From NCBI RefSeq assembly GCF_027359355.1, contig NZ_CP114777.1, forward strand, positions 1,736,001 to 1,800,000: a stretch of 64,000 nt of DNA, in the 5' to 3' direction. The DNA is from Prochlorococcus marinus str. MIT 1214 (lineage in GTDB: Bacteria; Cyanobacteriota; Cyanobacteriia; PCC-6307; Cyanobiaceae). Made by a program: the position numbers and the translations under genes. Of the stretch, positions 1-64,000 are shown piece by piece. Numbering within the stretch: position 1 is the stretch's first letter; each line of letters starts with the position of its first letter. The notes beneath the pieces were generated by a model. That model worked only from the letters and a program-made list of their open reading frames with translations, did not search any database and was not told the DNA's origin.

Positions 1-304
1 CATGACCCAAATCATGTAAAAGAGCAGCTCCATAGAGAATGAATTTGTACTTTTTTAATCTAGAATCGAACTCAGATAAATGATTTATCGCTCTTCTTGT
101 TATGTGAAATACACCAATAGAATGAGTGAATCTGCTTGATTCAGCACCATGAAAAGTTAAATATGCAGGACCTAATTGTTTGATTCTTCTTAATCTTTGA
201 AATGGGGATGAATCTATTAATTCCATCACCATTTTTTCCTCGGGCTTTGAGCTGTTTAGTGTGATTGATTTATGCAGAGGGTCATAATAAGTTCTTGTTG
301 ACAT
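1..304 (-). CDS. HD-domain phosphohydrolase, truncated by window edge
   Basis: The 101 visible residues begin MSTRTYYDPLHKSI and run off the left edge of the window, so only the N-terminus is present. The segment FQRLRRIKQLG near residue 36 and the LLHDLGH motif at the cut edge are typical of dGTPase/SAMHD1-like HD phosphohydrolases, in which the HD pair binds the catalytic metal. The substrate cannot be told from this part. The ATG lies at 302-304, 13 bp after the downstream end of the convergent-order neighbour on the same strand, so the protease gene and this one may be co-transcribed. Confidence 0.8.
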   Translation of the reverse strand, partial: MSTRTYYDPLHKSITLNSSKPEEKMVMELIDSSPFQRLRRIKQLGPAYLTFHGAESSRFTHSIGVFHITRRAINHLSEFDSRLKKYKFILYGAALLHDLGH

Positions 305-316
305 GACTTACTAAAT

Positions 317-1618
317 TTAATTGCTAATAGATTGTTCTTCTTTTTCTTGAACTTCTTTTGATGATTTCTCTGAAACTTCTTCTTTATCCAAAGTGGCTTG
401 CATGATCAGCTCTGCATCTAAAAGCCATCTGTCTTCATCGGAACCTGGATTGAGTGGCTCTGGCATTTCTAAGAGGCGATCAGGAACTATTCCAAGATTC
501 TGTATGTCTCTTCCATTTGGAGTTAAATAGCTAGCAACAGTGACTGCTAAACCACTGCCATCACTTAAATTCGTCAAGGATTGAATTAGACCTTTCCCAA
601 ATGTGTTATTACCTATAAGCTCAGATCTCTGATTGTCCTGTAAAGCTCCGGCAAGAATTTCACTAGCGCTTGCTGTTCCAGCATTTACAAGCGTAACCAT
701 GGGTCCATCATAAAGAGTTTCTATACCAGAGCTGATCGGATCATTTATAGAATCTCTTTTTTTTGTTTCTACAATGGGCATATTGCTGAGGAAGTCATCG
801 GCAACTGCAAGTCCGGAACTTACTAGACCTCCAGAGTTATTTCTTAGGTCCAAAATCAGTCCATCAATATCTTTCCCCGATAATTCTTGCAATGCTTCCT
901 TGACTTGATCAGGAACTCCCTCGCTAAATTGTGTGATTCTCAAGTAACCAAATGTATGAGATTCATTTCTTATTCTCTTTGTCCTAACTGGTCTTAAATC
1001 AACACTTCTTCTTTCTAGAGAAATTTCTTTAATTTCATTGTCAGGTTGTTCTATCTCAACAATTACTTGAGTTCCGGTTTGTCCTCTCAATTTAGCTGCT
1101 GTTGCTTCAAGTCCCAATTGTTTTGGAGATTGCCCATTGACTTTTTTTAAAATTGTTCCACTTGTGATACCAGCATCCGAGGAAGGGGATCCTTCAAGAG
1201 GAGATATGACAACTATTTCTCCATCTTCTTTTCTTGCTCCCAACTGAAGGCCAACACCGTTGATTTCACTTCCTATGTTGCTTTTTTTCATCGCTTCGTA
1301 ATCGTCTGGCCTCAATAAGCGCGTATAAGGATCTCCAAGAGGAAGAAGCATTGCTTCTATAGCTGAGTAGGCTTGCTGTGAATTATTAATTGGTTTTTCT
1401 AGGGCTTTTTGGCGAAGTTTTTTCCATTGAATTTCATCAAATTTCTTTGGATCTAGGTAACCTGCATTAACTAGATTCCAGGCCTCAATAACCAGTAATT
1501 GTCCATCATTGAGGGCAAAAGTGGGCTGAGTAAAGACTTGAAATAAAATTCCAAAGCATATTAATACTGCAAAAAATCTTTGCAGTAGCTTAGTTAAAGA
1601 TTTAACAGATGAAAGCAT
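317..1618 (-). CDS. ctpA: C-terminal processing serine protease (CtpA/Prc family)
   Basis: The 433-aa protein has an N-terminal hydrophobic segment ending near TQPTFA, which fits export to the thylakoid lumen or periplasm. A PDZ domain follows ([10 protein letters not shown] to LRGQTGTQV), then the S41 peptidase core. The catalytic serine lies in [13 protein letters not shown] and the general-base lysine in [10 protein letters not shown]. In cyanobacteria CtpA matures the D1 protein of photosystem II by removing its C-terminal tail; other paralogues exist, so the exact paralogue is uncertain. The frame is open up to 1681, but the ATG at 1618, just before the signal segment, is the better start because it places the hydrophobic stretch at the N-terminus. 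It is divergent from petB. Confidence 0.85.
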
Positions 1619-1687
1619 TGGATTGATCTTTTGCGGCGACCAAGGGGCACATCGAGTAAGATATTTGAAAGTACAGTGCATAAGTGG

Positions 1688-2344
1688 ATGGCGAACTCTT
1701 CACCGGTTTATGACTGGTTCCAGGAACGTCTTGAGATACAGGACATAGCTGATGATGTCACTTCAAAATACGTTCCCCCACATGTCAACATTTTTTATTG
1801 TCTGGGTGGGATAACACTGGTTTGTTTTTTGATTCAATTTGCGACTGGATTCGCGATGACCTTTTATTACAAACCTACAGTAACTGAAGCTTATAGCTCC
1901 GTTAGTTATTTGATGACAGATGTGAGTTTTGGTTGGTTGATTAGATCAGTTCATAGATGGAGTGCCTCAATGATGGTACTCATGCTTATTTTGCATGTTT
2001 TTCGAGTTTATTTAACTGGTGGATTCAAAAGGCCTAGAGAATTAACATGGATAACTGGCGTGGTCATGGCAGTTATAACAGTTGCTTTTGGAGTTACTGG
2101 CTATTCATTACCTTGGGATCAAGTTGGATACTGGGCGGTTAAAATTGTTTCCGGAGTACCTGCAGCTATTCCAGTAATTGGAGATTTTATGGTTGAACTT
2201 CTTAGAGGCGGTGAAAGTGTTGGGCAGTCAACTTTGACAAGGTTTTACAGTCTCCATACTTTCGTAATGCCATGGCTATTAGCCGTTTTCATGTTGATGC
2301 ACTTTCTAATGATTAGAAAACAAGGGATCTCAGGACCATTATAA
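1688..2344 (+). CDS. petB: Cytochrome b6
   Basis: The 218-aa protein starts [10 protein letters not shown] and matches cytochrome b6 along its length. It is a thylakoid membrane subunit of the cytochrome b6f complex that carries two b hemes and heme c-prime between plastoquinone and plastocyanin. The histidine pairs that ligate the hemes are in [10 protein letters not shown] with LILHVFRVY, and in SLHTFVMPW with LMHFLMIRK. Cys38 in IFYCLGG is the covalent attachment point for the extra heme. The frame is open upstream to a TTG at 1631, but the ATG at 1688 gives the conserved family length. petD follows 53 bp downstream. Confidence 0.97.
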
Positions 2345-2397
2345 TTGAAATTAATTATCGAATAAGCCTTAATTATCTTCAAAAATCTTCTTAAACT

Positions 2398-2880
2398 ATG
2401 TCTACTCTTAAGAAACCTGACTTAGCCGATACCAAATTAAGAGCAAAACTTGCTAAAGGAATGGGTCATAATTATTACGGAGAACCAGCATGGCCAAATG
2501 ACCTATTATATATTTTCCCTGTTGTTATTCTTGGGACCATTGCATGTGTTGTTGGTTTAGCAGTTTTAGATCCAGCATTCCTTGGAGATAAAGCAAATCC
2601 ATTTGCTACTCCTTTAGAGATTCTTCCTGAATGGTATTTATATCCTGTTTTTCAGATTTTACGAGTTGTACCTAATAAATTACTTGGTATTGCTCTACAG
2701 ACATTGATACCTCTAGGTTTAATGATTCTTCCCTTTATTGAAAATGTAAATAAATTTGCTAATCCTTTTAGAAGACCAGTTGCAATGTCATTATTTTTAT
2801 TTGGAACTGTTTTGACAATGTATCTCGGTATTGGAGCATGTCTACCTATTGATAAATCTCTAACGTTAGGTTTGTTCTAG
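2398..2880 (+). CDS. petD: Cytochrome b6f complex subunit IV
   Basis: The 160-aa protein is full length for subunit IV and starts [14 protein letters not shown]. It has three predicted membrane helices. The quinol-oxidation-site motif PEWY is present in [14 protein letters not shown]. It pairs with cytochrome b6 to make the equivalent of the mitochondrial cytochrome b. The petB-petD order is the usual cyanobacterial operon. Its stop codon sits in a CTAG palindrome at 2877-2880 that also supplies the stop of the convergent invertase gene, so the two genes share four bases. Confidence 0.97.
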
Positions 2881-4328
2881 AAGTTTTCCTCTAAATCCAA
2901 CATCAATACATCATCAGGCTCAGCTCTTAGCAAATGATGCATTAATAAAAATCCAACAATCGTCCAGGTTTGATAAGTTCTAGATTGTTGTCCTACCCAT
3001 GTGCCAGTTGGGCCATCAAAATATTCTGCCCATTTTTGTCTTGGGAGTTGATTCAATTGACTCCAATAACATTCTTCAATAAGAGCTCTCATCTGTCCCA
3101 TTAGTAAAACATCAGCTTTTGGATAACGTTTTTCATGAAGCAAAATAGAGGCACCAAAAAACCATAAAAGACTAGGCCAATGCCCCCCATTGTGATAACT
3201 CCATGGCCAGTTTTTGGGGTCTGATCCTGTTTTGTTTTGCCATTCTTCAATATCCATAGGTGGATGACATATCCTCATTGGCATTTGCGCCATGAGGTGT
3301 TCACGGTTGTGAAGAACAAGACGAAATAATGCTCTCTGTTGTGGGGCTGTCAATACACCAAACATGCAAGCTAATGAATTTCCTAAGCTATAAAAACGGA
3401 AATCTGGTCTGCCTGTTCTTATATTTCCAATTAGGTATCCACCTCTATTCTCGAGCCAATCTTGAAGCCATGAAGGGACTACTTGCGGCTGGACATTGAA
3501 TTCATTTTGATGTTGATCTTCTCCGTATTGCTCAGTAGGCCTTCTTCTTAGAACTTGCATCGTTTTGCTTGTTACCCAATAGTGCTTTAAAAGAAATTGT
3601 CGAAGATCATGCACCCACTGACGAGTTAAAACAAGCCTTTGATCAAGCAATCGACTTTTTTGATGCTTTCTGCTTAATTCCATTAGTTGAATGCAGCTTT
3701 TTAAACATGCATGCAACAACACCTCCACTTCAAGAGGAGCGCCCCAAACATCCATAGGTCGATCGATCATAAAGGAGCAATCAGGAACGAACAGAACTGG
3801 ATTGCCTTCAAAAGTTGGATGAAGAACTAAATCAAGAAGAAGTTGAACACCTCGTTGAACCTGTTGACTTGTGCCAAAACTTTGATCGCCACTTTTTTTG
3901 ACATAAAGCCAACATAGGATTGGCCACCAAAGGCTTGCATCGGCAGAGGTTATTCTTCCTATAGATCTCTGACCATAATCTGCTATTAATTTTCCTTTTT
4001 CTTCTATAAAGCTTGTTGGGAAAACTCCTCTGGTCTGATAGGTAGTACTTTGCAAATCAAGGCTTACTGTCAGGAATTTTTTGACTATGTCAAATCTTTT
4101 TTGAGTTAATAAATAAATCATTACGGGGACATTGTCCCTTAAAAAAATCTCTCCATAATTGAGAGCATCGTTTTTCGTTGGATGTTCTAAGGCCGCAACA
4201 CTACCTGCAATATTTCCTGAAACTTCAATGAGAGTTTTTTCAAAATGTTCTTTAGCTCTCGCAACAACTTTGTCTTCATTCGAGTTGGGGCGAACTCTTT
4301 GGTGCTGTTGGCTAAAACGTGCGGGCAT
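2877..4328 (-). CDS. Alkaline/neutral invertase, GH100
   Basis: The 483-aa protein resembles plant and cyanobacterial alkaline/neutral invertases, which hydrolyse sucrose to glucose and fructose in the cytoplasm. Family hallmarks are [13 protein letters not shown] near residue 63, the acid-residue region [13 protein letters not shown] (Asp), [13 protein letters not shown], and the C-terminal [14 protein letters not shown] followed by [10 protein letters not shown]. The glutamate of WAEYFDG is the likely second catalytic residue; this is assigned from the family, not proven here. No signal peptide is visible. It is convergent with petD and its start faces the rRNA operon leader. Substrate range beyond sucrose cannot be read from the sequence. 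Confidence 0.85.
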
Positions 4329-4975
4329 TAAAATAATCTGATGCCATCGCTAAAAGCTAGTTATGGCTTACTCATTTAGTATCGATAGTAGAAGGTAAAA
4401 CATTTCATTTGCAACTTTGTTGCATCTAAGTACGTTTAGGGTCTACAATATTTTTCTGCGCGAAAGTCAATCTGGAGCGTACTCAGTTAGCGAAAATCAC
4501 GAAAGTTTTTTAGTTAAGTGGGAGTTTTACAACAATTGAAGACTAAACCCTTCTGTGTTGTAAGCTGAAAAACGGTCGAAAGATCGAAAAATGTTCTTGG
4601 CTTTTAAGTCAAAAACATTGCACCTCGACAACTTAAAAGTTTAGGAACTGACGCTTTTATCGCGTCCAATTATTTAATAATTGGATGTATTTGCGATAAA
4701 GGTGTGAGGTCCCGTCAAAAGAAATTAGTTGCATAGTTCTGTCACTATTTTGAATTGGAGTTTCACGGCTCCATTTTGATATTAGGTGTTACAGAATTAG
4801 GGCAACGACGGATCTGAGATCCGGGAAAGTCACGAAGATAAAACTAAGTGCACTCTTTAGAACCCTTATTAAAAATAAGGTGGCAACAATCACAATCAGT
4901 ACGCCAGTGCTGTAATTGGTGGGAGAAGCAAATCAGACTGAGTAGAATTAATTTTTACAATAGGGCCTGACTACA
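4329..4975. other. rRNA operon upstream region, no coding gene
   Basis: This 650-bp stretch between the invertase start and 16S rRNA holds no convincing gene. It should contain the rRNA promoter and the pre-16S leader. The clearest structure is a long imperfect hairpin at 4656-4700: an outer TTTATCGC/GCGATAAA stem and an inner TCCAATTAT/ATAATTGGA stem with a TTA loop. I could not assign -35/-10 elements with confidence. Confidence 0.6.
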
Positions 4976-6457
<1,482 letters not shown>

Positions 6458-6622
6458 CAGGGAGACAATTAATCGATTGTGATGTCTAAGTAATTATCTT
6501 AGGCCGCAATCCTGTCACCTTAAGGTCGATCGGTACCTCAGATTTTTGAATTAATTTTATAATTAATCCTTTAATTTCAGTTCCTAAACTTGTCTAGGTC
6601 ACACCCAACAAGGGTTTCTCCT

Positions 6623-6696
<74 letters not shown>

Positions 6697-6705
6697 TTCG
6701 TTGTT

Positions 6706-6778
6706 GGGGGTATAGCTCAGTTGGTAGAGCGCCTGCTTTGCAAGCAGGATGTCAGCGGTTCGAGTCCGCTTACCTCCA
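6706..6778 (+). tRNA. trnA: tRNA-Ala(UGC)
   Basis: A 73-nt cloverleaf lies nine bases after tRNA-Ile in the rRNA spacer. The acceptor GGGGGTA pairs with TACCTCC, including one G-U pair. The anticodon loop is TTTGCAA with anticodon TGC, and the T arm contains GGTTCGAGTCC. CCA is not encoded. Confidence 0.97.
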
Positions 6779-7082
6779 CTGAAACCTACCCTGGTAACTA
6801 AATTCCGGAGAAAAATTGTTGATGTGACTTGACATTGTCTATATGAATGAACCTAGCTTCTTGTCATCTTCTAATAGTTGATAATATGCTGGGCTCGCAT
6901 GGATTTATTTCATGAGAATTCAGTAGAACCTTGAAAACTGCATAGATTAGAAAGAATAAAGCATCTCATGGATGCATAATTCTGTATATATAAATTGGTA
7001 TTAAAACCAAATTCTATAAATAGAATTCATGTTTAATTCTTGAGTAATAGCCGAGCACAATTGATTTTGTGATTGTATTTAA

Positions 7083-9957
<2,875 letters not shown>

Positions 9958-10047
9958 TCTTTTGCTTTTACTTAAATTATTGCTTTATTTTTTCTGATTA
10001 TTTTTAATAATTTCTATGCAGTCTTCAGGGTTCATAAATAACACTTT

Positions 10048-10164
10048 CCTGGTGTTCATGGCGATGTGGAACCACTCCGATCCATCTCGAACTCGGTTGT
10101 GAAACGCATCAGCGGCGACGATATTTGGGGGGTAGCCCCCTGAGAAAATAGCTCAATGCCAGGT
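10048..10164 (+). rRNA. rrf: 5S ribosomal RNA
   Basis: A 117-nt gene lies about 90 bp after 23S. The terminal CCTGGTG and ATGCCAGG segments pair as helix I, and the conserved loop region CCGATCCATCTCGAACTCGG is present. It is the last gene of the rRNA operon. Confidence 0.95.
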
Positions 10165-10173
10165 AAAATATTT

Positions 10174-10200
10174 AAAAAGGGTCCTTATGGACTCTTTTTT
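10174..10200. terminator. Bidirectional terminator between 5S and mutM
   Basis: AAAAAGGGTCC, loop TTAT, then GGACTCTTTTTT forms an 11-bp stem with one G-T wobble and a T run. The A-rich 5' arm makes it work on both strands. It can therefore end the rRNA transcript on the plus strand and the psaE-mutM transcript on the minus strand. Confidence 0.85.
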
Positions 10201-10209
10201 AATGTTCAA

Positions 10210-11058
10210 TTATTTTTGGCAATTTGGACACCAGTGAGTGCTTCTGCCACAGATCTTTTCTCGCAATATCTTCTCTCCACATTTCTTACAACTTTTACCA
10301 CTTCTTCTATAGACCAAGGCTTGTCCACCATAATTTCCATTAATTCCCTCTAAATCTCTAAAGTCACTAAAAGTAGTTCCTCCCTCTCCGATACTTATAT
10401 TTAAAATTTTGACCAGACTATTGCAAATCTTTTTTAATTCAGAGATATTCAAATTATTGCTTTTAGTTTTTGGATTAATACCTGCATCAAATAATGTTTC
10501 ATCTGCATATATATTTCCAACACCAGCAACAGTTTCTTGATCTAATAAAGCAGATTTAATCGAGCGCGTTTTTTTCTTCAAATATTCTTTTAAATAAGAA
10601 CTATTGAAATCAGCACTAAATGGTTCAGGGCCTAATCTTTTAATTCCAGAGACTACTTCTGGTACTGATTTAGACGTTGGTACGTACCACATTTGTCCGA
10701 AATTTCTAATATCTATAAAACGAAGTTCTTTTCCTTCCTTTTCAATAAATCGCACTCTTGTATGTTTGCATGGGAGTATTTGTTTCTCTATTAATTTGAA
10801 TTGGCCTGTCATTCTAAGATGAACAACTAAAAATCCTTTACTATTTTTCTCTTTTGTATGGAGGGCCCCTATTAAATATTTACCTCGCCTTTCCCAATTA
10901 CCTAAAAAACTATTTTTAATATTTTTTATGAAATATGCAGATCCGCCAATATTTGCAATTGATCTTTCTTTTAATACTTCTATTTTTTTAATATAAAAAT
11001 TATTTAGAAGTTTCTCAAGTCCTTTTCTAACAGTTTCAACTTCAGGTAATTCTGGCAA
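10210..11058 (-). CDS. mutM: Formamidopyrimidine-DNA glycosylase
   Basis: The 282-aa enzyme begins MPELPEVETVRKGL. The N-terminal proline that remains after Met removal is the catalytic nucleophile, and Glu3 and Glu6 are present. The H2TH region contains DQETVAGVGNIYADE. The C-terminal zinc finger has four cysteines, as CKKCGEKI and HWCPNCQK. It removes 8-oxoguanine and other oxidised bases in base excision repair. It lies 14 bp after psaE on the same strand, so the pair may be one transcript, and the shared terminator follows immediately. Length is normal for the family. Confidence 0.96.
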   Translation of the reverse strand: MPELPEVETVRKGLEKLLNNFYIKKIEVLKERSIANIGGSAYFIKNIKNSFLGNWERRGKYLIGALHTKEKNSKGFLVVHLRMTGQFKLIEKQILPCKHTRVRFIEKEGKELRFIDIRNFGQMWYVPTSKSVPEVVSGIKRLGPEPFSADFNSSYLKEYLKKKTRSIKSALLDQETVAGVGNIYADETLFDAGINPKTKSNNLNISELKKICNSLVKILNISIGEGGTTFSDFRDLEGINGNYGGQALVYRRSGKSCKKCGEKILREKICGRSTHWCPNCQK

Positions 11059-11072
11059 AAGTAATAATACTG

Positions 11073-11291
11073 CTAATTTGCTGCAGCTTCTAATTCTTTT
11101 ACTGAAAATTGACTGGTATTGGCACCACCATCAACACCACTAAAAGCTTTGAAATCACATTTTTCAAATTTGACAGTTACTGGGTATCTCATTGCTGGAG
11201 ATTTATCGATAGAGACTATTTCTCCAATTTGATTGAACCAGTATGATTCTTGACGCAAAATGCGAACCTTGTCTTTTCTCGCAAAGCTCAT
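11073..11291 (-). CDS. psaE: Photosystem I subunit IV (PsaE)
   Basis: The 72-aa protein matches PsaE, with KVRILRQESYWFNQIG at the start and YPVTVKFEK followed by a G-rich loop and NTSQFSVKELE at the end. It is a small SH3-like stromal subunit that helps dock ferredoxin and flavodoxin on photosystem I and supports cyclic electron flow. No membrane segment is expected or seen. It is upstream of mutM and divergent from the unknown gene at 11499. Confidence 0.96.
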   Translation of the reverse strand: MSFARKDKVRILRQESYWFNQIGEIVSIDKSPAMRYPVTVKFEKCDFKAFSGVDGGANTSQFSVKELEAAAN

Positions 11292-11498
11292 CTGACTCCC
11301 CTAAATTATTTTAATATTCTTATTATCTATCAGAATAGGAGATATTTTGTATTTGTGTCACAGACTGTCGCTGGTTTTTTAGAAAAGTAGATCGCTGTTA
11401 AAAGATTTATTACTTTCAGAGGAAATTAATTCATATTGATTTTAGGGCGAATTTTCTATTAACTTTGAAGTGTTGAGCCTTAAAAGATTTTATTTTTT

Positions 11499-12548
11499 GT
11501 GATATCACAGCCATCTTTAGACCCCTCTTCTCTTAGTTTTGATTTGCCTGATCCTGAGCAAGACGAGTTAAGTAATATTGATTTCATTGCGAAACTAGAG
11601 AATGCGTGGTCAATTTGCGAGCAGTTTGATTTGCAAACCGAAATTTGGCGAGGAAGGATTTTACGTGTTGTAAGAGATAGAGAAAAGAGGGGTGGGGATG
11701 GCAGAGGTACAGGCTTTTTGCAGTGGTTAAGGGAGATGGAAATCAGTAAAAGCAAAGCATATTCTCTTATTCAATTAGCTGATTCCTCGGATAATCTTGT
11801 GGTTGATGGAATTCTTGAGGAATCAAGTATAAATAATTTTTCTAAAAGAGCTTTTATCGAAACCGCACAAGCTGAGCCAGAAATTCAATATTTGATCTCT
11901 GAAGCTGCTAATGAAGGAAAGGACATTACGAGACGACAAGTAAAGAGTTTGACTGACGAATTTATGGCCGCAACAAGCTCTCTTTTACCTGATGAAATTA
12001 GAGAAAAAACGCAATCAAATTTATTGCCAGCTAAGTTTGTTGCACCATTGGTGAGAGAATTATCTAAGTTGCCGCCTATTCAGCAAGAAGAAATCTGCGA
12101 AACTTTAAGAGAGAAACCTGAAATTGATTCGGTAAAAGATTTGACGAATACTGCGAAATGGATGGGCAAGTCTTTAGATGCGTCTCTAGCCTTAAGAGCT
12201 TTTCAAAATAAAAATTTAAATTTAGAAAAAGCTACTCAAGAAGCTGTCAGGTTGGATTCTTTAGGATTACTTTCAGATGCTTTTGGTCAAGCAAAAACCA
12301 TAGAGAGTTCTATCTTAAAGTTTCATTCTGCTTGGAAAAGATTAGAAGGCTTGCAAGAGAGACTATGGATCGAGTCTGGTAGTAGTACTCCTTATTTAAG
12401 AGAGCTATTAGACACGCTTCAAACGCTTACTGGTTCAACAATAAAAGTTTCTCTCGGAGAACTTTCAGGGGGGAAAAGGTTGAGATTGCAACTTGTTGAG
12501 GAAGATTCTGAAAGATTAGAACCTCCATCTCGTGAAATGAATATATAA
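11499..12548 (+). CDS. Conserved protein of unknown function with HTH-like segment
   Basis: The 349-aa soluble protein is not a family I can name with certainty. Residues around 70-95 (GFLQWLREMEISKSKAYSLI) resemble the helix-turn-helix of phage and ParB-like DNA-binding proteins. The middle is helical and charged, and the C-terminus has a short strand-rich segment (STIKVSLGELSGGKRLRLQL). The start is a GTG at 11499 with no clear ribosome site. It is divergent from psaE and ends one base before the convergent LysM gene. A DNA-binding role is inference only. Confidence 0.7.
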   Translation: MISQPSLDPSSLSFDLPDPEQDELSNIDFIAKLENAWSICEQFDLQTEIWRGRILRVVRDREKRGGDGRGTGFLQWLREMEISKSKAYSLIQLADSSDNLVVDGILEESSINNFSKRAFIETAQAEPEIQYLISEAANEGKDITRRQVKSLTDEFMAATSSLLPDEIREKTQSNLLPAKFVAPLVRELSKLPPIQQEEICETLREKPEIDSVKDLTNTAKWMGKSLDASLALRAFQNKNLNLEKATQEAVRLDSLGLLSDAFGQAKTIESSILKFHSAWKRLEGLQERLWIESGSSTPYLRELLDTLQTLTGSTIKVSLGELSGGKRLRLQLVEEDSERLEPPSREMNI

Positions 12549-12549
12549 T

Positions 12550-13413
12550 TTAAAATTTAAAATCTTGATCACAAAAATCATTAATTAATTTAAATTCAAA
12601 ATCAGTCTTAGGAAAATACCAGTCTGTCCAGTAAGAATCATTTTTTAATGTATTATTTAATACTCTTTTTTTGCAGCTAAGAGCTAAATAAAAAGATGTA
12701 TTTTTCTTTGTTTTTGCTTGAGCAATATAATTGCCATCAAAATATGTCCAGTCTGACCAGTTGACAATTATTGATCCGTATTTTAGCCATTTTGAAGGTT
12801 TATTTCTTCTTAGTTTTAATTTTATATTAGGATTTACTTTTATGGGATCATTTAGTTTATTCAAAGTATTAATTTCTTCTGTTGAGATTTTATGAATCAT
12901 TGCGATATTTGAGAGATACTCTGTCTTAGAAGTTTTATGATAAAAAACTTTTTTACTTGCTAATTTAATTGTTTCTCCACCAGAAACTTTGCTATATATA
13001 GCTTTCTTTGGTAATAAGATAATTTGATCAATCTTAAGAGATAAATCATTTCCTAGATTGTTGATAGAAATAATATCTCTTATATTTAAGTTGTAATCTC
13101 TTGCGATCTTATAAAGAGTATCTCCTTCAATAACTTTATAAGCAAGATGTTCATTCTTTTTGATTTCACCATTTTCTTGAAGAGGTATTAATATAACTTC
13201 TCCTTCTATTATTTTGTTGGCACTATTGAAATTATTTTTGTACATAAGCTCTTTCAAAGGAACTCCATATTGCCTGGCTATTTTTAAAAGTGTATCACCA
13301 CTTTTTGCTATAACCTTTGTTTCTGCATTAGCAGCTAAAGTGAATATTGATAATAGAAAAATAATATTGTTAATATAGAGCAAGCCAGAAGTTATTTTTA
13401 TCTTTTTAATCAT
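12550..13413 (-). CDS. Secreted LysM-repeat protein
   Basis: The 287-aa protein has an N-terminal signal sequence ending near TLAANAE. LysM repeats follow at about residues 33-77 (IAKSGDTLLKIARQYGVP) and 90-135 (KVIEGDTLYKIARDYNLN), and a weaker third unit lies near 165-205. LysM domains bind N-acetylglucosamine in peptidoglycan. The C-terminal approximately 85 residues contain several Trp and Cys residues and match no domain I recognise. It probably sits in the periplasm or outer envelope. It faces the preceding gene tail to tail. Confidence 0.8.
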   Translation of the reverse strand: MIKKIKITSGLLYINNIIFLLSIFTLAANAETKVIAKSGDTLLKIARQYGVPLKELMYKNNFNSANKIIEGEVILIPLQENGEIKKNEHLAYKVIEGDTLYKIARDYNLNIRDIISINNLGNDLSLKIDQIILLPKKAIYSKVSGGETIKLASKKVFYHKTSKTEYLSNIAMIHKISTEEINTLNKLNDPIKVNPNIKLKLRRNKPSKWLKYGSIIVNWSDWTYFDGNYIAQAKTKKNTSFYLALSCKKRVLNNTLKNDSYWTDWYFPKTDFEFKLINDFCDQDFKF

Positions 13414-13458
13414 CTATAGCCTGAATTATCAATTTATCTCGTTGATATTAAATATATT

Positions 13459-14838
13459 TTAACCTAATAATTTGTCAAGTAAAGATAAATCTAGATTATA
13501 CGGGGGATATCTGAAATTTAGATCCAGCCAAAAAGGTCTTTTTAGGACTGATTTATAATGAGTAAAGTTATCAAACCCTGCTTTCCCGTGGTATTTTCCC
13601 ATGCCACTTGCTCCCACACCTCCAAATGGAAGTTCTGGTATCCCAGCCTGTAAAACAACATCATTAAAACAAACACCTCCAGAAGATGTCATTGAAAGGA
13701 CTTTTGATTGTTCTTTCTCACCCCCTCCAAAAAGATATAGCGCAAGAGGTTTAGGCATTAACTTGAAGTCTGAAATGGCCTGGTCGAGATTTGAAATGCA
13801 CAAAATAGGTAGCAATGGCCCAAAAAGTTCTTCCTTCATTAGTGGATCATTTCGATTCTCGATTTTGATTAGAGTAGGGCTGATTTTTTTTTCTTTTTCA
13901 TTGACATCTCCCCCATAGATTATTTGGCTATTTTTTTTAGCTTCTTTTAGTAAATTATTAAGTCTATAAAATTGGTTTTGATTGATAATGCTCCCCAGAT
14001 GTTTTGATTCTAAAGGCGTATTTCCGTAAAAATTATTAATCGAATTTTTTAAATTAGAAACTAAAGAATCAAAAAGTTTATGCTCAATTAGTAAATGATC
14101 GGGAGCAATACATGTTTGACCAGCGTTTAGACTTTTTCCCCATATAATTCTCTTTGCAGTGACTTCTAGATTTGCACCATCGATAACAATAGCTGGGCTT
14201 TTCCCTCCTAGTTCTAAAGTTACTGGAGTAAGGTTTTTTGAAGCAGCTTCCATGACTTTTTTCCCTATATTCTCTCCACCTGTAAAGAAGACGTGATCAA
14301 ATTGATGAGTCATTAAATTAGCAGCAATAGATCCATCTCCTTCAAAAACTTGCGCAATCGCTGGTGGAAAATATTTCTCTATGAGTTTTTTTATTAGAGT
14401 TGATACATTAGGTGCATGCTCTGATGGCTTTAAAACAGCAGTATTCCCAGCAGCTAAAGCTCCCACAAGTGGTTGAAGAGTAAGTGAAAAAGGATAATTC
14501 CATGGACCAATTATCAGAATGCAGCCCAACGGGTCTGGCTGGACCAATGCTTGAGCAGGCCTAAGAGAAACTGGAACATTGATTTTCTTCACTTTCATCC
14601 AATTGGATAAATTTTTTTGAGCCAGTTTTATTTCTTGTTTGACGGCAATAATCTCAAAGAATGCTTCTGTAGCAGGCTTTCCTAAATCCTGATTTAACGC
14701 ATTTAAGATCTCTTGCTTATGATTCTCTAATAAATTTGATAGAGCTTTGAGCTGGTTCCTTCTCCATTGCTCATTTCTTGTTTTCCCTGATAAAACTTGA
14801 TCTTGTAATTGTTTAAGTTCGCAATTTTCTATTGACAT
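13459..14838 (-). CDS. Class 3-like NAD(P)-dependent aldehyde dehydrogenase
   Basis: The protein (about 459 aa) is an ALDH superfamily member close to the ALDH3 or fatty-aldehyde type. The catalytic cysteine is in NAGQTCIAPDH and the general base glutamate in VTLELGGKSPAIV. The cofactor-binding segments GPWNYPFSL and LKPSEHAP are present, and the tail RYPPYNLDLSLLDK is typical of ALDH3. It oxidises aldehydes to acids; the natural substrate is not evident and may be a lipid-derived aldehyde. The frame opens at 14868, but the ATG at 14838 (MSIENCELKQL) is the more usual start. No clear partner genes flank it. Confidence 0.88.
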   Translation of the reverse strand: MSIENCELKQLQDQVLSGKTRNEQWRRNQLKALSNLLENHKQEILNALNQDLGKPATEAFFEIIAVKQEIKLAQKNLSNWMKVKKINVPVSLRPAQALVQPDPLGCILIIGPWNYPFSLTLQPLVGALAAGNTAVLKPSEHAPNVSTLIKKLIEKYFPPAIAQVFEGDGSIAANLMTHQFDHVFFTGGENIGKKVMEAASKNLTPVTLELGGKSPAIVIDGANLEVTAKRIIWGKSLNAGQTCIAPDHLLIEHKLFDSLVSNLKNSINNFYGNTPLESKHLGSIINQNQFYRLNNLLKEAKKNSQIIYGGDVNEKEKKISPTLIKIENRNDPLMKEELFGPLLPILCISNLDQAISDFKLMPKPLALYLFGGGEKEQSKVLSMTSSGGVCFNDVVLQAGIPELPFGGVGASGMGKYHGKAGFDNFTHYKSVLKRPFWLDLNFRYPPYNLDLSLLDKLLG

Positions 14839-15045
14839 TGTCTTTACGATTTTTATTCCTTCTAGCAAAATAAAACATTAGTTGATGTTAAGACCTAGCA
14901 AAAAGTCCGATAAGTATTTTAACTCAGCTTTTGAATTCGGTGAGATCAATAACGGCATTACTGTTGTGCTTATGATTTGGACGAATAGTAATGAAAACTA
15001 TCAAAGGCAATAATCATTATTTTCAACATAATAAGAAGAGGTGTT

Positions 15046-15369
15046 TTGAGTATTATTTACGAGTTACTTTTTTTTGAGACTGAGACTAAAATATTAATCC
15101 CTAGAAGTGAAAGATTGATTAATCATTTGTTTGTCATTCTTTTTTTCGCTATGGCTTTTATAGGTATTGCCGAGGTGATGTACTGGTCATATAAAAAAGA
15201 ATATCTTAGGGCGAAAGCTAAATATCTAAGAGAATTAATAGATCAGAAAAATGATTTAAGTAGTCTAAATGAACCTTTTTATACATGTGTATATGAGAAA
15301 TGGAACTCTGGAGAAATGCCTTTAACAGAAGCTAATACAATGTGCAGCTTAAAGTTTGAAAAGAATTAG
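15046..15369 (+). CDS. Small predicted membrane protein, unknown
   Basis: The 107-aa protein has a hydrophobic segment at about residues 27-48 (HLFVILFFAMAFIGIAEVMY). A charged stretch with a possible short coiled coil and two cysteines in the C-terminal half follow. The start is a TTG at 15046, preceded by GAAGAGGTG. I do not recognise the family. It is followed 79 bp later by the DedA-like gene on the same strand. The long open frame and the composition argue for a real gene. Confidence 0.55.
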   Translation: MSIIYELLFFETETKILIPRSERLINHLFVILFFAMAFIGIAEVMYWSYKKEYLRAKAKYLRELIDQKNDLSSLNEPFYTCVYEKWNSGEMPLTEANTMCSLKFEKN

Positions 15370-15448
15370 TGATTTTTCTAGCAATATATAAATAATTTCA
15401 TTAAGATAATTTTAAAACAGAATTAGAGTTGGTTTGAAAAAATAATTC

Positions 15449-16195
15449 ATGGCTAATAAGTTAATCATTAGTAAGTATTTTAAGTATCTAATAATATTTT
15501 TCTTTGCTGTTTTTTTGAGTACGACTCTTTTTTTCTTTGACTATGATATATCTGATTTTTTTTATTCTGTTGTTAGTAAATTAAATTCTAATAACTTTTT
15601 TAGCTTAATAGTGATCTTTCTATTATTTATATTGAGATCTATCAGTATAATTATACCAGTGTTACCAGGAACAGTATTTTCAGCTGCTGCTGGTTTTCAG
15701 TTTGGCTTTGTGCAGGGATTAGTTATTATATTTTTTGCGGATTTTATATCTTGTTCAATATCATTTTTATTGGCTAGAAAATTAGGAAGAAATTATATTA
15801 GTAAATTACTTGGTTCAAGACAAATGAGAAGAGTTGAAAGCATTAGTCAAGATTATCTAGAAAAGAATTATTTCCTTATGACAGCTCTATTAATGTCAGG
15901 CTTTTTTGATTTTGTTTGTTATGCAATAGGACTAACAAAAATAACATTGAAAAGGTTTTTACCAGCTTTGATTTTTAGCATTATAATCTCAGATTCACCT
16001 TTTGTCGCTAGTGGTTTTGCTGCAAGGAAAATAAAGGATATTGGATTGAATAATTTCTTGCAAAAAGTATTAAATGGCGAATTAGATATGATTTCTGGAA
16101 ATTATCTTTTCCTATTTTTAGCATCTTTTTTTATAATTTTCACCTTGGCAATGATAAATATATATTTAAATAAAAGATCTAAGATGATTAAGTAA
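15449..16195 (+). CDS. TVP38/TMEM64 (DedA-like, VTT domain) membrane protein
   Basis: The 248-aa protein has about six hydrophobic segments. The central segment IIPVLPGTVFSAAAGFQFG matches the signature of the SNARE-associated/VTT domain. The region after it, with an RKLGRNYIS motif, fits the re-entrant-loop topology of this family. Members of the wider superfamily act as lipid scramblases or are linked to membrane homeostasis; the substrate here is unknown. It is downstream of a small membrane protein on the same strand and ends just before a terminator that faces the other way. Confidence 0.8.
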   Translation: MANKLIISKYFKYLIIFFFAVFLSTTLFFFDYDISDFFYSVVSKLNSNNFFSLIVIFLLFILRSISIIIPVLPGTVFSAAAGFQFGFVQGLVIIFFADFISCSISFLLARKLGRNYISKLLGSRQMRRVESISQDYLEKNYFLMTALLMSGFFDFVCYAIGLTKITLKRFLPALIFSIIISDSPFVASGFAARKIKDIGLNNFLQKVLNGELDMISGNYLFLFLASFFIIFTLAMINIYLNKRSKMIK

Positions 16196-16203
16196 TTTTT
16201 TAT

Positions 16204-16236
16204 TCGACAAAAAAAAAGCCCTTGAAACCAAGGGCT
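16204..16236 (-). terminator. Rho-independent terminator of the DUF4278 gene
   Basis: Read on the minus strand, AGCCCTTG, loop GTTT and CAAGGGCT form a perfect 8-bp stem followed by a long T run (16208-16217). It lies 20 bp after the stop of the minus-strand small gene at 16257. The plus-strand gene also ends nearby, but the poly-T tract points to the minus transcript. Confidence 0.85.
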
Positions 16237-16256
16237 ATAAAATATAAAAATGTTTG

Positions 16257-16358
16257 CTAGCTTTGGTAAGACTTACCTCGATAAGTAAGTAGCACGTGTT
16301 GCTTTGCTACAACTGCTTTTTGCTGATTGTACTTAAGACCTCTGTAGGTTAAAGACAT
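16257..16358 (-). CDS. DUF4278-type small protein
   Basis: The predicted 33-aa product starts MSLTYRGLKYNQQ and ends LLTYRGKSYQS, so it has two copies of the LTYRG-x-x-Y motif that defines DUF4278 proteins of cyanobacteria. Their function is unknown. The frame is open further upstream, to 16463, but a GGAGA site lies seven bases before the ATG at 16356-16358, which decides the start. It has its own terminator. A 68-aa longer form cannot be excluded. Confidence 0.7.
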   Translation of the reverse strand: MSLTYRGLKYNQQKAVVAKQHVLLTYRGKSYQS

Positions 16359-16463
16359 TTCTTTCTCCGGAATATGCTCAAGTCCCCGTTCCTTGGCTTG
16401 AGGCAAACTGCGGCTCATCACTTGATGAGTTGAACGTTTTTTGTAGTTTTTGCTACAAAACAA

Positions 16464-16620
16464 ATATAAACAAAATATCTTTTCCTTGGTGTTCAGCTTG
16501 TTACATCTAAATTATTGTCTTTTCTCTACCTGTGCTTTTTAAATTCATTTGATCTGTGACAGTTGAAAAACTTTACTGCTTGGCAACGTTATTTGTTTTG
16601 AGCCCATTAGGTTGTAATTG
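16464..16620. other. Non-coding stretch upstream of Yfr2-like RNA
   Basis: No gene is visible. The segment should contain the divergent promoters for the DUF4278 gene (minus) and for the small RNA that begins near 16621 (plus). I could not identify promoter boxes with confidence. Confidence 0.4.
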
Positions 16621-16710
16621 TGAGGAGTTGGGATCCTCCAGCAGTGGAAACAAGGAAACACTTGCCTGCAGATCCTAAAAAAAGCCACCTTTTAATAGGT
16701 GGCTTTTTTG
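16621..16710 (+). ncRNA. yfr2: Yfr2-family small RNA
   Basis: Two copies of GGAAACA, the hallmark loop motif of the cyanobacterial Yfr2 family, lie at 16646-16652 and 16654-16660. They sit in the loop of an imperfect stem (CAGCAGTG at 16639-16646 against CACTTGCCTG at 16659-16668). A short 5' hairpin (GAGGA/TCCTC) precedes it and a strong terminator follows. The total of about 90 nt fits the family. The 5' end is estimated. Yfr2 RNAs are abundant and are thought to act as regulators; their targets here cannot be read from sequence. Confidence 0.72.
16677..16709 (+). terminator. Terminator of the Yfr2-like RNA
   Basis: A perfect GCCACCT/AGGTGGC stem with loop TTTAAT is flanked by seven A and six T bases, extending the helix to 13 bp. 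It ends the small RNA on the plus strand and would also work on the minus strand. Confidence 0.9.
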
Positions 16711-17371
16711 TGTTTATTATTTAATAGCTCTTAAGTTTTAAGTACCTTCGTCGATTTTTTATTTGATTGTGATTGTCTTATCTCTGATTGCTGTTAAGAG
16801 GATATTTTTCTGATTTCTACTTCAGAATTGTAGTAAAAGGAGAGCAATCGACCTACCCATCTGTTTTTTTGAATACTTCTAAAAGTAATTTTAATGGGCT
16901 TTTCTAGTCTCAGATTTGATTAGAACAGAAAACACAACTTCTCCTCAATAAAATAAATTCTTTCAGCAAAGGAATGAGCCTCAAGGTCGGCTGAAGCAGT
17001 AGGTGGTTTTCTTAATCCAAGAAATAAAAGACTCCATTACTTTTTCCACTCGCCTCGCAATTTTATGGGAGATGAAAAGTTAATGAAACCTCTCTTTCCC
17101 TTTTCTCAAGCTAATAGCGCTCACAGACTCTAAAAGGTATAGTGCCTCATAATGAGTAATGGATGTTCATCTATCTGATTTCTACATCAATTTCTTCTTT
17201 ATTTCTTATTTGTAAACTTCTTTTTTTTTATATACTCTCTCATCCTGATTCCTTCCTTATCGTCAGGATATTTTTTCGTTTAGTTTGTTTTTCAAAAAAT
17301 AAATATAAATCTTTTATGGGCTAAAGAAGAAATCAATTATCCTGTATAATATCAATATTGAATACAAAATT
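16711..17371. other. Non-coding stretch with a second terminator
   Basis: This 660-bp stretch has no convincing gene. A terminator-like hairpin at 17242-17276 (ATCCTGA/TCAGGAT then TTTTTT, plus strand) has no coding gene before it, which suggests an unannotated short transcript ending there. The 95 bp after it hold the promoter and start region of the glycosyltransferase gene. Confidence 0.5.
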
Positions 17372-19912
17372 TTGTATTATAAATTAGATCTAGCAAAAAC
17401 ACTCTTTCAGAAAAATAAATATCAGGAAACAATCGATGCTTGTAATGATATACTAGACATTGAAATTAACTCCATAGAAGCTTTAAAACTAATCGTAAAA
17501 TCTTTATTTGCATTGGGAAAAATAGAAGATGCTCGTATACATTTACATAAATTACTAAATATTAATCCTGATGATTATGAAGTAATTCAAGATCTAGCCA
17601 ATACCTATTTTGCTGCTGGTGATAATATAACAGCTAAAGATTATTATCGAAAAGCAATCTCAATCAAGAGTGATTATGCTCCTGCATTAACGTATCTTGG
17701 AGGTATTGAACTTAATATTGGTAACAAACAAGTCGCATTATCTTTGCTTATTAAAGCGACTGAATCTGACCCTAAATTAGCTTCTGCTTGGCTGAATTTA
17801 GCAAGTGCTTATTTTCAATTAGATAATGTGAAAGCAGCAGCGGTAGCTTGTCGTAAATCAATAGAACTTAACCCTAATCTATTTAACTCTCATTTTCTTC
17901 TTGCAAACATTCTGATTAACCAAAATAAGCTTCGCGAAGCAATTGAACCTCTTCGTAAAACTATTGAATTAAAACCAAACTTCTTTCAAGCCAATTCTGC
18001 ACTTGGAGCTTTACTCGGCAAATTTGGTAAATTAAAAGAGGCTGAAACATTAACAAGAAAAGCTATTGAAATCAATCCAGATTCTGCAATTGCACACTCT
18101 AATCTAGCTAACATATTAAAAGATATTGGTAAATTACAAGAAGCGGAAGTATTCGCCCTTAGAGCTACCAAGATACAACCTGATCTTGCCGAAGCTCATT
18201 CTAATCTAGCTAACATATTAAGAATGCTTAGTAAATTAAAAGAAGCAGAAATATCAATCCATAAAGCTATTGAAATTAATCCGAATATTGCTGAATCTTA
18301 TTATAATTTAGCGGGGGTTTTAAAAGATCTTGGCAAGATAAAGGAAGCAGAGTCCTCAATCAGAAAGGCTATTGATCTAGAGCCTAAATCTGCTATTTAT
18401 CATTATAATTTAGGTCTGATTCGAATTGGTTTAGGGGAAGAGGTAACCTATGAATTCGAAAAAGCTTCTAAATTAGATCCTAAAAATCTATCATTTAGAA
18501 TAAAAAGCAAGCTATATATATCAGAGATACCTTTTAGTCAGGAGCAAACAGATTTCGAAAGGAATCAATTTAAGGAACAACTAGCTATAATTGAAAAAGA
18601 TAAAAGCTTAGAATTCAAAGGTGATTTATTTTCTACATGTGCATTTTATTTAGCTTATCATAATGCATCTGATGACTTGGAAATTTTAAAACTATTAGGT
18701 AATGTTTTAAGAAATTCAAAAGGATTAATTAATACTAAATTTAATCAAGAAAAAGGAATAATAGAATCTCAAAGAAGAAACTCTATTAGGCTTGGTATTT
18801 GCTCTGAGTATTTAAAGAACCATTCAGTTTGTATGTTTTTTGGAAACATTATCAAGCAAATAGCATCTTCAGATGTAGAGGTCATAATATTTCGAACTCC
18901 TTATTACAAAGTAGATTCACTTAGTCAATCGATTGATTCACTTGCATCAGAGGTAATAATGATGCCAGAATCTATACAAGAGGCATCCGATTTAATATTA
19001 AATCAATCAATTGATATACTTTTTTATCCTGATATTGGGATGTCTAATTATACATATCTTCTGTCATTATCAAGACTAGCTTTGGTACAATTTACCACCC
19101 TTGGGCATCCAATGACGTCTGGATTACCTGAAATTGACTATTTTATTTCTTGTGATAATTATGAAACTAAATATTCTAATGAATTTTATTCTGAAAGATT
19201 AATTAAACTAAATAGAATACCTGTGAATTATTCTAAACCGATAAATAAAGGAAATACATTCAATAAATCTAAGTTAAATATATCTGAAAAATCATTCTTA
19301 ATTGGAATACCTCATGCTCCTTTCAAATTTCATCCAGATTATGATAAAATCCTTGATAAAATTCTAGAAAACATTCCAAATTCTTTTCTTTTCTTTGCAG
19401 ATGGTCCTAAAAAATTACAGACAGATAAGTTAAAGGAAAGATGGGCAAAAACTACAAAATTAGTTTTGAATCGAACAATATTTTACCCACGAGTCTCATT
19501 TGGCGATTTTTTAGAAATAGTAAAAATGTTAGATATAATAATTGATCCATTTTATTTTGGAATGGGTAACACCTTTTATCAGGCAATGGCTTTTAATACT
19601 CCTGTAGTAACAATGCCAACAAATCATATGAAATCTAGACATGCATTTGCAGGATACAAGCAAATGGATATCAAAGGTGCACCTATCGCTAATTCACCAG
19701 ATGAATATATATCAATATGCAAGAAGCTAGCTTTTGATAAATCATATAGAGAAAATATCGAAACCCAAATAAATGAAAAGGCAAATAAATATCTTTTCAA
19801 TGATGAAACTATTTTTGAAGAATATATTCAGTTCCTAAAGGATTCACTTTCTGCTGCTCAAAATAATACTTTATTGCCAGAGAACTGGAAGCCAAAATCT
19901 AATTTTAGTTGA
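17372..19912 (+). CDS. TPR protein with GT41 (O-GlcNAc transferase-like) domain
   Basis: The protein is about 846 aa. Residues 1-380 are roughly eleven TPR units with the A-L-x-Y/A-N-P pattern (for example AIEINPDSAIAHSNLANIL). The C-terminal 370 residues resemble the catalytic region of SPINDLY/OGT-type glycosyltransferases, with IDILFYPDIGMSNYTYLL, TLGHPMTSGLPEIDYFIS and FYPRVSFGDFLEIVKMLD. Such proteins attach sugars to proteins using UDP-sugars; donor and targets are unknown. There is no ATG in the N-terminal part: a TTG at 17372 is the best start, and the N-terminus may extend or be truncated. It lies next to integrase debris, so transfer is likely. Confidence 0.75.
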   Translation: MYYKLDLAKTLFQKNKYQETIDACNDILDIEINSIEALKLIVKSLFALGKIEDARIHLHKLLNINPDDYEVIQDLANTYFAAGDNITAKDYYRKAISIKSDYAPALTYLGGIELNIGNKQVALSLLIKATESDPKLASAWLNLASAYFQLDNVKAAAVACRKSIELNPNLFNSHFLLANILINQNKLREAIEPLRKTIELKPNFFQANSALGALLGKFGKLKEAETLTRKAIEINPDSAIAHSNLANILKDIGKLQEAEVFALRATKIQPDLAEAHSNLANILRMLSKLKEAEISIHKAIEINPNIAESYYNLAGVLKDLGKIKEAESSIRKAIDLEPKSAIYHYNLGLIRIGLGEEVTYEFEKASKLDPKNLSFRIKSKLYISEIPFSQEQTDFERNQFKEQLAIIEKDKSLEFKGDLFSTCAFYLAYHNASDDLEILKLLGNVLRNSKGLINTKFNQEKGIIESQRRNSIRLGICSEYLKNHSVCMFFGNIIKQIASSDVEVIIFRTPYYKVDSLSQSIDSLASEVIMMPESIQEASDLILNQSIDILFYPDIGMSNYTYLLSLSRLALVQFTTLGHPMTSGLPEIDYFISCDNYETKYSNEFYSERLIKLNRIPVNYSKPINKGNTFNKSKLNISEKSFLIGIPHAPFKFHPDYDKILDKILENIPNSFLFFADGPKKLQTDKLKERWAKTTKLVLNRTIFYPRVSFGDFLEIVKMLDIIIDPFYFGMGNTFYQAMAFNTPVVTMPTNHMKSRHAFAGYKQMDIKGAPIANSPDEYISICKKLAFDKSYRENIETQINEKANKYLFNDETIFEEYIQFLKDSLSAAQNNTLLPENWKPKSNFS

Positions 19913-20015
19913 TCATTATTTGATCGCTTATTGAATTCGGTTTCTTTTACTTCTCTGAATGCTTGAGGTGGATTAGATCTGATTTGTAAGGAGTCTAAAG
20001 GGAAATATGAAGAGT

Positions 20016-20126
20016 ATTTCCCAGCTTTTTAACAGCTGCATGCAAGCGCAAAGTTTTCCATTTTTGACCTTAATGTCGCTTCAATTGGACAAGTGCTTGC
20101 CACCTGCTTCCTTTTCTGTGAATGGC
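20016..20126 (-). pseudogene. Decayed N-terminus of a tyrosine recombinase
   Basis: Read on the minus strand, this segment aligns codon for codon without gaps with residues 3 to about 41 of the intact integrase at 27284-28264. WQALVQLKRH-stop-GQKWKT here corresponds to WQALIRKKKYQGQTSKT there, and HAAVKKLGN corresponds to KAAAKLWAN. The ATG is lost and an in-frame TAA is at 20070-20072. The remnant sits in the same position relative to the tRNA-Thr/tRNA-Tyr copy as the intact gene does to the right copy. Confidence 0.8.
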
Positions 20127-20138
20127 CTAAAAACAACA

Positions 20139-20168
20139 AAAGTGGACCCAAAAATGGACGTCCACTTT
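20139..20168 (-). terminator. Hairpin after the left tRNA pair
   Basis: AAAGTGGAC and GTCCACTTT form a perfect 9-bp inverted repeat. On the minus strand the second arm leads into a T-rich tract (TTTTGTTGTTTTT), so it probably ends the tRNA-Tyr/tRNA-Thr transcript. It is conserved in the right copy, where the loop has changed but both arms are intact. Confidence 0.6.
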
Positions 20169-20224
20169 CAAAGATTTGCGATCTTAGTGCCTCAGATCAC
20201 TTGCCCTGGTTAAGCTTCCGACGA

Positions 20225-20296
<72 letters not shown>

Positions 20297-20307
20297 TTGT
20301 GGAAAGA

Positions 20308-20389
20308 TGGGCCGGGTTGGATTTGAACCAACGTAGGCGTAGCCAGCGGATTTACAGTCCGCCCCCATTAACCACTCGGGCACCGACCC
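20308..20389 (-). tRNA. trnY: tRNA-Tyr(GUA), left copy
   Basis: An 82-nt class II tRNA with a long variable arm. The acceptor GGGTCGG pairs with CCGGCCC, the anticodon loop is CTGTAAA (anticodon GTA), and the T arm contains GGTTCAAATCC. It lies 11 bp upstream of tRNA-Thr in the direction of transcription and is identical to the copy at 28489-28570. Confidence 0.96.
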
Positions 20390-20568
20390 GATTTCTTTCC
20401 ACGCAGCGTGGCATCTTTGCTTGACGCCAATCGAATATATCTCTGATGAGACGACTTGCCAAATCTTTTTTAGGGAGTGCTGTGATCTGTGTTTAGTCCA
20501 CTTTTTAGGGGGTGTGATCCATTAAAAAATAAGTTACATTTGATACAAATAGATTGAAGTACATCATT

Positions 20569-20733
20569 TTGGCCGTCAAACAAAAGGCTTCAAAAAAGGA
20601 TTATTCGAAAGTTACGATTAACCTGCCCAACAACTTGATTGACTTTGTAGATGAACTCAAAATTGAATGGGGATTGAAGAGTCGAGAAAGTGTTTTTACA
20701 CGACTCCTTGAAACGATTTCAGAAAACGACTAA
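20569..20733 (+). CDS. Small ribbon-helix-helix DNA-binding protein
   Basis: The 54-aa product contains YSKVTINLPNNLIDFVDELK followed by LKSRESVFTRLLETISE. That is the strand-helix-helix pattern of MetJ/Arc (CopG-like) regulators: alternating residues in the KVTINL strand for DNA contact, then an N-cap in the second helix. A TTG at 20569 (or 20554, adding five residues) is the likely start; no ATG is in frame. It is the first gene inside the island after the left tRNA pair. A role in repressing or timing the element is inference. Confidence 0.65.
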   Translation: MAVKQKASKKDYSKVTINLPNNLIDFVDELKIEWGLKSRESVFTRLLETISEND

Positions 20734-20815
20734 GACAAAAAATAGATTTAAACGTGTTTTTAGACCTTTCTCTTTGTGTTTGAGTCTTCTTAAATTGTTT
20801 CACTAGCATGGGTGA

Positions 20816-21502
20816 ATGAAGAAGCTCACCAAAGACCAGAAGCACTACAGAAAAAAGAAGAAGGATGGTTTAAAAGATTTTCGGCAAGAGATCAAAGACG
20901 ATGGCAGTAAGAGAGTTCGAGTTACGCGTAAAACGATCAATGTAAGTATCAGCTCAGATGCTTTTAGTAGGTTGATAGAGCTTTCTGAGACCTGTCAGTT
21001 AACTCGCTGGGAAATGTTGTCGAGAATAATTCTAATTGGATTACCTCGTTATGCTTCTCTTTCTAATAGTCGCAACCCAACGCAGCGATATTTATGGGAT
21101 GAAAGTCTCTTGACTCCTACAGATAAGAAGATCAGTTACAAAGGAACTGAAGGAGAAAAACAAGTCACCTATCAAATTACTAGTACGGCATATAAAAAGC
21201 TCGAGTGCCATAAAAATGCGATTGCTCAATCAAAGGCTCGCATCATTCAGTCATTGATCTTGAACTACACGCCGATGACTGAAGAGCAAAAAGAAAAACG
21301 TAAGGCTTATCTCAAAGAAGAACGAAAGAGACATCGATCTGTTGATCAAGGGATGCTGCGCCAAGACATTTTGCCGTCAGAGAAACCACCAAAATTTTTC
21401 AGAAAAGAAGGTATTGTTTTTCATTCAAAAGGTGTCCAACCCGAGAGGTGGGATGACGATGAACTTGAAGAGTACGAGAGAATGGTCGGAGGACCCAGCT
21501 GA
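20816..21502 (+). CDS. DNA-binding protein with two ribbon-helix-helix-like segments
   Basis: The 228-aa, strongly basic protein has a Lys-rich N-terminus. A first possible ribbon-helix-helix unit lies at about residues 38-80 (TRKTINVSISSDAFSRLIEL then TRWEMLSRIILIGL). A second lies at about 105-145 (EKQVTYQITSTAYKKLE then SKARIIQSLILNY). The C-terminal third is highly charged and of no known fold. It starts with an ATG 82 bp after the shorter ribbon-helix-helix gene, so the two may be one transcript. I do not recognise the exact family; a partition or control role for the island is inference. Confidence 0.65.
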   Translation: MKKLTKDQKHYRKKKKDGLKDFRQEIKDDGSKRVRVTRKTINVSISSDAFSRLIELSETCQLTRWEMLSRIILIGLPRYASLSNSRNPTQRYLWDESLLTPTDKKISYKGTEGEKQVTYQITSTAYKKLECHKNAIAQSKARIIQSLILNYTPMTEEQKEKRKAYLKEERKRHRSVDQGMLRQDILPSEKPPKFFRKEGIVFHSKGVQPERWDDDELEEYERMVGGPS

Positions 21503-21932
21503 CAAAGAAAATCATAGAAGGTTATCGCCTATGGCAAATCAACTTAGACCGCTTTATTAGAGGGGAAAAGAATTCAACCACCACATAATACACGGGGAAG
21601 CTTGGAATTAGTTATTGCAAAAGACAAGAAAAAGGCTGGGATCCCAGTATTTACTAAGCGAGCGCATTGATCGATAGGTGTTTAATGGCGAGCGAAGCGA
21701 GTCATTCACCTTCTTTATCAATTCACATTCACTACATCAAGAGCTTGTGCTATCTCATCAGCTCGACGAAGTCGAGTCATGAGACTGCACTAGGTACCTA
21801 TAGGGGGGGAGTAAAAAGAGAGATCTTTCTTTTTCTTGTCCACTGATGAATTGATAACGAGTAAAGGTAGTCATTACGTCCAACCTCCCTGAAGACGTTA
21901 AAAGCTGAGAGATTAAAACTATTCACGCAGAA
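21503..21932. other. Non-coding, dyad-rich stretch in the island
   Basis: No gene is convincing here. The stretch has several inverted repeats: a 12-bp perfect palindrome CTGGGATCCCAG (21636-21647), and a nested stem CTCAT-CAG-CTCGAC/GTCGAG-TC-ATGAG with a GAA loop (21754-21783). It ends in a strong terminator. Such a layout would suit a structured RNA or an origin or attachment region; none is proven. Confidence 0.5.
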
Positions 21933-21961
21933 GAGAGGCCAAGACTGGTCTCTCTTTTTTT
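21933..21961 (+). terminator. Rho-independent terminator
   Basis: GAGAGGCCA and TGGTCTCTC pair over nine bases with one G-T wobble around an AGAC loop, followed by seven T bases. It ends plus-strand transcription from the ribbon-helix-helix genes or from a non-coding RNA in the preceding stretch. Confidence 0.85.
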
Positions 21962-22165
21962 ATGCGCATTAACCACAATCACGAATTAACCATGAGAACT
22001 ATTAACGAATTACTTAACTCTGGAAAAACACTGACCAAGAGAGAGCGAGAAGCAGTTGAACGTCACATTGAGGCTCATTCAGAAAAGATATCTCTAAAAG
22101 AGCTAAACGATATGAAATGCTTGGCTGCTATCAGAAAAAGATCAAAATATGGCCCTTATGGATAA
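21962..22165 (+). CDS. Short hypothetical protein
   Basis: The frame encodes up to 67 residues; an internal ATG at 21992 gives 57 residues starting MRTINELLNSGKTLTKRERE. The product is charged and mostly helical, with no known motif. It begins directly behind a terminator, so it would need its own promoter, which I cannot see. The choice of start is uncertain, and the gene itself is only probable. Confidence 0.4.
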   Translation: MRINHNHELTMRTINELLNSGKTLTKREREAVERHIEAHSEKISLKELNDMKCLAAIRKRSKYGPYG

Positions 22166-22268
22166 AGGGATCTGAGGGCATGAGTTCTGAAAATCGAGGC
22201 TATAAGGTGGCTGGTTTTTGATGGATGACCTATGACATGAAAGATGAATTTGGAATAGATACAGGTGG

Positions 22269-23204
22269 CTAATCAAATAATAAATAGATAAAAGGTAATG
22301 GTAAAATTATTATTAACAATAACCAGAATTTAGGAGTATAAACTATAGACCAAAAGAATGGAATCAAGTCAATGAAAGGTAGGCTAATTATATGACTCAA
22401 GACGTTATCATTCCCACCTAAAAGACTAGGTGCAGTACCTTCCACCCACCAACATTGACTCATGCCCCAAGCACGAGTAATAGTAGTTCCATCATTCTCT
22501 TTTGGTTTGATCTCATTGCTAATCTTTAGATAAGAAATGTTCTCTACAAAAGCAGCTCTAAAACAGGAGTCTTTTAACATATCAAAATGGAGCAAGCTTG
22601 GAGTTGCTAAATTGATATCGTACCTATCTGCTGTTGCTAATATCGGCCAAATAGAAACAATTTCCTTGGGATATCTTTTGGGATATTTATCAAATATTTT
22701 AGGAAAAAATAAGCTGTTTGGCTTAACTCCAAGAGCTCTCATTCTCTCTTTTACTTCTATTTTATTTTGATCGTAAAAGGTCTCATATCTTCTCCATTTT
22801 GCAAGATCATAAACACTAGCAACTGTAATGATTAGGGTTACGGTAGATGCAATTATTTTCGAAGTTTTCATTGACTTTTCTTTAGCCTTTTTCTTTAATT
22901 GTTCTTTTTCTTTTTGCCGTGCCTCTTTGAGATTAGGGAACTTTTGATTTATTTCTTTTATTTCTCTTTCTATTTCTTGCTGTCTAGTTTCGTTCGTTAT
23001 TTCTATATTGTTATAAATTTCTTCTTTTTTAATTAGTTCTTCTTCTGCAATTTTCGTGTCCTGACGATCATTTTTTAAATCCTCTACGATTGTTTTTTGA
23101 TATTGCCAGCTATCCCAAGCAGAAATAATCTCTATTGAGATATCTGAAAATTCTTCCTCTAGTTCTTTGATGTGCTTTTGGGCAGCTATCTCTTCTTTGT
23201 TCAC
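22269..23204 (-). CDS. Coiled-coil membrane protein of unknown function
   Basis: The 311-aa protein has a long, highly charged coiled coil at residues 1-110, rich in Glu and Lys. A membrane segment follows at about 116-133 (IIASTVTLIITVASVYDLA). A soluble domain comes next, containing Cys and Trp residues (SQCWWVEGT). A hydrophobic C-terminus near 265-310 probably spans the membrane once or twice. I do not recognise the family. It is island cargo on the same strand as the other membrane genes and the integrase. A sensor or tether role would be speculation. Confidence 0.6.
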   Translation of the reverse strand: MNKEEIAAQKHIKELEEEFSDISIEIISAWDSWQYQKTIVEDLKNDRQDTKIAEEELIKKEEIYNNIEITNETRQQEIEREIKEINQKFPNLKEARQKEKEQLKKKAKEKSMKTSKIIASTVTLIITVASVYDLAKWRRYETFYDQNKIEVKERMRALGVKPNSLFFPKIFDKYPKRYPKEIVSIWPILATADRYDINLATPSLLHFDMLKDSCFRAAFVENISYLKISNEIKPKENDGTTITRAWGMSQCWWVEGTAPSLLGGNDNVLSHIISLPFIDLIPFFWSIVYTPKFWLLLIIILPLPFIYLLFD

Positions 23205-23298
23205 TTGGAAAATGCTGCGTCTCTTGGGCTTCTAAATATGCCGTCTCTGGAATAGCACTGCAAGTAGGTCATTATGCGGCATGGATTTTCAAGCCTGT

Positions 23299-23422
23299 TT
23301 ATACGTCTGAGCTAAAACTCTTCACCCCTTATACCCCAGATGATAGTGGCTGTAGCTCATCAACATTCTTAGATCTTTGTGGCCACTTGCTTCTGAGATC
23401 TGTAGTGCATTCATCCCTGCTG
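23299..23422 (-). pseudogene. Decayed C-terminus of a second integrase
   Basis: On the minus strand this encodes AGMNALQISEASGHKDLRM then LMSYSHYHLGYKG and a stop (23322-23324). The intact integrase ends LMRYSHYQLGYGG. The similarity continues about 23 bp past the stop, so 23299-23422 is a DNA repeat of 27261-27384. The rest of the gene is missing; an unrelated plus-strand gene begins close to the break. It is a fossil of a separate integration or of a recombination event. Confidence 0.85.
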
Positions 23423-23473
23423 GAGATAATTAAAACTATAGTAGTTTGTATTGCAAAGTTAATAGGAGTTTTT

Positions 23474-23866
23474 TTGGATAAAACAACTACTTGGCTTGTA
23501 AGAGTTGCCGCGACTGTAGTTATTGGTGCAGGCATTATGTTCTCCCTAGGCTTTTTAAGTAAGTTGCCTTTTGGTTTTGGTTCTTCTAAGCCGAGTACAC
23601 GAGACATGGCTTATCAAGAAATAAAAAGAAAATATGATGCCGCTTTGGCTCGGTCAGAAAAAATGATGGACCTGTATCAGTTAAGTGGAAAAAAAGAGCA
23701 TTGTAATGCTTCTTTTTTTAGTATCCTTAAGGTTGGGAGATATGCGCTAGAAATGGGGGAATATATGAATTGGCAGGGGTTGGAACGATCAAAAAAAGAT
23801 GAAATCAATCAACAAATCACTGAAGCGGAGAAGACAAGATTACGAGTTTGTAGAGATGCTTTTTAG
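23474..23866 (+). CDS. Small membrane-anchored protein, unknown
   Basis: The predicted 130-aa product starts MDKTTTWLVRVAATVVIGAG. It has one membrane segment at about residues 8-30 and then a soluble, helical region with two Cys residues. The frame is open up to 23387, but that part overlaps the integrase fossil. A TTG at 23474 has an AGGAG site five bases upstream, which decides the start. It is the only cargo gene between the island midpoint and the integrase that lies on the plus strand. No family is recognised. Confidence 0.55.
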   Translation: MDKTTTWLVRVAATVVIGAGIMFSLGFLSKLPFGFGSSKPSTRDMAYQEIKRKYDAALARSEKMMDLYQLSGKKEHCNASFFSILKVGRYALEMGEYMNWQGLERSKKDEINQQITEAEKTRLRVCRDAF

Positions 23867-24010
23867 TTGATTTGAATTAATCTTGTTTCTTTACTAAAGC
23901 TTCAATTTCCTTTTTTTTAATCATTTTTTTCTTTAAAATTTAAGATGTTTGGGAGTTGCCATTAGGAACAATTTCTGAGGATATATCTATTTTATATTTT
24001 ACGGTTTGTT

Positions 24011-25882
24011 TTATCTCATGTTCCTACACCAAGCGGCTTTATCAGATGCCAACCATCGTTTTTCTGATTTACTCCCAAGTTCTATAGCCTTTTTATAATC
24101 TCGACATGCACCTTTCTTATCACCTAGTTCAGCTTTTATAATCCCTCGATTGGTATATGCCTCAAGGTAATTTGGATTAATTTCAATGGCTTTGCTGTAA
24201 TCATTTAATGCTCCGGAATAATCTTTTAATTCTCCTTTATTCCATGCACGAGCAAAATAGGCTGATATGAATTTGGGATCAATTTCGATTGCTCTATTGA
24301 AATCTTTAATTGCTTCTGGATAATTTTCTAATTGCTCATTATTCCAGCCTCTTCGGTAATATGCCTCTGAATCCGATGGGTTTTTATTGATAATCCTGCT
24401 GTATTCAATAATTGCTTCCGAATACCTTTTCTCTTTTACGTAATTTTCTGCCTTTAAAAATCTGGATTCCTTTTTATTCTTATTAGGATTATTCCATTTC
24501 AAAGTAATACTTTTGTCATTAACTACTTTTTTGGGCATATAACAAATCTTTTTACCTATTGGACCTTTTAAAATCTTTATTGATTCCTTACTTCCAAGTG
24601 ATGCTGCCTTCGTTGAATCCTTGCAGGATCTGTCGAAATTACCATTTAAATAATACAGTTTTGCTCTATTATTATAAGCAGTAGGATCTTTTGGATCAAT
24701 ATCAATTGCCTGGCTTAAATCGTTTATAGCAGCATCATAATTCTTTATGCTTAAATTACTAAAAGATCTATTAACGTAAGAAGAGTAAATATGATTTGAC
24801 TCGCCAATAGTAAATTCTGAAACTAAGTTTGAGTTTATTTCTAAGGCTTTATTAAAATCATTTATTGCTTCCTCATGATTACCTAGCTTAGCTTCTACAA
24901 TTCCTCTATTGAAATACATCTCCTCAGGACGAGGGGGACCTGCAAACCAACCATTTATTGCGATAGTGAAATCAGATTTTGCTCCTGAGAAATCTCCTAA
25001 CTTCTGATTAGAAAGTCCACGAATATTATGAAGGTCTGAATCAACAACGTTACTGCGATAGGCTTTTTGCTCAAGTGCATTACCTTCAATTGCTTTCGAT
25101 GTATCTTCTAAAGCACCTTGGTAATCTCCTGATTGATATTTGGCCCTTCCACGTTCTCGATATGCATTCCAATGATTAGCTCTTATATCTATTACTTTAT
25201 TGAATGATATAATTGCATCTTTATAATCTTTATTGTCAATATTTTTTAACCCTTGCTTGTAATTGAAGCCCATAAATTCTGTAGCTAACTTTTGAAATTG
25301 CTCATCATCAGAAAGTGCCCCAGAATAATCACCTATCATTCTCTTGGAATTAGCCCGACCGTAATAAGAAAGATAGGAATACTCTGAATTTGAATTTTTA
25401 TTCCTCTTAATTTGCATACTAAAATCATTAATTGCACTTTGATAATTAGCTAATTGATGTTGGATAATTCCACGTCTGAAATATGCTTCTTCATCCTTTG
25501 GATTGATTTCGATTACTTTGGAGAAATCAGAAATCGCACCAGAATAATCTTTTAAGTTTGACTTTGCTAAAGCACGGTTAAAATATGCCACCACAAGAAT
25601 TTTTTTTGGCGGCTTTCGATTTATTGCTCTTGAGAAACTCTCAATAGCTTTAGGGAACAAATCATTGTCTAAATAAGAATTTCCGATATGAAGATCAGTA
25701 CCTGCCTTCCAATGTTTATTTTGCTTTGATTTGTTTTTGTCAATGCTTTCTGATTTAACCTTCTCAGGAATAGAGATCATTAACCCTGCACTATTCAAAG
25801 CAGTACCTGTGATTATTGGTAGTGGGCCTTTCAGTTGAACTAAGGATAAGAAAGCAGCAATAGCAATAAAATTCTTTTTCAT
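24011..25882 (-). CDS. Secreted or membrane-anchored TPR-repeat protein
   Basis: The 623-aa protein starts with a hydrophobic segment (FIAIAAFLSLVQ) that may be a signal peptide. It is then almost entirely TPR units of the Y-x-x-A-I-x-D-F-x-x-A-I-x-x-N-P type (for example YSGAISDFSKVIEINPKDEE); I count at least twelve. A break near residues 440-480 separates two blocks of repeats. TPR arrays bind peptides or scaffold complexes; no catalytic domain is present. It lies 49 bp downstream of a small membrane-protein gene on the same strand. Confidence 0.75.
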   Translation of the reverse strand: MKKNFIAIAAFLSLVQLKGPLPIITGTALNSAGLMISIPEKVKSESIDKNKSKQNKHWKAGTDLHIGNSYLDNDLFPKAIESFSRAINRKPPKKILVVAYFNRALAKSNLKDYSGAISDFSKVIEINPKDEEAYFRRGIIQHQLANYQSAINDFSMQIKRNKNSNSEYSYLSYYGRANSKRMIGDYSGALSDDEQFQKLATEFMGFNYKQGLKNIDNKDYKDAIISFNKVIDIRANHWNAYRERGRAKYQSGDYQGALEDTSKAIEGNALEQKAYRSNVVDSDLHNIRGLSNQKLGDFSGAKSDFTIAINGWFAGPPRPEEMYFNRGIVEAKLGNHEEAINDFNKALEINSNLVSEFTIGESNHIYSSYVNRSFSNLSIKNYDAAINDLSQAIDIDPKDPTAYNNRAKLYYLNGNFDRSCKDSTKAASLGSKESIKILKGPIGKKICYMPKKVVNDKSITLKWNNPNKNKKESRFLKAENYVKEKRYSEAIIEYSRIINKNPSDSEAYYRRGWNNEQLENYPEAIKDFNRAIEIDPKFISAYFARAWNKGELKDYSGALNDYSKAIEINPNYLEAYTNRGIIKAELGDKKGACRDYKKAIELGSKSEKRWLASDKAAWCRNMR

Positions 25883-25931
25883 ACAAGCTGCTCAAAATAT
25901 AAAAAATATTTTAATTTAATCATTGAATGAT

Positions 25932-26216
25932 TCAGTCGATGGATGATTGATTGTTGTTAAGCTTTTCGTCGCAAAAATAAAAAAGAGCGTCTTCACCACC
26001 TCCTCTCCATCCTCCATAGCCTGAAAGCATTCTTGATGCTTCTCTCTCAGTCAATTTCCCTGAAAAAAGACTTTTGCATACCCGTTCGATTTTTGAGGGG
26101 AAGATAGAGAGAATACTTCCACCAATAGCAATAAAAACTATTAGAGAAAGCCAAGTTAAAAGACCTATTTTTAAATAAGGATTGATTCTAGGGATTCTAA
26201 ATTTTCTTTTAATCAT
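25932..26216 (-). CDS. Small membrane protein of the island
   Basis: The 94-aa protein has one hydrophobic segment at about residues 15-37 (IGLLTWLSLIVFIAIGGSIL) and a short soluble tail with two Cys residues. Its ATG (26216) abuts the stop of the larger membrane protein upstream with no gap, so the two are probably translated together. No family is recognised. Confidence 0.6.
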   Translation of the reverse strand: MIKRKFRIPRINPYLKIGLLTWLSLIVFIAIGGSILSIFPSKIERVCKSLFSGKLTEREASRMLSGYGGWRGGGEDALFYFCDEKLNNNQSSID

Positions 26217-27167
26217 TTATAGATTTTTTTCTTCTAATCTATTTGTTTGAAACTCTAGCTTGTTCTTCCTCGCTATAAAATAAACGGCAACTCCGCAAAT
26301 AATTTGAGTGGAGAATTTGATTGCTAGGGGCCGAGGATAGAAAGGAGCAAAAATCAGGAAATTAGAGCAAAATATAATCCAGATAATACTTGCAACCATT
26401 TGCCATGATCTTTGTCTGATTGCATAAACAATAGAAGCAATAAGAGGCGAAACACATGCAACTAATACCCCTATTAACCAAGGCTTAGAATTTTTTCTTC
26501 TCTCTTCAAATCGTCTTAGCTTTTGATCTTTATTGTTGCTAGGTTCGATAGAAAGAGAATAAGCAAAAAAGAAAAGAATAGATACTATTATTAAACCTGC
26601 TCCGATCCAACCAGCAGCACCAATGAATCTAAAGGTCCAAGGTGATGTTCCGTCATAATTAATATTAAAAAGATATCGAAGATTTAATTCTACCCATTGA
26701 GCAGAAATATACATGATTATAAGGCTAATTATTGAATAAAGAGTTCCTCCTTCTTTGAATAATTTCTTTATAAAGTTAGGAGATTCATCCTTATTTCCCT
26801 TAGGCCTCTCTATCTTCTTTTCAGTCTTAAGTGTTTCAAGCTCTGATAAAATCCGCTTTATGCCATACTCAAATAAAGGGTCAAATGCTTTGAAAAAGTC
26901 ACATAAATTCTGAGCATCTTCCTCGGAAAAAATCTCACTCAGGCGTTTAATCTCTCTGAAAATCTTTTCTTTTTTTATACTATTTTTGTTGATAGAGGTG
27001 AAAAGATTTAAGCATCCATCACTTTCAATAACTGATCTTATGATACTAATATCCTTATCATCAGACCCTTGTAGGCTGGCTAATAATCCGATCCTTTGAT
27101 CAGAATTTAGATCTGGTATCTTCTCCAAGCTTTCCTTGAATCGAAGCCCTAACTCTGTGATATTCAT
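26217..27167 (-). CDS. Multi-spanning membrane protein of the island
   Basis: The 316-aa protein has a soluble helical N-terminal domain of about 135 residues. About five membrane segments follow in the second half (for example TLYSIISLIIMYISAQ, WIGAGLIIVSILFFFAYSL and IIWIIFCSNFLIFAPF). The frame is open to a TTG at 27224, but the ATG at 27167 (MNITELGLRFKESLE) is the more likely start. No transporter signature is visible. It is first in a minus-strand string with the 94-aa membrane protein and perhaps the TPR protein, downstream of the integrase. Confidence 0.6.
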   Translation of the reverse strand: MNITELGLRFKESLEKIPDLNSDQRIGLLASLQGSDDKDISIIRSVIESDGCLNLFTSINKNSIKKEKIFREIKRLSEIFSEEDAQNLCDFFKAFDPLFEYGIKRILSELETLKTEKKIERPKGNKDESPNFIKKLFKEGGTLYSIISLIIMYISAQWVELNLRYLFNINYDGTSPWTFRFIGAAGWIGAGLIIVSILFFFAYSLSIEPSNNKDQKLRRFEERRKNSKPWLIGVLVACVSPLIASIVYAIRQRSWQMVASIIWIIFCSNFLIFAPFYPRPLAIKFSTQIICGVAVYFIARKNKLEFQTNRLEEKNL

Positions 27168-27260
27168 TTTCTTCTTTAAGCCTTGATTATATGGATCATA
27201 AAGCCGTTGCGAACATGATTTCAAATTGACCTGATTTTTGAGAGATAACTCTGAATTGCT

Positions 27261-27384
27261 TTATACGTCTTGGGCGAAACTCTTCACCCCCCATACCCCA
27301 GCTGATAGTGGCTGTAGCGCATCAACATTCTTAGATCTTTGTGGCCACTAGCTTCTGAGATCTGTAGCGCATTCATTCCTGCTG
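27261..27384. repeat. Integrase 3'-end repeat, right copy
   Basis: This segment covers the last 34 codons of the intact integrase and 23 bp after its stop. It is repeated in the same orientation at 23299-23422 with scattered substitutions. That the copies include non-coding sequence shows the duplication was at DNA level and not only conserved protein sequence. Confidence 0.85.
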
Positions 27385-28264
27385 CCCACATATTGCTAAT
27401 GGCGATATGGCGCAGGTCATGAAAACGCAAATGATTCAAGCCTGCTGCTTTTCTGGCTCGATTAAAGCCATGACGAGCTGCTCCAATAGTTAAGTCGATC
27501 ACTCTTGGGTTGGTTTTGGGATAGTTCTTCAGGAGTGCAATTGATTGCGGTGATAGTGGCACGAATCTCTGACTGCTTTGTCTTCCTGTCGCTGCGCAAT
27601 CTTTGCGGCTCAGATGGACCAATTTGTTTTTTAAATCCAGATCGCTCCATTTAATGGCCAGTAATTCTGAGCGACGCATTCCTGTGGCAAGTGCTAATTG
27701 CGTCAGTCTTTTGTGATTAGGGTTCTTCGATTGGCCTAATGCAGTTAGTAATTTCTTTTTCTGTGCTGGTGTGAAGTAAGGGAATCTGGCATCGCTGACT
27801 CCTCGTACTTTTAATTCCCTCGCTGGATTGGAGCTCAGTTGGCATCCCAGTTCATCTTTGGCCCAATCCAATAGAACTCTCAAGATTCTGAGCTCTCTCA
27901 TGATTGTGTTGGGCTTGACCTTGATCAATCGTTCATCTCGCCAGAGAGCAAAATGTCTGATGGAAAGTTCTTCCAAAAGAACGCCACCCATCCAGCTGTT
28001 GGCCAATGCTTTTAATGGATATTGTTCGTTAGCCCCGCTGAGGTGATCTTGCAGTGGCCCTTGGATATACAGATCGATTGCTTCTCGTAAGATTTGAGGT
28101 GGTTTTAGATCAAGTTTTGCTGGCGTTTTAAGAGAACTTTCAACAGCATTTGCCCACAGTTTTGCAGCTGCTTTGGAGCTAAAAGTTTTGGATGTTTGGC
28201 CCTGATATTTCTTCTTTCTAATGAGTGCTTGCCAGCCACTTCCGCTTCTTCTAATCGTTGCCAT
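27284..28264 (-). CDS. int: Tyrosine recombinase (island integrase)
   Basis: The 326-aa protein has an N-terminal arm-binding-like region (residues 1-45), a core-binding domain (about 60-150) and a catalytic domain. The active-site set is complete: Arg in ATGMRRSELLAI, Lys in VHLSRKD, His and Arg in FHDLRHIAISN, His in ASGHKDLRM, and the nucleophile Tyr in MRYSHY. It catalyses site-specific recombination. Its start lies 140 bp from the right tRNA-Thr copy, and the two tRNA-bearing repeats are the natural candidates for its attachment sites. No excisionase is recognised; the ribbon-helix-helix proteins may serve. Confidence 0.93.
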   Translation of the reverse strand: MATIRRSGSGWQALIRKKKYQGQTSKTFSSKAAAKLWANAVESSLKTPAKLDLKPPQILREAIDLYIQGPLQDHLSGANEQYPLKALANSWMGGVLLEELSIRHFALWRDERLIKVKPNTIMRELRILRVLLDWAKDELGCQLSSNPARELKVRGVSDARFPYFTPAQKKKLLTALGQSKNPNHKRLTQLALATGMRRSELLAIKWSDLDLKNKLVHLSRKDCAATGRQSSQRFVPLSPQSIALLKNYPKTNPRVIDLTIGAARHGFNRARKAAGLNHLRFHDLRHIAISNMWAAGMNALQISEASGHKDLRMLMRYSHYQLGYGG

Positions 28265-28318
28265 TTTTTGGGTTGCATCAGGTCAGATGCATCAAGCAAA
28301 AATGGTCTAAAAACAACA

Positions 28319-28348
28319 AAAGTGGACCCGAAATCGGACGTCCACTTT
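28319..28348 (-). terminator. Hairpin after the right tRNA pair
   Basis: The same AAAGTGGAC/GTCCACTTT 9-bp stem as in the left copy, with a different loop and a T-rich 3' flank on the minus strand. It is the probable tRNA transcript terminator. Confidence 0.6.
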
Positions 28349-28404
28349 CAAAGATTTGCGATCCTAGTGCCTCAGATCGCTTGCCCTGGTTCAGCTTCCG
28401 ACGA

Positions 28405-28476
<72 letters not shown>

Positions 28477-28488
28477 TTGTGGAAAAGA

Positions 28489-28570
28489 TGGGCCGGGTTG
28501 GATTTGAACCAACGTAGGCGTAGCCAGCGGATTTACAGTCCGCCCCCATTAACCACTCGGGCACCGACCC
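28489..28570 (-). tRNA. trnY: tRNA-Tyr(GUA), right copy
   Basis: Identical to the left copy, with the class II long variable arm and anticodon GTA. The spacer to tRNA-Thr is one base longer than in the left copy. It faces aroQ divergently. Confidence 0.96.
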
Positions 28571-28678
28571 GATCCACCTAATGAGATTAACAGTAAATGG
28601 TGCCATTTTTCTCGAATTTGTTGGTCCTTTGTGGCGGGAATCGATACGATCATGAAAGATGTTTGATTTGTAAGGAAT

Positions 28679-29116
28679 ATGGATCTTTTATTCATTAATG
28701 GTCCGAATTTGAATCTTGTGGGAAAAAGGGAACCATCAATATATGGCGCGCAAACTTTAGAAGATATTCAAGAAGAGCTATTGACTTTAGCTAGTGAACT
28801 TGATGCAAATCTCAAATTCTTTCAAAGTAATTCAGAAGGCGAGATGATTGATTGCATTCAAAACAGTGCTGGTTCTATTGACGGAATATTAATTAATGCA
28901 GGTGCTTATACACATACCTCTATTGCTCTTAGGGATGCTTTATTAGGAGTTGCTATTCCTTATGTAGAAGTACATTTAAGTAACATTTATTCTAGGGAAG
29001 AGTTTCGCCATAAATCATTTCTTTCAGATAAAGCATTGGGTTTGGTTTGTGGCTTTGGAGCACATAGTTATCAACTTGCTTTGCAAGGGATGGTTTCTTA
29101 TTTAAAGAGAGTCTGA
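28679..29116 (+). CDS. aroQ: 3-dehydroquinate dehydratase, type II
   Basis: The 145-aa enzyme has the type II hallmarks: [20 protein letters not shown] at the start, the lid-loop region with the catalytic Tyr, [28 protein letters not shown], and [18 protein letters not shown] with the catalytic His. It dehydrates 3-dehydroquinate to 3-dehydroshikimate in the shikimate pathway. An AAGGAA site lies just before the ATG. It starts a plus-strand run aroQ-miaE-cobI and is the first core gene after the island. Confidence 0.97.
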
Positions 29117-29123
29117 GGAGTTT

Positions 29124-29738
29124 ATGAGTAATTCAAAAACTAAAATTTTTGAGCAATCAAAGATTTGCTGGCTAATAAATAAGACTAGTGAAGCTTGGAT
29201 AGATCTTGCAATCTCTAATCCAATGGAAATACTTTTGGATCATGCCCATTGTGAAAGGAAGGCTGCTGGAGTTGCATTGCAACTTATGTTTCGCTATGTA
29301 AGTGAACCTGGTCTTTCAGAGGTTCTAAGCCCATTAGCAAGAGAGGAGCTTGAACATTTTGAGAGGGTTTTGTCTCTTTTAAATGCGCGTGGGAAAAAAC
29401 TTCAAAAATTAGCCTCACCTCCCTATGGAGCAATTTTGGCAAAAAACATTTGCAAAGAAGAACCATTACGAATGTTGGATAGTTTTCTAGTTGCCGGGCT
29501 TATTGAGGCGAGGAGTCATGAAAGAATGAAATTATTGTCGATACATTCTCCTGATATGGCACTTCGTAAGTTGTATGGCGACTTGTTAAAAAGCGAGGCT
29601 AGGCATTTCGGAATTTATTGGCAATTGGCAGCTGAACGTTTTGATCGAGATCTTCTTACTTCTAGGCTAGAGGAATTAGCGAAGGTTGAGTCAGATGCTT
29701 TATTGGAAATGCATCATCTGCCAAGAATGCATAGTTAA
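29124..29738 (+). CDS. miaE: MiaE-like tRNA hydroxylase
   Basis: The 204-aa protein is a ferritin-like di-iron oxygenase of the MiaE family. The candidate metal ligands appear in the expected pattern: HCERKAAG, REELEHFERV, EARSHERMK and SEARHFGIYW. MiaE hydroxylates the isopentenyl group of ms2i6A at position 37 of certain tRNAs. It starts seven bases after aroQ, so the two are probably one transcript. Length and ligand spacing are normal. Confidence 0.88.
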   Translation: MSNSKTKIFEQSKICWLINKTSEAWIDLAISNPMEILLDHAHCERKAAGVALQLMFRYVSEPGLSEVLSPLAREELEHFERVLSLLNARGKKLQKLASPPYGAILAKNICKEEPLRMLDSFLVAGLIEARSHERMKLLSIHSPDMALRKLYGDLLKSEARHFGIYWQLAAERFDRDLLTSRLEELAKVESDALLEMHHLPRMHS

Positions 29739-29774
29739 TTATCTCTTTTAAGTAGACAAAATTCACCTAATTAA

Positions 29775-30503
29775 ATGAAAGTTTTGACTATTACTGGCGT
29801 TGGACCAGGTGATCCCTCTTTATTAACTTTGGCAGCAGTTGATGCTATTAAAGGATCAACAGTTGTTTCTTATCCAGTCTCTACAAGGGGAGGTGACAGC
29901 CTTGCTGAAAAAATTGCTTCAAAATGGATAACAAAAGATAAAAAAAAATTGCCTTTGCATTTTCCTATGGTTGACGATCAAAACACTTTAAAAAATGCAT
30001 GGAGAGTTGCTGGAAATGAATTAATGAAGATGGTTGAGAAAGGTGAAAGAGTCGTTTTCCTTGCTCAAGGAGATATCTCACTTTTTTCGACTGGCTCGTA
30101 TCTTTCAAAGGAGTTAGAAAAATATCGTTCAGAGTGCCTTGTTAAACTAATTCCAGGTGTTACATCTTTTTCTGCAGCTGCCGCGAAAAGTAAACTACCT
30201 CTTGCTTTTCAAGAGGAACAATTATTAATATCACCTGTTCCAGACTCATATGACGAGCTAAAGGTTATGTTGTCTGATGCTGCGTCTAAGAAAAGGGTAG
30301 TTGTTTTGCTCAAGCTTGGTAAAAAATGGGAATGGGTCAAACCTTTGCTTGAAGAACTTGATCTTATGAAAAAGTCAATATTTGCAGAAAGAATAGGATT
30401 TTCAGATCAAGAAATTCTTAGTGCATCTGATTTGTCCCCAGGTACTAGGCCATATTTTTCTTTACTTTTGATTCGACAAAGCTGGCCTTTGGTAATGCCC
30501 TAA
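29775..30503 (+). CDS. cobI: Precorrin-2 C20-methyltransferase
   Basis: The 242-aa protein is a SAM-dependent tetrapyrrole methylase. It shows the N-terminal ITGVGPGDPSLLTLAAVDAI motif and the VFLAQGDISLFSTGSYL motif; PGVTSFSAAAA follows. It methylates C20 of precorrin-2 in cobalamin synthesis. Marine picocyanobacteria make pseudocobalamin, so this core pathway gene is expected. It follows miaE by 36 bp and converges with the dus gene. Confidence 0.92.
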   Translation: MKVLTITGVGPGDPSLLTLAAVDAIKGSTVVSYPVSTRGGDSLAEKIASKWITKDKKKLPLHFPMVDDQNTLKNAWRVAGNELMKMVEKGERVVFLAQGDISLFSTGSYLSKELEKYRSECLVKLIPGVTSFSAAAAKSKLPLAFQEEQLLISPVPDSYDELKVMLSDAASKKRVVVLLKLGKKWEWVKPLLEELDLMKKSIFAERIGFSDQEILSASDLSPGTRPYFSLLLIRQSWPLVMP

Positions 30504-30509
30504 GACTTT

Positions 30510-31502
30510 TTAGTTGAATTTAACAAGTTCAGATTCGAGTAGTTGTATCGCGTCTTTTGGAGTGCTTGCTCTAACTAATTTATGGCGAAGAGTAGACGCG
30601 CCTTCAAAACCTCTACAAGTCCAATTCATATGTTTCCTAGCAATCAAAAGCCCATGATTACCTTTTTTTGAAACAAGTAATTTTAGATGCTCTAAACATA
30701 AGCTGATTTTCATCTTTGCGTCAGGTGGTTTAAAAGTACTTTGCTTTTTGATTTCGTCATCAATTTGCCCAACCAACCAGGGAGCGCCCATACTTGCCCT
30801 TCCTATCATCACCCCATCGGCATTAGTAATCTTTAGGCATTCAATAGCATCTCGAGAGTTTTTAATATCACCATTAGCAATGACAGGTATATCTAATGAC
30901 TTTTTGATTTTTGAAATAGCTTCCCAGTTTGCATACCCAGAGAATCCTTGCCTTCTCGTTCGCCCATGAACAGTTATGAGTTGTGCCCCAGCCTCCTGTA
31001 ATCCCAACGCAAAAGATACTGGATCACTTGTGGATTCACACCACCCCAACCTTATTTTTACTGTTACTGGAATTGATATGGCTTTTGAAACCTTTTTGAC
31101 GATTAATTGAGCAAGTTCTGGTTCTTTTAATAGAGCACTTCCGCCTCCTTTTTTGGCAATTTTTTTTACTGGACAACCCATATTTATATCTAAAAGAAAT
31201 GCACCACATGATTCAGCTTTAATGGCTGCATCTATCATTGATTTTGGCCTATGGTCAAAAAGTTGAACACCAATTGGTCCACTCTCTTCTGAAAGCTCAA
31301 TTACCTTCTCATCACCATGACCCAATTCAAGACTCTTTGCATTTACCATTTCGGTAAAAAGTAATGCTTTTGGAGCCCATCTACGAACAAATTTCCTGAA
31401 TATTTGATCGCTGACGCCTGCAAGTGGGGACTGAAGAACTGGACACTCTAAAGATCTAGAAGTCCCATTGCCTGATAAAAAAATCGGTGATAACTCTTTC
31501 AT
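30510..31502 (-). CDS. dus: tRNA-dihydrouridine synthase (Dus family)
   Basis: The 330-aa flavoprotein matches the NifR3/DusB group. It has an N-terminal LQSPLAGVSDQIFRKFVR segment. The catalytic cysteine is in NMGCPVKKIAKKGGGSALL, followed by VKIRLGW, ITVHGRTRRQGFSG and VIANGDIKN for FMN and substrate binding. It reduces uridine to dihydrouridine in the tRNA D-loop, using FMN and NADPH. The exact target positions are not evident. It is convergent with cobI, six bases apart. Confidence 0.92.
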   Translation of the reverse strand: MKELSPIFLSGNGTSRSLECPVLQSPLAGVSDQIFRKFVRRWAPKALLFTEMVNAKSLELGHGDEKVIELSEESGPIGVQLFDHRPKSMIDAAIKAESCGAFLLDINMGCPVKKIAKKGGGSALLKEPELAQLIVKKVSKAISIPVTVKIRLGWCESTSDPVSFALGLQEAGAQLITVHGRTRRQGFSGYANWEAISKIKKSLDIPVIANGDIKNSRDAIECLKITNADGVMIGRASMGAPWLVGQIDDEIKKQSTFKPPDAKMKISLCLEHLKLLVSKKGNHGLLIARKHMNWTCRGFEGASTLRHKLVRASTPKDAIQLLESELVKFN

Positions 31503-31827
31503 ATTTAAAGTAAGCTTGGATTTATATCAGTTTTTACAAAAAACAAAGTTTTATTTGTTTCGCTTGTTTCAGAAAATAAGCAAGAAATACGCAACGATGC
31601 ATCTAATGAAATTGGTACTTGCAGAACAGCTAGCGAAACCAGAAGGATTGCTATTAAAGATGGCTTAATAGTTAATGAATACCTCTTTTTGGGGTCAATC
31701 TTGTTTGGGAAGTTTGATTTCTAACTTTCATTTTGGAATCAAACTCTTTCCTCGTACTAGTAGTATGAAGAATTAAACTTAATTATGACCTATAAAGGGT
31801 AAATAATCTTATGAAAGGTAGAGAAAT
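31503..31827. other. Intergenic region dus-der
   Basis: About 325 bp between divergent genes. Two overlapping frames are open here, but neither has a convincing start or family, so I call no gene. It should contain the promoters for dus (minus) and der (plus). Confidence 0.5.
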
Positions 31828-33198
31828 TTGGCGCTACCAATAGTCGCAATAATTGGGCGCCCAAATGTTGGCAAATCTACACTGGTGAATCGCTTATGTC
31901 AGAGCAGAGAAGCTATTGTTCATGATGAGCCAGGGGTTACTAGAGATCGAACTTATCAAGATGGATTTTGGAGGGATAGAGATTTTAAAGTTGTAGATAC
32001 TGGCGGATTGGTTTTTGATGACGATAGTGAGTTTCTTCCTGAAATAAGAGAGCAAGCTAATCTTGCGCTTGAAGAAGCAGTCGTTGCATTAGTAATTGTT
32101 GATGGTCAGGAGGGAGTTACGACAGCTGATGAATCGATAGCTGAATTTTTGAGGTCTCATTCTTGTAAAACACTTGTGGTGGTTAATAAATGTGAATCTC
32201 CCGAACTAGGGTTAGCAATGGCAGCTGAATTTTGGAAGCTTGGCCTTGGTGAGCCATATGCAATCTCTGCCATACATGGAGTAGGTACTGGCGATTTACT
32301 TGATCATGTGGTTACTTTGTTTCCTTCTAAAGATTTAGATGAAGTAAGTGACTCTCCTATTCAATTGGCAATTATTGGAAGGCCTAATGTGGGGAAGTCA
32401 AGTCTTCTTAATTCAATTTGTGGAGAGCCAAGAGCAATTGTTAGTTCTATTAGGGGTACGACTCGAGATACGATTGATACTCGAATAACTTATCAGGGCA
32501 ATCAATGGAAATTAGTTGATACTGCGGGAATACGTAGACGTAGAAGTGTTAATTATGGGCCAGAGTTCTTTGGGATTAATCGTAGTTTTAAGGCAATAGA
32601 AAGAAGTGATGTCTGTGTGTTGGTTTTAGATGCTTTGGATGGTGTTACAGAACAAGATCAAAGGCTTGCAGGTAGAATTGAGCAGGAAGGAAGAGCTTGT
32701 TTAATTGTCGTTAATAAATGGGATGCTGTCGAAAAAGATAGTCACACAATGGTTGCAATGGAAAAAGATATTCGTTCAAAACTATATTTTCTCGATTGGG
32801 CAGAGATGATTTTCACATCTGCGGTCACGGGACAAAGAGTAGAAGGGATTTTTGCTTTAGCTACTTTGGCAGTTGATCAGAATAGAAGAAGGGTTAGTAC
32901 CTCTGTTGTTAATGAGGTGCTAACTGAGGCATTGAGATGGAGAAGCCCTCCTACGACGAGAGGTGGAAAACAGGGGCGGCTTTATTACGGGACCCAAGTA
33001 GCTATTAATCCTCCAAGCTTTACTCTTTTTGTGAATGAACCTAAATTGTTTGGGGATACTTATCGAAGATATATTGAGAGACAAATCCGAGAGGGCTTAG
33101 GCTTTGAAGGGACTCCAATAAAATTGTTTTGGAGAGGGAAGCAGCAACGCGATGTTGAAAAAGACTTGGCACGCCAACAGAAGGGGGGCCGAAATTAG
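31828..33198 (+). CDS. der: Ribosome-assembly GTPase Der (EngA)
   Basis: The 456-aa protein has two tandem GTPase domains. The first has [15 protein letters not shown] near residue 10, DTGG and NKCE; the second has [15 protein letters not shown] near residue 185, DTAGIRRR and NKWD. A C-terminal KH-like domain follows. Der acts in maturation of the 50S ribosomal subunit. The start is a TTG at 31828 (MALPIVAII), as expected from family alignment, after an AAAGGTAGAG site. It heads a run der-ecfT-pipX-pipY with short gaps. Confidence 0.97.
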
Positions 33199-33208
33199 TA
33201 ATTAATTT

Positions 33209-34123
33209 ATGGATTGGCTAAAAAAGATTCCAATTGGTCAATACGTCTCTGGTAAATCAAGCTGGCTACGTGGTATCGATCCTCGAGTTAAACTCTCCTG
33301 GATTCTGTTGTTTTTGTTGACTCCCATTTTAGCTAACTCAATCTGGAGAATTTCAACAGCTTTTGTTCTTTTATTAATTACATTTCTTAGTTTTCTACCT
33401 CCACGTATTTGGTGGCGATCTCTAGTTTTTTTGTTAATTTTCTCTTTGATGATTGGACTTTTATCGATTGTTTTACCTGCGAGTGAAACATCAAGCGAAT
33501 TGACTATAAGAGCACCTAATGAAATACCAGGAGCAATTGTTTTGACTCGATCATGGGAAATCTGCAGGTTGGGGCCATTTAACTTCGGGGGTATTTCATT
33601 AGGACCATTAATCGTCGATCGTCGCTCTGCAGAATTAGGTATTAAAACTTCAACCCTGATTTTTACTGTTATACACAGTGTGAATTTGATGTTAATTACA
33701 ACCCCTCCTGAAGACCTTGTGTGGGCAATTAGTTGGTTTTTTGCTCCTCTAACTTTTTTAGGATTTCCTTTGGAAAAATTCTCATTTCAACTGCTTTTGG
33801 CTTTACGATTTTTACCTTTAGTTCAAGAGGAACTCCAAAATCTTTTTCGTTCAATTGGTGTTAGGGCAATAAAATATAGGAAATTGGGACTGAAAAGTGC
33901 TTTGAATTTGTTTATTTCTCTAGGAGAAAGACTTTTGTTAAACATTTTGCTGAGGGCAGAACAAGGGGCTGATTCTTTAATGTCAAGAGAGGGGCTTTGG
34001 CTATCGTCGAAAGAACTACGACCTTGCTTTATTGTTGATTCTAGATATTTATGGATTAACTTAAGTTCGATTTTTTTGCTTTTGATGGCGATCCTGTTGC
34101 GTTGTATGTATGGTACATCTTAA
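33209..34123 (+). CDS. ECF transporter T component (CbiQ/EcfT family)
   Basis: The 304-aa membrane protein has about six hydrophobic segments, starting after SWLRGIDPRVKLSWILL. The coupling region (LRFLPLVQEELQ and a second short helix with GLKSALNLF) matches the T subunit of energy-coupling-factor vitamin and metal transporters. It would join ATPases and a substrate-binding S subunit that are not encoded nearby. The substrate is unknown. It starts ten bases after der, in the conserved order with pipX. Confidence 0.82.
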   Translation: MDWLKKIPIGQYVSGKSSWLRGIDPRVKLSWILLFLLTPILANSIWRISTAFVLLLITFLSFLPPRIWWRSLVFLLIFSLMIGLLSIVLPASETSSELTIRAPNEIPGAIVLTRSWEICRLGPFNFGGISLGPLIVDRRSAELGIKTSTLIFTVIHSVNLMLITTPPEDLVWAISWFFAPLTFLGFPLEKFSFQLLLALRFLPLVQEELQNLFRSIGVRAIKYRKLGLKSALNLFISLGERLLLNILLRAEQGADSLMSREGLWLSSKELRPCFIVDSRYLWINLSSIFLLLMAILLRCMYGTS

Positions 34124-34139
34124 GTGAAAAAATTAAGAT

Positions 34140-34406
34140 TTGAACGCTGAACGTTATCTAAATCATCCAACTTTTGGAATGCTATATCTAGTTTCACCAG
34201 CTACTAATGGTAGAGATGTATATGCAACTTTATATGCACAGAAAATGTTTTTTTTAGTTACTTTGCAACCAAGGGGGGCAGCTTTTGAAGTTATTCCATA
34301 TATGGATGCTAGACATTATTCGGAGATGCATTTGTCAAAATGTAAGAGAGAAAGATCCTCTGATATAGAGCTTTGGCATGAATTGTTTAATCAAACTTTC
34401 ATGTAA
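34140..34406 (+). CDS. pipX: PipX, NtcA coactivator and PII partner
   Basis: The 88-aa protein matches PipX: YLNHPTFGMLYLV at the start, TLYAQKMFFLVT in the Tudor-like domain, and two C-terminal helices ending LWHELFNQTFM. PipX binds the nitrogen regulator NtcA when 2-oxoglutarate is high and binds PII when it is low, so it links nitrogen status to transcription. The start is a TTG at 34140. It lies 16 bp after the ECF gene and 17 bp before pipY, which is the normal cyanobacterial arrangement. Confidence 0.95.
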   Translation: MNAERYLNHPTFGMLYLVSPATNGRDVYATLYAQKMFFLVTLQPRGAAFEVIPYMDARHYSEMHLSKCKRERSSDIELWHELFNQTFM

Positions 34407-34423
34407 CTTTATTTAAATAGATT

Positions 34424-35065
34424 TTGATTGGCTCTAACGAATTTAAAACAATAAAAGATTCTTTACCTATAGGAGTTAGTTTACTTGCTGTAAGCAAGGG
34501 CCATCATCAAGAATCCATACGTAAACTTTCTGGCTATGGTCAATTGGATTTTGGGGAAAGTCGTATACAAGAGGCAATTTCTAAAAAATACGAATTGAAT
34601 GATTTAAAAGAACTCCGATGGCATTTTGTCGGTACATTGCAGAAAAATAAAGTTAGAAAAGTGATTAAAGAATTTGACTTTATTCATTCTGTTGATTCTT
34701 TATCTTTGATGGAAAGAATTTCTAGAATTTCACAAGAAGAACAAAAAATTCCGAATATATTTTTACAAGTAAAGTTTAGAGATGATCCAACAAAGGGTGG
34801 ATTTTTTAAACAAGATCTTTTGAAAAGTTGGCCCAAGATTCTTTCTTTGAACAATATTAATTTGATTGGACTAATGACAATCCCACCAATAGCGCTTAAT
34901 TCATATCAAAGAAAAGATTTATTTTGTGAATGTAGAAAATTTGCAAATCATCTGGGATTAAAGCATTGCTCAATGGGCATGAGCAACGACTGGCAAGAAG
35001 CTGTTGAGGGTGGTGCCACTTGGATTCGTTTAGGATCTCTATTGTTTGGCAAACGTCAGCTTTAG
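34424..35065 (+). CDS. pipY: PipY, YggS-family PLP-binding protein
   Basis: The 213-aa protein matches the YggS/PLPBP family. The PLP lysine is in LLAVSKGHHQESIR; FGESRIQEA, WHFVGTLQKNKVRK and IHSVDSL follow in order. The C-terminal SMGMSNDWQEAVEGGATWIRLG is also typical. It keeps PLP available and is genetically linked to PipX in cyanobacteria. The TTG at 34424 is the apparent start. It is the last gene of the der-ecfT-pipX-pipY run. Confidence 0.93.
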   Translation: MIGSNEFKTIKDSLPIGVSLLAVSKGHHQESIRKLSGYGQLDFGESRIQEAISKKYELNDLKELRWHFVGTLQKNKVRKVIKEFDFIHSVDSLSLMERISRISQEEQKIPNIFLQVKFRDDPTKGGFFKQDLLKSWPKILSLNNINLIGLMTIPPIALNSYQRKDLFCECRKFANHLGLKHCSMGMSNDWQEAVEGGATWIRLGSLLFGKRQL

Positions 35066-35220
35066 AGAAATTGTTGAAGATATGAAAAAACTAATAAAAA
35101 AGCTTGCCCCTTAAGATAAGGAACGTTATTTAAGTATATGGTTCATTTTCATGTTGTTGAAGATGTATCGATTGTTGGCTTATCCAACTTTTTAACAAAT
35201 TATCCCGAGAGGATTAACTG

Positions 35221-35799
35221 GTGTCGCTAATTTCCCGTCTTCGTGCTGTCGTCGCTGGTGATGACTTTTTAGATAGTGATTTTGATGAGCTCGACGATTA
35301 CGAAAGAAGTGAAGACTTTGAGAATTTCAATAGAGGCAACAAAGGAGGAAGTGGAGAGATGGCAACCATCTCTCAGGCCAATCCTTTTGATGGGAAGAGT
35401 AGTTTCACTTCTTCAAATGTTATTGGTATGCCTGGGATTTCAACAAATGATTCTGAAGTTAGTTTGATGGAGCCTCGTAGCTTTGATGAGATGCCGAGAG
35501 TGATCCAAGCTTTGCGAGAGCGTAAAACAGTTATTTTAAATCTCACAATGATGGAGCCTGATCAGGCTCAAAGAGCAGTTGATTTTGTCGCAGGCGGAAC
35601 GTTTGCTATTGATGGACATCAAGAAAGAGTTGGAGAAAGTATTTTCCTTTTTGCACCTTCTTGCGTGACAGTAACTAACTCATTTCAAGAGGAAGCCTCC
35701 CCTTCAAGTATGAGTAATAAAGGTAATGATTTGATTTCCAAGGAAGGCTCTCCCGCGCCAGAGCCTGCTTGGGGTGAGACAGTAGCTACAGCTCTTTGA
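35221..35799 (+). CDS. sepF: Cell-division protein SepF (Cdv2)
   Basis: The 192-aa protein starts with [15 protein letters not shown] (the membrane-binding amphipathic helix), then an acidic and Gly/Ser-rich linker. The SepF core follows: [41 protein letters not shown] and [10 protein letters not shown]. SepF polymerises and anchors FtsZ at the division site. The start is GTG at 35221 after a GAGAGG site. It follows pipY after 155 bp and precedes proC by 13 bp, a conserved order. Confidence 0.95.
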
Positions 35800-35812
35800 A
35801 TCATTAAATAGA

Positions 35813-36655
35813 TTGGAGATTTCTATTGGGATAATTGGCCTTGGCAGTATGGCTAAAGCCATTGTTTCACCTCTTTTGGAAAGAGGTGAATACCATCCTC
35901 AAAATGTTTTAGGAATTGTTGGTAGTAGCTCAAGTATTGCACCTGCATTAAATGATCTTCCAAAGAAAGTAAAAGTCGTATCTAGTGAAGATTCTTTGTC
36001 TGGAGAAGTATGGAAGGCGCCTGTAAAACTATTGGCTGTAAAGCCTCAACAATTTAGCAAAATCAGAGAATCTGTCTCATCAGTCAAATCGAAAGATCAA
36101 TTATCTAAACCATTATTAATTTCAGTCTTGGCTGGAATAACATTGAAAAGCCTTAAGAAGGCTTTCCCTGGACACACATGTGTAAGAGCAGTGCCAAACA
36201 CTCCTTCTCTCGTCGGGCAGGGGCTTACTGGTTTAGCTTGGGAAGATGATATTTCACTGGATCAAAAGGAAGTTGTTAGAAAGATTTTCGAACCAATTAG
36301 TGAAATTTTTGAGTTGCAGGAACAACAGCTTGATTCTTTTTTGGCTTTAACTTCTTCAGGGCCAGCATATATATCTTTAGTGGTTGAAGCAATGGCTGAT
36401 GGTGCTGTGGCTGCAGGATTGCCACGACACTTATCCAATCAATTAGCTCACAAAACCCTCTCAGGTACTGCATCATTACTTAGAGAAAAGAGTTTGCATC
36501 CTGCTGAACTTAAAGATATGGTTGCTTCTCCTGCAGGTACTACAATCAGTGCTCTTCGACACCTTGAACTTGCGGGCTTGAGATCCGCCTTAATTGAAGC
36601 AGTTGTTTTGGCCGCTCAGAAGAGTCGTCAATTGGCTGAAGAGGTTTCGAGTTAG
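35813..36655 (+). CDS. proC: Pyrroline-5-carboxylate reductase
   Basis: The 280-aa enzyme has the NAD(P)H-binding motif IGIIGLGSMAKAI at the start, the VRAVPNTPSLVGQGLTGL region and the conserved TSSGPAYISLVVEAMADGAV helix. The C-terminal signature is PAGTTISALRHLE. It makes proline from pyrroline-5-carboxylate. The start is TTG at 35813 (MEISIGIIG). Its last 110 bp overlap the tail of the convergent glycosyltransferase gene. Confidence 0.96.
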   Translation: MEISIGIIGLGSMAKAIVSPLLERGEYHPQNVLGIVGSSSSIAPALNDLPKKVKVVSSEDSLSGEVWKAPVKLLAVKPQQFSKIRESVSSVKSKDQLSKPLLISVLAGITLKSLKKAFPGHTCVRAVPNTPSLVGQGLTGLAWEDDISLDQKEVVRKIFEPISEIFELQEQQLDSFLALTSSGPAYISLVVEAMADGAVAAGLPRHLSNQLAHKTLSGTASLLREKSLHPAELKDMVASPAGTTISALRHLELAGLRSALIEAVVLAAQKSRQLAEEVSS

Positions 36656-37820
36656 ATGATCTAAGAACGTTTGCATATAGAGTTTCAAGTGAGTCAATAT
36701 TTTGTTGAAGCGTATATTTTTCTTCTACTCTCAAGCGAGCACGTCTACCTAATTCGTGTGTAAGTACTGGTTGATCGCGCAGTACAGGTAAAAGGGTCCT
36801 TAATTGAGAAGTAACCCCCTCAGTATTAAGTATGACTCCTGCTCCATTCTCAAGCACTTCTCCATCTGCACCAGCATCTGTCGCGACGCATGCTGTTCCA
36901 GTTGCCATAGCTTCGAGCAAGGCTATAGATAATCCCTCTACAAGACTTGGAAGTAAAAAAACCTCAGCGATTTGAAGAAGAGCGACTCTTTTATTTTGAT
37001 CGGCTTCGTATCCCCACCAAACCACATTATCTTCTTTGTTGAAGATTGAATGATTTTCAAGTGTTGGTCTTAGTGGTCCATCTCCTACTATTACTAGTCG
37101 ACATCCTTTTGGCTGGACAAACCTCCATGCACGTAGTAATGCTTCAACATTTTTTTCAGAAGCTATTCTACCCATATAGATAAATATTCTCTCAGAACCG
37201 AGCCTTTCTCTTATTTCAAGTTGAAGTTTATTTTGTGAATTACTTGGTTTAATGGGGTTCCATTTTTTTATGTCAATCCCATTAGGGATTACTTCGAGTC
37301 TGCTCTCTTTTACTCCTAGTTTTGCGAGAACTTCTGCTTGCAAGTCTGAAAAAACAATTACTTTGTCATACTTAGCTAATGATGGTGCATAAAGTTGATA
37401 GGTAAGTTGCTGGGTATTGGCAGTAAGATTTCTGAGTTTTGAATCGAAAGCAGGGTGAAAAGTTGCGATTAAGGGTAAATTAAGTTGATGACAAAGCTCA
37501 GGTAGTCGAAAATCTAATGGAGAAAGAGTCAGACTTGCGTGGACTAAATCTGGTTTAAGTCTTGAGAGAGATTCTCTCAGCTCTCTTTGAGCATTTAAAG
37601 AAGGGATTGTGTAAACCTGTGATTTAATTAAATAAGGAAGACTTACATCAGGATCATTTGCCAGTAGGGAAGTTTTATTATTTCCATCTCTCGTTGGGTT
37701 ATCAAAGTGAATAAAACTTGTTTGATATCCTCTTTCCTTAAGCTCTTCAGTCGTGCTAAGCCCGTAACAAACGTTCCCGCAAAAAGGTGTTTTTTTGCCT
37801 AGCCAGGCGATATGGGTCAA
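36546..37820 (-). CDS. Family 4 glycosyltransferase
   Basis: The 424-aa enzyme has a GT-B fold. The N-terminal half contains HASLTLSPLDFRLPELC and the hinge VIPNGIDIKKW. The donor-binding half contains FIYMGRIASEKNVEALLRAW, VGDGPLRPTLE, and the E-x7-E motif in LLPSLVEGLSIALLEAMATG. It transfers a sugar from an activated donor to a lipid or glycan; the closest known roles are glycolipid synthesis, but the substrate is unproven. The last 37 codons lie antisense to the end of proC, and the tail after LYANVL may be poorly conserved. Confidence 0.86.
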   Translation of the reverse strand: MTHIAWLGKKTPFCGNVCYGLSTTEELKERGYQTSFIHFDNPTRDGNNKTSLLANDPDVSLPYLIKSQVYTIPSLNAQRELRESLSRLKPDLVHASLTLSPLDFRLPELCHQLNLPLIATFHPAFDSKLRNLTANTQQLTYQLYAPSLAKYDKVIVFSDLQAEVLAKLGVKESRLEVIPNGIDIKKWNPIKPSNSQNKLQLEIRERLGSERIFIYMGRIASEKNVEALLRAWRFVQPKGCRLVIVGDGPLRPTLENHSIFNKEDNVVWWGYEADQNKRVALLQIAEVFLLPSLVEGLSIALLEAMATGTACVATDAGADGEVLENGAGVILNTEGVTSQLRTLLPVLRDQPVLTHELGRRARLRVEEKYTLQQNIDSLETLYANVLRSSNSKPLQPIDDSSERPKQLLQLRRISSPQVQGVEEH

Positions 37821-37942
37821 ACTCTAAAAAAATCGGTATTTCAAACTAGCAGCTACCCTATATTTCTTTTCAAACTATTGTAATAGTTAAATAATTTATA
37901 AATAAAAACTTTTAACTAATAATTTCTCTCAAATATATTTTC

Positions 37943-38743
37943 CTACTTAGTATTTAGATCATTACTAATTATAACCTCTCTCATCATTTGAAGAGATGTA
38001 ATTCTTCGTTGTAAATGAGTCTCAATCCAGGTTTCAACAATTTTCAGTAGTTTTAACCAGACTTTTTTAGGACCCAATAATTTTCCGTTACTGTGGAAAG
38101 GTACTTTTTCTAGTAAGAGTTTTTGAAGTAAAGCAAGCTCAGATGGATTTAGCTCAGTTCTTGCATTAGGTATTGTTCCAATTGCAAAACCTTCTTCAGG
38201 AATAAAGCTACACTTCCAGCTCCATTTCCCAAGAGGGGGTATCAGCTTGGAGCCAGAATGACAACAGTTTTGAAGTGGTAAGCAATATCCGCCTAGAGCT
38301 AATAAATGAATGCATGATTGAACACTTATTGCTAAGGCTTCTAATGAATTAAAATCTTTTTTATGTAATTCATTTAGTCTATTTAAATGGATTAAAACTA
38401 GTTTAAGTAAATCTTTTTGCGGGTCTTCACTCCCAACCATAATCATAACTAGCTCGGAAATGGCTTGTGCTGCTGAAAGTGTTTCGATGTTTTTTCCAAG
38501 GTTCCCATAACTCTTAATAATCTTTATTTGTGTTACTCGTCTAAGATTTTTTTTGCCGATTATGTGTAAATCTAAAAAATTAAAAGGTGACGTTGCCCCC
38601 AGTCTACTTTTGGGTTTTCTTGCTCCTGGTATAGCAAGACGAGATATTCCATTTTCTTCACTAAGTATGGTTAAAAGCCTGTCATTCTCACCAAGAGGAC
38701 CAACTTTTAAAGACAGTCCTTTCATTCTTTGATTCAAACTCAT
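37943..38743 (-). CDS. recO: DNA repair protein RecO
   Basis: The 266-aa protein fits RecO. It has an N-terminal OB fold (KVGPLGENDRLLTILSEENG, KSRLGATSPFNFLDL), a helical middle and a Cys-containing motif (CCHSG with an upstream GGYCLPLQNC) in the zinc-binding position. RecO loads RecA on SSB-coated DNA with RecR in recombinational repair. Its ATG overlaps the stop of deoC by four bases, so the two are translationally linked. Confidence 0.88.
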   Translation of the reverse strand: MSLNQRMKGLSLKVGPLGENDRLLTILSEENGISRLAIPGARKPKSRLGATSPFNFLDLHIIGKKNLRRVTQIKIIKSYGNLGKNIETLSAAQAISELVMIMVGSEDPQKDLLKLVLIHLNRLNELHKKDFNSLEALAISVQSCIHLLALGGYCLPLQNCCHSGSKLIPPLGKWSWKCSFIPEEGFAIGTIPNARTELNPSELALLQKLLLEKVPFHSNGKLLGPKKVWLKLLKIVETWIETHLQRRITSLQMMREVIISNDLNTK

Positions 38744-39426
38744 TCTTCCTTTTTCTTCTGTTCTTCGGCAATTTCAAAACCAAAACTTGTACCAATATAT
38801 GTTGATCCTGCTTCAATGATTTCTATTGCTTGATCAAAAGTTTTAATACCTCCAACAGTTTTAATTGAGCAGCGATTTTTAACAATTTTAGAGATATGAT
38901 TAGTTTGATTCTTGGTGATAGATGGACCAAACCCATTACCTATTTGAATCCCAATTGCCCCCGCATCAATTAAAGCATCTATTGCTATGGAAAGTTTTGA
39001 TGAATTTAAGAGTGTATTTGCATCAATGATTACTCTTACTGGAATACCAAGCTCACTTATTTGATTGATTTCCTCAGCAAAAAGTTCGACATTTCCTTCT
39101 TTTAATGCAAAATAATTTGGGACAAGATCTAACTCTTCTGCTCCTTTCTCGATAGCATACTCGGCTTCTTTTAGTTTGTTGAAAGTTGGGATAAACCCAA
39201 AAGGGAAGGCAATTACTGAGATTAATTTTGTAGTACTTTTGATCCCTAACCTTTCACGTGTAAATGGTAAATGGGAAAGGCTGGTGCATAAACCTGCAAA
39301 GCCATTTTGCTTGGATGCATCACAAATTTGAACAAGCATTTCTTTATCGATATGAGGATTTAAGACTGCTTGATAAATCACATTAGAAATATTGGCATGA
39401 GCTTCTTCCAACCTGTGTTTACTCAT
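38740..39426 (-). CDS. deoC: DeoC-family protein lacking the usual Schiff-base lysine
   Basis: The 228-aa protein has the DeoC TIM-barrel pattern: CTSLSHLPFTRERL, AEELDLVPNYFALKEGN with the conserved Asp, VIIDANTL, and SIKTVGGIKTFDQA with the second active-site Lys. However, at the position of the Schiff-base Lys (FIKTSTG in known aldolases) it reads IQIGNGFG, with Gln. The N-terminal D-x-T-L motif is also changed (YQAVLNP). Deoxyribose-phosphate aldolase activity is therefore doubtful. It lies between hpf and recO on the same strand. Confidence 0.8.
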   Translation of the reverse strand: MSKHRLEEAHANISNVIYQAVLNPHIDKEMLVQICDASKQNGFAGLCTSLSHLPFTRERLGIKSTTKLISVIAFPFGFIPTFNKLKEAEYAIEKGAEELDLVPNYFALKEGNVELFAEEINQISELGIPVRVIIDANTLLNSSKLSIAIDALIDAGAIGIQIGNGFGPSITKNQTNHISKIVKNRCSIKTVGGIKTFDQAIEIIEAGSTYIGTSFGFEIAEEQKKKEE

Positions 39427-39442
39427 TTGACTTATGTAGTAT

Positions 39443-40027
39443 TTATATTTTTTCTTGGATTACGCCATATCCTCCGTGATTTCTCTTGTATATGACTCGC
39501 AAAGCTGATCCTTTTTCCTCTCTAAATAAATAGAAGTCATGATCAATTAGGTCTAATTGTACTCTTGCTTGCTCAATGCTCATAGGATCCATATCAAAAT
39601 ATTTGCGTCTTACTCCTGGGCTAGGTAGATGTGGTTCTTTACCTTCAATTAGTGAATGATCTGAGGAAGAAAAATTTTGAGTTTCTTCGTTTTGGACTGA
39701 TTTCGTCGACTGATTATTATGAACATTGTGACTGCTATGTCGCTCTTTGTACTTACGTAATTGTCGTGCAAGTTTATTTGCTACCAGGTCGATGCTTGCA
39801 TAAAGATTTTCACTTCTTTCTTGGGCTCTTATCACTGTTCCGTTTGCAAAAACAGTCACCTCTGCTGTCTGTTGCGGCACGCGAGGATTTCGAGCGACTG
39901 AGAGGTGGACATCAGCTTCTTGAACCATTTCTTGAAAATTGTGAGTTGCTTTATCAATTTTTGTTTTGGTGTAATCACGAAGTGATGGAGTTAATTCAAG
40001 ATTGCGTCCATGAATAAGAAGCTTCAT
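39443..40027 (-). CDS. hpf: Long ribosome hibernation promoting factor (LrtA/HPF)
   Basis: The 194-aa protein has the N-terminal HPF domain (LIHGRNLELTPSLRDYTKTK, VANKLARQLRKYKERH) and the C-terminal long-form domain (YFDMDPMSIEQARVQLDLI, FYLFREEKGSALRVIYKRN) that dimerises 70S ribosomes into 100S particles. In cyanobacteria the gene is known as lrtA, light-repressed, and is induced in darkness and by nitrogen or energy limitation. It heads a minus-strand run hpf-deoC-recO. The start codon region overlaps the lipB start on the opposite strand by 18 bp. Confidence 0.93.
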   Translation of the reverse strand: MKLLIHGRNLELTPSLRDYTKTKIDKATHNFQEMVQEADVHLSVARNPRVPQQTAEVTVFANGTVIRAQERSENLYASIDLVANKLARQLRKYKERHSSHNVHNNQSTKSVQNEETQNFSSSDHSLIEGKEPHLPSPGVRRKYFDMDPMSIEQARVQLDLIDHDFYLFREEKGSALRVIYKRNHGGYGVIQEKI

Positions 40028-40732
40028 TCTGTTTCGCCTGAATCAGGGCCTAATAGCAACTTAGATCTAACCCCTCAATTTGCACAATTTTCTTCCGCTT
40101 TTCTTTTTGAACCTAAAAATATTGTGCCATTTGAGACTGCCTTAGGTTGGCAGAAGAATTTTCAGAAAAGTCTTATTGAGGAACCGTTTTCACCACAAGC
40201 AGTATGGTTGCTTGAACATTTTTCTTGCTTCACTATTGGTCGGGGTAGCGACAAAAAACATTTGTTATTCGAAGAAAATAAATCTCCTTTCCCTGTTTTT
40301 AGTATTGAGAGAGGAGGTGAAGTCACGCATCACATGCCTGGTCAGATCGTTGGATACCTGGTTTTAAATTTGAGTCTTCATAAAAAAGATCTATCTTGGT
40401 ATTTGAGAGAATTGGAACAAGTGCTGATTGACGTTCTTGACTTGTTGGGAATAGAGGGGAAGAGGGTAGATGGCTTAACAGGTGTTTGGTGTGAAGATAA
40501 AAAGGTTGGTTCAATAGGAATTGGTTGCAAAAGATGGGTGACTCAACATGGATTTTCCCTAAATGTAGATTGCGATCTTATTGGCTTTGAGAAGATAATT
40601 CCTTGTGGACTGGATAAAGTGAAATTAGGTAAATTGAGTGATTGGATACCTGGCATCAAAGTCTGTGACGTTAAGCCTCTTTTAAGGGAATCTGTGAAAA
40701 GACGTTTTAAATTGCACTGGGAAAACATATAA
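40010..40732 (+). CDS. lipB: Lipoyl(octanoyl) transferase
   Basis: The 240-aa enzyme carries LipB landmarks: LLEHFSCFTIGRGSD, ERGGEVTHHMPGQIVGYLVL, VDGLTGVWCEDKKVGSIGIG with the active-site Lys region, WVTQHGFSLNVDCDL and IIPCGL with the catalytic Cys. It moves octanoyl groups from acyl carrier protein to lipoyl domains. The E2 of pyruvate dehydrogenase at 43439 is a likely acceptor. The first 30 residues are variable, so the true start may lie slightly downstream; the ATG at 40010 overlaps the hpf start. Confidence 0.93.
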   Translation: MNKKLHSVSPESGPNSNLDLTPQFAQFSSAFLFEPKNIVPFETALGWQKNFQKSLIEEPFSPQAVWLLEHFSCFTIGRGSDKKHLLFEENKSPFPVFSIERGGEVTHHMPGQIVGYLVLNLSLHKKDLSWYLRELEQVLIDVLDLLGIEGKRVDGLTGVWCEDKKVGSIGIGCKRWVTQHGFSLNVDCDLIGFEKIIPCGLDKVKLGKLSDWIPGIKVCDVKPLLRESVKRRFKLHWENI

Positions 40733-40779
40733 ATTGACCTTTCAGCATTACTAAAAAAATAAAAAATTATTTTTTGGCT

Positions 40780-42732
40780 ATGACAAAAACCAAACTTAAA
40801 GATGCTTTAGCTTTTTGGATTCCAAATAGTAAAGAAGAAAAAGCAATTAATAGAAGATCTCATCTTGAGAAGATCACTCAAGTCGATGAGATTTGGGAAC
40901 TATTAAAAGTTCAGTTGGGCGATGTATTAGCAGTTGATTCACCGCATACTTTTCACCAAGACAGTTTTACATATGAAGAACTTGCTGAAAATATTTCTAA
41001 GGCAGCATTTGCCTTTACTCAGATCGGGGTAGGACCTGATGATGTGGTTGCTCTTTTTGCAGAAAATAGTCCAAGATGGCTTATTGCAGACCAAGGTCTT
41101 ATGCGAATAGGAGCAGCAGACTCTGTAAGAGGTGCTACTGCTCCGCCAAGTGAGCTTAGATATATTCTTGAGGATTCAAATGCGATTGGATTGATCGTTC
41201 AAAACTTCGATGTATGGGAGAGACTTTCTCTTAATGATGATCAAATAAATAATTTGAAATTTGTTCTTCAACTTGAGGGTAAAGCTAGTGAAGGCGTTCT
41301 TGAATGGGAGAGTTTTTTGAAGAAAGGGTTGAATAAAGAAAATGTAAGTAACCGGGAGAAAATAATTGAGAGGAAACCAACAAGAATAGCTACCATTCTA
41401 TACACTTCTGGAACGACAGGTAAACCAAAAGGCGTTCCACTAACACACTCTAATTTATTACATCAAATTAGGTCTCTTGCCTGCGTAGCAAACCCTTCTC
41501 CTGGGGCCCCAGTCTTAAGTGTTTTACCCATTTGGCATTCATATGAACGTAGTGCGGAATATTATTTTTTTTCTTGTGGTTGTACTCAAAGTTATACATC
41601 AATAAGGCATCTAAAGGAAGATTTGCCAAGGGTTAAGCCAATAGTAATGGCAACAGTTCCAAGGCTTTGGGAATCAATAAAGTTAGGTTTTGAGGACGCT
41701 GTTGAGAAAATGCCAAGGCTGAGAAAGATTTTGATAAAAGGTGCGATTTCTAATAGTAAGGCATATAAATTGGCAAGAAGAAAATTTTATTCTTTAACTA
41801 TTAATAGTGTTTCTAATTTAGAACAAACCATCTCTCTTATAGAGATTCTAATACGGTATCCAATTCATAGAATTTCTTCTATTTACTTATGGCCAAAAAT
41901 CCTTACCAAGATTTGTGGAGGAAGATTGAGATTCCCAATTAGTGGTGGAGGTGCAATTGCTCCGCATATTGATTCTTTCTTTGAAGCTTTAGGTGTTGAA
42001 TTATTAGTTGGTTATGGTTTGACGGAGACTAGTCCAGTCCTCACTTGTAGAAGACCTTGGAGAAATATACGTGGAGGTGCAGGTCAACCATTACCAGAGA
42101 CTGAGATAAAGATTGTAGATCCAGAAACTTTCCAAATAAAAAAGCTGCGTCAAAAAGGTTTGGTTCTTGCTCGTGGTCCTCAAATTATGGCTGGTTATTT
42201 AGGAAAACGATCAGAATCGAAGAAGGTTTTAGATGCTGGCGGCTGGTTTAATACTGGAGATTTAGGGATGTTGCTTGCTGATGGATCCTTAATCCTGACT
42301 GGAAGAGCAAAAGATATGATTGTGCTAAGTAGTGGAGAAAATATTGAGCCTGGTCCTTTGGAGGAATGCTTAATTGCAAGTCCATTGATTGAGCAAGCTT
42401 TGCTACTGGGTCAAGATCAAAAACATCTTGCTGCTTTGATTGTTCCAAGAATTGATTACGTCAAAGCATGGCAGGCAGAAAGAGGTGTGAAGGCACAAGT
42501 TGTTCTTGGACTATCCCCTGAAAATCATGAATTAAGACAATCTCTAAGATTGGAAATGAATAAAGTTCTTGCAAATCGTTTTGCATCTCGAAGAGAAGAG
42601 AGATTATTTGAAATTGCTTTAGTAGAGCCATTTACAATAGAAAATGGCTTGTTAACGCAAACTCTTAAGCAAAAACGTGAAAAAATTATTCAACGTGATT
42701 TAAAACTTATAAATGAAATATATGGTTTGTAA
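40780..42732 (+). CDS. Long-chain fatty acid acyl-activating enzyme (ACS/Aas type)
   Basis: The protein (about 650 aa) is an AMP-forming adenylate ligase. The AMP-binding motif is YTSGTTGKPKGVPLTH near residue 208. The family motifs LPIWHSYERSAEYYF, VGYGLTETSPVL, GWFNTGDLG and LTGRAKDMIVLSSGENIEP follow. Cyanobacterial members of this type activate free fatty acids, mainly to acyl carrier protein, and recycle membrane lipids. The frame starts at a TTG two codons earlier (40774), but the ATG at 40780 is preferred. It follows lipB by 47 bp on the same strand. Confidence 0.9.
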   Translation: MTKTKLKDALAFWIPNSKEEKAINRRSHLEKITQVDEIWELLKVQLGDVLAVDSPHTFHQDSFTYEELAENISKAAFAFTQIGVGPDDVVALFAENSPRWLIADQGLMRIGAADSVRGATAPPSELRYILEDSNAIGLIVQNFDVWERLSLNDDQINNLKFVLQLEGKASEGVLEWESFLKKGLNKENVSNREKIIERKPTRIATILYTSGTTGKPKGVPLTHSNLLHQIRSLACVANPSPGAPVLSVLPIWHSYERSAEYYFFSCGCTQSYTSIRHLKEDLPRVKPIVMATVPRLWESIKLGFEDAVEKMPRLRKILIKGAISNSKAYKLARRKFYSLTINSVSNLEQTISLIEILIRYPIHRISSIYLWPKILTKICGGRLRFPISGGGAIAPHIDSFFEALGVELLVGYGLTETSPVLTCRRPWRNIRGGAGQPLPETEIKIVDPETFQIKKLRQKGLVLARGPQIMAGYLGKRSESKKVLDAGGWFNTGDLGMLLADGSLILTGRAKDMIVLSSGENIEPGPLEECLIASPLIEQALLLGQDQKHLAALIVPRIDYVKAWQAERGVKAQVVLGLSPENHELRQSLRLEMNKVLANRFASRREERLFEIALVEPFTIENGLLTQTLKQKREKIIQRDLKLINEIYGL

Positions 42733-42812
42733 TTTGTTTGTTTGGCCAATTAAATTGACCAATACTATCTTTTACTGAGAGCCTATGGATCTAATCATAA
42801 TTTATTGATCAG

Positions 42813-43247
42813 GTGGACTCAATTTCTATAAAACGTTCAATAACGGTCAGAGCAGTTGTAACACCTTCATGGAAAGAGGAGGCTGAGCGCGAATTAAGTA
42901 ATGCAATTTCAGCAATAGATCAGCAACTTGGTGAATTAGAAAAAGAAGGACAACAAATTGTTGATGGTATTAGACGTCAGAGCTCTAATCCCCTTGATCC
43001 AAGAGTTCAAGAGCAAGTGGCTCAAGTTCAGACTCAAGTTGCTTCTAAGAGATCAGAATTTGAAGAACAAAAAAGAAATCTTCTGTTACAGCAATCTCAA
43101 GTTCGTGAGTTAGAGATGGAACAAATCGTTGAGCAAGGACAAATTGACAGTTTTTGCGATTTAAAAGTTGGTGATAACTTAGTCAGAAAAATGGGTGTGA
43201 GTATTTTGGTACGAGATGGCGTAGTAGAGGCAATTGATCAAGTTTGA
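42813..43247 (+). CDS. YlqD-like coiled-coil protein
   Basis: The 144-aa protein has a short strand-rich start (ISIKRSITVRAVVTPSWKEE), a long Gln/Glu-rich coiled coil at about residues 20-110, and a short C-terminal beta segment (CDLKVGDNLVRKMGVSILVRDG). This arrangement matches the YlqD family, whose function is unknown. The start is GTG at 42813. It lies between the acyl-activating enzyme and the pyruvate dehydrogenase gene. Confidence 0.75.
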   Translation: MDSISIKRSITVRAVVTPSWKEEAERELSNAISAIDQQLGELEKEGQQIVDGIRRQSSNPLDPRVQEQVAQVQTQVASKRSEFEEQKRNLLLQQSQVRELEMEQIVEQGQIDSFCDLKVGDNLVRKMGVSILVRDGVVEAIDQV

Positions 43248-43438
43248 AATCTGGTCGAACTACATTTGATCCAATAAACAATTTTTGATATTAAGAAGAA
43301 ATCCACATAAAAAAACCTATCGTTGTAAGGACACTCATGTAGAACTAACATTGGTATGTATTGATACTTGCAAAGCTTCTAGATAGAAAATTTTGAAGCC
43401 TTGCTACAAACTCTCCATAAAGGAAATAGGAACAAATT

Positions 43439-44809
43439 ATGGCCACTCATGACATTTTTATGCCTGCTTTAAGTTCAACAATGACCGAGGGCAAAATAGT
43501 TGAGTGGCTAAAAAAACCTGGAGATAAAGTTGAGAGAGGTGAGTCAGTTTTAGTTGTTGAGTCAGATAAAGCTGATATGGATGTTGAGTCTTTCCAAGAT
43601 GGCTTTCTTGCATCGATTGTGATGCCTGCTGGTAGCTCTGCACCTGTTGGAGAGACAATTGGATTGATTGTTGAGACAGCAGATGAGATCGCAGCGGCTC
43701 AAGCCAACGCACCTTCTCCTTCCCCTCAATCAGCTAGTCAAGAAAAAGAGAATTCATCGACTCAAGTTCAAGAAAAACATGCCTCTGTTGACTCTCCTAA
43801 AGCAAAAGTAATTACAGAGGAACCTCCTGCACCTCTTGTCTCAGAATCCACTGTAAATCAGGATCAGTTTTTAAATAATGGTCGCATAGTCGCTTCCCCA
43901 AGAGCTAAAAAACTTGCTTCTCAAATGGGAGTAGATTTGGCAACTGTTAGGGGCTCAGGACCTCATGGACGTATACAAGCTGAGGATATTCAAAGTGCAA
44001 AAGGGCAACCCATAAGCGTTCCTTGGATTGCTGAAAGTAATGCTCCAGCGAAAATTGTTTCTGACGTGCCTCGGATAGAAAAAAAATCTGTTGACTCTGG
44101 TAAGCCACCTGCTCCAGGAAAAAGTTTTGGATCCAGAGGGGAAACAATTGCATTCAACACTCTTCAACAAGCTGTAAATCGGAACATGGAGGAAAGTTTA
44201 AATACTCCTTGTTTCAGAGTCGGATACTCAATTCTTACTGATGAATTGGATGATCTTTATAAACAAGTTAAACCTAATGGAGTAACTATGACTGCTTTAC
44301 TTGCTAAAGCAGTTGGCTTAACCCTCGCTAGGCACCCCCAGGTTAATGCAGCTTTTAGTTCTGAGGGGATTGCCTATCCTTCACAAATAAATGTAGCCGT
44401 TGCGGTTGCAATGGAGGATGGAGGCTTGATAACTCCAGTGCTGCAAAATGCTGATACGACCAGTCTTGCTGATTTATCCCTACAGTGGGCTGATCTTGTT
44501 AAGCGTGCGAGGAATAAGCAATTAGAACCTCAAGAATATAGCAGTGGTACGTTTACACTCTCGAATCTAGGTATGTTTGGTGTGGATCGTTTTGATGCGA
44601 TTCTGCCCCCAGGCACTGGAGCAATTTTAGCGGTAGGAGCTTCCTTGTCTAAAGTTGTTGCTTCTAAAGATGGTTCGATTTCAATCAAGAAACAGATGCA
44701 AGTAAATCTTACCGCTGATCACAGAGTGATCTATGGAGCTGATGGAGCACTATTTCTGAAGGATTTGGCATACTTAATCGAAAAGAAACCTTATAGCCTC
44801 TCGTCTTGA
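43439..44809 (+). CDS. pdhC: Pyruvate dehydrogenase E2, dihydrolipoamide acetyltransferase
   Basis: The 456-aa protein has an N-terminal lipoyl domain with the lipoylated Lys in VESDKADMDVES. An Ala/Pro/Ser-rich linker, an E3/E1-binding domain (ASPRAKKLASQMGVDLATV, GPHGRIQAEDI) and the C-terminal acyltransferase domain follow. The catalytic His is in LTADHRVIYGADGA. It passes acetyl groups from pyruvate to CoA in the cytoplasmic PDH complex. A GGAAATAGGA site precedes the ATG. LipB, encoded nearby, probably provides its lipoyl group. E1 and E3 are not in the window. Confidence 0.95.
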   Translation: MATHDIFMPALSSTMTEGKIVEWLKKPGDKVERGESVLVVESDKADMDVESFQDGFLASIVMPAGSSAPVGETIGLIVETADEIAAAQANAPSPSPQSASQEKENSSTQVQEKHASVDSPKAKVITEEPPAPLVSESTVNQDQFLNNGRIVASPRAKKLASQMGVDLATVRGSGPHGRIQAEDIQSAKGQPISVPWIAESNAPAKIVSDVPRIEKKSVDSGKPPAPGKSFGSRGETIAFNTLQQAVNRNMEESLNTPCFRVGYSILTDELDDLYKQVKPNGVTMTALLAKAVGLTLARHPQVNAAFSSEGIAYPSQINVAVAVAMEDGGLITPVLQNADTTSLADLSLQWADLVKRARNKQLEPQEYSSGTFTLSNLGMFGVDRFDAILPPGTGAILAVGASLSKVVASKDGSISIKKQMQVNLTADHRVIYGADGALFLKDLAYLIEKKPYSLSS

Positions 44810-44862
44810 GATTTAATTAGTCGAACCACAAGTGATTTTTTCTTACTTTAATCTGATTTGAT

Positions 44863-45960
44863 GTGTTAGATCAAAAAGATAGTCTTTTAAGCTCATATAA
44901 CTATGATTTACCAAATGATTTAATTGCACAATCACCTATCAAGAGTAGGCATGATGCTAAATTGATGATTGTTAAAGATGGCCTAGGTGATTCTTTAAAC
45001 CTTGTGCATGCAAAGGTATGGGACATAAAGGATATCTTGAAGACTGGTGATCTTTTAGTTGTTAATAATACGCGAGTTGTTAAAGCAAGATTGAAAATTC
45101 GGTTATCAAGAGGAGGTTTAGGTGAATTATTGCTAATGGAACCGAGGGGTAATGGCCGATGGCTTTGTCTTGCTCGTCCTGCTAGACGTATGAGAGGAGG
45201 TGATCAATTATGCTTGGATACGTCACCAGATAATTCTTTAATCTTAAAAGTTATTGATAAGGATGAGAGAACAGGCGGAAGAATTATTCAATTTTCAAAT
45301 GAGTTTACTAGTTGGATGGAGATGGAAAATTTACTTGATTTATGTGGAGAAGTCCCATTGCCTCCATATATAGATAAGGATAAATCTAGTGGTCATGAGG
45401 AAAGCTATCAGACTAGATTTGCTTCGAAACCAGGAGCTATCGCTGCTCCCACAGCGGGATTACATCTAAGTGATGAACTTATAGAAAATTTAAAAATCAG
45501 AGGTATTAGAATTGCACAAATTACTTTGCATGTCGGCTTAGGAACTTTTAGACCATTAGAGAAAGAAGATCTATCTCATTTGCATTTACATAGTGAGTGG
45601 ATAGAGGTTACTGAAGAGGCCATCAAAGCTATAACTAATTGCAAGGAGGATGGGGGGAAAGTCTTTGCTGTTGGTACTACAAGTGTGAGAGCCCTTGAGG
45701 CTGCTTACCTCTCAGGAAGAGGAACTTTGAAGCCGTATGAGGGCAAAGTGGATTTAGTAATTAAACCAGGATTTAAATTTTCCGTCATTGATGGATTGCT
45801 CACTAATTTCCACTTACCTAAAAGTTCCCTATTACTTTTAGTTAGCGCTCTAATTGGTCGAAAACGTCTGTTGAAACTTTATAAACATGCTATTTCTAAC
45901 AAATATCGATTTTTCTCTTATGGAGACGCGATGTTGATAACTCCGGAGTCAGTTATATAA
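44863..45960 (+). CDS. queA: SAM:tRNA ribosyltransferase-isomerase QueA
   Basis: The 365-aa protein matches Que[89 protein letters not shown] and [19 protein letters not shown]. It moves a ribose from S-adenosylmethionine to preQ1 in the tRNA wobble position to give epoxyqueuosine. The start is GTG at 44863 (MLDQKDSLL). It converges with cysK nine bases away. Confidence 0.97.
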
Positions 45961-45969
45961 ACTCAAAAG

Positions 45970-46956
45970 TCAAGCTAATGATGGATCTTTAATAACGCCT
46001 GTAGGAACATTCTCAAACATTACGGATGAGATATATCTTTCGGCAAGGTCAGGTAGAACTACAACGATTGTCTTTCCTGAAAACTCTTCTTTTTCGGCCA
46101 GTCTTAAGGCCACAGCTGCAGCGGCACCACATGATATGCCAACTAGTAGACCTTCTTCTTGTGCTAAACGTAATGCCATTGCAATAGACTCATCATTAGA
46201 GACTTGCTCAACTTGATCGACTACGGATAAGTCAAGATTCTTAGGAATAAATCCAGCTCCAATGCCTTGAATTTTGTGAGGGCCGGGTTTTACTTCTTCT
46301 CCATTGAGAGTTTGTGTTATTACTGGGCTATGAGTGGGCTCTACGGCAACAGATAATAATGAATGATTTTTTTCTTGCTTTATGAAGCGAGAAACACCTG
46401 TTATTGTTCCACCAGTCCCGACGCCGGAGACTAAAACATCAATTTGACCATCGGTATCATCCCAAATTTCAGGACCTGTTGTTTTGAAATGTATTTCTGG
46501 ATTAGCTGGATTATCAAATTGTCCTGGCATGAAGTATTTTTGAGGGTCGCTATCTGCTATTTCCTTAGCTTTCGCAATGGCGCCAGGCATTCCTTTTGCT
46601 GCTTCAGTAAGTATTAATTCAGCACCAAGAACGGCCATCATTCTCCGACGTTCAATTGACATGGACTCAGGCATTGTGAGAATTAACTTGTAACCTCGAG
46701 CAGCAGCTGTATAAGCAAGGGCTATACCAGTATTTCCAGATGTTGGTTCAATAATGACTTTATCTTTATTGAGTAAACCTTTCTTCTCAGCATCCCAGAT
46801 CATATTCGCTCCAATTCTACATTTGACGCTGTAGGCAGGGTTACGGCCTTCTATTTTTGCAAGTACTGTTGCTTTTGCTTTTTTTGTAATCGAATTGAGC
46901 TTAACTAATGGTGTACGACCAATAGCAAAACTATTGTCTTCATAGATTCTGGACAT
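45970..46956 (-). CDS. cysK: Cysteine synthase A (O-acetylserine thiol-lyase)
   Basis: The 328-aa PLP enzyme has the PLP lysine in [19 protein letters not shown], the substrate loop [13 protein letters not shown], the [17 protein letters not shown] phosphate-binding loop and the C-terminal [12 protein letters not shown]. It condenses O-acetylserine with sulfide to make cysteine. It is downstream of two Cys/Met-metabolism PLP genes on the same strand, about 90 bp apart, so the three form a sulfur amino-acid cluster. Confidence 0.96.
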
Positions 46957-47044
46957 TTTTTAAATGACTTAATTAACTAATACTCTAAATCTATATAAGA
47001 ATTTCGGTAATTGGTTATTTAGATAATCTTTATTAGTTTTTTTT

Positions 47045-48511
47045 TTATATTACTGAATTAAATCTTGACCATAATTCATCTTCATTTTCTAGCCCTACTG
47101 ACACTCTTAATAAGTGTTCTGAGACGCCACAGCTTTCAGCCCATTTCAATTCTTTAAAGTGAGCCAACTGAACATATGGACAAACCAATGTAAAATTTGT
47201 ACCTAAACTTGGTCCTTTGTTTACTCTTAATGAATCATAAACTCTTTTTGATTCTTCAATCCCCCCTTTAAGTTCAAAAGATAATAGACATCCAAAACCT
47301 CCTCCTTTCTTTAATAATGAATTAAAATTTTTACAATGTTGAGGATGTAAAACCTTTGAAACTTCTTTTTTTGTTTCTAATTTTTCTTTCAGCTTTAAGC
47401 AAGAAGTATTTAACCTTTTTAAACGATCCTTTATGTCTCTACTAGTTAACTCCAACTCAATAGCATCTGAATCAGACAGTGTAGATAATGAAACTTTAGG
47501 AATTATCTCAGTTAATTCTTTTTTCCATTTAGAGTATGGGCTAATAACAGAGCTGCCAGCAAGAATATCTCCTCTTCCAGCAAAACTTTTTGTAAGAGAA
47601 CTAAAAATTACATCTGCGTAAGGAGTTAGGTGAACATTTATAGATGATCCGATTGTATCGTCAACAATGACAGGGATATTTTTATCTTTAGCTAATTTTG
47701 AAATAGAGATGAGGTCAACACATTGCAATAAAGGGTTGCTTGGTATTTCTATGATTAACGCGGCTGGATTCTTTTTCTCGATCTCCTCTTTTATATGACT
47801 TAATTTGGTTTGTACAATGAGATCACTCCCGTGGAAAATAATCTGAGGTAGCTTGAGTACGTCAACATATGGGAAGCCTATTTGAAGTGTCGAAGAAGCT
47901 CCTTTGATACAATATATCGCTGAAAGAATAGTCGTTAAGGCAGCCATGCCTGAACGATGTAGTCGTATGAGGCTATTATCGCAATCATATATATTCGCTA
48001 AGCGTTTAATAAGTTTGCCTCGAGCGTAATGCCCATCTGAAGCGGAGGGCATTCTCTCTCTCCCAAGGGCAATTGCAGCTTCACGTGATGACAATCCAAG
48101 ACCAGTGTGTTGCCAGAAGGCTTTTGCTGAAGGAGTACTTCTTTGGTCAACAATTAGGAATGAAATACCAAGAAACTCTTTTATTTTTGAAGAACAATCA
48201 GAAAATTTTCGATGACAATATTTTTGAGCACTCAAGGCAGAAGCTCTATTGGGATAGGGCCAACTACTTTGCTGTGATTCACCATGAAATCCAAGTGATT
48301 TACGAGCCACCTCCGCAACAAAAGGGTTAAAACCAAATCTAGGATAAATTGCTTTTAATGAATCTATACAGGCTGGAACCTTCTCTTCGTAGGCGATTAC
48401 ATCTTCCCATCTGGGTAAAGCAACAGATACGGCATGTGGCCTATTCGGTAGAGGCTCTCCTAAATCTTTAGCACTCCAGCAAGGATCAGTAAGCAAATTT
48501 CTTTCAGTCAA
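47045..48511 (-). CDS. Cys/Met-metabolism PLP enzyme (cystathionine gamma-synthase-like)
   Basis: The 488-aa protein is a diverged member of the Cys/Met-metabolism PLP fold. The PLP lysine lies in DVIFSSLTKSFAGRGDILAGS. The upstream IIEIPSNPLLQCVDLISIS and VIVDDTIGSSIN segments and the C-terminal LLRVSVGLENEDELW are typical. An extra approximately 110-residue N-terminal region precedes the family core, longer than in classic MetB. Its ATG overlaps the stop of the next gene upstream by four bases. The exact reaction is not certain; synthase or lyase activity on cystathionine is likely. Confidence 0.8.
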   Translation of the reverse strand: MTERNLLTDPCWSAKDLGEPLPNRPHAVSVALPRWEDVIAYEEKVPACIDSLKAIYPRFGFNPFVAEVARKSLGFHGESQQSSWPYPNRASALSAQKYCHRKFSDCSSKIKEFLGISFLIVDQRSTPSAKAFWQHTGLGLSSREAAIALGRERMPSASDGHYARGKLIKRLANIYDCDNSLIRLHRSGMAALTTILSAIYCIKGASSTLQIGFPYVDVLKLPQIIFHGSDLIVQTKLSHIKEEIEKKNPAALIIEIPSNPLLQCVDLISISKLAKDKNIPVIVDDTIGSSINVHLTPYADVIFSSLTKSFAGRGDILAGSSVISPYSKWKKELTEIIPKVSLSTLSDSDAIELELTSRDIKDRLKRLNTSCLKLKEKLETKKEVSKVLHPQHCKNFNSLLKKGGGFGCLLSFELKGGIEESKRVYDSLRVNKGPSLGTNFTLVCPYVQLAHFKELKWAESCGVSEHLLRVSVGLENEDELWSRFNSVI

Positions 48512-49677
48512 GAGATGTTTCCCAAGGCTTGATTTAAATCAGCACTCAAGTCCTTAATATCTTCACATCCGATGGAAAATCGAATAAGTGAATCAGTAAT
48601 TCCAATCTTTAATTTGGTTTCTTTGGGAACTGATGCGTGTGTCATTGTTGCTGGGTGGCAAACAAGGCTTTCAATTCCGCCGAGACTTTCTGCCATCTTA
48701 AAGTAATGAAGACTTTTGCAAAATGAATAAGTTTGGGCTTGAGTAGCGTTAATAGTGGCAGTAACAATTGCTCCTCCCAGAGTCATTTGCCTTTGTGCTA
48801 ATTTACACTGTGGATGATCACTCCTGAAGGGATATTGAACTGATTTTATTGCTGGATTGCTGGCTAATTGATTAGCTATTTTAGATGCATTATTTATTTG
48901 TTTTTCTAAGCGAAGTGGAAGAGTTTTTATCCCCCTGGTAATAAGCCAGCAATCAAAAGGTGAAGGATTTAAACCAAGAGCTTTTTGGGCGAAATTTAGT
49001 TTGTCTCTCCATACGGTACTCTCGGTGCATACCGCACCTCCAAGTGCGTCTGAGTGACCATTGATATACTTGGTCGTGCTAGTTAAAGATAAGGTCGCGC
49101 CAAGTTTAAGAGGTCTTTGTAAAAGAGGTGTTGCAAAAGTATTGTCTACAACAACAGGAATTTTCATTTTATTTGAGAAATTACAAATCGCCTCAATATC
49201 AAGAATTTTAAGCAGGGGGTTGGTCGGACTTTCGATCCAAATCATCGCAGGTTTGTGATTTGAAATGACTTTTTGAAAATTGGGCTTGGTAAAGTCTATC
49301 CATTGAGTTTTTAATCCAAAACGATTGAAAACTTGTTCAAATAATCTCACCGTACATCCATAAAGGTTCTCCTCACAAAGGATTAAGTCTCCAGCTTTAA
49401 GAGAGGAAACTATCGCTGTAATTGCTGCTACTCCAGAACTAAATACACTTGCGAACTTACATTCTTCCAGGTCAGATAAGACTGATTCAAGAATTCGAAA
49501 ATTTGGATTTCCTGAACGAGTGTAGTCAAAGCCACCCTCATTGCCATGAACGAAAGTTGATGTTGGGAAGATTGGAGGCATTATTGATCCAGTCTCTTCA
49601 GAAAAATTTTCTTTTGGATGAATGACTCTTGTGTTTACGCCAGTGCTGAACTCCTGTTCTCTTTTTACTGATCCCAT
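48508..49677 (-). CDS. metB: Cystathionine gamma-synthase or lyase (MetB/MetC family)
   Basis: The 389-aa protein is a canonical Cys/Met-metabolism PLP enzyme. It has TRVIHPKENF and DYTRSGNPNFRILE at the start, WIESPTNPLLKILDIEA, VVVDNTFATPLLQRPL, and the PLP lysine in LTSTTKYINGHSD. GGIESLVCHPATMTH and RFSIGCEDIKDL close the fold. It acts on cystathionine, joining or splitting cysteine and homoserine carbon. Sequence alone does not fix synthase versus lyase. It heads a minus-strand cluster with a paralogue and cysK. A striking dyad lies just upstream of its start. Confidence 0.9.
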   Translation of the reverse strand: MGSVKREQEFSTGVNTRVIHPKENFSEETGSIMPPIFPTSTFVHGNEGGFDYTRSGNPNFRILESVLSDLEECKFASVFSSGVAAITAIVSSLKAGDLILCEENLYGCTVRLFEQVFNRFGLKTQWIDFTKPNFQKVISNHKPAMIWIESPTNPLLKILDIEAICNFSNKMKIPVVVDNTFATPLLQRPLKLGATLSLTSTTKYINGHSDALGGAVCTESTVWRDKLNFAQKALGLNPSPFDCWLITRGIKTLPLRLEKQINNASKIANQLASNPAIKSVQYPFRSDHPQCKLAQRQMTLGGAIVTATINATQAQTYSFCKSLHYFKMAESLGGIESLVCHPATMTHASVPKETKLKIGITDSLIRFSIGCEDIKDLSADLNQALGNIS

Positions 49678-49690
49678 ATCCTTTGAGTTG

Positions 49691-49713
49691 TTTGTCTATA
49701 GGCTATAGACAAA
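49691..49713. promoter_or_regulatory. Perfect 11-bp dyad upstream of the sulfur amino-acid cluster
   Basis: TTTGTCTATAG and CTATAGACAAA are perfect inverted repeats separated by one base. They lie 14 bp before the start codon of the metB-like gene. The symmetry and the position suggest an operator for a dimeric regulator or a hairpin in the leader. No T run follows, so it is not a standard terminator. The regulator is unknown. Confidence 0.55.
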
Positions 49714-49988
49714 CATGAAAAAACACCTGAAAAAAGGGGCTCAATAAAGAAATTTAATGAGAAAGAATCTATGTGTAGCTCTATACCTTTCTTGAATAAG
49801 TCAAGATTTTAGTTGTAGCAACCAATTATAAAGAAAATTAGGTTGGATCTAAGTTTGACTATTTATTCCACAGATCGCACAATAAACACGAAATCGCTCT
49901 GATTGGCTATCCGTACAAACTCGTTCTCACGATTATCTTATTCGGGCGCGAGCATTAAAGAAGGAACAAGAAATTGGATTAATTCGCG
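49714..49988. other. Non-coding stretch at the edge of the accessory region
   Basis: About 275 bp without a convincing gene. It probably holds the promoter of the minus-strand sulfur cluster and of the small plus-strand gene at 49989. No other structure stands out. Confidence 0.4.
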
Positions 49989-50159
49989 ATGAATTTATTT
50001 GAAAATATCTTTCATAATCAAGTCTTGATGACTTTTCTGATTGCATCAATATGGATCGTTCCAGGTTTTGTATTTACCAGAATGACAAATAAAAAATTCA
50101 AGCGAAGAGAACTCGCAAGACAAGTTAAGAGAGTCTCAAAACTTTATCCTTCTTCTTAG
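49989..50159 (+). CDS. Small single-span membrane protein
   Basis: The 56-aa product starts MNLFENIFHNQVLMTFLIAS. It has one membrane segment at about residues 12-32 and a strongly basic C-terminal tail (KKFKRRELARQVKR). No family is recognised. The charged tail predicts a cytoplasmic or stromal C-terminus. It is the first of many very short predicted genes in this accessory region. Confidence 0.55.
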   Translation: MNLFENIFHNQVLMTFLIASIWIVPGFVFTRMTNKKFKRRELARQVKRVSKLYPSS

Positions 50160-50417
50160 TTTAGAAAGGTCAAAAATTAATAGTACAGCGTCTTAAAAAA
50201 AAGCGTGTTTAATCATTGTATAAAGGGCTCAGGATATTTAGCAAAAGCCCCTTACGAGATTTGTATAACCCAAGTATTAATCTTTCTGACTTATTAAACA
50301 AACTAATAGGTAAAAATTACCCGAACTGGTAAGCCCTACATAGACCGCCTACGAGAAAAGAGAACTAACTTCTACATTAATCTCACCCTCACATAAATAA
50401 TTAGAAATCGATTGGCT
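50160..50417. other. Non-coding stretch
   Basis: About 260 bp with no convincing gene on either strand. The region is AT-rich and has no strong hairpin or repeat that I can see. Confidence 0.35.
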
Positions 50418-50528
50418 ATGCATGCAATAACTAAATTTACTGCTGCTAAGCTGTTGGTTCTTTTTAATTTCCCAGCGATCCTTTTGTTGGCTGGGGCTTT
50501 CGAAATTGGTTCTTCAGTACATGCATGA
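50418..50528 (+). CDS. 36-aa hydrophobic peptide
   Basis: The product starts MHAITKFTAAKLLVLFNFPA and is a single hydrophobic segment (LLVLFNFPAILLLAGAF) with short tails. Its stop lies two bases before the next start, so it is the first gene of a tight three-gene string. The length resembles small photosystem or cytochrome subunits, but I cannot match it to one. Confidence 0.5.
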   Translation: MHAITKFTAAKLLVLFNFPAILLLAGAFEIGSSVHA

Positions 50529-50530
50529 TC

Positions 50531-50647
50531 ATGGCTTCATTTAATGAAAGATTTAGTGAATCAAAAGTTAAAAAGTATATTCCTCTTTTTGTTGTTGGAA
50601 AGTTAGCCATATTGACAGGTTTTCTTCTCTACATGAAGCAGGGGTAA
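50531..50647 (+). CDS. 38-aa single-span membrane peptide
   Basis: The product starts MASFNERFSESKVKKYIPLF, has a basic N-terminal half and one hydrophobic segment (FVVGKLAILTGFLLYM). It follows the preceding short gene by two bases and precedes the next by three, which argues for a real translated string. No family is recognised. Confidence 0.5.
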   Translation: MASFNERFSESKVKKYIPLFVVGKLAILTGFLLYMKQG

Positions 50648-50650
50648 GAA

Positions 50651-50737
50651 ATGACAGTACAAGAAAGAATTAAAGCTGCTGAACTACGAATTAAAGATCT
50701 ACAAACTCAGATTCAATCTTTGAAGAACGAGAAATGA
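50651..50737 (+). CDS. 28-aa helical peptide
   Basis: The product starts MTVQERIKAAELRIKDLQTQ and is a regular heptad-like amphipathic helix, probably a short coiled coil. It is three bases after the previous short gene. At 28 residues the call is weak; the support is the tight spacing and the non-random helical pattern. Confidence 0.4.
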   Translation: MTVQERIKAAELRIKDLQTQIQSLKNEK

Positions 50738-50809
50738 AATTTACAAAGAAGCTTTTCCAATCACTAAAAAACCTACAACTAGTTTGGAGAGAGTAATATT
50801 TAATTAGTC

Positions 50810-50831
50810 AAAAAACATCTGCATGTTTTTT
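50810..50831. terminator. Bidirectional hairpin between convergent short genes
   Basis: AAAAAACAT, loop CTGC, then ATGTTTTTT forms a 9-bp perfect stem with an A run on one side and a T run on the other. It lies between the plus-strand peptide string and the minus-strand fibrillin gene and can end both transcripts. Confidence 0.7.
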
Positions 50832-50876
50832 GATTGAGGCTTATACGACAAATTTTTACGCTTAACACGACAAAGG

Positions 50877-51407
50877 CTAAGCATTAAAAAACTCAGTAAG
50901 TGATAAATCATTTCTTTTTAACAAAGCAAAAGTTGTACCCTTGTAACCTTTGCATATACGTAAGTCGGGAGATAATACAGTTGTATCTAGCCAACCTTTT
51001 TGAGTCTTTTTTATTTCTGATAGGAAACTAATCTTTTTATCTAGTAACTTTGGACCTATTATTCCTGCTTTTTTTAAGCTAATGTTTATACGTTTCTGAT
51101 CAATAATTTCTAAGCTAGCAAGAATGTTAGTAGAAAATAGCTTTCCTGCAAAACCTTTTGGTCTTAATAAATTTAGTCCTCTACTTCTCTTTGGCTCAAG
51201 TATCTGTAAGTTATCTAATAGCGGTGAATAACTTAAAAGAGGTGAGTTAGAAGTACTCCATCTAAGTTCCCATACACCTGTGAGCAGATCAATTTGCTTT
51301 GTTATGTCTACAGAGGATTCGTTTTCAGCTAGTTTAATGAGCTCTACGATCTGATTTGATTTAGGGGTATGTATAAGAACTTCTATCAATTTTGATATCG
51401 CACTCAT
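50877..51407 (-). CDS. PAP/fibrillin-family protein
   Basis: The 176-aa protein matches the plastid-lipid-associated protein/fibrillin domain. LLTGVWELRWSTSNSPLLSY follows an N-terminal helical part; LQILEPKRSRGLNLLRPKG then leads to a strand-rich middle, and the C-terminal LSPDLRICKGYKGTTFALLKR motif closes the barrel. These lipocalin-like proteins bind lipophilic molecules on thylakoids and lipid bodies. It is the last gene of a minus-strand string of very short genes, an unusual context. Confidence 0.78.
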   Translation of the reverse strand: MSAISKLIEVLIHTPKSNQIVELIKLAENESSVDITKQIDLLTGVWELRWSTSNSPLLSYSPLLDNLQILEPKRSRGLNLLRPKGFAGKLFSTNILASLEIIDQKRINISLKKAGIIGPKLLDKKISFLSEIKKTQKGWLDTTVLSPDLRICKGYKGTTFALLKRNDLSLTEFFNA

Positions 51408-51427
51408 GATTCTTATTTGTTTAAAAT

Positions 51428-51625
51428 CTACAGCTCTTCAATATTTATCTGGTTGGCATAAAGAACGTGTGGCTGGTCTTTACTACCCTCACTTGCTTGA
51501 ATCCATTCTTTGTACTCTTCTTTAAGAGCTTTTTGATCAAGCCCATCAAGTTCCATTAGTCTCTTTGAAGCATCATTCATTGTTATTTCAAGAGTCCTTT
51601 TTAAGCTGATAGTTGGAATTTTCAT
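51428..51625 (-). CDS. 65-aa hypothetical protein
   Basis: The product starts MKIPTISLKRTLEITMNDAS. It is soluble, helical and charged, with an EEYKEWIQASEG segment. It lies 20 bp before the fibrillin gene and its ATG overlaps the stop of the 33-aa peptide upstream (ATGA). No family is recognised, but it is the longest of the short genes in this string. Confidence 0.55.
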   Translation of the reverse strand: MKIPTISLKRTLEITMNDASKRLMELDGLDQKALKEEYKEWIQASEGSKDQPHVLYANQINIEEL

Positions 51626-51723
51626 ACAAAGTTACCAAATAGAGAGTCAGCTAAAAAATTACAAACAACAAAAGCGAGAGTCATCGCTAGTGGTTTTTGA
51701 AATAAATCATTAGAAGAGTTCAT
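51622..51723 (-). CDS. 33-aa membrane peptide
   Basis: The product starts MNSSNDLFQKPLAMTLAFVV and ends DSLFGNFV. One hydrophobic segment (PLAMTLAFVVCNFLA) fills the centre. The stop overlaps the next start by three bases, and its own start is nine bases after the 38-aa peptide. The packed layout is the main evidence that it is translated. Confidence 0.5.
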   Translation of the reverse strand: MNSSNDLFQKPLAMTLAFVVCNFLADSLFGNFV

Positions 51724-51732
51724 TGGATTTTA

Positions 51733-51849
51733 TTAGTAGTGACCAATTGAGCTAACGAAGCATGCTAAAGCTCCGCAATAGATAAAAAACAAACTCATTT
51801 CTAATGGTCTACGACTAAAGAATGAGAGGTAGAAAGTAGTTGACTTCAT
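51733..51849 (-). CDS. 38-aa membrane peptide
   Basis: The product starts MKSTTFYLSFFSRRPLEMSL and ends SSIGHY. One hydrophobic segment (SLFFIYCGALACFVSSI) follows a short basic part. It lies between two other short genes on the same strand with gaps of 8-9 bp. Family unknown. Confidence 0.5.
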   Translation of the reverse strand: MKSTTFYLSFFSRRPLEMSLFFIYCGALACFVSSIGHY

Positions 51850-51857
51850 GTGGATCG

Positions 51858-51965
51858 CTAGAACAATTTAAAATGATTGTTTGATTTTTTCTTTGCTGCT
51901 TTTTGTATACGGCAAAGTTCAGTCATCTCTGGTTTAGGGATGCTGAAAGGGGTAAACAATTTCAT
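51858..51965 (-). CDS. 35-aa soluble peptide
   Basis: The product starts MKLFTPFSIPKPEMTELCRI and is basic at its end. A GGGAG ribosome site lies five to six bases upstream of the ATG, which is unusually good for this region and supports translation. It appears to be the first gene of the minus-strand string that ends with the fibrillin gene. Confidence 0.5.
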   Translation of the reverse strand: MKLFTPFSIPKPEMTELCRIQKAAKKKSNNHFKLF

Positions 51966-52455
51966 AAAAATCTCCCTTAACTCTTATGTTTTAGGGCATT
52001 CGGAGGTTCTTTAGATGTGTAGAACCCCCTAATAGAAAGTAGTACTTGCACTACAACCTTCGATCATCAAATCTGCCTTAGATGGAATTAAGTTAGCCAT
52101 AATATTTACTCCATATCACGTTATTCTATTCGGGATTTTGATAATAATTAGTTCAGCCTCAATTGTTCAAATGTCTACTGCAGAACCTAGTTAGTCATAA
52201 TAAGTTTAACTAATATTATACAGATTTATTTTCATTTGCCCTTACTTATCTAGACACGAGTAGGTCAAGAAAACTAAATGCATTTAATCATTTTGTAGTT
52301 CCAATTCCGGAAGATGCGAAACAGCTTTCATATGCAGAAAGGGAATCAATGGGTAAAAGAATTCTATAATCGTCTTATGTTTATAGTTAACCGAACGATT
52401 CAATCTCACGAAACTCATTTGATTCTCTGATCATATATATATTCGATATAAATCA
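51966..52455. other. Stretch with no firm gene
   Basis: About 490 bp between divergent short-gene strings. A 23-codon frame at 52029-52100 (minus) has a GGAG site but is too short to call. An open plus-strand frame near 52037-52193 has no start codon. Otherwise I see nothing. Confidence 0.4.
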
Positions 52456-52629
52456 ATGAAAAAATTAATTCCGTTATTATTCCTTTCATCTGCAACTCTT
52501 TACTCCACTATTGGTACATTGCCTATTAATGCTATGGGCTGCAGTTCATCTACCAACAAAGTCGAGGTGGTTTGTGCTGAAGGTGATATTGATTGTGAAA
52601 AGAAACTAATAGAAGATCGAATCAATTAA
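52456..52629 (+). CDS. Small secreted cysteine-containing protein
   Basis: The 57-aa product starts MKKLIPLLFLSSATLYSTIG, a typical signal peptide probably cleaved near INA-MG. The mature part of about 30 residues has three Cys residues (GCSSS, VVCAEGDIDC). No family is recognised. It heads a string of small plus-strand genes with tiny gaps or overlaps. Confidence 0.6.
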   Translation: MKKLIPLLFLSSATLYSTIGTLPINAMGCSSSTNKVEVVCAEGDIDCEKKLIEDRIN

Positions 52630-52630
52630 A

Positions 52631-52762
52631 ATGTCAATTCACACTCCTGATTTTTACGAATCAATTGTCGAAGCCTGTGAACGTGGTGAGCTCTGGGAGG
52701 TTGAATTACCTTCTAATACTCCTACTCAGCTAGAAATTGATTTTAATCTTAATAATGCTTAG
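52631..52762 (+). CDS. 43-aa acidic protein
   Basis: The product starts MSIHTPDFYESIVEACERGE and is acidic, with WEVELPSNTPTQLEIDFN in its second half. It starts one base after the previous stop and its end overlaps the next gene by eight bases. Very similar short acidic proteins are common in marine picocyanobacteria, with unknown function (from memory, not checked). Confidence 0.5.
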   Translation: MSIHTPDFYESIVEACERGELWEVELPSNTPTQLEIDFNLNNA

Positions 52763-52895
52763 CCAATTAATTGTTATTTGTTCAGCTGGTTTGCTTGCCC
52801 TGGGTGGTATATGGGTATTGATTTCTGGTTTTGATGATGACGATAATGATGGAGATGGCATGACTTTCCCAGAGTTGCAAGGATTGGGGACTTAG
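52755..52895 (+). CDS. 46-aa membrane peptide with acidic repeat
   Basis: The product starts MLSQLIVICSAGLLALGGIW, one membrane segment. An FDDDDNDGDGM acidic stretch that could bind divalent cations follows, then a short tail. The start overlaps the end of the previous gene. Unknown family. Confidence 0.5.
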   Translation: MLSQLIVICSAGLLALGGIWVLISGFDDDDNDGDGMTFPELQGLGT

Positions 52896-52970
52896 TCACG
52901 AAAATAATCTTTTTAAAGGTCTATTTAATGATGCTTTTTCTCATAAAGTGAAAGCAAAGAAAAGTCTCTT

Positions 52971-53102
52971 ATGGCTGATTTTAAATTAAACTCTGATTCA
53001 GATGATGTAGGAACCAAATTCAAGATCATTGTAATTTCAGTTACATTGGGTTTAAATGCAATTGTTTTTATTTGGTATTTTTTCTTTTCAGGTCTTACCT
53101 AA
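52971..53102 (+). CDS. 43-aa single-span membrane peptide
   Basis: The product starts MADFKLNSDSDDVGTKFKII. One hydrophobic segment (IIVISVTLGLNAIVFIWYFF) follows an acidic N-terminus. It is 75 bp after the previous gene in the same direction. Function unknown. Confidence 0.5.
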   Translation: MADFKLNSDSDDVGTKFKIIVISVTLGLNAIVFIWYFFFSGLT

Positions 53103-53156
53103 GCCTTGCCTTTAATAGATTATTTGTTTATAGATATAGAAGGGTGATTTAAAAAA

Positions 53157-53321
53157 TTGGTCAAAGAAATTACTATTTACGAAGCTTTTGATGGCTCAAG
53201 ATTTGACTCTCTTGACGAAGCCAATGACTACGAAGAATGTTTAAAGAATCAAGCTATAAGAGCGTTATGCAATCATGACTATGACGGATGGGAAGACTAT
53301 ATGTTTACTCGATCTAAGTAA
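53157..53321 (+). CDS. 54-aa acidic soluble protein
   Basis: The product starts with a TTG and reads VKEITIYEAFDGSRFDSLDE. It is soluble, acidic and rich in aromatic residues, ending WEDYMFTRSK. No ATG is in frame, so the start is uncertain. The composition, with a DGSRFDSLDEAND segment, recalls small phage and picocyanobacterial proteins of unknown role. Confidence 0.5.
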   Translation: MVKEITIYEAFDGSRFDSLDEANDYEECLKNQAIRALCNHDYDGWEDYMFTRSK

Positions 53322-53427
53322 ACTAACTAAAAAAGATATTCAATTACATCATCGCTGAAAGTAGTAGGAGTTACTCCAAATATTTGAGAGATCTTTTCCC
53401 GACTCAATTAAGATTTTTTTATAGCTT

Positions 53428-53709
53428 TTAATTCTTGAAATCTACAAATTCGCTGATAAATGCTTTAAAACTAGAAATCCATCTACCTATTCTTGATGAA
53501 GAAGTAAGAGATTTAGCTAGTAGATCGATTTGTTCCTTTCTAACTTTGTATTTAAGTTCAAGTTCGCTTTTTGCAATAGCAAGGTTTGCTTGTTGAATAG
53601 AGAAATCATTCTTTCCTTCCCAGTCGTCGATATTTGACTTTAATTCTTCAATATCCATAGTTCTGCACTTGCTGATAAACGTCTGTAAATCATCAGGTTC
53701 GGAACGCAT
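53428..53709 (-). CDS. 93-aa helical protein, unknown
   Basis: The product starts MRSEPDDLQTFISKCRTMDI. It is helical and charged, with a likely coiled coil through residues 25-65 (IAKSELELKYKVRKEQIDLL). The frame is open upstream to a TTG at 53733; the ATG at 53709 is preferred. It is isolated on the minus strand just before the hli array. No family is recognised. Confidence 0.55.
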   Translation of the reverse strand: MRSEPDDLQTFISKCRTMDIEELKSNIDDWEGKNDFSIQQANLAIAKSELELKYKVRKEQIDLLAKSLTSSSRIGRWISSFKAFISEFVDFKN

Positions 53710-53966
53710 GAAAAATGTTTTATTTACAAGCAAAATCTAACTTGTAAATAAAATATCAAGGATGGGTAAACCCACTTGTAATTGGGCTATTTATACTTAT
53801 CAGGATTATCAATATATCTAATCATTGGATGAAAATCTTTCTAATTAGTTGCGGTATTTAGGGTTTGAGGCTTAAAGCGCTTAAGGATTAGAAGAAGCCG
53901 TACCGGACCGAATCTTTACTCTAGAAGACTGGTGCTTTACATTTCTTTACATAATTATTTTTGATA

Positions 53967-54176
53967 ATGACTTCTTCTTCTTCTTCTTCTCAGGTAATCA
54001 CTGAGTACGGCAAGCAAAACATCTTTGGCCGTGAAACACAGCCCCAGCTTGTCGAAGACTACACAAGTTATCCAGAAGAAGCAGAAAAGACAAATGGTCG
54101 TTGGGCGATGATTGGCTTTTTTAGTCTTCTCGTTTCTTACTTTACAACTGGTCAAATCATTCCTGGAATCTTTTGA
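53967..54176 (+). CDS. hli: High-light-inducible protein (Hlip) 1 of array
   Basis: The 69-aa protein starts with a Ser-rich leader and ends with EKTNGRWAMIGFFSLLVSYF then TTGQIIPGIF, a canonical single-helix chlorophyll a/b-binding protein with the E-x-x-N-G-R-x-A-M motif. Hlips bind chlorophyll and carotenoid as dimers at photosystem II and protect from excess light. It opens a run of six hli genes. The frame also has an ATG two codons upstream. The next gene overlaps its stop. Confidence 0.95.
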   Translation: MTSSSSSSQVITEYGKQNIFGRETQPQLVEDYTSYPEEAEKTNGRWAMIGFFSLLVSYFTTGQIIPGIF

Positions 54177-54337
54177 CTTCTGAATCACCTTCAGCATCTG
54201 GCAACTACATCAACGAAGTTGAGAAGTTCAAACCAGAAGACGCCGAGAAAACAAATGGTCGCTTGGCAATGCTCGGCATGATCGCTCTACTCGGTGCCTA
54301 CTCAATAACCCACCAAATCATTCCTGGAATCTTCTAA
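54173..54337 (+). CDS. hli: High-light-inducible protein 2 of array
   Basis: The 54-aa protein ends with EKTNGRLAMLGMIALLGAYS then ITHQIIPGIF, with the complete E-x-x-N-G-R-x-A-M motif. The only start is a TTG at 54173 that overlaps the stop of Hlip 1 (TTGA), which points to translational coupling. The threonine-glycine before QIIPG is replaced by Thr-His. Confidence 0.88.
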   Translation: MTSESPSASGNYINEVEKFKPEDAEKTNGRLAMLGMIALLGAYSITHQIIPGIF

Positions 54338-54348
54338 AACAATTAATC

Positions 54349-54468
54349 ATGCAACCATCTAACAAAACAATTCTAGAAAGAAGCATCGGCAGACCAGCCA
54401 TGATGGCCTTCGTTCTACTAACAGGTATTTACCTAACAACCGGTCAACTTATCCCAGGTGTCGTTTAA
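54349..54468 (+). CDS. hli: Short high-light-inducible protein 3, altered motif
   Basis: The 39-aa protein contains LERSIGRPAMMAFVLLTGIY then LTTGQLIPGVV. The helix and the C-terminal TTGQLIPG tail are those of an Hlip, but the Asn of the chlorophyll-binding motif is Ile (E-R-S-I-G-R). Its stop shares a base with the next start (TAATG). Confidence 0.82.
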   Translation: MQPSNKTILERSIGRPAMMAFVLLTGIYLTTGQLIPGVV

Positions 54469-54614
54469 TGACTACTCAAAATAACAACAACAGAAACATT
54501 GATCCTGAAAAGGTAACTGCAGAGAGACTTAACGGCTATGCAGCATTGTTTGGATGCATTGCTCTAGTCGGTGCCTATGCAACAACAGGTCAAATCATCC
54601 CAGGTTTCGTGTAA
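54468..54614 (+). CDS. hli: High-light-inducible protein 4, Arg-less motif
   Basis: The 48-aa protein starts MTTQNNNNRNIDPEKVTAER and continues LNGYAALFGCIALVGAYATT then GQIIPGFV. It has E-R-L-N-G-Y where canonical Hlips have E-x-x-N-G-R. Start and stop each share one base with the neighbours. It is most similar to Hlip 5, so the two look like a recent duplication. Confidence 0.88.
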   Translation: MTTQNNNNRNIDPEKVTAERLNGYAALFGCIALVGAYATTGQIIPGFV

Positions 54615-54760
54615 TGAAAAATCAAACCACTGAAACGCCAAGAGTAGAAGAAAGCAAAGTGTTTGCTGAACGACTCAATGGTTTAGCTGCCTCTGTTGGA
54701 TGCTTAGCTCTCATTGGTGCATACTTAACAACAGGTCAAATCATTCCAGGTTTTGTGTAA
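54614..54760 (+). CDS. hli: High-light-inducible protein 5, Arg-less motif
   Basis: The 48-aa protein starts MKNQTTETPRVEESKVFAER and continues LNGLAASVGCLALIGAYLTT then GQIIPGFV. The motif is E-R-L-N-G-L. It is the same length as Hlip 4 with a shared E-R-L-N-G and GQIIPGFV core. The ATG overlaps the previous stop and its own stop overlaps the next ATG. Confidence 0.88.
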   Translation: MKNQTTETPRVEESKVFAERLNGLAASVGCLALIGAYLTTGQIIPGFV

Positions 54761-54885
54761 TGAATAAAGAAACGAACTACTGGAAAACAGCAGAGCAAAT
54801 GAACGGTCGTCTAGCGATGATGGGCTTCTTTGCTGCAGTCATTAACTATGGATTCACAGGTTGGATTGTTCCTGGAATTGTTTAG
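54760..54885 (+). CDS. hli: High-light-inducible protein 6 of array
   Basis: The 41-aa protein starts MNKETNYWKTAEQMNGRLAM and continues MGFFAAVINYGFTGWIVPG. It has the complete E-Q-M-N-G-R-L-A-M motif, unlike the two genes before it. Its tail GWIVPG differs from the GQIIPG of the others and matches the general host-type Hlip. A strong terminator follows. Confidence 0.92.
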   Translation: MNKETNYWKTAEQMNGRLAMMGFFAAVINYGFTGWIVPGIV

Positions 54886-54908
54886 GAGTCAATTTACAAT
54901 CTTTCTTT

Positions 54909-54942
54909 AGCCTCTCCTTTTATTGCAAGGGAGAGGCTTTTT
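54909..54942 (+). terminator. Terminator of the hli array
   Basis: AGCCTCTCC and GGAGAGGCT form a nine-pair stem, extended by a few A-T and G-T pairs, and are followed by TTTTT. It closes the six-gene hli transcript. Confidence 0.9.
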
Positions 54943-55057
54943 GATTTGCCAAATTAAATATTTATTTTTAAGAGATCGATTAAGACATGATCGTCTACTT
55001 AAAACCGAACCTTCGCTTCTATTGTCGATCTCTTAGCATCTAAGAAATATTTGAACA

Positions 55058-55192
55058 ATGTTTAAAATCTTTCGTACAAAGTGGTTTAAGTCCGCGCCAG
55101 TAGTCGCGACACTATGGCTTTCTAGTACAGCAGTCATCCTCATTGGAGTTAATTATGTTGCTCCCGACTACCTATTCATGCCAATGAGTTAA
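55058..55192 (+). CDS. psaJ: Photosystem I subunit IX (PsaJ), stand-alone copy
   Basis: The 44-aa protein starts [20 protein letters not shown] and continues [20 protein letters not shown]. It has the length, single helix and terminal motif of PsaJ, a small membrane subunit that sits next to PsaF. psaJ is normally found directly after psaF, but no psaF is present here. It follows the hli array and has its own upstream region of about 115 bp. Whether the strain has another psaJ elsewhere cannot be seen. Confidence 0.82.
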
Positions 55193-55248
55193 CTTGTGGT
55201 CGAAGGCTTGAAGGGATGTTTATATAGATTGAACTATCTTCGACACTA

Positions 55249-55440
55249 TTGCGTAATTTATTTTTTCTATCGTTAACGGCATTGCTAACTGCATGTACTA
55301 ATCATGGAGGGGGATATGGATCCTTACCAAAAGCATTTGCGATGGGTCCAGGGGTTCCAGAGGAGCGTACTTGTGAAAACACTTCATTCCATGATAACTA
55401 TTGTGCTACTGGCGAACACCCCAATCTATGTGATTGTTGA
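55249..55440 (+). CDS. Small lipoprotein-like secreted protein
   Basis: The 63-aa product has an N-terminal hydrophobic segment ending LTACTNHG, which fits a lipoprotein signal peptide with the lipidated Cys. The mature part is rich in Gly and Cys (CENTSFHDNYCATGEHPNLC). The start is a TTG at 55249, so it could be shorter. No family is recognised. Confidence 0.55.
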   Translation: MRNLFFLSLTALLTACTNHGGGYGSLPKAFAMGPGVPEERTCENTSFHDNYCATGEHPNLCDC

Positions 55441-55710
55441 GGTTAGGTCCTACATGACCTAGGTATAAGCATTCAGTTATTGCAACCTTTGTCTAGGTTG
55501 GTTTGACCCCTATTCGTCTTGGGTTTGGCAATTCACTAGAGAAAACAATTTCAATTAAATACCCAAGATTTAAATAGGGAAGAATTAAATATTTTCGATT
55601 GTATGAGCAGAATATGAAAGGAACAAAAGTTAAATAAAAAAGTAAAACTTTCCAAACGAATCACAGTCAGAACGTTAAGTCGCTAAAACATAATTCCTAA
55701 CTTTACTGAT
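55441..55710. other. Non-coding stretch
   Basis: About 270 bp with no convincing gene. A short AGGTC/GACCT dyad near 55445-55460 has no T run. I see nothing else. Confidence 0.35.
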
Positions 55711-55881
55711 ATGAGTCATTTGATTTTTGGTGGTTTGATATCAACCCCAGCTCCCACTGCTCCAATTGTAGGAATTGCTTTTATTGCTTTGTTTGCAATC
55801 GTTGGGCTTATGGTTGGACCTGACTATGACGGAATGAATGCGCCCGCATTAGGAGATTCCAAAGATACTAATCAAGGCTAA
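55711..55881 (+). CDS. 56-aa membrane peptide
   Basis: The product starts MSHLIFGGLISTPAPTAPIV. One hydrophobic segment (IVGIAFIALFAIVGLMVG) and an acidic, polar tail (DYDGMNAPALGDSKDT) follow. A terminator lies 40 bp after it. Family unknown. Confidence 0.55.
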   Translation: MSHLIFGGLISTPAPTAPIVGIAFIALFAIVGLMVGPDYDGMNAPALGDSKDTNQG

Positions 55882-55918
55882 ATCATTTCTTGATTAGTAA
55901 CTCAAATATTGGTTGATT

Positions 55919-55964
55919 AAAAAATCAGTTAGTAGATTTTTAAAGTCTATTCACTGATTTTTTA
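55919..55964. terminator. Terminator between convergent genes
   Basis: AAAATCAGT and ACTGATTTT pair over nine bases with a 23-nt loop, and A and T runs flank the stem. It separates the plus-strand 56-aa gene from the minus-strand hli gene and can serve both. Confidence 0.75.
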
Positions 55965-55977
55965 TTTTTAATTATTT

Positions 55978-56085
55978 CTAGAAAATACCTGGGATGAATT
56001 GACCAGTTGTTGCATAAGCGCCTATTCCAGCAACGATGCCTATCATCGCCATCAAACCATTAAAACGTTCAGCACCAGAATTCAT
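55978..56085 (-). CDS. hli: High-light-inducible protein 7, opposite strand
   Basis: The 35-aa protein starts MNSGAERFNGLMAMIGIVAG and continues IGAYATTGQFIPGIF. It has the short Hlip form with E-R-F-N-G-L in place of E-x-x-N-G-R, the same Arg-less pattern as Hlips 4 and 5. It is on the minus strand, separated from the array by about 1.1 kb, so it is probably regulated on its own. Confidence 0.85.
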   Translation of the reverse strand: MNSGAERFNGLMAMIGIVAGIGAYATTGQFIPGIF

Positions 56086-56436
56086 GACTTTTTAGAAAAA
56101 ATTAACTTTAATCATTGTGTTGAGTGTTCGAGAGCGGAATACCGAACGATCATCAATAAGATTGAATATAAAAAAGCTTAATTTCATCAAGCTCAGCTAG
56201 TCAGTTTTGACATTGTTGTTTTAGTTTCGTTTGGCTGACTGTTGAATGTAGTTTGACTTCTCTTTCAAAGGTTTGACCCCAGTCATCTTCCAAATAGGTC
56301 AAGCTAGCTAAAAGACGCACAGTGATAGGGGTATGTGTATGTTTTTGATTAATGTTTGATAGTGTTTCTATAAGTATTTATTATCTGGTTTTGTATTCAC
56401 ATATACGATAAACAAGCTTAGTAGAAGACATTGAAG
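56086..56436. other. Non-coding stretch
   Basis: 350 bp with no convincing gene. It should contain the promoters for the minus-strand hli gene and for the plus-strand gene at 56437. Confidence 0.35.
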
Positions 56437-56859
56437 ATGCCTGTGGCCACGTATCTGAAGGATAAGCAAAAGAAAATTGAATCAAAATATCATCAAGTTG
56501 CCAAACAATTTGAATCGAAATATGAGCTAATCCATCGGAAGGTAACCTCAAGGTTTCATAGAGAAGTACCTGAAATAGAACTCGTTCGTTCAAGCCTTAA
56601 TGATTTGATCGCAAAATCTACAGCATCGGTTGAAAGGAAAATAAAATCAAAAAGTAAAACATCTATCTTCTCTCAAACGTCTACTAAAAAAGGAGCTAAC
56701 TCTTATCAAGAAAATATTGATTGGACACGAGGTAGATTCTCAGGACAAACAATACAAATCGTTGTAAGGGATGGCAAAATAATGGAGAAGGTTTTCTTAA
56801 CTCCTAAAGGAAATAAGATTTCTGTTAAGAGAAGCGAGTTAGGACTACTGTTGAGATGA
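56437..56859 (+). CDS. Basic helical protein, unknown
   Basis: The 140-aa product starts MPVATYLKDKQKKIESKYHQ. Residues 1-90 are helical and very basic; the last 50 include WTRGRFSGQTIQIVVRDGKI and a strand-rich tail. A TTG two codons upstream is also in frame. It resembles no family I know; a nucleic-acid-binding role is only suggested by the charge. Confidence 0.55.
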   Translation: MPVATYLKDKQKKIESKYHQVAKQFESKYELIHRKVTSRFHREVPEIELVRSSLNDLIAKSTASVERKIKSKSKTSIFSQTSTKKGANSYQENIDWTRGRFSGQTIQIVVRDGKIMEKVFLTPKGNKISVKRSELGLLLR

Positions 56860-57159
56860 ATTCTGATTTACAAAACACGGTCATATTCTTACGTCTCGGT
56901 AGGTGAGTTTTTTGGTCATAACTATCAATGTCGCCTGATAAAAGGATCTATCAAGACCCGAAACCAGGTTGTATTCAATGTATTAATTTGAACATTTTCT
57001 TTCAAAAAGGTAGTTATAGCTTGATTGTTTATCTGTGGATAGCTAGGTTGAAGCTCTATCGAATCTCTGAAGGGTTGTCTTTCTTTGTTCGTTGGTTTCT
57101 CCATATTCATTTAAGAAGCTATAACCACAGTCCTTTCAGGGTTTAAATAAGTTAGATAT
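56860..57159. other. Stretch with no firm gene
   Basis: Two overlapping frames on opposite strands (about 61-72 codons) are open here. Neither has a ribosome site or a recognisable product, so I do not call either. Confidence 0.4.
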
Positions 57160-57375
57160 ATGAATATAAGCCAACGTATTACTATTGCATGGGCGGCTCA
57201 GAGGGTTTCTTATCTCGATAGCCTTAAGAGGTACGAAGATGGCTACGCTGTTAGCCAAGAATTCTGTGAATGGACTACCTGTTTGAATGTCTATCCAGAA
57301 GGACTTAAAGCTGCAACGCTAAACGTTCCAGATTTCAACAAGGAAAACCGTACTAGACAAGCAACGCAATCGTAA
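57160..57375 (+). CDS. 71-aa hypothetical protein
   Basis: The product starts MNISQRITIAWAAQRVSYLD. It is soluble and helical at first, and contains EFCEWTTCLNVYPEGLKA with two Cys residues. A terminator-like hairpin follows 50 bp later. The family is unknown. Confidence 0.5.
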   Translation: MNISQRITIAWAAQRVSYLDSLKRYEDGYAVSQEFCEWTTCLNVYPEGLKAATLNVPDFNKENRTRQATQS

Positions 57376-57425
57376 AATCACTTAGCCAGAATATTTAAAC
57401 GTTGGGATCAGCACCAACGAGAGTT

Positions 57426-57458
57426 AGGAAGACTGTTCTATCGGAAGCCAGTCTTCCT
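57426..57458 (+). terminator. Terminator-like hairpin
   Basis: AGGAAGACTG and CAGTCTTCCT pair over ten bases with a 13-nt loop. The following TCTTATT tract is only weakly T-rich. It may end the transcript from 57160. Confidence 0.65.
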
Positions 57459-57491
57459 CTTATTGCTAATTAGTTATTGAAATTTAGAACA

Positions 57492-57701
57492 ATGAGTCAC
57501 CACAACGCTACCCTTAATTTCTCTCATGCACGATATAAGAACAAGGCTTCTTTAAGTGAATTAGATCGAGAAATAGAAATGGGAGAACTAAGACTTAGAT
57601 ATATACAGCTAATGAGAGATGTTCATAAGATTCTTGGAAAGGAAGATGCGATTGAATTGATTAAAGAATCAGAGGGTATCTGGGAAAAACTTACTTCTTG
57701 A
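57492..57701 (+). CDS. 69-aa helical protein, unknown
   Basis: The product starts MSHHNATLNFSHARYKNKAS. It is charged and helical throughout (LDREIEMGELRLRYIQLMRD). The frame is open to a TTG at 57477, but the ATG at 57492 is the better start. It converges with the broken integrase 38 bp away. Confidence 0.5.
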   Translation: MSHHNATLNFSHARYKNKASLSELDREIEMGELRLRYIQLMRDVHKILGKEDAIELIKESEGIWEKLTS

Positions 57702-57739
57702 CTGGGTTTTAGTACAAGGAAAACACATTAGTTTATTTT

Positions 57740-59183
57740 TTAATCCTCTAGATAGCTATCTTTAAAAGTCCTTCTTCGTCCTTTGATTCCATATTCAATT
57801 TCTGTTAGCTCCTTCGATTCTCTACCCATATCTAGCTTTGCGTAATACCTTTCGCAGACTGCAATGCTATGACCCGCAAGCTTAGCGACGTCATAAATAT
57901 CCTTGCCTTGCAAAATCAAATTGCAAATGAAAGTGCTTCTTAAGCTGTATGGGGTGTAGTTCCTATCGCTAAAGACATAGGGTTTCAATTCGTCTCCACA
58001 TAGTTCGATCATCCTTATCCATATTGTATTTAACATTGAGTATGGAAATTGCTTCATCTCATTAGCTGGGTTGCCAAAGATTAAATCTGTATCTTTAATC
58101 TTTTGATCTTGATAGTATCGACTTAAGTACTCTTTTTGTTCTTTCCTCCATTCAAGTAGTTGACTATCCACTCCATTTGTGGGTACGGCTCTTTGTTTCC
58201 CAGTCTTAGTATCTTTTATATAAATAATTGCGATCCGTTTATCTTCTGTTTCCCCTTTGGACTTGCTCCATCTTCCTACGTTCTCCCTTTTGACATCACG
58301 CCATCTCAACTTATTCAGTTTAATGTTTGGACGTAAGCCACTGTTTTTACAAATTAAACACCATCGATAAAACAACTGATTGAAGTAGACACCTTTACCT
58401 TTTACTGAATACTTAGCGGGACCTCTTCCTGTCTTTCTGTTTTTAATCATCTGCTTCAAAGTCTTTACTACTAAATTCCAGTTCCCTTCTTCTATGAGAG
58501 GCGGGTTGGCGTCTATTTCGGATTCTTTAGTGACTATCTTTGGCATTAATCTTTTTCATCTAGTGAGTTGATTAATAATCCTCTTGGTTTGCAGTAGCCA
58601 ATGAAAAAATCGTTAAAGTAAACCAGTTCAATTCTTCTAGTCGACTTTTTTGCTTTTCTCCAAGTTATGTACTCTTGAAAAGTGTTGTTATCTATTTGGT
58701 GGGTTTTCTCGATTCCTTTGTAGCTGAGATACTTCTCGAGCTGTTTTTAACCTTGTGCTTTATTTTGTAGAGATTTTTCTTTTAATAGAACAGCATCTAC
58801 TTTTTTTTCTCTTCATCAAGGAAGTTATTGAGTCACTTTCTAATACTGACTTTCTTTGACCTAACCATATTCTCGGTAATCATTCTTGCGCGTCTTCTTG
58901 GACTATTGCTTTCGATTTCATACTGTGCTTTTCTGATCGCTAACTCTTGCGCATGCTCTAAGATTTCACTTCTTAATGCGTTATGTGCATCGAGTGACTT
59001 ATCAATGGCAGCCTCTAACGTATTGGCTCCATCAATAACTTTTTATCTGTACTTCTTAGTCCCTGGGATTAGTTCACGATACAAGAAAACATCAGGAGCT
59101 CTTGTGAAAGACAAGACAACGCCTTTACCTCCGAAAACTTTTGATTTCTCTGCAATATTCGGCATGAAAAAAACTCTTGCCAT
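57740..59183 (-). pseudogene. Full-length but broken tyrosine recombinase
   Basis: Read on the minus strand from the ATG at 59181-59183, it encodes an integrase of about 480 residues. The N-terminus has RAPDVFLYRELIPGTKKYR. A core-binding segment (FQEYITWRKAKKSTRR, VYFNDFFIGYCKPRG) follows, then the catalytic half, still open as a 268-codon frame. It is interrupted by stops at 59043-59045, 58833-58835 and 58747-58749 and by frameshifts near 58800 and at 58546. The catalytic half keeps Arg (SGLRPNIKL), Arg (YSLRSTF), His (AGHSIAV) and Tyr (ERYYAKL), but the His of H-x-x-R is Tyr. It is dead as a whole. Confidence 0.88.
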
Positions 59184-59254
59184 ACTGAAAGCAGCGCAGC
59201 AAGAGTTTGACTAAAGTTGGACTGAGGTTAAGAAAAGCCAGTAATAGACTAGTT

Positions 59255-59863
59255 CTAAACTTTTCTTGAGTAATACTCAACAACTAACAATTCATTGATT
59301 TCTATGGCAACCCATTCCCTATCTGTCTTTGCAGATATCTTTGCCGAAAGCTTAGTTTTATCAAGCTCAAGGTGTGGAGGAACATTCGCAAGACCTGGAA
59401 ACTCTAAGTTTGCTTGAGCCAATTGCTTAGAAGCTTTGCTATCTCGGATTGCGATAACATCTCCAGCTTTGCATTGAAAACTTGCAATGTCAGTGATCCG
59501 GCCATTAACGGTGACATGTCCGTGGTTTACTAGTTGCCTTGCCCCTGGGATAGTGGGTCCAAATCCAAGTCTAAAACAAATATTATCAAGCCTATTTTCC
59601 AAAAGCTTTAAGAGATTTGTTCCAGTGGAACCCTCTTGAGCACGAGCTTTCTTTACATAGCGAACAAGCTGGCGTTCAGAGATTCCATAATTGAATCGAA
59701 GTTTTTGCTTCTCTTCGAGTCTGATCGCGTATTCAGAGCGCTTGCGACGGGCTTGGCCGTGCTGACCTGGTGGATGGGACCTTTTTGCGGCCTTCCGGGT
59801 GAGACCAGGAAGGTCTCCCAAGCGACGCGTGATCCTCAGCCGAGGTCCGCGGTATCTAGACAT
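59255..59863 (-). CDS. rpsD: 30S ribosomal protein S4
   Basis: The 202-aa protein starts [20 protein letters not shown] and has the S4 RNA-binding domain at [20 protein letters not shown] and [13 protein letters not shown]4 starts 30S assembly by binding the 5' domain of 16S rRNA. It is at the right edge of the accessory region: the broken integrase ends its 5' part 71 bp after the rpsD stop. It is divergent from yidD. Confidence 0.98.
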
Positions 59864-59955
59864 AGGGGTTTAATTTAGGAAATGTTTACTGGTAAAGGGT
59901 ACTCTGGGCATAAATCCATAGTCCCCCTTTCAGCAGTTCATTATTCTATCTAAAG

Positions 59956-60195
59956 ATGCTTACAAAGATCAATAGAGTTATTGCATTTCTCTTTGTTGGT
60001 TTAATTTCCTTTTATCAGAAGTGGATTTCGCCATTGTTTGGACCGAGTTGTAGATTTATCCCTAGTTGTAGTGCTTATGGGATAGAAGCTGTTAATAAGC
60101 ATGGCCCTTGGAGAGGTGGTTGGCTGACTTTGAAAAGATTAAGCAAATGTCATCCTTTTACTCCTTGTGGGTGTGACCCCGTTCCTGAAAAATGA
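59956..60195 (+). CDS. yidD: Membrane protein insertion efficiency factor YidD
   Basis: The 79-aa protein has a short amphipathic/hydrophobic start and the family core [20 protein letters not shown] then [20 protein letters not shown]. The conserved Cys residues and the C-terminal [14 protein letters not shown] are present. YidD aids insertion of inner-membrane proteins with YidC. Its stop overlaps the start of the next gene by four bases. Confidence 0.95.
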
Positions 60196-60503
60196 AATCA
60201 GAAGTATTGATCTTATATTCACGAGAAGGATGCTGTTTGTGTCAAACACTTGAAAAGAAATTGTCTAATATATGTCTAAAAAATTTAAAACCTTCTATGG
60301 TACTTTCCATTGTCGATATAGATAGCAAAAAAGTGCCTTTAGATATTCAAATGAAGTATACAAATCAAGTTCCAGTAATAGTTCTTGACTCAACTAGATT
60401 ATTAAAAAAAATTGAATTCCCTCGTGTTTCTCCACGTTTAAAGGAAGACATGCTTTTATCTTGGATACAAAAGAAATTGAATATTTTGTACAAATTATCT
60501 TAA
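60192..60503 (+). CDS. Glutaredoxin-like (DUF836) thiol protein
   Basis: The 103-aa protein has a thioredoxin-fold start, [19 protein letters not shown], with a C-C-x-x-C type active site. [20 protein letters not shown] then VPVIVLDS supplies the cis-Pro loop. It is probably a small thiol reductase; the partner is unknown. It overlaps yidD by ATGA, so the two are translated together. Confidence 0.85.
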
Positions 60504-60671
60504 AAAAATAATCAATTCCTCTTTCTATTTAATTACTGTATTGATTTCAAAGAGAAAAACATAATTTATGTTTTTTTGACAACTAAAATTCTTTTTAATT
60601 TCTGAATTATAAGGAGAGTTATTTTGTGATGAAAATTATGCAGGTCTTTTTATACTTAAAATGATCCTTCA
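60504..60671. other. Intergenic region before murE
   Basis: 170 bp, AT-rich, with no gene. It holds the promoter and leader of murE. No terminator of the yidD-glutaredoxin pair is obvious. Confidence 0.4.
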
Positions 60672-60698
60672 TTGATTTTTCATCATCAGAGGTTTGTT

Positions 60699-62228
60699 TT
60701 GTCGCGTTATTTACACTCTTTATTGAAAGCAATTGATCTTCAAGTCCCTCCGGAGTTAGCGAATCCAGAAATAAAAAATCTCTCATGTGATTCTAGAGAA
60801 ATAAGAAAAGGTGATTTGTTCTTAGGCTTAGAAGGTTCACAAGTTGATGGAGGGGCCTATTGGGCAAAAGCACTTAAAAGAGGTGCCTGTGCGGCCATTA
60901 TTAGTAAAAATGCTTCTATTTTAAATCCACCAACTAATGAAGACCCCGTAGTTATTATCCCGGATCCTGTATCATTATTTATGGGTAGATTAGCTGCAGA
61001 TTTTTGGGGTAACCCCTCTAGTGAGATTTGTTTGATAGGTGTCACTGGCACAAATGGTAAAACGACTACATCATTTTTAATTGAATATTTGACTACTTCG
61101 CTTGACCGCCCATCCGCCTTGTTTGGAACATTAATTAATCGATGGCCTAAGCATGAGGAAACTTCACAATATACAACTACTTTTGCTGTCCCTCTGCAGG
61201 CACAACTTAGTAAGGCCGTTCAGGCAGGAGTTGAATATGCAGCAATGGAAGTCAGTTCTCATGCTTTGTCTCAGAATAGAGTTGCTGGCTGTGAGTTTAG
61301 TGGGGCAATATTTACAAATCTTTCAAGAGACCATTTGGATTATCACGATTCGATGGAATCTTATTTTGAGGCTAAAGCTAGTTTATTCCGATCACATCTA
61401 ATAGAAGATGATGGTCCAAGATCAGTAGTTAATATAGACGATAAATGGGGCGCGATATTAGCAAAAGAGCTAAACAAAAAATGTTGGACATGCTCATTAA
61501 AAGAGAACTCTCAAACTAGCGAGAAACCAAATTTATATATTAGTAACCTTCAAGTTTTGCAAGATGGATACAAGGGAAAAGTGCATACGCCCTTCGGGGA
61601 GGGAAAATTTTTTTCACCACTAATAGGCGATTTTAATTTAATGAATATGTTGCAAGCAGTAGGAATTCTAGTTCAAAGGGGACTCCCATTAAATGATCTT
61701 TTGGCAGCTTTGAGCAAGTTCCCTGGAGTGCCAGGGAGAATGCAATCGATAAATATGGAAGGATTTAAAGTCAAAGACGGCTATCCACTAGTTATAGTAG
61801 ATTACGCGCATACACCGGATGGTTTGCAAAATGCTTTAATCGCATCGAGATCATTGACCCAAAAAAAATTAATTTGTGTTTTTGGTTGTGGTGGTAATAG
61901 AGATAAAGGTAAAAGATCTAAGATGGGAGAAGTTGCTGCTAAGCTTGCAGATTATGTAGTTGTGACATCTGATAATCCTCGGAAAGAAGACCCAAGCGAG
62001 ATTATTAAAGATATTGAAAAAGGTATAACTTTTGATTCTGAAATTTTTGTTGAGCCAGAGAGATCCATAGCAATTAGACTTGCCATAGAAAAAGCCAAGA
62101 AAAACGACGTTGTTTTAATCGCAGGGAAAGGTCATGAGGATTATCAAATTCTAAAAGATCAGATAATTTATTTTGATGATCGTGAACAAGCGAGAAAAGC
62201 ACTATCCTTGAAAAAATTATTTATATAG
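60699..62228 (+). CDS. murE: UDP-MurNAc-tripeptide synthetase
   Basis: The protein (about 509 aa) has the Mur-ligase order: an N-terminal UDP-binding domain (LSCDSREIRKGDLFLGLEGS), the P-loop GVTGTNGKTTTSF, the central ATPase region (MEVSSHALSQNRVAGCEF) and the C-terminal ligand domain. The DNPRKEDP motif shows meso-diaminopimelate specificity. It adds meso-DAP to UDP-MurNAc-Ala-Glu in peptidoglycan synthesis. The start is uncertain: a TTG at 60699 (after AGAGG) is preferred, and another TTG lies at 60672. Confidence 0.93.
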   Translation: MSRYLHSLLKAIDLQVPPELANPEIKNLSCDSREIRKGDLFLGLEGSQVDGGAYWAKALKRGACAAIISKNASILNPPTNEDPVVIIPDPVSLFMGRLAADFWGNPSSEICLIGVTGTNGKTTTSFLIEYLTTSLDRPSALFGTLINRWPKHEETSQYTTTFAVPLQAQLSKAVQAGVEYAAMEVSSHALSQNRVAGCEFSGAIFTNLSRDHLDYHDSMESYFEAKASLFRSHLIEDDGPRSVVNIDDKWGAILAKELNKKCWTCSLKENSQTSEKPNLYISNLQVLQDGYKGKVHTPFGEGKFFSPLIGDFNLMNMLQAVGILVQRGLPLNDLLAALSKFPGVPGRMQSINMEGFKVKDGYPLVIVDYAHTPDGLQNALIASRSLTQKKLICVFGCGGNRDKGKRSKMGEVAAKLADYVVVTSDNPRKEDPSEIIKDIEKGITFDSEIFVEPERSIAIRLAIEKAKKNDVVLIAGKGHEDYQILKDQIIYFDDREQARKALSLKKLFI

Positions 62229-62229
62229 A

Positions 62230-63432
62230 CTACTTAGACGAGATAAAATTTTTTAGACCAATAACAAGATTATCGATCTCTTTTAAATCTGTAGTGACAT
62301 GAACGCAAGCACGAAGCCATTTAGGATCTTCGAGAACTCTTATCCATAAATTCTCTTGACCAAGATAGTTGACAACCTCTTCAGGGGAATCAATTCCTTT
62401 AATATTAAAACTTATAATTCCTGAAGGTGGAGGACTGTTTAAAACAAGTTCAATATTTTTGATTTGGTTTAGTTTCTCCCACAGGATAGAGCTGAGGCTT
62501 TTAATTTTAGAAAAGCGCTCGGTCTCATGACCTTCATCTTTTAACATTATTAGAGAGCTCCGGAGACCAGCTAAAAGAGGGACACAAGAAGTCGCTATCT
62601 CAAAGCGTCTGCCATCAGAATGAAAAGGAGTTTTATTATTGACATATATCCCTTCTTCAGCTTTTAAGCTTTTCCAACCAATTAATGTTGGGCTTGATTC
62701 TTTTAGAACTCTTGTTGAAAGAGCAACAGCCCCCAGTCCCTCAGGCCCGTAAGCCCATTTATGGCCTGTAAACGCATAGATGTCCGCATTGTCACAAGCA
62801 TCTTTAATTGGGATATGACAAAAACTTTGAGCAGCATCAACTAATAAATAAGGTTTACTTGAATGCTCTTTAAGTCTTTTTGAAATATGTTTAATTGGCA
62901 TGATTTGTCCTGTATTCCAAAGGAGATGTGAGAGAACAACGAGCTTCGTATTTTTTTGTAGATATTTATCTATTAATTTAAGTACTTCTTTATACGTCTC
63001 ATCTTTCTTGTCGTTACCATTGCATAATTTTGATACGGGTAGGATGGCGATTGTTAGATTTTTTTTTCGAGCCAACTCTTTACATGCTGCGACTATCCCA
63101 GGATGTTCACAATCGCTAAGTAATAAATTATCACCATCAGAAAAAGGCAGTCCTAGTAAAGGTAAGATACAACCGGAGGTGACATTTTCAGTAAATGCAA
63201 TTCTCCTAGGATGAATAGCGCAAATCTCTGCTATAAGATTTTTAGTAGTTATGACTTCTTTTGTAATGTATGGCCAAACATTATTTGTGAATGGACCTAA
63301 GTTTTGAATTGTTTGCCAGCTCGAAGTTATTGCATTTAATGATTGAGTTGGGAGTGGGCCCTGACCTCCATAATTAAAATAGTCTTTATTTTGTAGGGCG
63401 GGCATATTATCTTTGAAAAATATTGGTGACAT
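62230..63432 (-). CDS. Class V aminotransferase / cysteine desulfurase-like PLP enzyme
   Basis: The 400-aa protein is in the class V aminotransferase fold. It has FNYGGQGPLPTQSLNAI at the start, TENVTSGCILPLLGL, VVLSHLLWNTGQIMPI, VDAAQSFCHI and the PLP Lys in YAFTGHKWAYGPEGLGAV. This set fits the isopenicillin-N-epimerase/cysteine-desulfurase-like group. The substrate cannot be read from the sequence; a desulfurase role would need a catalytic Cys on a loop near the C-terminus, which is not clear. It is convergent with murE. Confidence 0.82.
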   Translation of the reverse strand: MSPIFFKDNMPALQNKDYFNYGGQGPLPTQSLNAITSSWQTIQNLGPFTNNVWPYITKEVITTKNLIAEICAIHPRRIAFTENVTSGCILPLLGLPFSDGDNLLLSDCEHPGIVAACKELARKKNLTIAILPVSKLCNGNDKKDETYKEVLKLIDKYLQKNTKLVVLSHLLWNTGQIMPIKHISKRLKEHSSKPYLLVDAAQSFCHIPIKDACDNADIYAFTGHKWAYGPEGLGAVALSTRVLKESSPTLIGWKSLKAEEGIYVNNKTPFHSDGRRFEIATSCVPLLAGLRSSLIMLKDEGHETERFSKIKSLSSILWEKLNQIKNIELVLNSPPPSGIISFNIKGIDSPEEVVNYLGQENLWIRVLEDPKWLRACVHVTTDLKEIDNLVIGLKNFISSK

Positions 63433-63611
63433 ATGTTTTATCTTTTAGTTGTAGTAACTAAGAATATCTTTTTTTTGCCAACTTACCAATTTAATTATAT
63501 CTTCTAGTTATGTGAACCTTAACGTCTACCATTCATAATTATTCTCTGGAGAGATTTTAAATCATAAAGTACGTTATTAAAGTATGATTGCTTTTAATTT
63601 TTAATTGGTTT

Positions 63612-63746
63612 ATGAATATCAAAAAAGAACAAAAAATCAAAGCTCAAGAATGGGTGGTTATGTTCGATGGGCAAATAAAAAAAAGTGAGAAAGAGATTGA
63701 TGCTTATGAGCATCATTTGGAAGTTAACAATCAAAAGAGTGAATAG
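63612..63746 (+). CDS. 44-aa charged protein, unknown
   Basis: The product starts MNIKKEQKIKAQEWVVMFDG. It is helical and charged, ending EHHLEVNNQKSE. No family is recognised. It is on the plus strand, 180 bp after the start of the divergent PLP gene. Confidence 0.45.
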   Translation: MNIKKEQKIKAQEWVVMFDGQIKKSEKEIDAYEHHLEVNNQKSE

Positions 63747-63880
63747 TGATTAGATTTTGTTCCCATCGGGCAAATTAGTGAAAATCATATTCTGTTGAAC
63801 TTTTGAATTACTTTCTATTTAAGCTGCTTCACCTTCTGTGGCTTTTTATATTAAGATGCTATTCCTAATTAAGTCTTGCA

Positions 63881-63979
63881 ATGAAAATTGATTTTGGTCC
63901 TGTAACTTTTAGCAGGATTGCTAGCATCCTTTTAATATTAGGATTTTTTGGTCTTTTAGCTTATAATTCTACTCTCTAA
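63881..63979 (+). CDS. 32-aa single-span membrane peptide
   Basis: The product starts MKIDFGPVTFSRIASILLIL and ends AYNSTL. It is one hydrophobic helix with a short N-terminal tail, the size of small photosystem or cytochrome subunits, but I could not match it to one. It ends 21 bp before the right edge of the window. Confidence 0.5.
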   Translation: MKIDFGPVTFSRIASILLILGFFGLLAYNSTL

Positions 63980-64000
63980 TAATGTGCTAATTAATTCTTT

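Follow-up and report, generated by a model that had tools for sequence, protein, structure and literature searches.

In Prochlorococcus marinus str. MIT 1214, a short and broken reading frame resembling the start of an integrase gene lies beside a tRNA-Tyr/tRNA-Thr pair, and an intact integrase gene lies beside a second copy of this pair. Such an arrangement raises the question of whether the broken frame (hereafter the fossil) is a remnant of an older mobile element that used the same tRNA site, or whether it arose in some other way from the element present today. The window considered here is the whole stretch of 64,000 nucleotides that was analysed (contig NZ_CP114777.1, positions 1,736,001 to 1,800,000, forward strand). 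All coordinates refer to this window unless another locus is named, and the features are collected in Table 1.

Table 1. Position of the features discussed, in window coordinates
Feature	Position	Strand	Remarks
Conserved left chromosomal border (DedA/VTT gene and downstream region)	15449..16719		
TPR-GT41 gene	17372..19912	+	adjoins the fossil
Fossil integrase N-terminus	19946..20126	-	residues ~4-62; start codon gone, two in-frame stops, small indels near its end
tRNA-proximal end left by the older element	20127..20224	-	hairpin GTGATC..GATCGC, then AAAGTGGAC..GTCCACTTT stem and T-rich run
Inverted pair AAAGTGGAC/GTCCACTTT, left copy	20139..20168		putative arm-type integrase sites and/or terminator stem
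tRNA-Thr(GGT), left copy	20225..20296	-	recombination probably within the last ~15 nt (20225-20239)
tRNA-Tyr(GTA), left copy	20308..20389	-	arrived with the present element
Distal end of the present element	20393..20520	-	directly upstream of the carried tRNA pair; kept in ten other genomes
59-aa ribbon-helix-helix-like ORF	20554..20733	+	distal element end
Second integrase fossil, C-terminus and 3' flank	23298..23426	-	residues 293-326, 85-91% identity; inside the present element
Live tyrosine integrase, 326 aa	27284..28264	-	
tRNA-proximal end of the present element	28265..28404	-	inverted AAAGTGGAC pair at 28319-28348
tRNA-Thr(GGT), right copy	28405..28476	-	5' part native, 3' end probably from the element
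tRNA-Tyr(GTA), right copy	28489..28570	-	native, adjoins aroQ

The decayed integrase start

On the minus strand, positions 20123-19974 align without gaps with residues 4-53 of the live integrase, with 48% identity at the protein level. The E-value of this match is 1.6e-6 in the 64-kb window and 2.5e-6 in a search of the whole genome, in which the fossil ranks third behind the live gene and a C-terminal fragment. At the DNA level, the similarity extends to 19946, i.e. to about residue 62 (66% identity, E 3.4e-6). An earlier note made from the sequence had described a gap-free match to the first 40 residues, with one in-frame stop and a lost ATG. The absence of gaps is confirmed for residues 4-53, but the match is longer, covering about 60 codons, and the stops are two in number, one TAG and one TAA. 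The ATG is indeed gone together with the first three codons, owing to a deletion of ~48 bp relative to the live copy just upstream of the fossil. The best-frame local protein score between the fossil and the live integrase is 108, as against a mean of 32 (sd 4.4) and a maximum of 52 in 1000 dinucleotide-preserving shuffles; the DNA score is 59, with a shuffle maximum of 35. A score no better than that of shuffled sequence, which the same note had named as the outcome that would speak against it, was thus not obtained.

The differences between the fossil and intact integrases are level over the three codon positions (19/58, 16/57 and 22/56); in close pairs of intact integrases they are 3, 1 and 15, mostly at position 3. 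The even distribution therefore indicates that the frame decayed without selection. The fossil combines homology above chance with the loss of both the open frame and the codon-position bias, and it is a real, dead gene start. Its place relative to the tRNA pair, to which attention had already been drawn, is the one where every related integrase starts: in the relatives within the genus that retain the start of the gene, it always follows the Tyr-Thr pair directly, its ATG being about 140 nt further on.

The live integrase contains the phage integrase domain (Pfam PF00589, 3.1e-26; PHROG integrase, 3.4e-54) and the catalytic residues R..HxxR..H..Y, found as GMRRSE, HDLRH, GH and RYSHY in alignment with the HP1 integrase; by domain and catalytic residues it is a tyrosine recombinase. 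The HP1-type phage tyrosine integrases (PDB 1aih) share the aligned R, HxxR, H and Y but are only distantly similar. A phage origin was considered and rejected: relatives were found on no viral contig, and among the matches listed even the best phage records show <30% identity.

Element ends and the two tRNA pairs

The gene order at this locus in the genus is the ORF11499 homologue, a LysM gene, an aldehyde dehydrogenase, the ORF15046 homologue, a DedA gene and a variable stretch, followed by tRNA-Thr, tRNA-Tyr, aroQ and miaE. Chromosomal similarity stops at about 16719, and the DNA is variable from ~16720. A glutamine-II riboswitch (16377-16439, minus strand) and a Cyano-1 RNA (16614-16680, plus strand) are situated at this conserved left border of the island; Rfam matched only these two and the tRNAs, with no match in the end segment described below.

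The present element comprises 8.18 kb between the tRNA repeats and contains cargo ORFs and the integrase, which adjoins the 3' end of a tRNA, while a tRNA repeat stands at the distal end, as is characteristic of integrative elements at tRNA sites. The fossil lies outside it, on DNA that was already chromosomal at its insertion. The two tRNA pairs are 100% identical save for one spacer base, and their origin can be told from the flanks. The sequence upstream of the right tRNA-Tyr is the aroQ-side flank of other genomes; the flank upstream of the left tRNA-Tyr resembles the distal element ends of ten other genomes (80-97%). The aroQ-side pair is therefore native, and the left pair was brought by the present element. 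How much of the tRNAs is repeated at the distal end differs between elements: a piece of 15, 21 or 49 nt, the whole of tRNA-Thr, or both tRNAs. The crossover is likely to occur within the last ~15 nt of tRNA-Thr, because the shortest of these repeats has 15 nt. In one genome (G026), the distal tRNA-Thr borne by the element (L041:9448-9519) has the anticodon CGT instead of GGT.

The distal end also holds the 59-aa ORF, which is 91-100% identical in six relatives, with a dominance of third-position changes that points to purifying selection. Judging from its sequence, its product is a candidate directionality factor.

Between the left tRNA-Thr and the fossil lies an end segment of 98 bp, which is identical to the element end of genome G013 at 95 of 98 positions (97%). 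Of the 41 genus genomes, 13 contain the inverted AAAGTGGA..GTCCACTTT pair, at 15 sites in all; two of these sites (left and right) are those of MIT 1214. All 15 are 57-85 nt past tRNA-Thr, the pair being found nowhere else in the 41 genomes, and a control with the reversed pattern gave 0 matches in the same set. In the window, AAAGTGGAC has 5 occurrences (expected, 0.62), every one at an element end; the fifth copy (20496-20504) is inside the distal end of the present element. In genomes without the integrase, tRNA-Thr is followed by a different sequence, most frequently TCGTCGGAGGGACATCAAAGAG together with a repeat that resembles a terminator. As the inverted pair is found only past tRNA-Thr and unoccupied-looking sites differ, the left 98 bp adjoining the fossil is element DNA, a conclusion that is independent of the coding similarity. 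The AAAGTGGAC motif is a putative arm-type binding site of the integrase, and its inverted pair past tRNA-Thr can be used as a marker for occupied and formerly occupied sites.

The integrase family is present in 13 of the 41 genus genomes, most of which are incomplete single-cell assemblies. Short N-terminal integrase scars by the same tRNA are found in seven genomes (G018, G021, G024, G014, G001, G029 and G027), and longer but broken copies in five (G006, G008, G013, G017 and G026). Integrase scars are thus common at this tRNA site in related strains, about ten of which have similar ones. In G027 there are two full tRNA pairs, each followed by the end segment and an integrase scar. In the Synechococcaceae MAG AG-439-B13 (L028), an element with an intact integrase precedes a distal tRNA-Thr, which is followed by the end segment and by the broken start of an integrase gene; this is an independent case of the same stacked arrangement.

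History of the site and competing explanations

With high probability, the fossil is a scar left at the 3' end of tRNA-Thr(GGT) by an older member of the same element family, beside which the present element was inserted later. The older element would have been located downstream of tRNA-Thr, with an end segment bearing the inverted AAAGTGGAC pair between the tRNA and its tyrosine integrase gene, which began about 140 bp from the tRNA. Its integrase would then have lost the start codon and most of the gene, and so become inactive. Later, the 8.2-kb element, carrying its own full Tyr-Thr pair at the distal end, would have undergone recombination in the final ~15 nt of tRNA-Thr and entered between the tRNA and the fossil. 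This would have placed the new integrase end by the native aroQ pair and the carried pair before the old scar, so that each tRNA pair now has an integrase end downstream. The proposal of the earlier note that an older element with a related integrase had used the same tRNA site, to the left of the present one, agrees with the position of the fossil, the 98-bp end and the stacking in other genomes. Two elements are found in series with an attachment repeat between them (old end with fossil, tRNA pair, present element). At the outer end of the older element, no second tRNA-Thr fragment was found within 16720-19912, and the outer attachment repeat has likely been deleted.

One contrast within the scar needs an explanation of its own. 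The frame of the fossil is only ~69% identical to that of G013, against ~97% for the adjoining 98 bp, so that either a constraint on the end segment or an intermediate replacement is needed. The replacement could have come from an intermediate element of the same family that inserted after the oldest one had decayed; homologous recombination between the end segments would have removed it again and in this way refreshed the 98 bp. The C-terminal fossil at 23298-23426 would come from another member, fused into the present composite element. The sharpness of the contrast fits this history, as does the existence of a second, separate fragment with the integrase C-terminus and the adjoining 3' flank. 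This fragment, 2.9 kb away from the distal element end, has 90% DNA identity to the C-terminal part of the integrase gene and its 3' flank over 23298-23422 and suggests that the present element is composite, possibly a fusion of two. However, no further trace of an intermediate element was seen on the left side, and the end segment may itself be kept by selection as a trailer or terminator of the tRNA transcript. It folds into two hairpins with a T-rich run after the second; the hairpins are conserved, and three pairs of the first are changed on both sides across relatives. A succession of three elements is, on this evidence, rather unlikely.

From its predicted fold, the end segment may be proposed to act as trailer or terminator; the other possibility is the refreshment described above. 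It is possible, and we suggest it only tentatively, that the element end has a dual role and also provides the tRNA-Tyr/Thr transcript with a substitute 3' trailer and terminator, being selected long after the death of the integrase. A replacement terminator could be of use because each integration separates the tRNA transcript from its native terminator. The locus would thereby suggest a reason for the tRNA-proximal end outliving the integrase. If the dual role is real, then, together with the carriage of complete tRNA pairs, it would mean that the tRNA operon itself moves in relay from element to element. A hairpin GCGATC..GATCGC is seen past tRNA-Thr at both 20127-20224 and 28307-28404 and belongs to no Rfam family.

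Another conceivable origin of the fossil is a tandem duplication of the present integrase end by unequal homologous recombination across the tRNA repeats, with later decay of one copy. The near-identity of the two tRNA pairs is in line with this, and the left and right 98-bp segments are ~94-96% identical. Five private sites, at which the live copy differs from four agreeing relatives, argue otherwise: the fossil region shares 0/5 of them and is closer to the G013 element than to the live copy. The fossil is therefore not a copy of the live integrase. Moreover, the left pair is preceded by the distal-end sequence of the element and not by the aroQ-side flank. With these two results, a tandem duplicate is rejected as very improbable. 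That the resemblance is due to chance or to a common N-terminal motif, as the shortness of the fragment and its stops might suggest, is practically excluded by the shuffle scores (108 against at most 52) and by the place, strand and adjoining element end, which all fit an integrase start.

The adjoining GT41 gene and comparison with known systems

A gap of 34 bp separates the end of the TPR-GT41 gene from the last integrase codon that can still be recognised, and the earlier note had supposed that this gene might be what is left of the cargo of the older element. This supposition did not gain support. Over its 3' half (18662-19920, about 1.26 kb), the gene shares ~99.7% identity with another gene of this genome, located at ~824 kb (L047, up to 10672) in a polysaccharide island 0.9 Mb away. 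The near-identity ends at 19920 and the 5' parts of the two loci differ, which points to recent gene conversion or duplication. The TPR head has relatives in >20 genomes at many positions, and TPR genes recur within this island. In the strain comparison that had been recommended, an intact integrase leading into a close GT41 relative was found in no genome searched. The gene may be former cargo of the older element or an independent arrival, the link being unproven.

Tycheposons are cargo elements of 4-200 kb bordered by tRNAs, of which seven have been described, and equipped with a tyrosine recombinase (Hackl et al. 2023, as described in PMC10872708, PMC11389934 and PMC10654061). By the second-hand definition given in PMC10872708, the 8.18-kb element with its cargo, tRNA border and tyrosine recombinase would fall within this class, which occurs in the same cyanobacterial group, and the locus represents tandem accretion of a tycheposon-like kind at a tRNA gene. 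It differs from tycheposons, so far as that description goes, in that the MIT 1214 element carries the whole Tyr-Thr pair and has older integrase scars stacked beside it.

Tandem genomic islands integrated serially at one RNA gene are known from the ssrA locus of Dehalococcoides (PMC3146451). There too, the islands are split by 3'-end repeats, some have no integration module, and fixed remnants have been suggested. Unlike the MIT 1214 locus, with its tyrosine integrase and repeats that comprise anything between 15 nt and both tRNA genes in full, the ssrA islands have Ccr-like (serine) recombinases and short repeats of 20 bp. In Haloquadratum GI3 (PMC3119063), an integrase likewise stands by a complete tRNA gene, whose 3' end is repeated at the opposite border. 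That distal copy is truncated, whereas here it can consist of an entire tRNA pair preceded by a conserved element end. The scar is thus a well-documented instance of serial islands at RNA genes, a kind already known.

In this streamlined ocean bacterium, one locus together with many parallel strains shows the whole life of an element at a tRNA site; the stages seen are the unoccupied site, the live element, the broken integrase, the short scar and a new element on top. A second shared sequence, CTCAGACCCTCTACCAAGAG, is found past tRNA-Thr in G002, G003 and G009 (L050, L053 and L065), and the sites bearing it perhaps belong to a second element family at the same tRNA-Thr site.

Follow-up and report, generated by a model that had tools for sequence, protein, structure and literature searches.

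Integrase-bearing islands seated at rpsD have been described in Streptococcus agalactiae as SagCI / PICI1 and PICI2 (PMC4129442, PMC7487436). SagCI inserts at the 3′ end of rpsD; the gene is left readable in these islands, which are about 15 kb long, with 398-aa integrases, a primase and a phage-satellite layout in firmicute hosts. The 3′ end of rpsD, a target in group B Streptococcus, is therefore not a site new to biology. In Prochlorococcus, the closest described systems are the tycheposons, cargo islands that carry a tyrosine recombinase, vary between strains and are described at seven tRNA genes (PMC10872708). The picocyanobacterial integrase family cluster158946 likewise marks variable islands in Prochlorococcus and Synechococcus and adjoins tRNA-Phe or tRNA-Cys (PMC10187409).

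We analysed a 64,000-nucleotide stretch of the Prochlorococcus marinus str. MIT 1214 genome, hereafter the window, in which a broken tyrosine integrase lies beside rpsD. To judge from its sequence, the feature works like a site-specific integrative island. It shares with SagCI the insertion at the rpsD 3′ end and a gene left readable, but not the integrase length, primase, phage-satellite layout, size or firmicute host; compared by description, the choice of the same site would be convergent. It resembles the tycheposons as a variable Prochlorococcus cargo island with a tyrosine recombinase; unlike them, it targets a protein gene, with no tRNA between positions 28570 and 64000 of the window, so that rpsD takes the place of the tRNA gene into which a tycheposon integrates. 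The integrase likewise differs from cluster158946, set beside it by description, in having no tRNA-Phe or tRNA-Cys neighbour. A search of openly licensed literature gave no report of an rpsD island for Prochlorococcus or Synechococcus. The locus adds a protein-gene site to the tRNA-sited islands of Prochlorococcus, and more than half of the sampled genomes have an island there.

Our main reading, to which we assign a probability of about 0.9, is that an integrative island, now immobilised, survives in the window as a remnant, and that its tyrosine integrase of 475 aa would have acted on the 3′ end of rpsD at a short core lying within TA[CT]TCAAGAAA.

Attachment-site copies and the exchanged end of rpsD

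The target gene rpsD (30S ribosomal protein S4; 59255..59863, minus strand), identified by its ORF and synteny and carrying element-borne last codons and stop, was located in 34 of 41 genomes of the same genus; the seven in which it was not found were left uncounted. In 28 of the 41, rpsD shares a contig with the metB-like gene (48508..49677, minus strand), its chromosomal neighbour in empty strains according to genome comparison. The two genes are 101–117 bp apart in 15 of these genomes and 1.2–17.9 kb apart in 13. Six genomes on broken contigs were labelled occupied by the element end that follows rpsD, giving 15 empty and 19 occupied sites among the 34. The empty site between rpsD and the metB-like gene that the sequence-only reading proposed seeking in other strains is thus present in 15 of the 34. 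The left end of the element was found in 18/19 occupied and 0/15 empty genomes.

The island measures about 9.5 kb and has a copy of the rpsD 3′ end on either side. The rpsD-side copy, attL (59256..59275, minus strand), reads TAT TAC TCA AGA AAA GTT TA(G), and the far copy, attR (49782..49801, minus strand), obtained by a far-copy scan, keeps the chromosomal AAG GTA TA form. A far copy with no more than five mismatches in 20 positions was detected in 18 of 20 islands, a set that includes one (G015) known on the far (metB) side only, versus 0 of 1420 control windows. These copies lie 119–126 bp before the metB-like gene, and the remaining two show seven (G017) and six (G026) mismatches. The target is directly repeated on the two sides of the island (18/20 islands) and relatives have empty sites (15/34 genomes), both of them marks of a site-specific integrative element.

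The attachment-site copies also differ by a codon marker. Occupied genomes have AAA as the penultimate rpsD codon (19/19) and empty ones AAG (15/15), and the codon after it is GTT in 17/19 occupied and GTA in 13/15 empty genomes; the S4 protein sequence stays the same. The chromosomal form is mostly kept in the far copy, with the exception of G009, which has the AAA form there. The AAA codon reads as the scar of the element bringing its own gene end, as recombination inside the core would leave. Putative integrase arm sites, a pair of 9-bp arm-like repeats (AGTCCAACT / AGTCAAACT; 59204..59223, minus strand), were found near attL by pattern scan, the first repeat being absent in G017 and G037. 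At the far end (49841..49860, minus strand), the same scan gave AGTCAAACT, accompanied by a second, degenerate copy recognised by eye.

Between the end of rpsD and the start of the integrase lies a predicted intrinsic terminator supplied by the element, a hairpin followed by a T run (59171..59208, minus strand). Hairpins of −6 kcal/mol or better, our threshold, occur here in 19/19 occupied genomes, whose related rows make these terminator counts other than independent trials, whereas 21/892 interior windows and 8/380 shuffles reach this value. The hairpin is kept even in four genomes (G001, G005, G022, and G025) where only about 110–150 bases of the element's left end remain, and conservation in the alignment is 0.98–0.99 in the stem columns versus 0.86–0.87 in loop and spacer. 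The host terminator is intact at 15/15 empty sites, while its displaced copies are intact in 9/20 and decayed in 11/20 cases; in the window, the stem of the displaced original (49718..49742, minus strand) is broken and no qualifying hairpin is present. We read this as rpsD now probably ending on the element's terminator, the old one being free to decay, and selection presumably keeps the element's terminator in place. Alternatively, the left end may be kept because its arm sites are retained for mobilisation in trans.

In the mechanism that we propose, the integrase would recombine the short core, whereby rpsD would receive the last codons, stop and intrinsic terminator of the element and its original tail and terminator would be pushed to the far end, before the metB-like gene; both of these outcomes can be followed in the sequence. 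Once the rpsD end had been captured, the integrase would decay freely. As rpsD would now need the element's terminator, the left edge would be kept and the islands would erode from inside. The swapped-in end may in this way explain how an island shrinks without ever losing that edge. A bolder extension, to which we give slightly less than even odds, is that, because rpsD is essential, the element's own stop and terminator would make the left edge undeletable and turn dead copies into seeds of a permanent variable site, with an integrase possibly tuned to ribosome synthesis. The integrase start codon is directly behind the T run of the terminator, so an inserted element may rely on read-through from rpsD to express its integrase; S4 is an antitermination factor in Escherichia coli, hence the possible tuning to ribosome synthesis. 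The natural pairs of empty and occupied sites make supplied and displaced terminators comparable, and the question of why edges outlive recombinases directly testable.

A decayed tyrosine integrase

The sequence-only reading had described a complete integrase of about 480 codons, broken by three stops and two frameshifts, and this was borne out at 475 codons. A frame walk of window positions 57740–59183 gave a broken integrase frame on the minus strand, and tblastn of the intact G014 homolog against the window returned three collinear segments covering codons 1–475 at 93–94% identity. Codon-level alignment gave exactly five lesions, namely in-frame stops at codon 41 (window about 59045), codon 111 (about 58835) and codon 140 (about 58749) and losses of one base at codons 120 (about 58808) and 204 (about 58557). 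The proposed gap of 71 bp to rpsD holds for an upstream ATG at 59183; by homology, the start is instead at 59165 and the gap 89 bp, placing the pseudogene at 57740..59165 (minus strand). Comparison with relatives, proposed at the outset, gave intact 475-codon homologs at the same place in G014 and G004, and the window frame is therefore not due to chance. These two share 94% identity (dN 0.024, dS 0.070) and are the only intact copies among the 19 occupied genomes, most copies being dead or without integrase.

Among six near-complete copies, only that of the window has these three stops; G037 carries a different base change, also creating a stop, at codon 41. Both one-base losses fall in A-runs, A8 being shortened to A7 in 4/6 copies and A6 to A5 in 2/6, a variation that suggests recurrent slippage. 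We considered programmed frameshifting at the A8 run but prefer such slippage, because both intact copies carry A8 in frame. Identical lesions in every strain, which would have pointed to an old fixed relic, were looked for, and the lesions differ among copies; the integrase is thus not one fixed old relic identical letter for letter.

The open catalytic part (57740..58546, minus strand; 268 codons) passes the Pfam cut-off for PF00589 with 37.7 bits versus 27.1 (E 2e-9), and the intact homolog scores 35.9 bits. R279, K321, Y407-x-x-R410, H433, and Y442, which we take to be the catalytic set with a tyrosine at the usual histidine position, are invariant in seven aligned sequences that include this open part. 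By domain score and catalytic residues, the feature is a tyrosine recombinase of the phage-integrase family. N-terminal, core-binding and catalytic parts had all been reported as recognisable. Pfam supports the catalytic one; in the intact homolog, the SAM-like region for core binding stays below the cut-off (18.0 versus 22.3 bits) and the N-terminal part matched no Pfam model, while a PHROG integrase family spans residues 35–453. A PDB sequence search with the integrase found nothing, a plasmid search gave one weak match, and the AlphaFold model of the intact homolog reached a pLDDT of 42, from which the integrase fold could not be confirmed.

Cargo, movement between lineages and rival explanations

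Next to the integrase and convergent with it lies a 74-aa ORF (57477..57701, plus strand), followed by a 71-aa ORF (57160..57375, plus strand); in the ORF list and island comparison both recur in other islands. A 142-aa ORF (56431..56859, plus strand) has homologs in 24 of the 41 genus genomes, inside and outside rpsD islands, and its use as a hallmark of the element was dropped because it is so widespread outside them. A 93% identical copy lies at G003:C1:1412314-1412733, in a genome that is empty at rpsD. Further along, the ORF list gives a run of five small ORFs (53961..54885, plus strand) that we take to be high-light-inducible (hli)-like from a sequence motif; they yielded one weak PF00504 match, below the cut-off. 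The island also encodes a 101-aa protein with no family match in Pfam or PHROG (53428..53733, minus strand) and a PAP/fibrillin-domain protein (50877..51407, minus strand; PF04755, E 6e-15). No relaxase or mating-pair gene was found among the nine window cargo proteins scanned against Pfam.

A tree built from the 4.1-kb flank upstream of rpsD requires 10 changes of occupancy, nine of which are imposed by well-supported branches, and occupied genomes do not group together more than in shuffles (132/500 as low). The integrase region differs by a p-distance of 0.029 where the core flank differs by 0.181 (G000–G014) and by 0.033 versus 0.176 (G004–G014). Such 97% identity next to an 82% identical flank shows that the element moved sideways between lineages of the genus. 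Over all pairs of occupied genomes the signal is different: the distance is smaller on the rpsD side than in the core for only 35 of 74 pairs (at least 300 nt), and for the cargo this holds in 65 of 94 (at least 1000 nt). Many pairs being no closer in the element than in the core, many islands are therefore old and decayed. In G006 (L039), the rpsD-side end of the element occurs again within the island, 4415 bp after the rpsD stop, which may point to a tandem or nested element.

Decay, the two A-run losses common to several copies and the 39/74 pairs whose rpsD-side regions are no more alike than their cores would fit an old element that became fixed a single time in an ancestor, was then passed on vertically with many losses and never moved horizontally. 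We judge this very unlikely given the 3% difference of the integrase region where the flank differs by 18%, the correlation of −0.51 between integrase and core distances over 15 pairs of six copies, and the absence of the AAA codon from all 15 empty sites. A spread mainly through homologous recombination in the flanks rather than through the integrase is easier to envisage, since most copies have a dead or missing integrase (intact in 2/19) and their recent spread may have used this route. Yet identity rises from 0.85–0.90 in rpsD before the core to 0.90–0.98 just after the core in eight pairs, modestly in some, which indicates that the flanks were not co-transferred in these pairs, and we hold flank recombination as the main route to be unlikely.

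The origin of the element and of its cargo leaves two further explanations. The PHROG matches of the integrase could indicate a prophage remnant, which we regard as highly improbable: the intact integrase has no match among 50,697 phage records and its best IMG/VR hit shows only 45% identity over 42 residues, so that the comparison with cyanophages suggested at the outset gave no close relative, and no virion or lysis gene was recognised by eye among the listed island ORFs. The integrase might also have done no more than open the site, with later accretion of the hli-like and small genes by other means. Island contents differ from one to the next, the 4.3-kb cargo block (50.9–55.2 kb) recurs in pieces in more islands, shorter matches to it, of which many are hli-like stretches, are spread over all 41 genomes, and G003 holds its copy of the 142-aa ORF away from its empty rpsD site. 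Against such accretion, which we consider rather doubtful, full-length recurrence of the block at 88–92% was restricted to rpsD islands (G001, G005, G014, and G022). The cargo lies between the two attachment-site copies, which supports the earlier suggestion that the island explains the arrival of the small-gene and hli cargo; we infer that the hli-like and small-gene block is the element's cargo and that the integrase brought in exactly this set.

Related integrases and neighbouring islands

Outside the genus, the closest integrases in 400 genomes of the family are 47–55% identical (G127, G157, G245, G299, and G149). In the Synechococcus-type genomes G127, G245, and G299, an integrase with 51–55% identity directly follows rpsD, and related integrases thus occupy the same site there. 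Their islands share with the window the gene end, the arm-like repeats and a hairpin reaching the −6 kcal/mol threshold, but carry different cargo. A far copy of the rpsD end is present in G245 and G299, and none was found in G127 within the 19.9 kb read. The AAA/AAG contrast is repeated in G245 but not in G299, where both copies have AAA. The rpsD site is in this respect common to Synechococcus-type genomes and carries stress-type cargo. In G157 (L134, 7007–8540), the integrase lies at the metB end in inverted orientation, next to a tandem pair of core-like sequences.

The 47% identical relative in G149 (L135) follows a rhodanese-like gene, named by eye, and not rpsD. Among more distant relatives of about 30% identity, surveyed at 16 loci, the one in G030 (L019) follows an IscA-like gene, also named by eye. 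This clade of integrases may therefore favour the ends of protein genes.

The same genome as the window encodes two more tyrosine recombinases (L003, C1:129022; L004, C1:1898126), with no tRNA within 1.5 kb. An intact 326-aa integrase is also present in the window at 27284–28264; it had been assigned to a different type from the rpsD-linked one, in agreement with BLASTP, which found no meaningful similarity between the two (best E 0.67). It lies beside the second of two tRNA-Thr/tRNA-Tyr pairs (20225–20389 and 28405–28570), and the segment 20225–28570 that they enclose is a tRNA-sited, tycheposon-like island.
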